Shown: positions 1 through 28,654 of the stretch, piece by piece | Numbering within the stretch: position 1 is the stretch's first letter | Layout of the letters: every line of letters begins with the position of its first letter | Origin: a virus | IMG/VR virus record: IMGVR_UViG_3300021368_000130 | Coordinates: 1 to 28,654 of that record | Length of the DNA stretch: 28,654 nt | Reading direction: 5' to 3' (one strand) | Position numbers and translations under genes: made by a program | Notes under the pieces: generated by a model | What the model was told of the DNA's origin: nothing | The model's database searches: none | What the model saw: the letters and a program-made list of their open reading frames with translations, nothing else

Positions 1-167
1 AAGTAGGACCACCAACCAGGAGCATTCAGACCGCGTGCTTTGTTCTCCGCGAGTGCTGCTTCTGTGTCGTCAATGAATAGGATTTGTTTTGCTTGGGACG
101 ATGCAGACACTCCACGACCAGCTTTGGTCTTGTTAGCATTGCTGTCCGTTCTTCCGTATAAGGACAT
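1..167 (-). CDS. Probable virion/structural protein, N-terminal part (3' end outside window)
   Basis: The first 55 codons of a gene that runs off the left edge. It begins MSLYGRTDSNANKTKAGRG and continues with a stretch containing FIDDTEAALAENKARG and LNAPGWWSY. I recognise this as a type of N-terminus recurring in marine T4-like cyanophages, where such proteins are usually listed as structural or hypothetical; that is recall, not a search. The ATG at 167 is preceded by a GGAG ribosome binding site about six bases upstream. A perfect TATAAATA late promoter lies about 35 bases upstream, just after a strong terminator, so the gene should form its own late unit. Late expression fits a virion role. 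Exact function is unknown. Confidence 0.75.
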   Translation of the reverse strand, partial: MSLYGRTDSNANKTKAGRGVSASSQAKQILFIDDTEAALAENKARGLNAPGWWSY

Positions 168-199
168 TGGATCTCCAGTAGACTGATTTATTCTAAGAT

Positions 200-207
200 T
201 ATTTATA
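200..207 (-). promoter_or_regulatory. Late promoter (TATAAATA)
   Basis: The minus strand reads TATAAATA, an exact match to the T4 late promoter recognised by gp55-programmed RNA polymerase. It follows directly on the U-tract of the terminator at 207-229 and sits about 35 bases upstream of the start codon at 167, the right distance to drive that gene. Confidence 0.8.
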
Positions 208-229
208 AAAAAAGGGGACCGAAGTCCCC
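207..229 (-). terminator. Rho-independent terminator with UUCG tetraloop
   Basis: On the minus strand GGGGAC-TTCG-GTCCCC forms a six base-pair stem with a C(UUCG)G loop, followed directly by seven T residues. It lies just beyond the stop codon of the 74-residue gene and separates it from the next late gene. Confidence 0.9.
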
Positions 230-234
230 GTTCT

Positions 235-459
235 TCATTCAGCAGCTGCCTCAGCAGGTGCTTCTTCTCTTGCTAGAATCGCCTTCTCAACTACAGCAAG
301 CAGTTGGTCATCGATATCAGTCTTGGTAAGTTTGACTGCTTTACGCAGGATGTGCATACAGATTTCAATCAGTTTCTCACCCAGATCCTCATCGTCGGGA
401 ATCTTAGCAATAGCAGCATCGACAATCTTCGATGCGAGTGGTAGTAGGAATGCAAGCAT
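235..459 (-). CDS. Small conserved phage protein with hydrophobic N-terminus
   Basis: A 74-residue protein. Residues 1-20 (MLAFLLPLASKIVDAAIAKI) are hydrophobic to amphipathic, the middle is a mixed helix, and the tail is rich in Ala and Glu. The first segment could associate with membrane, but it is short and interrupted by Lys and Asp, so a holin-like role is only a guess. It is probably all-helical. A late promoter (AATAAATA at 484-491) lies about 25 bases upstream of the ATG and a strong terminator follows the stop, so it appears to be a one-gene late unit. The ribosome binding site is weak. I believe similar short proteins occur in many cyanomyoviruses. Function unknown. Confidence 0.75.
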   Translation of the reverse strand: MLAFLLPLASKIVDAAIAKIPDDEDLGEKLIEICMHILRKAVKLTKTDIDDQLLAVVEKAILAREEAPAEAAAE

Positions 460-482
460 GATCTTAGAGCAATGGTCTAAGA

Positions 483-689
483 TTATTTATTCTTGTTCTT
501 GTGCTTCCACGCGGTGGCGTATGCGATGGACTTCTCATCCTTTGTGAGTTTGCCATCTTTAGCGTATGATCTCTTAATATGTTTGATCATACGCTCATAC
601 TTTTTTCCCTTCGGTGCCTCTTCCTTAATCTTTTTCTTGCCAGGTTTTGCTGGTTTTCCATCAGGTTCGCCGTCTTCTAGTTCAGGCAT
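483..689 (-). CDS. Small basic late protein with KYERMIKHIK...AYATAWK module
   Basis: A 68-residue protein from the ATG at 689; an in-frame GTG at 701 would add four residues. The N-terminus is acidic, followed by a Lys/Pro-rich linker and then a well-ordered block with KYERMIKHIKRSYAKDGK and EKSIAYATAWK. This block looks like a compact helical module that I recall recurring in cyanophage structural-region proteins, sometimes as the tail of larger proteins. It sits between the Cys-rich 255-residue protein (stop at 710) and the 74-residue gene, probably in the same late transcript as the former. Strongly basic composition would suit binding DNA or an acidic partner. Function unknown. Confidence 0.7.
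   Translation of the reverse strand: MPELEDGEPDGKPAKPGKKKIKEEAPKGKKYERMIKHIKRSYAKDGKLTKDEKSIAYATAWKHKNKNK
484..491 (-). promoter_or_regulatory. Late promoter (AATAAATA)
   Basis: The minus strand reads AATAAATA, fitting the cyanophage NATAAATA late motif. It overlaps the last codons and stop of the 68-residue gene and lies about 25 bases upstream of the ATG at 459. Confidence 0.6.
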
Positions 690-709
690 GATCTCAACCA
701 CTGGCTTCT

Positions 710-1477
710 TTACTTTTTTTCTGCTTCCTCCTTCATGCCTTTCTTCTTGGCACCGATGATCTTGGAGACCTTCTTACGACGTGCTAGAAGATACTTGTCA
801 GACTTATCGTGGTCACCATCGTTGTCGATGTCCTTGTCTTCCTTACCTACGGGATCAAGTTTCTTCTCGGTGATCTCGTCGCCAGTTGGTTCGTAACCTG
901 CCTTGACGCAGTTGTCAACTGTCTTGCCGCCCTTCTTCTTGGTGCCAGCAAGCTTGTAACCTTTCCAACAAGCTTTACCATCGAGTCCCTTTTCCTTACC
1001 TTCAATAGCATACTCAATGCCATTGAGTTCAAAAGTATAGGACTCTTTCTTCATATTCTTATCTTCCTTCTGACAGCGGGAGCACCCTTTCCCTCCGCAG
1101 TAAGAGCAGGTGTCGCACGATTCCCTCGCAACCACCTTCGTGGTGTCTTTAATCTCTGCTCCGTGAGATTGTTTGACGCCTGCACCGACACGTAGATTGG
1201 TAGCAGGATCAGGAGCACCCGCGCCTTCTTTGGGATCCTTTGTAGAAAAATCATCTTCTTTGTTCTCCTTGCCAGAGAGATCGGGGATAGATGTAGAAGC
1301 GTCAGCACCGCCAGCACGCTCAGGTGTTGCCAGTTCCTTCTTAGGTGGAGCAACTACTTCTTGGATTTGTGAACCCTGGAAACCATCTCCGCCCATCCAA
1401 CGGGTGTAGGAATCCATTAGTGCTTCCGAAAAAGCATCATTATGCTTAAGAGTTGTCGTTGGTTTCTGACGTTCCAT
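710..1477 (-). CDS. Late modular protein: Cys-rich (zinc-ribbon-like) and EF-hand-like segments
   Basis: A 255-residue hydrophilic protein with a modular look. Residues 1-35 form an ordered N-terminus. Residues 40-118 are low-complexity linker rich in Pro, Gly, Ala, Lys and Glu. Residues 121-135 contain CDTCSYCGGKGCSRC, a CxxCxxCx4CxxC metal-site pattern like a DnaJ/rubredoxin-type zinc ribbon. Residues 146-195 hold a small module with CWKGYKLAGTKKKGG and a conserved-looking Cys. Residues 214-230 (DKDIDNDGDHDKSDKYL) resemble a calcium-binding EF-hand or dockerin loop. The C-terminus is very Lys-rich. A perfect TATAAATA late promoter lies 28 bases upstream. Its start overlaps the end of the preceding gene by 32 bases. 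Probably a virion or capsid-associated protein; this is inferred from late expression only. Confidence 0.75.
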   Translation of the reverse strand: MERQKPTTTLKHNDAFSEALMDSYTRWMGGDGFQGSQIQEVVAPPKKELATPERAGGADASTSIPDLSGKENKEDDFSTKDPKEGAGAPDPATNLRVGAGVKQSHGAEIKDTTKVVARESCDTCSYCGGKGCSRCQKEDKNMKKESYTFELNGIEYAIEGKEKGLDGKACWKGYKLAGTKKKGGKTVDNCVKAGYEPTGDEITEKKLDPVGKEDKDIDNDGDHDKSDKYLLARRKKVSKIIGAKKKGMKEEAEKK

Positions 1478-1727
1478 TAGTGAAAATACTTCTTTTCCTC
1501 TCTTTATTTATAGAATCTGTGATATTGACATGACGGATATCTTTAATCCAAGAGCGGAACATCTCTCCCGACTCGCTGATAACAATAGCATAGTTACCAC
1601 CAACACGTTTGATCGTGCCTTTCTCACCAGTCAACGCGGACATAATAATATCTCCCTCCTGGAAAAAATCATCATGTCTTTGCTGCTGTCGCAGTGCTTG
1701 CTCTCTAAGTTTTTTAAAGTCTCTCAT
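1446..1727 (-). CDS. Small KOW/SH3-like protein
   Basis: A 93-residue protein. A charged N-terminal helix (residues 1-20) precedes a beta-rich block, GDIIMSALTGEKGTIKRVGG followed by NYAIVISESGEMFRSWIKDI. The alternation and the GEKGTIKRVGGNY turn are typical of KOW or SH3-like small barrels. The last 25 residues are polar and probably disordered; this part overlaps the late promoter and start of the next gene. The ATG overlaps the stop of the nucleotidyltransferase gene by four bases (ATGA), implying translational coupling to the 1724-4718 cassette. KOW-like domains often bind nucleic acid or ribosomal partners, but no function can be assigned. Confidence 0.7.
   Translation of the reverse strand: MRDFKKLREQALRQQQRHDDFFQEGDIIMSALTGEKGTIKRVGGNYAIVISESGEMFRSWIKDIRHVNITDSINKERKRSIFTNGTSETNDNS
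1505..1512 (-). promoter_or_regulatory. Late promoter (TATAAATA)
   Basis: Exact TATAAATA on the minus strand, 28 bases upstream of the ATG at 1477, inside the 3' end of the 93-residue gene. It should initiate the transcript for the Cys-rich protein and the gene after it. Confidence 0.8.
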
Positions 1728-2293
1728 TTAAAATTAGCAGGCAGGTTCTTTCTAATCTCATCCATCATCATCTTGCAGTCCTTATCATTCATAGATCTAG
1801 GAATACCCTGGCGGAATAATTTGAAATCGTTAGCATGTGCTGCACGTCTCATCTTTGTGCCAGAGATAGCAAAGGTATCTCCGTCAGCATCTCTGCTTCC
1901 TGAAGATTGAATCTCGATACTTCTGAACGAGAAGTCTTTGCCATTGTATTTGTGCAGGAACTGCATAGCATTTACTCTATCAGATCCTACAAGGAACACA
2001 ACTTCATTATATCCTGCCATCATCAGGTCTTGCATGATAGCGACAGGATCTTTTGGTCCCGAATATATTTTACCACGATGTTCTGGAAACATCAAGTTCA
2101 TGTAGTGCAGTTTACGTTCAGGTTTGAGTGGGTTCTTACCCTTCAGATCGAACGACTGAGAAATATAGATCCTATAGTCATGCCCATGCTGACTCGCGAT
2201 GCGTTTCACCCCATCGAAGTTTTCTTTATGTCCTGTAGTAGGTGGTTGGAACCTACCAAAGGTGAAATAACATTTGATGCAGTTTAACGCCAT
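1724..2293 (-). CDS. TxGH-family nucleotidyltransferase (NMNAT/cytidylyltransferase-like)
   Basis: A 189-residue single-domain protein of the HxGH nucleotidyltransferase superfamily. Residues 9-22 (YFTFGRFQPPTTGH) carry the N-terminal strand and the T/HxGH nucleotide-binding motif, with T19-T-G-H22. Residues 143-149 (ISGTKMR) match the C-terminal ISSTxxR motif that binds the triphosphate. Family members transfer a nucleotidyl group from NTP to a phosphorylated substrate (NMN, phosphopantetheine, choline-P, glycerol-P); the substrate here cannot be read from sequence. The middle is Lys/Arg-rich. The ATG overlaps the end of the ligase-like gene by ten bases and its stop overlaps the KOW-like gene, so it belongs to a tight late operon. 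Cyanophage homologues are commonly listed as cytidylyltransferases. Confidence 0.85.
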   Translation of the reverse strand: MALNCIKCYFTFGRFQPPTTGHKENFDGVKRIASQHGHDYRIYISQSFDLKGKNPLKPERKLHYMNLMFPEHRGKIYSGPKDPVAIMQDLMMAGYNEVVFLVGSDRVNAMQFLHKYNGKDFSFRSIEIQSSGSRDADGDTFAISGTKMRRAAHANDFKLFRQGIPRSMNDKDCKMMMDEIRKNLPANFK

Positions 2294-3483
2294 TGTTTCT
2301 GGAGAGTGAAGTTGTTGTAGGCAAACTCTAGTCTGTTGACTAGTTTGATCATGCTGCCGTCCTGGTGGAGAACATATCCCTCAGGTGTAGTCACCTTGTA
2401 TCCGTTCTCAGTCTGGACAAATGTTCTGAATTGTTCAAGGTGGTCCAGTTTATCTATGATCTTTTGCTTGATCAACTGAAATTCTTTATACAAAGCAAGC
2501 ATTGCCTTGAACTTATATACATTGTCTAGTAGATAATTCTCACTCTTGTAGACCAGATTGCACTTCTTCACTCTGTTGGCAGGTGTCTTGATCTTCGCCA
2601 ACTCCTTCTGCATCTTGGCATCGTAGAAGTTTACCAGAGCATTAATAGTCTCATCGATGTTACCAACATTTCGTCTATCTCTAATTTCGGCGTTGAAGAA
2701 TTGCTTAAGATAAGAAGAAATATGGAATTTAGCATCGCCAGTAGTACCAAAGTTAGACACCAAGTCATCTAGAAAGTCCCCACAGATTCTACACATCCTT
2801 TCTATTTTAGCGATGTGTCTGTTTAAGTCAGCTATTTCTGTAGGAGATAGTGTAACTTTGTTAATTGGTGTGTCGTTTTGAATACATGCAACATCTTTAC
2901 TGGAAGGAACCTTAGCACCAGCTCTTGCTTGCATCGACGCCAGTTCATCACCAGTGTAGTGGGTGTGAAAGACAACACCGATCTTTGCTGATTTGATTTG
3001 CTTGCCCAAAGGACTATCTACAGGTGCAGCATAGGTGATTGTATTAGGTCGGAACATATAATACTGGGTTCCGTCTACTGTTTTAGTATCCAGAGTGTCA
3101 TCAGTGAACAGAAGATCACCCTGGATGACACCATCGAAGTCTAGTTCCTGGAAATATTTGAGAGAATACTTGAGTTTGGTTGCTAGATCACCATCATACC
3201 AAATGTCAATCTGCTCATCGCTGTAGCATGTCTTGGGTTCAGTCTTATTAAAGACCGACTTGGTTCCAACAAAGAACATACCTGTTGTAGGAGACTTACC
3301 ACAGATAACTGATGGTGCTCCATCCCATTTTGTCTGCAAAAATCCACTTGCATCTGCTTTTTTGCCCAGCATCTTCATCAATTCCTTCAAGAAATTGACT
3401 GACGCGACACATCCCTCAACTCCATAGTTGAGCATCTCATCCTCTAGGTGTTCTAAGTGCTTGAGTTGTGTTACGTTTGCCAT
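2284..3483 (-). CDS. Putative KxDG covalent nucleotidyltransferase (ligase-like), otherwise uncharacterised
   Basis: A 399-residue protein usually left as hypothetical in related phages, as far as I recall. Reading it shows ligase/capping-enzyme-like motifs in the right order: KWDG at 52-55 (motif I, KxDG, where Lys takes AMP or GMP), VGTKS at 72-76 (possible Ia), DGVIQGDLLF at 117-126 (motif III-like), a hydrophobic strand GVVFHTHY at 169-176 (IIIa-like), TPEGYVLH at 366-373 (motif IV, EGxV) and MIKLVNR at 378-384 (motif V-like). A helical insert of about 140 residues (215-355) separates IIIa from IV, which is unusual. It is translationally coupled to the nuclease-like gene upstream (TAATG) and overlaps the TxGH nucleotidyltransferase downstream. 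Gene is certain; function is inferred from motifs only. Confidence 0.8.
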   Translation of the reverse strand: MANVTQLKHLEHLEDEMLNYGVEGCVASVNFLKELMKMLGKKADASGFLQTKWDGAPSVICGKSPTTGMFFVGTKSVFNKTEPKTCYSDEQIDIWYDGDLATKLKYSLKYFQELDFDGVIQGDLLFTDDTLDTKTVDGTQYYMFRPNTITYAAPVDSPLGKQIKSAKIGVVFHTHYTGDELASMQARAGAKVPSSKDVACIQNDTPINKVTLSPTEIADLNRHIAKIERMCRICGDFLDDLVSNFGTTGDAKFHISSYLKQFFNAEIRDRRNVGNIDETINALVNFYDAKMQKELAKIKTPANRVKKCNLVYKSENYLLDNVYKFKAMLALYKEFQLIKQKIIDKLDHLEQFRTFVQTENGYKVTTPEGYVLHQDGSMIKLVNRLEFAYNNFTLQKQWR

Positions 3484-4718
3484 TACTTTTTGTAGTAATC
3501 TCCGTTGGTATGCGTGGGGTAGACACCACCACTCTTATTTCTGATGTTGAACTTGAACTCGTAAGACTTGGTTTCAAATACAATATCAATACGCTTACCA
3601 GTGCCAGAGACACCACCATAGTTCACTTCTACCTTATTACTTAGGAGAGTAGAAGCGTCATCCATATACTTTCTATCGATTTCATAGAAGTGCAAGGCAG
3701 ATCCAGTGTAGTGACACATCCAATATCCGTATCCTACACCACTGGCGATCAGATCCTCAAGTGCTCTCTTGCCTGACGTGCTTAGGGTAGTCTCTGCAAT
3801 GTGACCAGGGACTGTAGGACCACCAGTTTTACCATAGTTCTCAAAGACATCTAGGAACTTCTGTTCATTGATACCAAACATTTCTAGATAAGTCTTACCA
3901 TCTGCAGGGATCTCTCCTGCCTTCAGTTTTGCCTCGGGGAACAGTGCCAGTTTGTCTCCACCGCTGGAGCGAACACCGCAGTTGAAGAATGATAGTGTGC
4001 TGCCAAACTTGACTGAGAGATATACTTTCTTGCCAGCAACTTCTAATGTAATATCTGTAAGTGTGGAACCAATATCAAGGGTGCTAGCACCACCTGCAGA
4101 GATAATGATACTGCTTCCTTTCTTCTTGAGAGGTCTTGCTTGGTTCTTACCACCCTCTCCAATTGCTTTGGTTGGTGCCTCACCATATGCTGCTGTGAGA
4201 GCACCTACGATTTGTTCTACGTGGTCTTGATATTTTTTGACTGGTTGTCCAGAGCAATAATCAATCAACGCCTGGGTGAGGTCATCCTCATACTGATTAC
4301 CCATGTTGACTTTCTTACCACCTTTGACCTGACCACCAAACTCTCCAGTCTTCTCGAAGTCTGCTAGTTCTAGTTCAAAGTCTCTATTGCTGATTGCTCT
4401 AGGTGTTTCTTTACTGGCAGGAAAGTTGCAAGTAAACTCGATGTTGTTCTGTCCTCGGAAACCTGCTAAGCAGATTGTTTGGAAGAGCATCTTTGCTTCT
4501 GCTTCCTCACTCTTGGACATAGTAACAAAGTCCATGAACTTAGACTTCGTATACTTCTTGCCTTGCTTCATTGTCACCTGAAAACCTGAAACCTCTACGA
4601 TACCAACATCGGTGAGGAATCTATTCTCTTTACCATTCTTGCTCAATGCTTTGTCGAAGAAGGTATCTATTCGGTCTAGATATTTGCCACCATTCCTAGC
4701 AAAGTCTCCTGCTTTCAT
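3483..4718 (-). CDS. Uncharacterised late protein with possible PD-(D/E)XK nuclease core
   Basis: A 411-residue protein. The N-terminal third is a mixed alpha/beta region. Around the centre a conserved-looking core contains NQYEDDLTQALIDY (Glu144 in a helix), then DIGSTLTDITLEVAGKK (Asp222) followed by VYLSVKFGS (Ser235-Val-Lys237). The pattern E...D-x(n)-(E/S)xK in beta hairpins is that of restriction-endonuclease-fold nucleases, with Ser in place of the usual Glu before the catalytic Lys, as in some restriction enzymes. This is suggestive only. It heads the late operon: CTAAATA lies about 25 bases upstream of the ATG, and its stop overlaps the ligase-like gene by one base. The ribosome binding site is weak. 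Confidence 0.75.
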   Translation of the reverse strand: MKAGDFARNGGKYLDRIDTFFDKALSKNGKENRFLTDVGIVEVSGFQVTMKQGKKYTKSKFMDFVTMSKSEEAEAKMLFQTICLAGFRGQNNIEFTCNFPASKETPRAISNRDFELELADFEKTGEFGGQVKGGKKVNMGNQYEDDLTQALIDYCSGQPVKKYQDHVEQIVGALTAAYGEAPTKAIGEGGKNQARPLKKKGSSIIISAGGASTLDIGSTLTDITLEVAGKKVYLSVKFGSTLSFFNCGVRSSGGDKLALFPEAKLKAGEIPADGKTYLEMFGINEQKFLDVFENYGKTGGPTVPGHIAETTLSTSGKRALEDLIASGVGYGYWMCHYTGSALHFYEIDRKYMDDASTLLSNKVEVNYGGVSGTGKRIDIVFETKSYEFKFNIRNKSGGVYPTHTNGDYYKK

Positions 4719-4740
4719 TCTAAGACTCTAGTCTACAGAA

Positions 4741-4941
4741 CTATTTAGAACGGAGGTTCTTGAGATAATCTTTTTCATTTTGATAGGGATGTTTTTTTCC
4801 CGACCAGATCTCATATCCTTCTACAACATCTGGAATCAACCATTGGTCTACTCGGTAGCAATACTTCCAGTTGACAGGTTGAATACAATTCACAACTACA
4901 ACTTGGAAGAATGCTACCAAGTGGATCCATAGACTTAGCAC
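4741..4941 (-). CDS. Small protein with hydrophobic N-terminus
   Basis: A 66-residue protein starting at a GTG that overlaps the preceding stop (TAGTG), so translation is probably coupled. The first 20 residues (MLSLWIHLVAFFQVVVVNCI) are hydrophobic and could form one membrane segment or an uncleaved signal anchor. The rest is polar and aromatic (NWKYCYRVDQWLIPD, GYEIWSGKKHPYQ). It is the last gene of the polymerase transcript before a late promoter that overlaps its stop codon. I do not recognise the family. Confidence 0.6.
   Translation of the reverse strand: MLSLWIHLVAFFQVVVVNCIQPVNWKYCYRVDQWLIPDVVEGYEIWSGKKHPYQNEKDYLKNLRSK
4742..4748 (-). promoter_or_regulatory. Late promoter (CTAAATA)
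   Basis: The minus strand reads TTCTAAATAGTTC, containing CTAAATA, a motif reported for cyanophage late genes. It overlaps the stop codon of the 66-residue membrane-type gene and lies about 25 bases upstream of the ATG at 4718. It marks the switch from the replication block to the left-hand late block. Confidence 0.65.
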
Positions 4942-5075
4942 TAGTAAGATGCCTCTTCGTCTTTGTTTACTTCACACTCTTCAAACTCATGCCTTGTAGC
5001 ATCATAGAGGAGGTCGAAGTCCTCCTCTTGCAAAGAATGTATGACGACTCCATTGTCGTCATAGATGTGATACAT
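4941..5075 (-). CDS. Very small acidic protein (44 residues)
   Basis: A short reading frame encoding MYHIYDDNGVVIHSLQEEDF, then a helical, Glu-rich second half ending in EEASY. Support comes from position: it fills exactly the space between MazG (its ATG lies two bases after the MazG stop) and the next gene (its TAG overlaps the following GTG). The protein is well behaved, with a beta-hairpin start and an amphipathic helix. The ribosome binding site is poor, so coupling to MazG translation is likely. Function unknown. Confidence 0.6.
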   Translation of the reverse strand: MYHIYDDNGVVIHSLQEEDFDLLYDATRHEFEECEVNKDEEASY

Positions 5076-5076
5076 C

Positions 5077-5484
5077 TTATCGGTCGTCTGCTGCTCGGTT
5101 TTCGCTTTTGAAGACATCGAATTCTCCTCCTGGATAACGCTTCTTGAGTTTGTTTACATTCGTCTCTACAACATCGTCAAATGACACTTCTAGTGCCATG
5201 CAAGCTTGAGCAACATACCACATGATGTCACCCAACTCAATAATAAGATGCTCGCGGTTATCTTCGTTCCAAGGTTTGCCTTGGAATACCATCTTCTTAA
5301 TGATCTCAAGGAACTCACCACCCTCAGCATTAATTCCAACACCAGCAGTAAGGAGTCTCTCAATATTGGCACCTTGTCGATCAAGGTCACCGATACGATC
5401 AGCAAAATCAACAAAGTTTGTACTAGCTTCACTAGTAACTGCTGAAACAAATTCTTGATAACGTTCAAAATTGACTTTAGACAT
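5077..5484 (-). CDS. mazG: MazG-like nucleotide pyrophosphohydrolase
   Basis: A 135-residue single-domain MazG, about half the length of tandem-domain bacterial MazG and typical of cyanophages. The metal-binding helices show NAEGGEFLEIIKKM and HLIIELGDIMWYV, giving the ExxE...ExxD pattern of the all-alpha NTP pyrophosphatase family. The family hydrolyses (d)NTPs to (d)NMP and PPi. Cyanophage MazG was first proposed to act on ppGpp, and later work pointed to dGTP/dCTP. I start it at the ATG at 5484, one base past the helicase stop; an in-frame upstream start would lie inside the helicase gene. It follows gp41 at the end of the replication operon, consistent with nucleotide supply during phage DNA synthesis. 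Confidence 0.92.
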   Translation of the reverse strand: MSKVNFERYQEFVSAVTSEASTNFVDFADRIGDLDRQGANIERLLTAGVGINAEGGEFLEIIKKMVFQGKPWNEDNREHLIIELGDIMWYVAQACMALEVSFDDVVETNVNKLKKRYPGGEFDVFKSENRAADDR

Positions 5485-5485
5485 G

Positions 5486-6874
5486 TTAGATAATAAAGGA
5501 ACTAAATTTGTCGATGCGTTTCTGACGATCTGAGATATCGTCAAACTGATCGGTGGGATCTTCTTGATCCGTGACGGAAAGAGGTACTTCGTCTTCTACA
5601 TTATACAACTTCATCTTGCCTCTGTCAATACCGACAGTAAACTTACGCTGCCATGCCAGATCGTTGTAACGATTCTTCAACTGCTTTACCATGATGCGAC
5701 CAGACTGCTCCAGTTCCTCCGTAGAGATTAGAGCAAACATAAGATCAGCAGTAGCAGGCAAACCAAAAGATTCAGAAGTGTCAGTGAGTTCGACATCGCT
5801 ATTTCCAAATCCTGAACGAGTGGTTTGTGTAGCGGAAACAATTGGAACATCATGTTCACAAGCAAGACCACGCAGTTCTTCAGCAATCGCTTTTACATAC
5901 GTGTATGAGTTTACAATATGACCCTTGTAACGTGAACTTGCACAAATATTTAGATAGTCGATAAAAATGATGTCAGGTTTAAAAGACTTTTTCAACGAGA
6001 GTTCGTTGATGAGTGCTTTAAAATGCCCAACGTGTGCGCTTGCTGTAGGGTATTCTTTAATAATGAGTCTGCCTTCTGTCTTTCTACCAATCTCAGATAC
6101 TCGGGAAGTGAATATCTGCTCTGGTAATGTAGCGATGTCCCGTATGTTGACATTGAGGAGATTAGCGTCAATTCTTTCTGCAATCTTTTCCTCAGACATC
6201 TCACAGGTGACATAAAGAACGTTCTTGCCTTGGGTAAGAGCAGCAGCGGCGCAATGACACATAAATAGAGACTTCCCAACACCAGTGCCAGCGAGAGCAA
6301 TATTAAGCGTCTTATTGGGTAAACCTCCTTTCGTGATCTGATTGAATTTCTCAAGGTCAAAAGGAATCTTCTCTTCATCCTTGTGGTAAAACTCATAGCG
6401 ATCCTCTACATTTTGTACGTAGTCGTGTCCGATGTATTCATCAAATGATACTGCCAAGGCTTCTTGGAGAATGGAGGGTATCGCATCTCGCGAAAGCGTT
6501 TTATCGCCTCCATCTGCGATCTTGATCGAGTGTAAGAGGGCATTGTAGATTGCTCGCTCTTGACACCACTTTTCTGTTCGGTCTCGCAACCAGTCTGTGT
6601 CTGTTGCCTCGTCAGAATATTCCTTAACTTGTTTAACAGACGCTTCGTAAGTTTCTTGGGTGAGATCATTTCTCTGTTGCAATTGTAAAATGACAACCTC
6701 AGCAGTAGGAACCTTGTCATACTTGGTAGAGAAGTCTTCAATCTCTTCAAAGACTACACGCTCAGTGATGTCTTCAAAATAATCTGCCTTGAGAAACGGA
6801 ACTACCTTGCGATAGTAAGTCTCGTTACCAAGAAGGTTACGCAAGATAGTTGTTTCCAGTTTCTCACTCGTCAT
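5486..6874 (-). CDS. gp41: Replicative DNA helicase (gp41, DnaB-type)
   Basis: A 462-residue hexameric 5'-3' replicative helicase of the DnaB/gp41 family, which unwinds the fork and works with the phage primase. Visible motifs: an N-terminal helical domain (1-170), Walker A AGTGVGKS at 195-202, a DnaB-type H1a region [14 protein letters not shown] at 223-236, Walker [10 protein letters not shown] at 302-310, and the H3-like segment [13 protein letters not shown]. Length is close to T4 gp41 (475). The ATG overlaps the uvsX stop by 11 bases and the stop is one base from mazG, so uvsX-41-mazG form one operon. No gp61 primase is in this window. Confidence 0.96.
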
Positions 6875-7889
6875 CAGATGCTCCGTACAAGAATTCTTTT
6901 TGTGCTTGGATGTCTAGTTGTTCGAGAACTTCGGGGGTGAAGTAAGTCTCTGGGTCTTTGAGGATTTGCTTTGCATATAGTTTCTTTCCATCAATCTCAT
7001 AACGTCCAGCAGAGTTTTTCCACAACCCTGCTCGCTCGCCCATCTCAAGTAGTCCATAGTGTCTTTCTAATCCTCTAGAATCAAAGTAAAGTCTGGTCTC
7101 CACCTTCGATCCTTCTCTTGTCAAACGAGACTTCTTAGCCTCGCATTTGATAATGTTTCCAATGAGTTCTGTTCCATCTTTCTCTTTTTTCTTTCCGAGA
7201 TAAATGATTGTAGAGGCGGAATATTTGAGACCACTCCCTCCTCCCATTTCTTTTGTAGGAACGTAAGCGCCGACGACATCATAGGTGTGATTGGTAACCA
7301 ACATAGGTATGTTAGCCTTACCAAGTTTGAGTGTCAAGATGCGAAACACAGATTTAATCAATTGTGCTTTCGTCATGTCACGGACGTTCTTGTCGTTCGT
7401 GGCATCCTCAACCTCTTTCTTGCTAGCAAGCATACCAAGAGAGTCTAGCACAAACATCAGGGGTTTGCGCTCTCCCTCCTTCTGTTCCATGAACTTATCA
7501 ACAATTCGTATTGATTGAGTTCTGAACTCCTCAATAGTATCCACTGGAAAGATAATCATGCGACTGGAATCAATCCCACGACTCTCGATCATCTGCTTAC
7601 TAATGGCAGACTCAGTTTCAAAATAGATGACGCCAGCGTCAGGATCAGAATCGAGGAAATGCTTAACGACAGAAAGACAAAAGAAAGTCTTTCCAGTGCC
7701 GCTCTCTCCTGCCACAGCCGTAATCTTATTGGAGGGAAAACCTCCAAAGATGCTGCCACTAACCAGGGCGTTAATAATATAACTCCCAGTATCAACAAAA
7801 GATTCAACGTCGCCAGCAGCGACCCCATCGCTAACGAATGAAGCGAATTCATTCTTGCTGTCCTTAATGACTGTATCTAGAAATCCCAT
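6864..7889 (-). CDS. uvsX: UvsX RecA-like recombinase
   Basis: A 341-residue RecA-family strand-exchange protein that forms filaments on single-stranded DNA and drives recombination-dependent replication and repair. Walker A is GESGTGKT at 61-68 and Walker B is LMFVLDS at 144-150. The segment [12 protein letters not shown] and the Gly-rich loop [12 protein letters not shown] correspond to the L1/L2 DNA-binding region. Phage UvsX is shorter than T4's (391), as usual in cyanophages. It sits three bases after the polymerase stop and overlaps gp41. Its loader UvsY is encoded near the other end of the window. Confidence 0.97.
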
Positions 7890-7892
7890 AAT

Positions 7893-10382
7893 TTAGAAAA
7901 ATGATAGTAGTGAAACTTTCTTCTCGTAATCCCAACCGATGCATCCCAGCACGTTCTTAAGAGGTTCTAAGAATGACTTCTCAAATTGTAGTTGATAGTC
8001 AATGTACTTGTCAAGGTTTAGTTCCTTGGGGATGTCACTGAAGAAACTGATGCAGTTCTGCATCATTGGGTTGGGAGTCTTCAGATAGATGAATTTGATT
8101 TTCTCGCCTTCCTGAATGATGGGATACTTATTAGTTAGCTTGTTCTTGTGAACATAGTAATTGTAAAGTAAGGATCCTCTCACATGAATTGGTGTTCCCT
8201 TGCGGAAGATATCATGGGAACATTTGTACTTGTCTAGACCATTAACACCACGAGGAAATGCGATGTTTACATAGTCTTGCTTGCGAGTATCCTGCTTGAC
8301 AAACTCAATGAAGTCAATCAGGTCTTGATTCTCTTGCGTCAGAATAATCTTAAACGCCTGGAACAATTTGTCGCGATAGTATTGTGGTGTGGATGAGCGA
8401 GCAGTCTCAAGTCCCATGATTTTCATCTTAGGTTCCTTGTACTGGACCCCTTCGCTGTTCCACACGTTGAGAATATAACGCTTCTTAGCAGTCCAGATGC
8501 CACGATTAGCGATGTTCTCTCGCTTCATGACCATCTTCTGCTGGTATGCGTTCATGTAAAGGGCGAGCTCTTGGTAAGAACTTTCAATATACTTTTCAAG
8601 TTCCATCTGACACACCTTATCAAGGAACGCGACAATTCCTTCATCAGTCTTCTCTCGGTTGGCGTATATAGTTTCAACCAGAGGACCCAGGTTAAGGTAG
8701 ATAGAGTCAGTGTCAGAAGCAATAACGTAATCAACATTGTCAGTCTTTAGAATCTTGTTTAGTTTCTCATTCATCTTGTTCTCGATCCAGCGAATCGACA
8801 ACTGACCAGACAACGTGATTGCCTCAGCGATCTCTAGTCGGAAGTATCGGAAGTGTTCGTTACCGATAGCACCATAAGCAGAGTTGAGAGAGATCTTCTT
8901 TGCCATCTGGATATTGTTACAGCGGGCAATCTCTTTCTTCAACTCAATGGTGGGAGTCTCTTCATATTGTTGCTTTGCCTTGAGCATACGCTTCTTAAAG
9001 ATGACACGCTCATCATACATCTTCTGCATCATCATGGGCAGGAACCCCTGCTCATCGTTCTTGTAAAGAGTCCCGTTGGCAGCGAGACAATTAGACAAGT
9101 CAGATGTGTCTACCTTCTTCTCAAGCAACTTATCAACAGTTGCTGTAGGGTGTCGGTTTGGGAGCAGGGTCTCTGGTGAGAGGTTATACTGCATGATAAG
9201 GTGAGGGTATAGACTGTTAAGGTCAAAACTGACAACCCAGTCATAAAATCCTGGTTTAGGTTCCTTAACGTATGCACCAGCGTACTTCGCATCCTTTCTT
9301 GCTTCTTTCTTGGGGGGAATGGCAATCTTACGTTTGAGGAGCTCGACATATATGTAGTTGTCCCACATACGTACCTGCGAGAAGACATCCTCAAAGTTCA
9401 CCTTAGCATCATATGCCATGGTGAATGCTAGTTCAAGCAGTTTCATCTTGTCATCCAACTGGTCAACCAGGCGAACGTCAATGATGTTGTACTCTACGAA
9501 TTTCTGCCAGTCCTTGGTATAGAACTCTTTGAAGGTGTCATACTCGCTATGATCTACCTTGTTAGTTCCCAGTTCAACGTGGGCAATATGATCTAGTTTA
9601 TACGATGCTTGGTTGGTGTAAGTGAACTTACGATACAACTCAAGATAATCTAGTGTTGCCACACCAGAAATATCATAAGCAATCTGCTTACGACCTTTGA
9701 TATAGATCTCACGACACAGAGTTGACTTCCAAGGAGACAACAACTTTGCTTCACGCTCACCAATAACACGTTCGATACGCTTACTAATGTATGTCATATC
9801 GAACAACTGGACGTTCCATCCAGTGATCACATCAGGATAGTTACTCATCCAGTAATGAATGAATGCCTGCAACATGCCAACCTCAGTGCTGAAGTGCATG
9901 TAATCCACATCCTTGTGGGTGTTATCAAACTGATAACGTCCGAACACCTGGATGCGTCCTGTGTGACTATCCTTCAAGGAGATAAGAAGAATCTCCTGGT
10001 CGGCAGTCTCGATGTCAGGAAACCCGTTCTCTGCTGCTGTCTCAATGTCAAGTGTGAACACACGGATCTGACTAGAGTCAAACTCGATCTGATCTGCAGG
10101 ATATTCTTCTGCAATGTATTGATTCAGATAACGAGTTTGACCACAGATCTCAAAGTCAGGGATGTCTTTATGCTCATCCACAAACTTTCTTGCATCACGA
10201 ATCGTACCCTGCTTTACAGGGCGAACGTTCTTACCATCCAGAGTCTTCCAGCGAGAAGGTTGTTGTGTGGGGAGGTACAGCGTAGGGTTGAAAGGAACCT
10301 TGTCGCTAAATGCTACTCCGTTTTGATATCCACGGACGTGGATGTTATTACCTGCCTGCTGAACGCTGGTGTAAAACTTCAT
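7893..10382 (-). CDS. gp43: DNA polymerase (gp43, family B)
   Basis: An 829-residue family-B replicative polymerase with 3'-5' proofreading. Exonuclease motifs: Exo I FTLDIET at 109-115, Exo II TGWNVQLFD at 187-195, Exo III YNIIDVRLVD at 298-307. Polymerase motifs: region A SFDLNSLYPH at 385-394, region B KKISLNSAYGAIGN at 495-508, region C ASDTDSIYL at 555-563 with the two catalytic Asp residues. All are intact and the gene is continuous, with no intron or intein. The C-terminus ends in KKVSLLSFF, a plausible clamp-binding peptide. The ATG overlaps the preceding Sm-like gene's stop (ATGA). Length is typical for cyanophages (T4 gp43: 898). Confidence 0.98.
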   Translation of the reverse strand: MKFYTSVQQAGNNIHVRGYQNGVAFSDKVPFNPTLYLPTQQPSRWKTLDGKNVRPVKQGTIRDARKFVDEHKDIPDFEICGQTRYLNQYIAEEYPADQIEFDSSQIRVFTLDIETAAENGFPDIETADQEILLISLKDSHTGRIQVFGRYQFDNTHKDVDYMHFSTEVGMLQAFIHYWMSNYPDVITGWNVQLFDMTYISKRIERVIGEREAKLLSPWKSTLCREIYIKGRKQIAYDISGVATLDYLELYRKFTYTNQASYKLDHIAHVELGTNKVDHSEYDTFKEFYTKDWQKFVEYNIIDVRLVDQLDDKMKLLELAFTMAYDAKVNFEDVFSQVRMWDNYIYVELLKRKIAIPPKKEARKDAKYAGAYVKEPKPGFYDWVVSFDLNSLYPHLIMQYNLSPETLLPNRHPTATVDKLLEKKVDTSDLSNCLAANGTLYKNDEQGFLPMMMQKMYDERVIFKKRMLKAKQQYEETPTIELKKEIARCNNIQMAKKISLNSAYGAIGNEHFRYFRLEIAEAITLSGQLSIRWIENKMNEKLNKILKTDNVDYVIASDTDSIYLNLGPLVETIYANREKTDEGIVAFLDKVCQMELEKYIESSYQELALYMNAYQQKMVMKRENIANRGIWTAKKRYILNVWNSEGVQYKEPKMKIMGLETARSSTPQYYRDKLFQAFKIILTQENQDLIDFIEFVKQDTRKQDYVNIAFPRGVNGLDKYKCSHDIFRKGTPIHVRGSLLYNYYVHKNKLTNKYPIIQEGEKIKFIYLKTPNPMMQNCISFFSDIPKELNLDKYIDYQLQFEKSFLEPLKNVLGCIGWDYEKKVSLLSFF

Positions 10383-10633
10383 TTCAATCGGGTGTCTTTC
10401 AAGTCATAGTATTGTGCCGAGAACATAGGAGATGGTTCAGCAATAACAGTGATGTTTTCTGAACGCACTACCAACTCGGTATCTTCGCTGTAGGGAGGAA
10501 AGGGCAGTGCCCCATCCTCGCTAACTTCACAAGCGTATTTTAGCACACAATCGGGGTCACCCAACTCTGTATCAGGAATCTCTTCAACCTCTGCTACGAG
10601 CCAATGCCCATCAAACTTCAGCAGTTTCAGCAT
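10379..10633 (-). CDS. Small Sm-like fold protein, upstream of DNA polymerase
   Basis: An 84-residue protein, predominantly beta. It begins MLKLLKFDGHWLVAEVEEIP, a strand-turn-strand resembling the Sm1 half of LSm/Hfq-type barrels. It continues with a Pro-containing loop and ends with VVRSENITVIAEPSPMFSA then QYYD. The closing pattern of hydrophobic-x4-Ile-hydrophobic-x-hydrophobic-Glu-Pro...Tyr is shared with the neighbouring 170-residue protein and with the protein encoded at 24480-24869. It overlaps the upstream gene by 23 bases and gp43 by four, so it is co-translated with the polymerase. Similar genes precede gp43 in other cyanophages, as far as I recall. Function unknown; RNA binding is only a possibility. 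Confidence 0.75.
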   Translation of the reverse strand: MLKLLKFDGHWLVAEVEEIPDTELGDPDCVLKYACEVSEDGALPFPPYSEDTELVVRSENITVIAEPSPMFSAQYYDLKDTRLK

Positions 10634-11123
10634 CTTCTTGAGCGATAGGTTCAGCGATAGGATGCTTTGCAGTCTCTCCTGCTACTCCAGCAGTAGGAAC
10701 GTCAGTTCCAGTTACCTCAGCAATCTCTGCTAGTTGTGCTTCCATGTTTGGGTTGGTCTGACCCTCTTCCCACTTGGGCACTGCTTCTGATGCTGCCTCT
10801 TCCTGTGCCTTCTGCTGTGCTACGAGAGAAGCAATCTTCTGCTGGTATGCTTGGTTGAGACCTTGATCTGGTTCACCAATTGCCAGGATGCTATCGTAGG
10901 GCACACGGAATTGATAGTCAACAGAGTATGGGCACCACTTGCTAAACTTGACCTGGAGGTCCATCTCGGACGTGGGATCATCAGCACCCACCAGTTCAAG
11001 GATGTAAGGGTTTCTCATGACGAGACAAACGCCACGCTTGTCTTCTCCAGTTCCTTCAAATACTTCTTGTAGTTCACAGATGACACGCTCGCCATTCTTA
11101 AACACAACAATTTGATCAGCCAT
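10611..11123 (-). CDS. Sm-like protein with disordered Ala/Glu-rich tail
   Basis: A 170-residue protein, first gene of the polymerase transcript. Residues 1-85 form a beta-rich domain (MADQIVVFKNGERVICELQE, then LVMRNPYILELV, a WCPYS block, and VPYDSILAIGEPDQGLNQAY) with the layout of an Sm-like barrel. Residues 86-170 are helical to disordered, rich in Gln, Ala, Glu and Pro. The domain matches the pattern of its neighbour at 10379 and the protein at 24480. A clear GGAG site precedes the ATG, with a sigma70-type promoter 20-50 bases upstream. Function unknown; a post-transcriptional role is a speculation based on fold. Confidence 0.8.
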   Translation of the reverse strand: MADQIVVFKNGERVICELQEVFEGTGEDKRGVCLVMRNPYILELVGADDPTSEMDLQVKFSKWCPYSVDYQFRVPYDSILAIGEPDQGLNQAYQQKIASLVAQQKAQEEAASEAVPKWEEGQTNPNMEAQLAEIAEVTGTDVPTAGVAGETAKHPIAEPIAQEDAETAEV

Positions 11124-11143
11124 AGTTCTCCAATGTTTCTAGT

Positions 11144-11172
11144 AGTATAACACAAAATGCGAAGGGGGGCAA
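11144..11172 (-). promoter_or_regulatory. Sigma70-type promoter for the polymerase operon
   Basis: On the minus strand TTGCCC (11172-11167), a 17-base spacer and TATACT (11149-11144) give a good host-type promoter just upstream of the Sm-like/gp43/uvsX/gp41/mazG genes. The -35 hexamer is part of the downstream arm of the terminator hairpin at 11164-11180. Confidence 0.65.
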
Positions 11173-11180
11173 CGCCCCCC
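11164..11180 (-). terminator. Terminator hairpin after hsp20
   Basis: GGGGGGC-GTT-GCCCCCC on the minus strand gives a seven base-pair all-GC stem. The following T-rich run is interrupted (TTCGCATTTTG), so it may be an imperfect terminator. It lies 13 bases after the hsp20 stop codon. Confidence 0.65.
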
Positions 11181-11192
11181 TGTGCCAGATAT

Positions 11193-11600
11193 TTATTTGA
11201 CTTCGTATGTGGTTCGTTTCATGTGGTCTGGAATAATTTTCTCTAAACTAATGATCAACAGACCTTCATTAAATGCTACGTCCACAACTCTAACATCGTC
11301 AGCGAGTTGCCAAGATTCTGTAAATGATCTTCGTGACACTCCTTTGTGTAAGTATTCAACTTTAGGATCTGTGCCTGAAGTCTTGGTGGCAACTCGGAGA
11401 AGGTTTGATTCAGTAGATACTTCAATCTCCTCTCTTTTAAATCCTGCGAGAGCAATTTGAATTTCGTAATTACTGGAGTCATGTTTGATTAGGTTATACG
11501 GAGGATAGTTCTTGTTATGACTGGTTAGTGAATCCAGTCGATGAAACATATCACTCAGACCTACAGCGTGGGGTAGATAGATATCCCAAGTATTTGACAT
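11193..11600 (-). CDS. hsp20: Small heat-shock protein Hsp20 (alpha-crystallin family)
   Basis: A 135-residue alpha-crystallin-domain chaperone that holds unfolding proteins, widespread in cyanophages. The start at ATG 11600 is favoured by a GGAG site eight bases upstream; an in-frame upstream ATG would add 26 residues from the terminator region. After an N-terminal arm (MSNTWDIYLPHAVGLSDMFH), the alpha-crystallin domain shows YEIQIALAGFKREEIEVS and LLRVATK, then the strand with GVSRRSFTESWQLADDV and the closing VAFNEGLLIISLEK. The tail lacks a clear IxI/V motif. The gene is bounded by terminators on both sides and so forms its own unit, with TTAAATA motifs upstream as weak late-promoter candidates. 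Confidence 0.93.
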   Translation of the reverse strand: MSNTWDIYLPHAVGLSDMFHRLDSLTSHNKNYPPYNLIKHDSSNYEIQIALAGFKREEIEVSTESNLLRVATKTSGTDPKVEYLHKGVSRRSFTESWQLADDVRVVDVAFNEGLLIISLEKIIPDHMKRTTYEVK

Positions 11601-11662
11601 GTGCGTGGCTCCTTTATTTAAGCGAGACAATAGTTGATTTGGACCCCAAAGGCATCCAATAT

Positions 11663-11669
11663 TATTTAA
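11663..11669 (-). promoter_or_regulatory. Possible late promoter for hsp20 (TTAAATA)
   Basis: The minus strand reads GGTTAAATAATATTGG between the regA terminator and hsp20, about 60 bases upstream of the ATG. A second TTAAATA at 11615-11621 is too close to the start codon to leave room for the ribosome binding site. Both deviate from NATAAATA/CTAAATA. Confidence 0.35.
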
Positions 11670-11675
11670 CCAAAA

Positions 11676-11712
11676 CACAAAAAAAGTGATGTGGTATAAA
11701 CCGCATCACTTT
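11676..11712 (-). terminator. Rho-independent terminator after regA
   Basis: On the minus strand AAAGTGATG pairs with CATCACTTT (nine pairs), extended past one mismatch by GG/CC around a TTTATA loop, and followed by an uninterrupted T run and TGTTTT. It closes the gp45-gp44-gp62-regA transcript. Confidence 0.85.
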
Positions 11713-11726
11713 GTAGGGTGTTCCGA

Positions 11727-11754
11727 CTTTCGTAGAGACCGCACGAAAGGTCTC
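11727..11754 (-). other. Two mutually exclusive hairpins downstream of regA
   Basis: Between the regA stop and its terminator, ACGAAAG/CTTTCGT (743-749 with 727-733) and GAGACC/GGTCTC (735-740 with 749-754) can each form, but they share bases and cannot coexist. Either may protect the 3' end or modulate termination; there is no direct evidence for a switch. Confidence 0.4.
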
Positions 11755-11762
11755 GCTATTAT

Positions 11763-12182
11763 TTATGCCTCAGGTTTCTTTCTACCAATGTTGTATTTGG
11801 ATTCAAGGATCCATTCTCCCTTATCCTTATAGGAGAGAACTTTAATCTGGTTGAGGGGTGCAACGTCTTCGATCTGAGACTTATCAACAATAGAAATAAG
11901 ACCCCAATCAGAAAGAAGTTGAGCGATTCTGTTACGGCGTTGGACATCATTTAATGATAGATTAGTATTTTTTCCATCTAGAGCAAAGAGCTCTTTGAAG
12001 TGAACGATGTAATATTTACCTTGCTTATGGAGAATATGACATGACTGATACAGTTTTCTATCACGTCTAGAGGCAACACCAATACGGGTGAGAGTCTCAC
12101 GTACCTTTAGAAAATCGTCTGGTTCATTCAAAACCACTTCAACCATATCTGCGGGTTGCCATTGAATTTCAGTTTCAGTCAT
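11763..12182 (-). CDS. regA: RegA translational repressor
   Basis: A 139-residue sequence-specific RNA-binding protein that represses translation of early phage mRNAs, including its own and clamp-loader messages in T4, by covering their initiation regions. The match to T4 RegA is direct in several blocks: DDFLKVRETLTRIGVA, LYQSCHILHKQGKYYIVHFK and LLSDWGLISIV, with the C-terminal KYNIG. It has about 12 extra residues at the N-terminus and a short C-terminal extension relative to T4 (122). The ATG overlaps the gp62 stop (ATGA), keeping the T4 gene order 44-62-regA despite an insertion between 44 and 62. A strong terminator follows. Confidence 0.97.
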   Translation of the reverse strand: MTETEIQWQPADMVEVVLNEPDDFLKVRETLTRIGVASRRDRKLYQSCHILHKQGKYYIVHFKELFALDGKNTNLSLNDVQRRNRIAQLLSDWGLISIVDKSQIEDVAPLNQIKVLSYKDKGEWILESKYNIGRKKPEA

Positions 12183-12568
12183 CTCGTTCCGCCTGTATCT
12201 AGCAATTTTTTTATCTGTTCAAGGTCAGAATTAGTAAGAATTCTAAGAGCGGCAACTGCTTTACTATGGTTGTATCCATAATAACGTTTGACCAAATCAA
12301 GGTTCTCTAATTCGTCTTTACGCAACCAGGGAGAGAAACGTTTCCTTGGCTTCAAACTATTTATGAAAAAATCGTATTGCATCTTTTTGTCCAGATAATT
12401 ATGGACATTCATCTCGTTAGCATACAAAATGCTATCGGTAAAAGATGACAGACATTTGTTGATAATAAAAGGTGGATAACCTTTAACGGCATCCACATCT
12501 GCATCCATCAAATTCTTCTTAGATTGATTGATGCTGTATAAGTAGTCTCTCAGTTCGTACTTTGCCAC
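12179..12568 (-). CDS. gp62: Clamp loader small subunit (gp62)
   Basis: A 129-residue protein, shorter than T4 gp62 (187) but clearly the cyanophage form. The conserved core INSLKPRKRFSPWLRK and DLVKRYYGYNHSKAVAALRI aligns with T4's stretch around GKRYGKW and LAKRYQVNTNDA. In T4 one gp62 joins four gp44 subunits to load the gp45 clamp. The start is taken as GTG 12568, overlapping the upstream 67-residue gene by 19 bases; the ribosome binding site (AGGA, about 11 bases away) is modest. It is directly followed by regA. Confidence 0.88.
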   Translation of the reverse strand: MAKYELRDYLYSINQSKKNLMDADVDAVKGYPPFIINKCLSSFTDSILYANEMNVHNYLDKKMQYDFFINSLKPRKRFSPWLRKDELENLDLVKRYYGYNHSKAVAALRILTNSDLEQIKKLLDTGGTR

Positions 12569-12753
12569 TCTTTATTCTTCCTAAAGTATAATTTGTAATA
12601 CCTGCCTTTGATTTCTTCAATGGTTTCCATGTCTTCCTTGAAACCCATATACTTGAGGAGTTGATAAGACCCCTCAAGTTCACTTATCAAACGGAGTATG
12701 TTGACAGGCGATACTTCAAAACCTCCGAATCTATAGTCCTCATACTTTTGCAT
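12550..12753 (-). CDS. Small conserved-looking hypothetical protein (67 residues)
   Basis: Begins MQKYEDYRFGGFEVSPVNIL and continues as a mostly helical protein rich in Glu, Lys and aromatic residues (GSYQLLKYMGFKEDMETIEE, RYYKLYFRKNKEW). No signal peptide or membrane segment. Its ATG overlaps the stop of the 46-residue gene by one base (TAATG) and its stop lies within the first codons of gp62, so it is translated as part of that chain. I do not recognise the family. Confidence 0.65.
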   Translation of the reverse strand: MQKYEDYRFGGFEVSPVNILRLISELEGSYQLLKYMGFKEDMETIEEIKGRYYKLYFRKNKEWQSTN

Positions 12754-12893
12754 TAGAACTTCGCCGTCACTCCAACAATAGTAGCATTAGGATTACGTGC
12801 CAGGGCAACCTCTCTTGCCTCCTGGTAGTTACGAGCATAGACTTCCTCGGTGAAGACCTTGCCAGCAACGTAGAGTTTCACTTCACACTTCAT
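12753..12893 (-). CDS. Very small protein (46 residues), beta-helix-beta
   Basis: A short gene encoding MKCEVKLYVAGKVFTEEVYA, then RNYQEAREVALARNPNATIV and GVTAKF. This is a compact beta-hairpin, helix, strand protein with a good hydrophobic pattern and no low complexity. Position supports it: the ATG lies inside the last codons of the methylase gene and the TAA overlaps the next ATG by one base. I recall similar short proteins (VYAR.YQEA..VA..RNP) in other cyanophages, but cannot verify it. Function unknown. Confidence 0.75.
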   Translation of the reverse strand: MKCEVKLYVAGKVFTEEVYARNYQEAREVALARNPNATIVGVTAKF

Positions 12894-13746
12894 AGTTGGT
12901 TAGGACGAGTTCCTTGCGAGACGCTTGATCTGTATTATAACTCCCCACGCTCCTCATGGTGTAAGTGTGTGCAAATTCAGCAGCTGTCCACCCTTGGAAT
13001 CGATCTCGGATCAGTTGCGACGAATTGTAACTAATAAGTTGAGGACTGACAAAACGATCACACTTGATAGCAAAATGATCGTGGTTAAATCCTTTGTGCA
13101 TGTCACCTCTACGACCATATAGGTTGGATCCAATTTCGTAGGGGGGATCAAGGTAGATGAAGGTCTGCTTGTGATCGCTAAGAAGTTGTTCATAAGACAT
13201 ATTAGTAATTTTCCAGTTACCAATCAATGCTTGGTAATCAGTCAGTTTCTCAATACCATTTAGCGAGAAGTTGCTGTCACTTGCTTGCTTGGAGAAAGAT
13301 GATGACTCAGTGAGACCTGAAAAACTGCACTTATTGACAACGTAAAAAGACACAGCACGCCAAAGGTCTTCAGTGTATGGAGGGAAACGATCGGTTGTCG
13401 AACAATTTGCGAGGTAATCCTTTGCATCCAAAAAGAGCATCTTGGCACTGCTTGGATCTGGATGTCGCTGCTTGAGTTGGAGTAGAATGTTCTTAAGATC
13501 ATGTCCGTTATCCTGTAGAACTCGCCAGAAATTATATAGAGGTTCATACAGATCGTTGACCCAAATGTTGAGACGTGGGTAACGCTTAGTGACTTCCAAT
13601 GCTACAGAACCACCGCCCAGAAAGGGTTCATGGTAGTCAGTATATCCTGACAGATCAGGAATGTATTGGAAGAGTTTACTCAGGGCACGACTCTTCCCCC
13701 CTGGATAGCGAAGGGGAGTCTTCAGGGATTTCATAGTCTGGGGCAT
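12883..13746 (-). CDS. dam: Dam-type N6-adenine DNA methyltransferase (D12 class)
   Basis: A 287-residue alpha-class (D12/Dam) methyltransferase transferring methyl from SAM to adenine N6, usually in GATC. Motif X/I region: PLRYPGGKSRAL at 11-22 (SAM binding) and EPFLGGGSVAL at 40-50; motif IV DPPY at 200-203 is the catalytic tetrapeptide; the segment VSFYVVNKCSFSG precedes it. Length and motif order are those of complete enzymes such as T4 Dam (259) and E. coli Dam (278). It lies in a block separating gp44 from gp62, which are adjacent in T4, so it appears to be an accessory insertion. It may methylate phage DNA to avoid host restriction. An alternative start at residue 5 is possible. Confidence 0.93.
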   Translation of the reverse strand: MPQTMKSLKTPLRYPGGKSRALSKLFQYIPDLSGYTDYHEPFLGGGSVALEVTKRYPRLNIWVNDLYEPLYNFWRVLQDNGHDLKNILLQLKQRHPDPSSAKMLFLDAKDYLANCSTTDRFPPYTEDLWRAVSFYVVNKCSFSGLTESSSFSKQASDSNFSLNGIEKLTDYQALIGNWKITNMSYEQLLSDHKQTFIYLDPPYEIGSNLYGRRGDMHKGFNHDHFAIKCDRFVSPQLISYNSSQLIRDRFQGWTAAEFAHTYTMRSVGSYNTDQASRKELVLTNYEV

Positions 13747-13954
13747 TGTACTTCAAGTATTCATAAAAAATGTGCTTCATCTCACGCTCAGTCATTCCAC
13801 AATGGCGAGCAGCAGCAGGAAGATTCATTGTAGCACGAAACAATGCTTCGTTTGCTTCTTTAACGTTCTTAGGTGTCGTCTTCACCCTCGACTTGATCAA
13901 ACTCTTCGATTTGACTGGTGACGACGATGTGTTGTCCGTTAATTTTGTACTCAT
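13676..13954 (-). CDS. Small protein with helix-turn-helix-like segment
   Basis: A 92-residue protein from the ATG at 13954, which has AAGGAG three bases upstream. Residues 1-28 are Ser/Thr/Lys-rich and overlap another gene. From residue 30 a well-ordered helical region follows: KNVKEANEALFRATMNLPAA, then ARHCGMTEREMKHIFYEYLK. The AAARHCGMTEREMKHIF stretch has the spacing of a helix-turn-helix. Its last 70 bases overlap the methylase start. If the N-terminal overlap is spurious, the true start may be an internal GTG near 13885. Possibly a DNA-binding regulator; unproven. Confidence 0.65.
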   Translation of the reverse strand: MSTKLTDNTSSSPVKSKSLIKSRVKTTPKNVKEANEALFRATMNLPAAARHCGMTEREMKHIFYEYLKYNAPDYEIPEDSPSLSRGEESCPE

Positions 13955-14069
13955 GTTCTCCTTTGTCTTCATTGAATCCCAGATACATTAGATCGTCCTC
14001 CATAAACAAGTTCTCTCGCAGTGCTGCTTGTATTTTATGATGGATTAGGTCAGTTTTGGATACTTGCAT
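13869..14069 (-). CDS. Small hypothetical protein after gp44 (66 residues)
   Basis: Starts at an ATG 20 bases after the gp44 stop. A helical first half (MQVSKTDLIHHKIQAALREN) is followed by a beta-rich part (YLGFNEDKGEHEYKINGQHI, VVTSQIEEF) and an acidic tail. The alternating hydrophobic pattern looks like a real small protein. It overlaps the next gene by 86 bases in another frame, which is long for this window. The ribosome binding site is weak. Function unknown. Confidence 0.6.
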   Translation of the reverse strand: MQVSKTDLIHHKIQAALRENLFMEDDLMYLGFNEDKGEHEYKINGQHIVVTSQIEEFDQVEGEDDT

Positions 14070-14089
14070 AGTATTTCTTAAGAAAATCT

Positions 14090-15031
14090 TTATTTGAATT
14101 CACAACCCATCATCACCTCAGTCAGGCAAGCAAGAAGATTGACTTCTTGATCAGCAACAAATGCAATTTGATACTGATATTTTGCAAGGATCAAGACTGC
14201 TTCAGGAATGTACTTAGGTTTGATTTGCTCATACAAAAGATTGTAGATCTTTCTCATGACAATGTTAGGATCATTGTCGATGTTCTCTACAACCCACTTG
14301 CGTACAGTTGTGAACTCTTTGTTCTTAAGAGCTGCTAGCAGTTGATCTAGATTGATGTCAGCAATATCAACCAGGATGTCTGTGTCAATCTTACCTGATG
14401 CTGAGTGACGCTGAGTCTCATTGATCAAGCGACGCCAGTCAGGGAAGTAACGACCAATGAGTTTGACAAGGATCTTATCCTCATACTCAATCTCATTCTC
14501 GTCAAGAATTTCTTTCAAGCGACCAAAGAACTGCGCTTGAAGTTTCTGCTGCTGTGCCTTAGCGATACGAAAGTCAACAACTGTGCATCGTGAGTGCAGC
14601 GGTTCAATGATCTTGTTCTGGAAGTTACAAGTGAAGATGAATCGGCAGTTGCTGTGAAACTCCTCCACAAAGGCACGTAGCGAGAGTTGCACGTCATGGG
14701 TGGTGTTGTCTGCCTCGTCGATGATAACGACCTTGTGGGGTGCCCCACCGACAAGAGAGACTGTGGATGCGAACGTCTTGACGCGGTTGCGAACTGTGTC
14801 AATGAAACGTCCTTCATCAGACCCGTTGATGACGATGTAAGAGGCACCGATCTCCTCACACAACGCTTTAGCAACAGTAGTCTTGCCGACGCCTGCAGAC
14901 CCCAGGAGAAGCAGGTTAGGGATCTCTCCCTGCTCTACAAATCCTTGGAATGGTTTCTTGAGGTTGTCAGGCAGAATGCAGTCATCAATTTTTTGGGGAC
15001 GATACTGCTCAACCCACAGAAACTTCTTCAT
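14090..15031 (-). CDS. gp44: Clamp loader large subunit (gp44)
   Basis: A 313-residue AAA+ ATPase of the RFC/DnaX family that, with gp62, opens the gp45 clamp and places it on primer-template DNA. Walker A GSAGVGKTT at 44-52, Walker B VVIIDEADN at 101-109 and the SRC arginine-finger motif at 147-149 are all intact. N-terminal WVEQYRPQKIDDCILP is the usual RFC box II. Length matches T4 gp44 (319). The ATG at 15031 overlaps the gp45 stop (TGATG) and is preceded by GGAG five bases upstream. Confidence 0.97.
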   Translation of the reverse strand: MKKFLWVEQYRPQKIDDCILPDNLKKPFQGFVEQGEIPNLLLLGSAGVGKTTVAKALCEEIGASYIVINGSDEGRFIDTVRNRVKTFASTVSLVGGAPHKVVIIDEADNTTHDVQLSLRAFVEEFHSNCRFIFTCNFQNKIIEPLHSRCTVVDFRIAKAQQQKLQAQFFGRLKEILDENEIEYEDKILVKLIGRYFPDWRRLINETQRHSASGKIDTDILVDIADINLDQLLAALKNKEFTTVRKWVVENIDNDPNIVMRKIYNLLYEQIKPKYIPEAVLILAKYQYQIAFVADQEVNLLACLTEVMMGCEFK

Positions 15032-15696
15032 CAAAACTCCAATGCAATATAATAAACAAGATCAAGTCGCTGGTGACGCCACTCAGAAACAAGATGCTTA
15101 GACACCTTAACATGATAGTCGCCTGGTTGCAGGCGAAGGTGTTCCACTTTGAGGACTAGTTCATAATCCCCTGTCGTGTCTCCTGCGATAGTCTGGCAAT
15201 AGTCATTGCTAGTTTCGTTCTCGGAGTCACGAAGATACAGACTGATTTCATTATTCTCAGACTTGAAAACCAGATCAGTCAGATTGTAAACTGCTGCTGC
15301 TTTCTGTAGAGAAGTAATATCTTCCCAAGTAATATTGAAATCAATATCAGCACCAGGGAACTTAATGTTCTTCTCAGGAGCAGACTTGAGAGTGATCTCA
15401 GGATCCGAGAAGAAGTATTTGGCAGAACGACCGCGACTACGGATAGTCACATAGTTCTCGTTATCAAATTCCAGAACTGGATTCTGGAAGAGAGTCAGAC
15501 CAGCAAGGAACTGGTTCAGATCATAGATACCAAACGTCTGAGGAAAACTCTCTTCACATGAATATTGTGCAAGAGCATTCTCTCCAACGCTGATTGTCTT
15601 CAGTTGATTACCCTCACGAATAAGAATAGAACTATTGATTGTTGAATAGTTCTTAAGCACCTGAAGAGTTTGTTCAGAAAGAATCACTTTATTCAT
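15031..15696 (-). CDS. gp45: Sliding clamp (gp45)
   Basis: A 221-residue DNA polymerase processivity factor that trimerises as a ring on DNA and, in T4-like phages, is also the moving activator of late transcription together with gp55. Recognisable blocks: LKNYSTINSSILIREGNQ near the start, FGIYDLNQFLAGLTLF (the T4 AIYDLNGFLGILSL region), and LRLQPGDYHVKVS near the end (T4 MKMQPGNYKLLLW). Length equals T4 gp45 (228) closely. The ATG overlaps the preceding gene (ATGA) and the stop overlaps gp44. Confidence 0.95.
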   Translation of the reverse strand: MNKVILSEQTLQVLKNYSTINSSILIREGNQLKTISVGENALAQYSCEESFPQTFGIYDLNQFLAGLTLFQNPVLEFDNENYVTIRSRGRSAKYFFSDPEITLKSAPEKNIKFPGADIDFNITWEDITSLQKAAAVYNLTDLVFKSENNEISLYLRDSENETSNDYCQTIAGDTTGDYELVLKVEHLRLQPGDYHVKVSKHLVSEWRHQRLDLVYYIALEF

Positions 15697-15977
15697 TGAT
15701 TGTAGGTTTCGGTAATAGCGGTCTTGTCACTGAAGTGGAGAAGCAGCAGTGCATAGTGGAGGATCTTGATGATGTCACGTCGTGCAGTGCCTTTCTTATC
15801 GTAGCGAGAAGCATACTTCAGGATGTTGCTACGGCAGAATGCCTCAGCATCACCGACTGCTTCAATGAGATCTAGCGTTTGAATGCTGTCATTACCAGCA
15901 GAATAGTGTTGTCCATAAGTTCCAGTGATGTAGTCACGTAGCTCTTGAATGAGAGCGTCTTCATTATATTTGTTCAT
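15693..15977 (-). CDS. DUF3310/SaV-like small protein
   Basis: A 94-residue protein. The segment YGQHYSAGNDSIQTLDLIEA followed by FCRSNILKYASRYDKKGTAR and RDIIKILHYALLLL matches what I recall of the DUF3310 (SaV-like) phage family: HY near the start, then the N-x-x-KY-x-x-R...KG...D-x-x-K signature. Members are all-helical, common in phages of many hosts, and often carried as nucleotide kinase, without good biochemical support that I know of. The resemblance of its helices to MazG-type folds is worth noting but unproven. It overlaps the start of gp45 by four bases, so it may affect clamp translation. Confidence 0.75.
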   Translation of the reverse strand: MNKYNEDALIQELRDYITGTYGQHYSAGNDSIQTLDLIEAVGDAEAFCRSNILKYASRYDKKGTARRDIIKILHYALLLLHFSDKTAITETYNQ

Positions 15978-16144
15978 TTACCCCAGATGTACTCAATGTT
16001 GTCATGATAGCACTCAAAGATGGTGCCGTCAATTGCTTGCATGGTGAGTTTGATTCCCTCACCGCCCATAATCTTACCAGACTTGAAGTCGCAATTTTTT
16101 AGGATTGCGACTTGTCCAACATAACCATGAAATTTATCACTCAT
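15974..16144 (-). CDS. Small SH3-like beta protein (56 residues)
   Basis: The start is the ATG at 16144, just before the cobS-like stop, with GGAGG about six bases upstream; an earlier in-frame start would lie within the ATPase gene and gives an unlikely Arg-rich sequence. The protein, MSDKFHGYVGQVAILKNCDF then KSGKIMGGEGIKLTMQAIDG and TIFECYHDNIEYIWGK, is nearly all beta and resembles a small SH3-type barrel. It overlaps both neighbours by a few bases. Function unknown. Confidence 0.75.
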   Translation of the reverse strand: MSDKFHGYVGQVAILKNCDFKSGKIMGGEGIKLTMQAIDGTIFECYHDNIEYIWGK

Positions 16145-17219
16145 TGTCTTCCTCCATCTCAACGTTTTCATCGAGTTTGGTGTACAGATCAAGGAACAGA
16201 GTCTTGGTCTCCTCATCGAAGCGGTTGACACAGACCTTGATCGCTTTCATGCGGTCACCCCAAATGGCATACGCACGAATGATGTGAGACAGGCGGCGAG
16301 TAGAAACAACTTCGTCAACACCACCATCGGCAAACGTTTTGCGAATAACATCTGCCCAGTCTGCAAGTTTACCATAGAACTCAGTGTCAGTCAATCCAAT
16401 AGTAGCACCCAGGCGGTCAAGAATCTTGGTTTCAATCTTAGGAGTCGGATACTCCTGCTCAAAAGTCAAGGCAAAACGCTCAAGGAATGCCTCATTAAGC
16501 ACATTGGTGCCAATGAAACGACCATCATCAGAACCCTTGCCCTTAGTGTTGGCAGTAGCGATGATGTTGAAACCAGCAGCGGGTTTCACATAGCGACCAG
16601 TCTTCTTCAGGAAAAGACCCTTACCTTCCAGAATAGATTGCAGACACATGATCTTGTTAGAGGCAAGATCAACCTCGTCTAGAAGCAGCACAGCTCCGCG
16701 TTGAAGAGCCTCCACGACGGGTCCGTTATGCCAGACAGTTTCGCCATTAACAAGACGGAAACCACCAATAAGATCATCTTCGTCAGTCTCAATGGTGATG
16801 TTTACACGAATGATTTCTCTATTTAGAGCAGCACATGCTTGTTCAACACCAAGAGTTTTGCCGTTTCCAGACATACCAGTGATGAACACAGGGTAAAACA
16901 TCTTAGATTGGATAATCTTCTTCACATCAGTGAAGTTACCGAACGGGACAAAAGTGTCGTCTTTTTCGGGAATAAGGTTTTGCTCCACAGCAGGCAGTGC
17001 TGCAGGTGCTTCAAAAGTTTGCTCCAGTTTCTCTTGGAGAGTAAGGTTCCACTTACCACGACCCACATTGTAATCACGAATGCGCTTAACAGCAGTAGGA
17101 TAGGTAACACCAAAGTGGTCGCAAGCAGAACGAACGTGATCGGCATTGATATCGCTTCCGAAATTTTCGGACAGATAAGAAGTAAGTTGTGTAGTGGTCA
17201 GGTCAGACTTGGCGGGCAT
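16137..17219 (-). CDS. cobS: CobS-like MoxR-family AAA+ ATPase
   Basis: A 360-residue AAA+ ATPase. An N-terminal helical region (1-60) precedes the ATPase core: Walker A GMSGNGKT at 115-122, Walker B VLLLDEVDLA at 177-186, sensor-1 IIATANTKG at 219-227, and an arginine-rich helix RRLSHIIRAYA near the end. The TANTKGKGS segment is typical of CobS, the ATPase subunit of cobaltochelatase, and of MoxR proteins that pair with VWA-domain partners. Cyanophages carry it commonly as cobS. Here the partner gene directly upstream encodes a VWA protein. Whether it truly serves cobalamin synthesis is uncertain; a MoxR-type chaperone role is equally consistent. No good ribosome binding site is visible. Confidence 0.9.
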   Translation of the reverse strand: MPAKSDLTTTQLTSYLSENFGSDINADHVRSACDHFGVTYPTAVKRIRDYNVGRGKWNLTLQEKLEQTFEAPAALPAVEQNLIPEKDDTFVPFGNFTDVKKIIQSKMFYPVFITGMSGNGKTLGVEQACAALNREIIRVNITIETDEDDLIGGFRLVNGETVWHNGPVVEALQRGAVLLLDEVDLASNKIMCLQSILEGKGLFLKKTGRYVKPAAGFNIIATANTKGKGSDDGRFIGTNVLNEAFLERFALTFEQEYPTPKIETKILDRLGATIGLTDTEFYGKLADWADVIRKTFADGGVDEVVSTRRLSHIIRAYAIWGDRMKAIKVCVNRFDEETKTLFLDLYTKLDENVEMEEDNE

Positions 17220-17240
17220 TGGTTTGTTTCGTATGAAGTA

Positions 17241-17268
17241 AGTATAGGGCAGAGTGGGGTAGAGTCAG
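17241..17268 (-). promoter_or_regulatory. Possible sigma70-type promoter upstream of cobS
   Basis: On the minus strand CTGACT (17268-17263), a 16-base spacer and TATACT (17246-17241) lie 22 bases upstream of the cobS-like ATG. The -10 is good and the -35 matches TTGACA at four of six positions. Confidence 0.45.
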
Positions 17269-17270
17269 GG

Positions 17271-17288
17271 GCATAGTGGACACTATGC
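17271..17288 (-). other. Inverted repeat at the end of the VWA gene
   Basis: GCATAGTG/CACTATGC is a perfect eight-base inverted repeat separated by two bases, covering the TAG stop of the VWA gene. No T run follows, so it is not a standard terminator. It could be an RNA-processing hairpin or an operator next to the putative promoter at 17241-17268. Confidence 0.5.
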
Positions 17289-19409
17289 GATCTGACTGAT
17301 GAAGTTGTTTAGGATGACTTTGTTGTTTTGCTTTGTCTTAAGCATCTTGCGAAATGCAGCGCGAACAGCAGTCTTAGAAGAACCAGCATCCACATCAAGA
17401 GTTGCCTCTTGGGTAGAAGTTTTTCCAGACATCACATAGAGAGCATCATATGCAAGAGGGTTAGGAAGGATAACAGATTTAGTTTTTTTCCAATCCTTAT
17501 ACAATTTATCAAGTCCATCCACAGAATCGGAACAATAGCGACGATAAAAACTAGAGAGACCTGATCCACCATCAAGGAGACGAATGCCCATGACATTGAC
17601 ACTGGGGTGAGTTTCTTTCAGATTCTGAATAAAGATGTTGGTTTGCTCAGTCCAACCATCCAATTTATTATAAGTACGACCAAGTTTTTTGTCACGCAAA
17701 ACTACATCACCACCATCAACGCGGCGAGCAACAACATGTGTTTCTTCATCATGATACTGAACCTCACAACCATATGCAGAACTACAGGATTCACCATCAG
17801 TCAAAATACAAAGGTTGACATTGCTGACACCAGAAGTTTTTTGAAACTCAGGAATGATCGACTTCATAACAAGAACAGATTCATTAAGGGGAGTACCAGA
17901 CAAACCCAATCCAAGTGTTTGACTATAAGTAACATAGTAACAAATAGCAGACACTTCACGGAACATGTTTACACACTGACGTTCCCAGTCTTTAGAGTTA
18001 GAACGAGAAGAAAGAATGTTCATCATACGGAAGAAAGACTTACTAACATAAATCTCATTCTTCTTCATGTTGCTGCGATCATTGTGGTACTCATCATCGC
18101 GAGATGCAGTGCTATTACTCATTGAACGTTCAGCAGCAACCCACTCATTAGTGAAAGCATAAACCTCAAAAGGAATGTTGACCTTCTTACAGAACATACA
18201 CAAGATCATCAGTTGCTTGAGAGTAGGCATCAACGTGGTGCCCATAGAACCAGACCAGTCAAGAATAAACAAGAGACCATGATTCTTTCCCTCAGGAAGG
18301 ATAGTCACTTTTTTGAACAGATCATCGCTATACTTATAAGTATGAAGAACTCCACAATCAAGCACACCAGTGCGAGAAGTCATTGAACGAGAGTATGCTT
18401 CTGCTGCTTTCTTACACTCAAACTCTTTTACAAGGTAGTTAACTTCTTTCTGAATAGATTTTTTAAAGTCTTTATATTGAGAGTCTACCCAATCATAAGA
18501 AGACTTGTCTTCTGCAGAGCACTCATCAATCCAGTTATGAATCGTTTGCCAATCAACAACATAATCAGAAGGATTTACAAAAGGGATGTCAACATACTGG
18601 GTGCGACTATATGTTTTGCTGCTGAGACCTTCGGAAGAAGAATCAAAGTTTGACTGAGTATCAGACTCGGAAAGATCACCACCCCCTTGACCAGGGACTT
18701 CTTCTCGTTCTTCATCATCCCATTCTTCATAGTCAGTATTATCAGGACCTAAATCGGGACGACCTTCTTCGTGCTGCTCAGATTGTTCGTCATCGTTACT
18801 TTGGGTTTCAGACGGAGAGGATCCACCATCGCTGCCAGACTGAGGAACATTAGCGAGTTCCTCCATCTTCTTCTGTTCTGCTTTAGCGAACTCCCAGATT
18901 TTTTCTGCTGCTGCAACTGCTTCGTCGAAGGTCTCTGCTGCTGCAGTCATGGTAACAAATTCTTTTTCTTCATCAGAAAAAGGAATCATAACAGAAGCAC
19001 CAATCTTGAAATGCAGATTGATACGATCAATAAGTTTTAGTGCGTCAAGGTTTTCTCCCTCAATACCAAAGAAGTCATCTTCATGCATCTCACGATACCC
19101 ATTGAAGAATGCTTTACGAAGACCAGGATAGCGACGCTTCATCAACTTCTCAATGCGAGCATCCTCAGTGATGTTCACATAGTCTTTCGGGCAATTAAAA
19201 TTACCCCATGAATCTGTATAGAGAGCGTGCCCAACTTCGTGACCAACCAGTAGGTCATAGACTGTAGCGGATGCACGATCCCACTTGGGCAGAGTCAGAA
19301 TACGATTGGAAACATCAAAGGAAGCAGTGGAGCAGTTGCGATGCTCTACCACAAGGTTCTCGGTGGCAAGCAGTTTGGCAAGGTTGCCTTTGATCTCTTG
19401 AGTAAGCAT
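17283..19409 (-). CDS. CobT-like VWA protein with N-terminal zincin motif
   Basis: A 708-residue protein from the ATG at 19409 (GGAAGA upstream); an in-frame GTG 66 bases earlier lies inside a terminator. N-terminal domain: LLVGHEVGHALYTD with HEVGH at 57-61, followed about 20 residues later by NITEDARIEKLMKRRYPGLR, giving the HExxH...E metal-site pattern seen in CobT-like proteins and zincin metalloproteases. Residues about 185-270 are a strongly acidic, Ser/Gln-rich linker. The C-terminal VWA domain has a MIDAS DWSGS at 384-388 (LLFILDWSGSMGTT) and a later LCILTDGES. CobT is the VWA subunit that works with CobS in cobaltochelatase, and the cobS-like gene follows directly. A protease or chaperone-adaptor role is also possible. 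Confidence 0.85.
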   Translation of the reverse strand: MLTQEIKGNLAKLLATENLVVEHRNCSTASFDVSNRILTLPKWDRASATVYDLLVGHEVGHALYTDSWGNFNCPKDYVNITEDARIEKLMKRRYPGLRKAFFNGYREMHEDDFFGIEGENLDALKLIDRINLHFKIGASVMIPFSDEEKEFVTMTAAAETFDEAVAAAEKIWEFAKAEQKKMEELANVPQSGSDGGSSPSETQSNDDEQSEQHEEGRPDLGPDNTDYEEWDDEEREEVPGQGGGDLSESDTQSNFDSSSEGLSSKTYSRTQYVDIPFVNPSDYVVDWQTIHNWIDECSAEDKSSYDWVDSQYKDFKKSIQKEVNYLVKEFECKKAAEAYSRSMTSRTGVLDCGVLHTYKYSDDLFKKVTILPEGKNHGLLFILDWSGSMGTTLMPTLKQLMILCMFCKKVNIPFEVYAFTNEWVAAERSMSNSTASRDDEYHNDRSNMKKNEIYVSKSFFRMMNILSSRSNSKDWERQCVNMFREVSAICYYVTYSQTLGLGLSGTPLNESVLVMKSIIPEFQKTSGVSNVNLCILTDGESCSSAYGCEVQYHDEETHVVARRVDGGDVVLRDKKLGRTYNKLDGWTEQTNIFIQNLKETHPSVNVMGIRLLDGGSGLSSFYRRYCSDSVDGLDKLYKDWKKTKSVILPNPLAYDALYVMSGKTSTQEATLDVDAGSSKTAVRAAFRKMLKTKQNNKVILNNFISQIA

Positions 19410-19440
19410 GGCGTCTTCCGTCGATGCACATACTATATAC

Positions 19441-19470
19441 GCAAAAAGGGGGACCCGAAGACCCCCCTGT
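19441..19470 (-). terminator. Rho-independent terminator with UUCG tetraloop
   Basis: On the minus strand GGGGGGTC-TTCG-GGTCCCCC folds as an eight-pair stem (two G-U pairs) with a C(UUCG)G loop and five T residues after it. It lies nine bases after the 2OG oxygenase stop and separates the gp55-gp46 transcript from the VWA/AAA+ genes. Confidence 0.9.
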
Positions 19471-19477
19471 GACACTA

Positions 19478-20110
19478 CTAGTATTGGAACGTGCTGTCCT
19501 GCATACCCACATCACCCTTTGGCATAACGTTAAATGCTAAGGCGTTGCGAGTCCATTCAGACTTATGCCTCAGAACCTTATGCCTCAGATCACTGGGGAA
19601 CAAAAGGATCATAGCTTTATCTGGCGTGAAATTCCAACAATAAGAATTAAAGAAATTGAATTCCATCGTCTGAACACATATGTTACTAGGATTAGAATCA
19701 GCAAACTGAATTGCAGAACTTCCCTCATCATATTCACCATAATAAATGATGCCACTTAACCAAGAATTGCTGTGCATATGTTCTTCACAGAATCCACCTT
19801 CATATGTTCTAGTGAACCATGAGGTTGTAAACTGAACCTCACAAAGATATCCCATTGTCTTGATAACATAATCAAGAACAATATTATGCAGTTGTTCTTT
19901 CACCTTTTCATTTAGATCAAGAACATTTTTCTGTGCTGATACGGCACCATTAGTTCCATCACTACCATCATCTTCTCTCCAGTCACACTGGAGTGCCATT
20001 TCCTGAAGATCTAAACACATTTCATCAGGAACGTGATGAAGAGAAACTGCCTTTGCAAACAAAGGAAATATCTCCCACCCATCATTTGTTCTAAGACTTG
20101 GATATGTCAT
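19478..20110 (-). CDS. Putative 2OG-Fe(II) oxygenase
   Basis: A 210-residue protein of the non-haem iron, 2-oxoglutarate-dependent dioxygenase superfamily, resembling the short phage group with an H-x-H-x-x-S-x-L-S-G motif. EEHMHSNSWLSGIIYYG (109-125) carries the first metal ligands and start of the jelly roll. FPSDLRHKVLRH (171-182) carries the distal His177, and the following R188 in TRNALAFNVMP fits the 2-oxoglutarate-binding Arg. Substrate unknown; such cyanophage enzymes may hydroxylate proteins or bases. The ATG overlaps the gp46 stop (ATGA), so it is co-transcribed with the recombination nuclease, and a terminator follows. Confidence 0.85.
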   Translation of the reverse strand: MTYPSLRTNDGWEIFPLFAKAVSLHHVPDEMCLDLQEMALQCDWREDDGSDGTNGAVSAQKNVLDLNEKVKEQLHNIVLDYVIKTMGYLCEVQFTTSWFTRTYEGGFCEEHMHSNSWLSGIIYYGEYDEGSSAIQFADSNPSNICVQTMEFNFFNSYCWNFTPDKAMILLFPSDLRHKVLRHKSEWTRNALAFNVMPKGDVGMQDSTFQY

Positions 20111-21834
20111 TCGTCAGCAATTGTTTCACGTACTACAGAGAAGTTTTTCACCTTCTCAACATTAAGTGTTCTGTCGTACTTGTCAACCATCTGCTCTTTG
20201 TGAGAGATGACAAATACATTTGTGTTGTCATCAAAATTTCTAAGAATCCAACCGAGGTCACTACCACCCTGCTGGTCAAGAGAACCATCAAAGATCTCAT
20301 CTAGAATAAGGAGGTTAGTATCGACGCTATTCTTAAGTTTAGCAATGCTTCTCCAAGTAAGCAGGAGAGCAATATCAATACGAGCTTTCTCTCCTTCACT
20401 GAAAGAAGCATAAGAGAACTGGTCTCGGTATCTAGATTTAATAGTTTCCTCAAAATTTTCATCAAGACTAAAGTTAACGTAAAACTCCATACCCTGAAGA
20501 TACTGATTAATCAGCTTGTTCATGGTGGGCAGGTACTTCTTGATAATTCTAGTCTTAATTCCATTATCTTTTAACAATTGAGAGGCAACACTTAACACAT
20601 CTTTATCTCGCTTGGAGTCTGTCAACTGTAGATTGAGTTCTTTTTTCTCCTCAACCATTGTCTCCAGTTTAGTGTATGCTACCTTCTTATCCCCGCCACC
20701 AGACTCTAGGTCTTTGATCTCCTTCTCCACACCAAGGATAGACTTGCGAATCTGATTGATAGCAAAGTTTGCTTGGGAAATAGTATTGTTACTATCAGTA
20801 ATTTGAGAAGATAGTTCGTTCCATTTGTAGAAACGTCTTTCTTCTTCACCGATAGCAGCAAGGAGTTCATTATAACCTAGGGTCATTTCATCTAGTTTAC
20901 TTTTACCAGATGCAATTTTGTCGAGTCTAAAATCTTCAGACAAATCTTGTGTACACGTAGGACACACATGATTATCCTCAAAGAACTCATGTTCTTTTTG
21001 ACATGTTTGGATTTTAGAACTTACTTTAATAAGAAATGTGTTTAGTTTCTTAAGTTTATCTGAAGATGTTGAATACTCAGCGATTTGTTCATTGAGTTGT
21101 TCAATAACATTATTTGTTTCTTTAATAAAAACATGTTGTTTGTTTTCTTCTTCTAAGAGACTAGCAATCTTTTCTTCTTTATTAGAAATATCTGCTTTGT
21201 TTTTCTTATCAAGTTCTAACAGATAGTTTTTCTGGAGTTCAATCTTTTCTTTTAAAAGATCCATCTGATAATCAAACTCTTTGAGTTCTTCATTGTTCTC
21301 ACGAATCTTGTCCTTGAGTAGAACATTCATCGTAGAGAAAATCTGAATATCCAGAATGTCTTCGATGATCTCACGGCGTTGTGCAACAGGTAGACGCATG
21401 AACGGAACGAACGTAGACGAACCAAGCACCACAATTTGTGTGAATGACTTATAGTTCATCTTGAGTACGTTCTGCTCAAGATTCTTCTGTTGATCTACTG
21501 CTGTGCTTTCTTGATTCCAAAGTTGATCATTGCAATAGATTTCAAACTTGGCAGGTTTGATACCACGAACAACTTTATATTGGTTTCTACCGATACTGAA
21601 TTCAATTTCAGTATGGCAGTCCTTTTCGTTGATGCTGTTGACCAGCATAGGTTTGTTGATCTTACGAAAAGGTTTACCAAACAAAGCAAAAGTGAGAGCA
21701 TCCAAGATGGTGCTCTTACCTGCTCCGTTCTCACCAACAATCAAATTAGTTTTATTTTGACGAATGTCAACTTCGGTGAAGACGTTCCCTGTAGACAAGA
21801 AATTCTTCCAACGAATTTTTTCAAATACAATCAT
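20107..21834 (-). CDS. gp46: Recombination endonuclease subunit gp46 (SbcC/Rad50-like)
   Basis: A 575-residue SMC-like ATPase that with gp47 resects DNA ends for recombination-dependent replication and helps degrade host DNA. Walker A GENGAGKST at 34-42, a long coiled coil (about 175-430) broken by the zinc hook CPTC at 291-294, the ABC signature FSEGEKARIDIALLL at 478-492, and Walker B NLLILDEIFDGSLD at 507-520. Length is close to T4 gp46 (560). It overlaps the preceding small gene (ATGA) and the following oxygenase gene (ATGA). Confidence 0.97.
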   Translation of the reverse strand: MIVFEKIRWKNFLSTGNVFTEVDIRQNKTNLIVGENGAGKSTILDALTFALFGKPFRKINKPMLVNSINEKDCHTEIEFSIGRNQYKVVRGIKPAKFEIYCNDQLWNQESTAVDQQKNLEQNVLKMNYKSFTQIVVLGSSTFVPFMRLPVAQRREIIEDILDIQIFSTMNVLLKDKIRENNEELKEFDYQMDLLKEKIELQKNYLLELDKKNKADISNKEEKIASLLEEENKQHVFIKETNNVIEQLNEQIAEYSTSSDKLKKLNTFLIKVSSKIQTCQKEHEFFEDNHVCPTCTQDLSEDFRLDKIASGKSKLDEMTLGYNELLAAIGEEERRFYKWNELSSQITDSNNTISQANFAINQIRKSILGVEKEIKDLESGGGDKKVAYTKLETMVEEKKELNLQLTDSKRDKDVLSVASQLLKDNGIKTRIIKKYLPTMNKLINQYLQGMEFYVNFSLDENFEETIKSRYRDQFSYASFSEGEKARIDIALLLTWRSIAKLKNSVDTNLLILDEIFDGSLDQQGGSDLGWILRNFDDNTNVFVISHKEQMVDKYDRTLNVEKVKNFSVVRETIADE

Positions 21835-22100
21835 GCAATGATATCTTCAGGGGGAATCAATAGATCATCTGGAGTAATTATAGCATACTTTTGGTCTCTG
21901 TCCTCACATGCTGTGACAATTACTTCTTCATCAACTTCAGTTATATCAAGAGGAATAGTTCTTTCAGCAAGATCATCCATCAGGATATTATATCTCTCTG
22001 CATCATCATACTCCTGGAAAAGAGGGATGACTTGTTCGCCCACATCATTGACGAGGGAGAAGACGCCAGTCTCTTGTCCTTGGAGTGTGAGGATGTACAT
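21831..22100 (-). CDS. DUF3110-like small protein (cyanobacterial family)
   Basis: An 89-residue protein: MYILTLQGQETGVFSLVNDV, then IPLFQEYDDAERYNILMDDL, then ITEVDEEVIVTACEDRDQKY and an acidic end. The order of elements (hydrophobic strand, GVFSL, a strand leading to EDDAxRY and a helix, then an ITEVDEE..IVTAC strand/helix) matches my memory of DUF3110, a family of short cyanobacterial and plastid proteins of unknown role. It is placed between gp47 and gp46, overlapping both by one to four bases, so it is made in step with the nuclease subunits. A host-derived gene acting on or with the Mre11/Rad50-like complex is one idea; no function is known. Confidence 0.75.
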   Translation of the reverse strand: MYILTLQGQETGVFSLVNDVGEQVIPLFQEYDDAERYNILMDDLAERTIPLDITEVDEEVIVTACEDRDQKYAIITPDDLLIPPEDIIA

Positions 22101-23143
22101 TAGGCGACTTCGCAGCTTTCAATATATAGAGATTTCATCAAGTTCTTCAAATCATTTTTATTTACGGACATTTCTACTTCATCAATATACTCACTCAAAA
22201 GAGTCATAGTATCCTTTACCTCAACGTCTGTGTCTCCGTCGCTTAGATCGTCTTCTAGAAGGGTCTCAGCGATCTTTACATCATGAACACCTACATTGTA
22301 AAGACGATCAACCAGTGTCTCAAACATATGGTAGTCAGTTTTGTTTTCGACGACGATCTTAATGTACTTGTCTTTATAATGCAGCACATCTTGTTTGTTG
22401 TAGTCCACACTGGTGTCATCATAGAAGATCTTCTCGAAGATATCATACGGATTTGCGATAAACTTGAGTCGATCACTTTCAGTATCGTAGATATGGAAAC
22501 CGCGAGTGTCTTTATAATCATTCCAGAACATCTGATAAGGGTTGCCAAGGTATTGGACATTACCTTTCTTGGACTTGTGATGAAAATGTCCAGACCATAC
22601 GCGCTTGAAGCGATGGAACAAACCAGCATCCATGCCATGATCCATCTTCATGCCAGGTGTCACTTCAAAACCATTGAGTTCTAGGTGACCACAACAGATA
22701 TCTGCTTCGCTGGTTTCTAATCTACGGAAGACATCTTCCTGATTCTCTTTGTTGATCCAAGGGAGCATCAAAAATACTTTCTTACCCATCAGAACTTCAG
22801 TGGGTTCAGAATAGATCTTGATGTTCTTGTAATTTTCTAGGAGAAGTTCAGGTGAGTTGACCTTGTTAGTGTTCTTGTAATATGTGCAGTGATTGCCCAG
22901 CAACATATGCACGTTGTATGGTCTTAGTCTCTCAAAATAATTTTCACGCACACGGTGAAAAGTATTAAAGTCCATAGACTTTCGATTATCAAATGTGTCG
23001 CCCAAATCAAAGATGACGCGGACACCTTCTCTTTCAAGCGTTGGAAAGAATACATCGTCGTAAAATTTTTGGAAGTAGTTCCAGAATGCTAGAGAACCTT
23101 TACGTCCGTCAAGATGCTGGTCAGTAATCAGTGCAATTTTCAT
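22100..23143 (-). CDS. gp47: Recombination endonuclease subunit gp47 (SbcD/Mre11-like)
   Basis: A 347-residue metallophosphoesterase nuclease, partner of gp46. Motifs: ITDQHLDG (D8, H10), FDLGDTFDNR with GDTFD at 48-52, LLGNHCTYY with GNH at 83-85, CCGHLELNG at 150-158 and VWSGHFHHK with GHFHH at 185-189; together these supply the two-metal site. The first motif is DQH where DxH is expected, so it is intact. Length matches T4 gp47 (339). An acidic C-terminal region (EDDLSDGDTDVEV) lies before the final helix. The start overlaps the 75-residue gene by four bases. Confidence 0.97.
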   Translation of the reverse strand: MKIALITDQHLDGRKGSLAFWNYFQKFYDDVFFPTLEREGVRVIFDLGDTFDNRKSMDFNTFHRVRENYFERLRPYNVHMLLGNHCTYYKNTNKVNSPELLLENYKNIKIYSEPTEVLMGKKVFLMLPWINKENQEDVFRRLETSEADICCGHLELNGFEVTPGMKMDHGMDAGLFHRFKRVWSGHFHHKSKKGNVQYLGNPYQMFWNDYKDTRGFHIYDTESDRLKFIANPYDIFEKIFYDDTSVDYNKQDVLHYKDKYIKIVVENKTDYHMFETLVDRLYNVGVHDVKIAETLLEDDLSDGDTDVEVKDTMTLLSEYIDEVEMSVNKNDLKNLMKSLYIESCEVA

Positions 23144-23367
23144 TGGGGTTTGTGATCCTTCATACCATCATGATTGCCATCTCCTGGCAGTTTGCCATAC
23201 GCTAGGTATTCTACTGCTTGCAGAGAACCTTCCAGTCTGGTTAGATCTCTTTGAATACGATTGTATTCATCAACTGCTTCCTGCAATTCTTCTGCTCTAG
23301 CAGTTAGTTGAGCAGTTCTTTTTGTAAAACGCTCAACCAGTTGTTCATAATTTTCAGTCGGTTTCAT
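23140..23367 (-). CDS. Small coiled-coil protein ahead of gp47
   Basis: A 75-residue protein dominated by a helix: NYEQLVERFTKRTAQLTARA then EELQEAVDEYNRIQRDLTRL, with heptad-like spacing over about 50 residues, ending in a Gly/Asp/His-rich tail. The ribosome binding site is excellent (AGGAGG five bases before ATG), built into the last codons of the preceding gene. It overlaps the preceding gene and gp47 by four bases each. Probably a dimeric helper or structural adaptor; function unknown. Confidence 0.75.
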   Translation of the reverse strand: MKPTENYEQLVERFTKRTAQLTARAEELQEAVDEYNRIQRDLTRLEGSLQAVEYLAYGKLPGDGNHDGMKDHKPQ

Positions 23368-23669
23368 AGTTTACCTCCTACAACTCCAGAATTTACAACT
23401 CTAGTATATTGTTCAATGCTACCATCTTGAATGCACTTTAGATGCCAGCGTGTCATTTCCAACACACCTTCTTCAGTAGCACCTGTAATGAAGTGAGCAC
23501 CAAAGATAGGTTCCTTCAGAACACTTGTAAAGAGACCAAAGCGTGTCTTCTTAATAAAGAAACAATCATCAATCCAAACCTGATCTTCAGGAATGTTTTT
23601 CTCAATCGTTGGATTCGGACCCAGACTCGTCATCACACTGGTCGGTTTCTTTTGTTCCACTTTGTCCAT
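23364..23669 (-). CDS. Small conserved-looking hypothetical protein (101 residues)
   Basis: From the ATG at 23669; a second ATG at 23633 would give an 89-residue form starting MTSLGPNPTIE and a shorter overlap with the gene before it. Middle: EDQVWIDDCFFIKKTRFGLF, a beta-rich stretch, then VLKEPIFGAHFITGATEEGV and a helix EMTRWHLKCIQDGS. The C-terminal GVVGGKL codons form the ribosome binding site of the next gene. It overlaps the preceding 87-residue gene by 68 bases in another frame. Family not recognised. Confidence 0.7.
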   Translation of the reverse strand: MDKVEQKKPTSVMTSLGPNPTIEKNIPEDQVWIDDCFFIKKTRFGLFTSVLKEPIFGAHFITGATEEGVLEMTRWHLKCIQDGSIEQYTRVVNSGVVGGKL

Positions 23670-23865
23670 CTTTATTAAATCCAAAAGGTCCTACTTTGTT
23701 CTTGACTCGATCTTTCATGACAGCACCACTCAGTGCTTCCATGACTTTCAAAACATCCTCTGCTTTAGCAGTTACCCTCATTCGTTCCACTACGAAGTCA
23801 TACTTCTGGAAGAATTCATCTGAGACTAGTTTGTAGTCTTCAATTGTAATTGGTTCGTCTTTCAT
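23602..23865 (-). CDS. Small hypothetical protein following gp55 (87 residues)
   Basis: Its ATG overlaps the gp55 stop by four bases (ATGA). The N-terminal 55 residues are helical (ITIEDYKLVSDEFFQKYDFV, then AKAEDVLKVMEALSGAVMKD). The last 30 are polar and acidic, ending DDESGSESND, and are probably disordered; this part overlaps the next gene. Translational coupling to the late sigma factor makes a gp55 co-regulator conceivable, for example a role like T4 gp33, but there is no sequence resemblance to gp33 that I can see. Confidence 0.7.
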   Translation of the reverse strand: MKDEPITIEDYKLVSDEFFQKYDFVVERMRVTAKAEDVLKVMEALSGAVMKDRVKNKVGPFGFNKDGQSGTKETDQCDDESGSESND

Positions 23866-24356
23866 CGGTTCATTCGGGTTTCAATGTTTTCTTTAATACT
23901 ACCCATGTCAGAATAGGAAGCATTCATTCCTGCCATGTCTCCTTCATAACGCTCGGTATACATGACTTCCTGGTATCCAGACTTCTCAAGAATCTTACCC
24001 TTGATTTCAAGTTGTTTCTTTTCTTTCTGGATGCGACGCAAGAAGGCATAGTAAATGATCTGCGTGAAATAAGCAAAAGGATTGGAACTCTTCTCAGGAT
24101 CAAAGTTATCAATGTACTGCAAGCAATTTTCAATTCCGTCACAGATCATGTCCTCTCGGAACATGTAGTTGACAAAGTTTGGTTTGAATGAAAGGTGCGT
24201 AGCAATCTTCAGAAAACATTCACCTATGTAATTAGTGACACGAGGACGTTCAGTTCCTGCTTCTGTTGCTGCTTGCACCTTCTTACGATACTCAACAATC
24301 GCTGCCAAGAATTCTTTGTTGTTTACGTAATACTCTTTGTTTTTAGTCCTTGACAT
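23862..24356 (-). CDS. gp55: Late-transcription sigma factor gp55
   Basis: A 164-residue reduced sigma factor that directs host RNA polymerase to late promoters of the TATAAATA type, working with the gp45 clamp. The sigma region-2-like core is visible: ENCLQYIDNFDPEKSSNPFA then YFTQIIYYAFLRRIQKEKKQ, the helix that recognises the -10 box. N-terminal KNKEYYVNNKEFLAAIVEYR is typical of cyanophage gp55. I start at ATG 24356; a longer in-frame TTG form would overlap the promoter -10 box at 24381. Length resembles T4 gp55 (185). Directly preceded by a consensus-like sigma70 promoter, so it should be made before late genes. Confidence 0.94.
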   Translation of the reverse strand: MSRTKNKEYYVNNKEFLAAIVEYRKKVQAATEAGTERPRVTNYIGECFLKIATHLSFKPNFVNYMFREDMICDGIENCLQYIDNFDPEKSSNPFAYFTQIIYYAFLRRIQKEKKQLEIKGKILEKSGYQEVMYTERYEGDMAGMNASYSDMGSIKENIETRMNR

Positions 24357-24380
24357 GCTTTTGCTTTGTTTCCTACAACC

Positions 24381-24409
24381 AGTATAAGTGATCTCAGACA
24401 ATCTGTCAA
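24381..24409 (-). promoter_or_regulatory. Strong sigma70-type promoter for gp55
   Basis: Minus strand: TTGACA (24409-24404), a 17-base spacer, TATACT (24386-24381), 25 bases upstream of the gp55 ATG. Perfect -35, optimal spacing and a five-of-six -10 make this the best host-type promoter in the window. Confidence 0.85.
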
Positions 24410-24456
24410 TAGGGCTTGACAGAACCTCAGAAACTCAGTACAATAACTCTGTCAAG
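24402..24456. repeat. Three copies of TCTGTCAA in inverted arrangement
   Basis: TCTGTCAA (24402-24409) and its complement TTGACAGA (24416-24423) form a perfect eight-base inverted repeat around a six-base spacer. A third copy TCTGTCAA lies at 24448-24455. The repeats coincide with -35 boxes on both strands, so they may be promoter elements, operator sites, or both. Confidence 0.75.
24416..24444 (+). promoter_or_regulatory. Possible divergent sigma70-type promoter (plus strand)
   Basis: Plus strand: TTGACA (24416-24421), a 17-base spacer, TACAAT (24439-24444). It points away from gp55, and no plus-strand gene follows; a transcript would be antisense to the Sm-like gene and uvsW. Confidence 0.5.
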
Positions 24457-24479
24457 GGTTCAAAAGATAACTGTATCTA

Positions 24480-24869
24480 TTAGCTTCTTTTAAATAGTGA
24501 TTCTAGATTCTTTCTCACTTCTTCTACTGAACCTACATAACCATTGTTCTTGAGTTTTTTTGTCTCTACATTAATTTCACCATCATCTTCTTCTAGATTA
24601 CCTAGATAGAATCTTTTGATTCTTTCATCACATTCACTCATGGTAACTATCTGTTCCATCTTTACTATGAACATATCTTCGTAAGATGATTTAATCCATT
24701 CCTTAAGAACAAACCCTTCTACACGTTTACCATTCTTTTTAGAGATATGGGTTTCAACTACCATTGGTTTTTCTACTAGTAAAGAATCTTCGTTAGGTAA
24801 GTAGCATACTTTTGCTACAAGTTCTTCACCAGTAGATAATTTTATTGTTGAATAGAATTCTTCTTCCAT
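24480..24869 (-). CDS. Sm-like protein following UvsW
   Basis: A 129-residue, mostly beta protein. MEEEFYSTIKLSTGEELVAK then VCYLPNEDSLLVEKPMVVET has the Sm1-type strand-Gly-strand layout (hydrophobic-x-L-x-TGEEL-x-A-x-V). FVLKEWIKSSYEDMFIVKME then QIVTMSECDERIKRFY closes the barrel-like part, and the last 30 residues are helical. The overall pattern is shared with the two proteins at 10379-11123, suggesting paralogues. The ATG abuts the uvsW stop (TAA-ATG). Function unknown; nucleic-acid binding is possible. Confidence 0.75.
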   Translation of the reverse strand: MEEEFYSTIKLSTGEELVAKVCYLPNEDSLLVEKPMVVETHISKKNGKRVEGFVLKEWIKSSYEDMFIVKMEQIVTMSECDERIKRFYLGNLEEDDGEINVETKKLKNNGYVGSVEEVRKNLESLFKRS

Positions 24870-26336
24870 TTATTTTCTTAGATCTACTTTTACTTTTTCA
24901 TATTTGAAATTCTCTTCTTGATAGATCTTCACTCTTTCGTATAAATGTCTTAAGGTGTAATTAGATCTTTTTTCGTTAGAGATATCATCAGCAATATCAT
25001 AAAGTGTTGCTATGTCTTTACCCTCTCCCTTCCTTAAGACTCTACCGATAGATTGTAGATTACGAACTCTAGATTTAGAAGGTGATGCGAAGATAATATT
25101 ATGTAAGCGTTTAATGTTAATGCCAGTAGAGAATGTTCCGTAAGAAGCAATGATAACTGCGTTGTCTTCCTTCTCAGCAATCTCTCGGACTTCTTCTCTG
25201 GCGTCTACATCGACTGAACCATGGACGAAAAATACTTTTCTTTCGTCTCCTACAACATTATTTATCATTTCATATAATGGTTCACCATGCTTCTCCACAT
25301 AGTTAAAGAGAACCAATGTATTGCCTTCTAGATCTTTGACAAGATTTTTGATGAGGTTGTTTCTTTTTTGACAAGTGACAAGGTACTCCATCTCTGCATG
25401 GTAGTCCTCAAAGAACTGATACTCATGCTTACACATAAGGATCTTGATACGGAAGTTAGAAAGGTATCCTTTCTTGATAAGATCATCCGTCTTAGTTACT
25501 TTCTCACAGGAACCAAAGAGTCCTTCCAACACCCACTTGTGTGTCTTACTGCCATCCAACGTACCAGTAAATCCGAATCGGTACTTGGCATTGTGCAGTT
25601 TAGTCATGATACCTGTCAGACTCTTTGACTTAAATAGATGTGCTTCATCACCGATAACACACTCAATGTCATCGAAGTATCTTTTGGGAAATTTATAGAT
25701 TGATTGCCAAGTTGAGATGACAACTGGTTTATCAGTATTCTTATCTTTGCCTGAATAAATGGCGTGACAATAATCTTCTGCGTTCCATCCATAGTCCTTA
25801 AAGTCTTTGATCATCTGCTCTACGAGAGATGTGGTAGGAACCACCAGCAGAATCTTTTTCTTGGTAGCAACGTAATACCTTACAATGCTGTAAATCATAA
25901 GTGACTTACCAGATCCTGTCGGAGACAGGAATAACCCTCTGTTGTTTTTGAGTGCCTGGTAAACTGTATTGTATTGATAATCTCTAGGTTGATACTTAGA
26001 GATCTTATCCATAAAAACTTTTACTCCACCCTTTGACACAAAGTCATTGGATTCCTCCGCTTCGCCATACCATTCATTCTCTTCGTATTTAATGCTGTAA
26101 CGTTTTTCTTTCGCCCATACTTTTAGGTGGTTTAGTAACCCACCATAAAGTTCGCCTGTACCTGGGGAGTACAGACGAATCATGCCATCCCAGTATTTGA
26201 ACCTGGGTTGTCTCTTTAGAAATTTTGCTTCTGGTAATTCAAAAGAGAAGTAGTCAGATAGTTCATGGTGAATATGAGGTTCTGACTTGAGTGTCAGATA
26301 AACCTCATTCTTCTTCTTTACAACGATGTCGGACAT
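24870..26336 (-). CDS. uvsW: UvsW recombination helicase
   Basis: A 488-residue superfamily 2 DNA helicase/translocase that remodels branched DNA (R-loops, stalled forks, Holliday junctions), shifting T4 from origin- to recombination-dependent replication. N-terminal domain (1-115) precedes the core: Walker A LSPTGSGKSLM at 138-148, motif Ia VVPTTSLVEQM, DEAH box at 230-233 (CVIGDEAHLFK), motif III FGFTGTL, and motif VI QSIGRVLRKGEGK. Length is near T4 UvsW (503). Coupled to uvsY upstream (TAATG). Confidence 0.96.
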   Translation of the reverse strand: MSDIVVKKKNEVYLTLKSEPHIHHELSDYFSFELPEAKFLKRQPRFKYWDGMIRLYSPGTGELYGGLLNHLKVWAKEKRYSIKYEENEWYGEAEESNDFVSKGGVKVFMDKISKYQPRDYQYNTVYQALKNNRGLFLSPTGSGKSLMIYSIVRYYVATKKKILLVVPTTSLVEQMIKDFKDYGWNAEDYCHAIYSGKDKNTDKPVVISTWQSIYKFPKRYFDDIECVIGDEAHLFKSKSLTGIMTKLHNAKYRFGFTGTLDGSKTHKWVLEGLFGSCEKVTKTDDLIKKGYLSNFRIKILMCKHEYQFFEDYHAEMEYLVTCQKRNNLIKNLVKDLEGNTLVLFNYVEKHGEPLYEMINNVVGDERKVFFVHGSVDVDAREEVREIAEKEDNAVIIASYGTFSTGINIKRLHNIIFASPSKSRVRNLQSIGRVLRKGEGKDIATLYDIADDISNEKRSNYTLRHLYERVKIYQEENFKYEKVKVDLRK

Positions 26337-26809
26337 TAGTTTCCATTAATAAATCTTTCCCATTCAATCGCATTTTTCACATGGTAGTTGCGAGCAGAAA
26401 CCTGCTTCAGTACATGATCAAGATAGTTGAGCATCATGTCGATGTACTTTACTTTTGCTTCGATGTTGATAATGTCCTCATCAGCATCTAGATAGACCCT
26501 CATCTTTTCAGATGTCTTGATACTAGACCCAAAAGGTTTTTCGGCGTAGACTTTTGCTTCTGCCTCCCCGCCATAATATTCTCGTTTTTCCTTGAGGGTT
26601 TTTCTCAGTTCAAATTCCAGACTGGTCTTTACCTGTGAAAGATCCGTGTAATGGTTTAAGTATTTATTATGCAAGAAAGGGATCTCCATTGAGATCTTTC
26701 CCAAGTCAGTTGTATACTGCTTGTTACGGAACTCATGCTCTACGTGACTATCTTCTCTCCACTCTTTCTTGATGCGTTCAAACAGATGATGTAGTTTTTC
26801 AAAGTTCAT
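26336..26809 (-). CDS. uvsY: UvsY recombination mediator
   Basis: A 157-residue protein that loads UvsX onto gp32-coated single-stranded DNA. The C-terminal two-thirds align by eye with T4 UvsY (137): LKEKREYYGG (T4 ALKARLDYYSG), KMRVYLDADEDIINIEAKVK (T4 KTVLSADKDVLKVDTSLQ) and RNYHVKNAIEWERFING (T4 RGFAIKHIQDMRAFEAG). It has a longer N-terminus. Adjacent to uvsW as in T4, and overlapping the tail protein gene by four bases. Confidence 0.93.
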   Translation of the reverse strand: MNFEKLHHLFERIKKEWREDSHVEHEFRNKQYTTDLGKISMEIPFLHNKYLNHYTDLSQVKTSLEFELRKTLKEKREYYGGEAEAKVYAEKPFGSSIKTSEKMRVYLDADEDIINIEAKVKYIDMMLNYLDHVLKQVSARNYHVKNAIEWERFINGN

Positions 26810-27312
26810 GCATTAGATGTGGTTCTGATTTTAAATTCAGTATACTTGAACGTGACCTGTGCCGTAAAGTATTCTGTGTCAGTTTGTGTAGCGTCCATGG
26901 TCAACCCAGTAAGTTCCACTGGGAACAGACGCTCGAAACTAATAATGTGATTCACATTGTAATGTGATGTGGTGATAAACAATTCTCCTTGAGAAAATTC
27001 AATCTCATCAGAAGAATGTTCTTCCGCGCCACCATTCTTTCTAATCCAGTCGTATACGCTCTTGTAGTTTACAAGGTCTTCATCGACGATAAACTGCAGA
27101 GTGAGGTCTCCATAGGTAACGCCCCCTCCAGGGGTCACAGGGAAGGATCTGAAGCGTGTAGGAACCTCTGTGAAGGGCATCTGGATCTCTGGGATGCCTG
27201 CAGATTGACAGAAAAAATCTACCCCCTCAAAGAGTTCCAGTTTGAGCTGGAACCCCAAAGGAGATAGAAAGTTTCTATTAGTAGGTTGTTCTTTGTACCA
27301 ACTAGCAGGCAT
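26806..27312 (-). CDS. Tail tube-fold protein (gp19-like; probable gp3 tail completion slot)
   Basis: A 168-residue protein with the gp19 tail-tube pattern: GFQLKLELFEGVDFFCQSAG, then IPEIQMPFTEVPTRFRSFP, a GGGVTYGDLTLQFIVDEDLV strand pair, YKSVYDWIRKNG, and a final beta-hairpin LTGLTMDATQTDTEYFTAQ then VTFKYTEF. This matches T4 gp19 in architecture (FxV-strand, CxxxxLP, GDRTFxDWTVTVxND, F-x-DW). However, cyanophages usually have gp19 itself between gp18 and gp20, and the gene between gp23 and uvsY is generally named gp3 (tail completion and sheath stabiliser), which is my best guess. CTAAATA lies 26 bases upstream. Confidence 0.8.
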   Translation of the reverse strand: MPASWYKEQPTNRNFLSPLGFQLKLELFEGVDFFCQSAGIPEIQMPFTEVPTRFRSFPVTPGGGVTYGDLTLQFIVDEDLVNYKSVYDWIRKNGGAEEHSSDEIEFSQGELFITTSHYNVNHIISFERLFPVELTGLTMDATQTDTEYFTAQVTFKYTEFKIRTTSNA

Positions 27313-27337
27313 AGTATGTCAGCTTCCCAAGCACTAC

Positions 27338-27344
27338 TATTTAG
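27338..27344 (-). promoter_or_regulatory. Late promoter (CTAAATA)
   Basis: The minus strand reads GACTAAATAGTAG, overlapping the stop codon of the 43-residue gene and 26 bases upstream of the tail protein ATG at 27312. Same motif and spacing as the promoter at 4742. Confidence 0.65.
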
Positions 27345-27472
27345 TCGTTGGGTTCATAGAGTGGACAAGGTTCTTCCATCAGGATTTCGTTCTTTACTTT
27401 CGCAATTCTTTCTAGCAATGTTTCTTCGTCTTGGTCTTCAAAGAAATTGTCGATGAAATCTAAATCTTTCAT
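27341..27472 (-). CDS. Very small acidic protein (43 residues)
   Basis: Encodes MKDLDFIDNFFEDQDEETLL then ERIAKVKNEILMEEPCPLYE and PND: an acidic amphipathic helix protein. GGAGAG lies four bases upstream of the ATG. Its ATG overlaps the stop of the preceding gene by four bases (ATGA) and its stop overlaps a late promoter. Function unknown. Confidence 0.65.
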   Translation of the reverse strand: MKDLDFIDNFFEDQDEETLLERIAKVKNEILMEEPCPLYEPND

Positions 27473-27633
27473 TCTCTCCACTCTTGTAGGATATCTAGAA
27501 TTTTGTTTAATGAATCATGAGCACCATCATGCCAGTCTCCTGATTTGTCGTGGTGCTCTCCGTTGAATAGGGCAGTCTTCAACTTGTATACTCTAGCAAG
27601 AATATCAGTCTTCTGCATGATTGCTCGCGGCAT
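27469..27633 (-). CDS. Very small protein with GEHHDKSGDWHDGAH motif (54 residues)
   Basis: Encodes MPRAIMQKTDILARVYKLKT then ALFNGEHHDKSGDWHDGAHD and SLNKILDILQEWRE. Two amphipathic helices flank a His/Asp-rich centre that could bind metal. I recall short cyanophage proteins of the form KTALxNGxHxDKSxxWxDGAH. The first ATG has no obvious ribosome binding site; an internal ATG at residue 6 (27618) is an alternative start. Function unknown. Confidence 0.7.
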   Translation of the reverse strand: MPRAIMQKTDILARVYKLKTALFNGEHHDKSGDWHDGAHDSLNKILDILQEWRE

Positions 27634-27654
27634 AGTTTGATTCTATCATACACC

Positions 27655-27661
27655 TATTTAA
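27655..27661 (-). promoter_or_regulatory. Possible late promoter (TTAAATA)
   Basis: The minus strand reads ATTAAATAGG immediately after the terminator at 27661-27685 and 22 bases upstream of the ATG at 27633. It is one base off the CTAAATA motif. Confidence 0.35.
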
Positions 27662-27685
27662 TAAAAAAGGACCCCTTCGGGTCCT
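27661..27685 (-). terminator. Rho-independent terminator
   Basis: AGGACCC-GAAG-GGGTCCT on the minus strand, seven pairs, followed by TTTTTT. It closes the unit of the 57-residue gene. Confidence 0.9.
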
Positions 27686-27709
27686 GGAGTTGCATTTATG
27701 TTTTTATTC

Positions 27710-27883
27710 TCACATAAGCAGCCTCTTACAAATACGTTTACATTGTGATTGGTCTAATGAATCGCACTCAATTAAGCATTCGTAGTAATCATTAATTGCT
27801 TGTGTTTCTATACTTAATTCATCGAGTGTGTCTTCAAGGTGTCGCCACTCATCTAGTTGTGAGCGAGACAACAGATTGTGCAT
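27710..27883 (-). CDS. Small Cys-containing acidic protein (57 residues)
   Basis: The ATG at 27883 has GGAGG four bases upstream, so it is preferred over an in-frame TTG fifteen bases earlier. The protein, MHNLLSRSQLDEWRHLEDTL then DELSIETQAINDYYECLIEC and DSLDQSQCKRICKRLLM, is helical with four Cys residues in the second half (C-x3-C, then C-x3-C), which might pair as a helical hairpin or bind metal. A strong terminator follows. Function unknown. Confidence 0.65.
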   Translation of the reverse strand: MHNLLSRSQLDEWRHLEDTLDELSIETQAINDYYECLIECDSLDQSQCKRICKRLLM

Positions 27884-27910
27884 TTCGCCTCCATGCAAGT
27901 TATCAACATA

Positions 27911-27934
27911 CTATAGGGAGGAGTTAGGGAGCAT
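27911..27934 (-). other. Possible seven-codon leader ORF (MLPNSSL)
   Basis: AGGTGATATC precedes an ATG at 27934 that opens a seven-codon frame ending in TAG. Its CCTCC (27921-27917) is complementary to the GGAGG ribosome binding site of the 57-residue gene (27892-27888), so translation of the leader could control access to that site. Speculative. Confidence 0.3.
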
Positions 27935-27981
27935 GATATCACCTCATAATTCTGTACTATCTAGGAGAGTTCATGTATCGT

Positions 27982-27987
27982 AGTATA
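27982..27987 (-). promoter_or_regulatory. Isolated TATACT -10-like box
   Basis: The minus strand reads TATACT about 100 bases upstream of the 57-residue gene, in the space after the gp23 terminator. No convincing -35 hexamer lies at 16-18 bases, so it is a weak candidate. Confidence 0.3.
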
Positions 27988-28022
27988 CATTTATTGCTTT
28001 TTTACATAAGCGTTACATAAAG

Positions 28023-28051
28023 ACAAAAAAAGAGACCCTTTCGGGTCTCTT
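28023..28051 (-). terminator. Rho-independent terminator after gp23
   Basis: AAGAGACCC-GAAA-GGGTCTCTT on the minus strand forms a nine-pair stem with a GAAA tetraloop, followed by a T run. It lies about 25 bases after the capsid gene stop, a fitting strong stop for the most highly expressed late gene. Confidence 0.93.
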
Positions 28052-28075
28052 GTAACAGATTGTGAATCCGATGGA

Positions 28076-28654
28076 TCACATGAGGTTGGTGACCTGAACA
28101 CGTCTGTAGTACATGTTCGTATTTGCGGTGAGGGTTTCGCCATCGGGGGTGCCGTTGTAAGCGCCGTTGGTGGTGACGAATGGGTTGCTGACCATGCCGT
28201 AACGAGTCTTGAAACCAATTTTTGGTTGGAAGTTGTTAGGATCGATCGAGCGAACCATCTGGAGGGGAACATATGGGCAGTAGAATAGACCTGCGTCATA
28301 TGGGGAGGTGCCCTTGTAACCTACGACATAGTAGTGCTTGTCGCTGAGGTTAGCAGCATAAGGATCAACATAGACCTTGATGCGTCCGTTGATGGTGCCA
28401 ACTGCGAGGTTGCCAGTGTCATCAACTGTACCGATTGCAGGACCGCCTGCACCAGTTAGACCGCTGCTGTAGTCGAGAACGCCTGCCATTGCCAGTGCCG
28501 AAGCAACGTCAGCAGAGCAGATCAGGAAGTTGCCCTTTCCTCTACGAGTCTCTTGTGCGATTGCGTTGCAGTCGCGCTCGATTTGGAAGAGAAGTCCCTT
28601 GAATTTCTCAACAGACCAACGACCATTGCTGTCAACGTCGAGGTCGAAGATACC
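28076..28654 (-). CDS. gp23: Major capsid protein gp23 (C-terminal part)
   Basis: The last 192 codons of the hexamer-forming capsid protein; the 5' end lies beyond the window. The frame is open to the edge, reading GIFDLDVDSNGRWSVEKFKG, then IERDCNAIAQETRRGKGNFL and ICSADVASALAMAGVLDYS. The latter corresponds to T4 gp23's NTIAWETGRGAGN region. Further on come KVYVDPYAANLSDKHYYVVG, YKGTSPYDAGLFYCPYVPL and GFKTRYGMVSNPF, the classic conserved C-terminal blocks of gp23 used for cyanophage typing. It ends with YYRRVQVTNLM. A strong terminator follows. Confidence 0.97.
   Translation of the reverse strand, partial: GIFDLDVDSNGRWSVEKFKGLLFQIERDCNAIAQETRRGKGNFLICSADVASALAMAGVLDYSSGLTGAGGPAIGTVDDTGNLAVGTINGRIKVYVDPYAANLSDKHYYVVGYKGTSPYDAGLFYCPYVPLQMVRSIDPNNFQPKIGFKTRYGMVSNPFVTTNGAYNGTPDGETLTANTNMYYRRVQVTNLM

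Follow-up and report, generated by a model that had tools for sequence, protein, structure and literature searches.

Organization of an overlapping late gene cassette

The stretch of viral DNA analyzed here, in its full length of 28,654 nucleotides (IMG/VR record IMGVR_UViG_3300021368_000130, hereafter the window), carries three minus-strand open reading frames: a 411-aa gene (4718-3483), a 399-aa gene (3483-2284) and a 189-aa gene (2293-1724). Each overlaps the next end to end, as a first-pass annotation had proposed: the 411- and 399-aa genes share 1 nt, the 399- and 189-aa genes share 10 nt, and the last of these shares 4 nt with the gene for a 93-aa protein (1727-1446). Directly upstream of the gene for DUF6267, the 399-aa protein, lies a hypervariable position, the slot, which is occupied by the 411-aa gene in the window and by other genes in relatives. 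The features of the region are as follows.

4741..4941, minus strand: conserved 66-aa ORF that separates mazG from the slot and marks the upstream edge of the exchanged block
4742..4748, minus strand: cassette late promoter CTAAATA, 30 nt 5′ of the slot gene ATG
3483..4718, minus strand: predicted 411-aa slot nuclease, phrog_8438 (AF2, VIA, invariant residues); N-terminal domain ~1-130, PD-(D/E)XK-like domain ~135-411; key codons E144 4289-4287, D222 4055-4053, S235 4016-4014, K237 4010-4008
2284..3483, minus strand: 399-aa DUF6267 protein, predicted ligase-like covalent nucleotidyltransferase domain (Pfam, AF2, structural matches); key codons K52 3330-3328, E368 2382-2380, K380 2346-2344
1724..2293, minus strand: 189-aa HIGH-type nucleotidyltransferase, predicted NadR/NMNAT-like (phrog, PDB profiles, PF01467 in relatives)
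1446..1727, minus strand: 93-aa KOW-like protein (phrog_4808 and the nucleotidyltransferase-fusion family phrog_395)
1505..1512, minus strand: second late promoter TATAAATA, within the 93-aa gene and ahead of the 255-aa gene
710..1477, minus strand: low-complexity protein of 255 aa, encoded next in the cluster (phrog_4359 and weak matches to several families)

The late promoter anticipated by the first-pass annotation is found ahead of 145 of the 153 distinct slot genes, versus 67 of 4000 random 80-mers, and in most slot genes the late motif lies 25-32 nt 5′ of the ATG. Taken alone, the CTAAATA at 4748-4742 occurs at chance frequency within the window; its position is kept in the same 145 of 153 relatives. 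Further along the cluster, the 255-aa protein contains pairs of cysteines and two tag motifs that are repeated, and is tied to the cassette by position only.

Predicted activities of the cassette proteins

The 411-aa protein is a predicted restriction-enzyme-like nuclease with a PD-(D/E)XK fold, as judged from its AF2 model (pLDDT 90.9). The best VIA match is HinP1I (Z 8.4 over 190 residues), in agreement with the possible PD-(D/E)XK core initially read from motifs, and ranks 1-11 are all occupied by PD-(D/E)XK proteins. HinP1I, I-Ssp6803I, Hjc, Dna2 and SwaI stand at the top of the list, with Hjc and RecU scoring lower. Foldseek used alone on the predicted structures returned no E value below 0.001, and those for the 411-aa protein are not significant. 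The core reads D222-x12-S235-x-K237, and E144, D222, S235 and K237 are invariant in an alignment of 31 relatives. Most PD-(D/E)XK enzymes carry E, D or Q at the position of this serine. Residues 135-411 resemble HinP1I-type restriction endonucleases in predicted fold and in the catalytic D and K of the core, but the 411-aa protein differs in its S-x-K motif, its extra N-terminal domain and its lack of an adjoining methyltransferase, and sequence similarity between the two was not detected. The HinP1I motif is presumably Q-x-K or E-x-K. The 411-aa family is rare, with 24 phage records.

The 399-aa protein belongs to Pfam PF19782 (DUF6267; E 2.2e-122). Its AF2 model (pLDDT 90.5) finds only RNA and DNA ligases among its best 46 structural rows (Z 7.9-5.1), and we therefore assign to DUF6267, with the caution appropriate to Z scores below 8, the predicted fold of covalent nucleotidyltransferases such as these ligases. 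The KxDG...EGxV ligase-type motifs noted by the first-pass annotation are borne out as K52-W-D-G55 (motif I) and E368-G-Y-V371 (motif IV), to which K380 (motif V) can be added. K52, D54, G55, E368, G369, V371 and K380 are invariant in 58 DUF6267 sequences and are kept in short forms. DUF6267 has in common with Rnl2/Rnl5-like RNA ligases (T4 Rnl2, Naegleria RNA ligase) and with DNA ligases the nucleotidyltransferase fold and the invariant K-x-D-G, E-G-x-V and K motifs. Unlike them, it carries a large helical insertion (~208-350) between the motifs, and an OB or C-terminal domain was not seen. When T4 Rnl2 alone was compared with DUF6267 by hhalign, no significant match was obtained, and only the EG(F/Y)V motif was aligned. 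Searching PDB sequences with profiles of the 411-aa protein, the 399-aa protein and the slot families gave nothing relevant. The fold comparison set beforehand by the first-pass annotation accordingly places a nuclease core in the 411-aa model and a nucleotidyltransferase fold in the 399-aa model.

The 189-aa protein is a predicted NadR/NMNAT-like adenylyltransferase. It falls in the phrog_3041/395 cytidyltransferase group, its nearest PDB profile matches are NadR and MJ0541, and although the copy in the window scores under the cut-off for PF01467, other family members reach 3e-9. The TxGH motif that first drew attention is T19-T-G-H22, with T19 nearly invariant in an alignment of 18 relatives, and the NMN adenylyltransferase motifs GxFxPxxxGH and ISxTxxR are present, which is consistent with the original NMNAT-like reading. 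NadR and archaeal NMNAT share the G-x-F-x-P-x3-GH and (I/M)S-x-[ST]-K-x-R signatures with it, but the 189-aa protein departs from them in its weak overall similarity, its KOW-like partner or fusion, and the virion presence of its orthologue. It is an orthologue of T4-GC190, which was found in purified S-SM1 virions (PMC3037559), in keeping with the suggested link to the virion stage. Because key residues of the cassette are invariant in alignments of relatives (T19 nearly so), its motifs are not chance occurrences.

Of the coupled KOW-like protein that had been described, the overlapping gene is present, but the label derives from a look at the sequence, and the 93-aa protein has no Pfam match. 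In other cyanophages this protein is fused to the nucleotidyltransferase (loci L076, L078 and L080). An annotation of it as 'ribonucleotide reductase' is a misannotation, as evident by the lack of such a domain and by the nucleotidyltransferase fusions in relatives.

A hypervariable slot exchanged together with DUF6267

A slot gene is near-universal among the marine cyanobacterial T4-like viruses examined, at one fixed genome position. DUF6267 and the nucleotidyltransferase co-occur in every one of 16 complete cyanophage genomes, so that the expected conservation in relatives is seen for this pair. Relatives fill the slot with about a dozen BLAST-unrelated families (157 non-redundant occupants form 25 BLAST clusters). 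The D...S-x-K arrangement is nevertheless kept in 8 of 10 multi-member nucleotidyltransferase-linked slot families, compared with none of 12 control families of at least 5 members; in the remaining two slot families it can be discerned by eye. The slot families do not form one detectable sequence family, as profile-profile comparison linked no more than two pairs of clusters. Slot family CL5 has six members, each of which matches type II (nicking) restriction enzyme profiles (PADLOC REase_II, best 6.1e-11), and in S-CAM7 a relative occupying the slot position bears the annotation CviJI; the 411-aa family, unlike CL5, does not match the REase_II models. Slot gene and DUF6267 overlap by 1 nt in 151 of 239 loci. 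Intact slot-less loci in which DUF6267 adjoins the nucleotidyltransferase are few or absent among those seen. DUF6267 is fused to the nucleotidyltransferase at loci L111, L114 and L119, and L111 and L119 have no slot gene upstream.

The slot gene and DUF6267 are swapped as a block within one phage species. Two S-RIM44 isolates have core genes that are 99.8-100% identical, yet their slot genes are unrelated and DUF6267 is 75% identical. Identity drops at the end of the 66-aa ORF and returns to 100% at the start of the nucleotidyltransferase, which puts one edge of the block exactly at the DUF6267/nucleotidyltransferase border. Across 181 loci, pairs whose nucleotidyltransferases are at least 95% identical have a median DUF6267 identity of 99.0% when they share a slot type and 78.5% when they do not. 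Since the nuclease and DUF6267 are exchanged while the nucleotidyltransferase stays, the three genes do not make up a single indivisible enzyme system. Both the 411-aa gene as slot occupant and the joint replacement of slot gene and DUF6267 are new here.

The genome collection holds 21 DUF6267 matches, mostly in marine MAG contigs, which may be of phage rather than cellular origin. A search of the searchable literature for 'DUF6267' or 'cytitidyltransferase' found no discussion of either.

Recognition sites and modification partners

CCGG was considered as a recognition site for the 411-aa nuclease. It occurs 0 times in the window versus 14 expected, and is absent from six genomes whose slot gene is of the 411-aa type (31-98% identical). 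As a specific mark of the 411-aa family it was rejected, because CCGG is absent also in phages with CL1, CL2 and CL4 slots. Chlorovirus CviJI-type enzymes come with cognate methyltransferases. A search for a methyltransferase in the cassette found none, and therefore the locus is not filed as a type II restriction-modification system; 13 of 16 genomes have a D12-type enzyme at another location. Defence-system models gave no match to the proteins of the window.

Possible functions of the exchanged block

We favor, tentatively and at somewhat less than even confidence, a reading in which the block encodes a late, exchangeable restriction-type PD-(D/E)XK endonuclease and a matched ligase-like DUF6267 protein that act on non-self DNA. 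Computation yielded the folds, the conservation of active-site residues, the late promoter, the hypervariability of the slot and the joint exchange of nuclease and DUF6267. A late slot cutter that is exchanged, along with its ligase-like neighbor, for unrelated cutters is a candidate for attack on host or rival DNA. The slot nuclease (the 411-aa protein here, other families elsewhere) would most likely cut the genome of the next host or the DNA of a competing phage, and DUF6267 would most likely seal or cap nicks and so limit damage to self DNA. The NMNAT-like/KOW protein would end up in the virion, as published for the orthologue in S-SM1, and the slot nuclease might conceivably be packaged as well. 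Counted against this reading are the variant active site, in which S replaces the acidic residue of E-x-K, the lack of Foldseek E values below 0.001, a cassette that carries no methyltransferase, the absence of CCGG across several slot types, and the occurrence of DUF6267 alone in many other phages.

An analogue is offered by phage HNH-Rnl2 fusion proteins, in which a nuclease is physically linked to an Rnl2-type ligase; the proposal for these fusions combines repair with an attack on rival or host DNA (Iyer et al., 2021, PMC7824862). The slot nuclease and DUF6267 differ in being separate genes, in the restriction-enzyme fold and in the hypervariability of the nuclease. It is possible, although doubtful, that S-x-K nucleases swapped with DUF6267 as a self-protection partner constitute a previously undescribed phage weapon, through which slot types exclude each other's or host DNA without DNA methylation.

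The main rival, which we judge unlikely, gives the slot nuclease the role of the missing late Holliday-junction resolvase, in place of T4 gp49, with DUF6267 sealing nicks before packaging; the diversity of the slot would then reflect unrelated PD-(D/E)XK enzymes displacing one another repeatedly. Among 23 genomes EndoVII was found in a single one, RuvC and RusA were found in 0 of 16, the fold matches of the 411-aa protein include archaeal Hjc and RecU, and the late promoter and near-universal slot occupancy fit a late essential function. The near-universality of the slot gene and the absence of these resolvases, which would suit a housekeeping resolvase too, also count against the favored reading. 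Jumbo phages that swap resolvase types provide a precedent (PMC7824862). However, HinP1I, the best and longest fold match, is a restriction enzyme with sequence specificity, one slot family resembles type II restriction enzymes, and full replacement within a species along with a partner would be unusual for a housekeeping enzyme.

The fixed position, block exchange and sharp borders could also reflect selfish homing-type endonucleases that cut rival alleles and are copied in, together with DUF6267, by recombination. Homing enzymes occur in T4-like phages, and the homing enzyme I-Ssp6803I is among the fold matches. We nonetheless consider this improbable, as few or no empty sites were seen, the slot gene has its own late promoter and commonly overlaps the next gene, and about a dozen unrelated families use a single site with DUF6267 also inside the exchanged block. 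Least probable of all is an RNA or DNA end-repair set, in which the cutter trims, DUF6267 seals and the nucleotidyltransferase provides NAD or another cofactor: the ligase-like fold, the NMNAT-like enzyme and the DUF6267-nucleotidyltransferase fusions would suit it, but the nucleotidyltransferase stays behind when the other two genes swap, DUF6267 lies far from it in four genomes, and a repair nuclease does not need hypervariability. The three-gene repair or modification system envisaged by the first-pass annotation consequently survives in its enzyme folds and late transcription, but not as a unit, given a rare and interchangeable 411-aa family and a nucleotidyltransferase outside the exchange.

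Implications for cyanomyoviruses

The roles that the slot nuclease would fill, either debranching of late DNA or breakdown of the host's DNA, belong in T4 to endonuclease VII (gp49) and DenA/DenB, whose folds are unrelated to that of the slot nuclease. Unlike the slot nuclease, these enzymes are missing from nearly every cyanophage examined or reported; cyanomyoviruses have neither denA nor denB nor ndd, T4 host-DNA nuclease genes among them (PMC2984593). The slot locus is therefore a near-universal candidate for host-DNA breakdown without DenA/DenB, or for debranching without EndoVII, in phages that are among the most abundant T4-like phages of the ocean. Exchange at the slot accounts for the locus looking unrelated between close relatives, and the S-RIM44 isolates are a natural near-isogenic pair differing in slot type. 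A candidate function can also be proposed for DUF6267 and for families listed as unknown (phrog_8438, 1462, 3060, 22045, 13937 and 455).

The cassette and its predicted nuclease

The window is a 28,654-nucleotide fragment of a Kyanoviridae-type cyanophage, and its close relatives are the Synechococcus phages Sf-CH11 (95.5% DNA identity), S-RIM44 and S-RIM32. The three-gene cassette described in the first-pass annotation (nuclease-like, ligase-like and nucleotidyltransferase genes) is confirmed. It follows gp43, uvsX, gp41, mazG and a 66-aa ORF on the minus strand, and the 93-aa gene at its end precedes that of a 255-aa low-complexity protein. Consecutive cassette genes overlap by 1, 10 and 4 nucleotides.

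Cassette genes and tag-motif protein in the window
4718-3483, minus strand, 411-aa predicted nuclease
3483-2284, minus strand, 399-aa DUF6267 protein
2293-1724, minus strand, 189-aa nucleotidyltransferase
1727-1446, minus strand, 93-aa KOW-like protein
710-1477, minus strand, 255-aa low-complexity tag-motif protein (tag motifs also in downstream proteins of loci L075, L080, L217, L220 and L223)

The 411-aa protein belongs to phrog_8438, which has no function assigned in PHROG, and neither Pfam nor NCBIfam yielded a match. Its AlphaFold2 model, built from an alignment of 31 relatives, has a mean pLDDT of 90.9. Foldseek returned no significant match to this model; VIA-align ranks 1-11 are PD-(D/E)XK proteins without exception, led by HinP1I, a restriction endonuclease (190 residues aligned, model 135-411; Z 8.4, rmsd 4.3), and including the homing endonuclease I-Ssp6803I (5.8), Hjc resolvases (5.5), Dna2 (5.2) and SwaI (4.7). 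Residues invariant among the 31 relatives include N138, G140 and E144 in the first core helix, as well as D222, S235 and K237. The predicted nuclease site is D-x12-S-x-K, wherein serine replaces the usual acidic residue.

A ligase-like partner and a nucleotidyltransferase

The 399-aa protein matches Pfam DUF6267 (E 2.2e-122), and its AlphaFold2 model (58 relatives aligned) has a pLDDT of 90.5. VIA rows 1-46 contain only RNA or DNA ligases, among them Naegleria RNA ligase (Z 7.9, 179 residues), T4 Rnl2 (6.4), archaeal RNA ligases and DNA ligase I. The motif-defining residues, K52-W-D-G (motif I), E368-G-Y-V (motif IV) and K380 (motif V), are invariant in the 58 relatives, and are retained in short forms of ~300 aa in which the helical insertion is largely missing. 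Foldseek E values are poor, VIA Z scores are below 8 throughout, and no significant similarity emerged when T4 Rnl2 was compared as a single sequence; the modeled protein is therefore described here as a covalent nucleotidyltransferase of ligase-like type, and no claim of RNA-ligase identity is made. The PD-(D/E)XK and ligase-type folds proposed at first pass agree with the AlphaFold2 and VIA-align results. In phage S-PM2 (L074:4998-5576 and 5467-6777), DUF6267 is split across two overlapping frames, the second fused to the nucleotidyltransferase, by a frameshift or a programmed event.

The 189-aa protein carries the motifs GRFQPPTTGH and ISGTKMR; 15 of 18 family members match PF01467, and the closest solved relatives of the family profile are NadR and the archaeal NMN adenylyltransferase MJ0541. 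It corresponds to T4-GC190 in the Sullivan nomenclature, and the Sullivan paper reports mass-spectrometric detection of T4-GC190 in purified virions of S-SM1 (PMC3037559). Many cyanophages fuse it to the 93-aa KOW-like domain. The label 'ribonucleotide reductase alpha subunit' or NrdB given to the KOW-like protein (1446-1727) and its relatives in many records and in phrog_4808 looks like a propagated error. Two tag-like motifs, 'DPVGKEDxDINNDGxxDxTDxYLxxRRKAI' and 'CWDxxKxVGxKKKxGKxVPNCV', recur in several low-complexity cluster proteins and the Melnitz-2 nucleotidyltransferase fusion, possibly as virion-targeting signals. In Escherichia phage Sharanji, an Asteriusvirus jumbo coliphage (L218 4471-5522), a Dam-type methyltransferase gene is directly overlapped by the nucleotidyltransferase.

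By tblastn, DUF6267 occurs in 467 phage records, the nucleotidyltransferase in 528 and the 411-aa family in only 24. All 16 complete genomes searched carry both DUF6267 and the nucleotidyltransferase, which lie far apart in four. Short DUF6267 genes lacking a slot gene or nucleotidyltransferase neighbor are common in other phages (loci L244-L303), which therefore suggests an independent role there.

A hypervariable slot under probable late control

The position directly upstream of DUF6267, hereafter the slot, is occupied by differing gene families. DUF6267 has a nucleotidyltransferase neighbor at 215 loci, some of them on overlapping contigs, and at 199 of these the slot holds a gene of at least 200 aa. 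Among all 239 loci with such an upstream gene, 151 show an overlap with DUF6267 of exactly 1 nucleotide. The 157 non-redundant occupants form 25 BLAST clusters (CL), of which about a dozen are linked to the nucleotidyltransferase and the remainder neighbor stand-alone DUF6267.

An automated test for a conserved D plus hydrophobic residue, then hydrophobic-S-x-K, detected this pattern in 8 of 10 nucleotidyltransferase-linked slot families (at least three members) versus none of 12 control families from the same loci (at least five members); with controls of at least three members it was 1 of 21, that one being a fragment of the 411-aa family. Cluster CL1 (20 sequences, many <20% identical to the first) retains only M1, T107, D207, S253, L254, K255 and N268 as invariant residues. 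Each of the six CL5 members hits models of type II restriction enzymes (6.1e-11 at best), one additionally matching nicking endonuclease models, and CL12 weakly matches PDDEXK_5. The gene immediately after gp41 in S-CAM7 is annotated CviJI, and S-PM2-like phages, in which DUF6267 and the nucleotidyltransferase overlap or are fused, encode an S-x-K protein downstream. We infer a nuclease fold common to all slot families, from structure for the 411-aa family, profiles for CL5 and motifs for the others. In ACG-2014f (L216:2562-5888), a small PD...ExK-motif protein, a DNA adenine methylase and a sigma factor replace the slot gene upstream of the nucleotidyltransferase.

The late timing proposed at first pass also holds. 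Of 153 distinct slot genes from unrelated families, 145 are preceded within 80 nucleotides by CTAAATA or NATAAATA, mostly 25-32 nucleotides before the ATG. By comparison, such a motif occurs in 67 of 4000 random 80-mers, ahead of DUF6267 in 2 of 146 cases and ahead of the nucleotidyltransferase in 13 of 163. Because of this enrichment, and because NATAAATA has been published as the late promoter of cyanomyoviruses (PMC2984593), the cassette is very probably a late operon beginning at the slot gene.

Exchange of the slot gene together with DUF6267

Two Cape Cod Bay isolates of S-RIM44 are 99.8-100% identical in gp43, uvsX, gp41, the nucleotidyltransferase, KOW and nrdA; their slot genes are unrelated (411-aa type versus CL1) and their DUF6267 proteins only 75% identical. 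Identity begins to drop at the 66-aa ORF and is back at 100% where the nucleotidyltransferase begins. The window and locus L045 show a similar pattern. Among 181 loci, pairs with nucleotidyltransferases at least 95% identical have a median DUF6267 identity of 99.0% if they share a slot family (n=133) and 78.5% if they do not (n=18), the pairs being non-independent and the collection biased towards the query family. Therefore, nuclease and DUF6267 genes tend to move together. The D12-type DNA methyltransferases of the S-RIM44 pair (L329, L330) are only 81% identical despite the near-identical core genes.

Beyond the folds and timing, which the first-pass annotation had right, the novelty lies in a slot of hypervariable content and in the exchange unit of nuclease and DUF6267; the searchable literature (few subscription journals, supplements excluded) yielded no earlier account of either.

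Possible functions

A late resolvase role for the slot nuclease is a serious rival to the reading given below, an attack on host or rival DNA, because EndoVII was detected in just 1 of 23 genomes, and searches of 16 genomes found neither RuvC nor RusA. Homing drive by the slot genes is possible.

Sites avoided in the phages' own DNA were sought as a marker of the nuclease target. In a comparison of the whole window with 20 cyanophages sampled at 60 kb each (L338-L397), CCGG is wholly absent from the window and most samples whatever the slot type, and therefore does not identify the target. Other wholly absent 4-bp palindromes are GTAC (both S-RIM44 isolates, Syn1, S-SM1), GCGC and CGCG (P-SSM7), GGCC (S-CAM7) and TCGA (the ACG-2014d and S-SSM4 samples, whose slot genes are 84% identical).

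Chlorovirus restriction endonucleases act on host DNA. According to a published review, denA, denB and ndd are missing from cyanomyoviruses, which perhaps degrade host DNA by an undescribed route (PMC2984593). A diverse, quickly exchanged, putative restriction-type nuclease produced late would fit an attack on host or rival DNA; the co-exchanged ligase-like partner would fit matched protection or repair.
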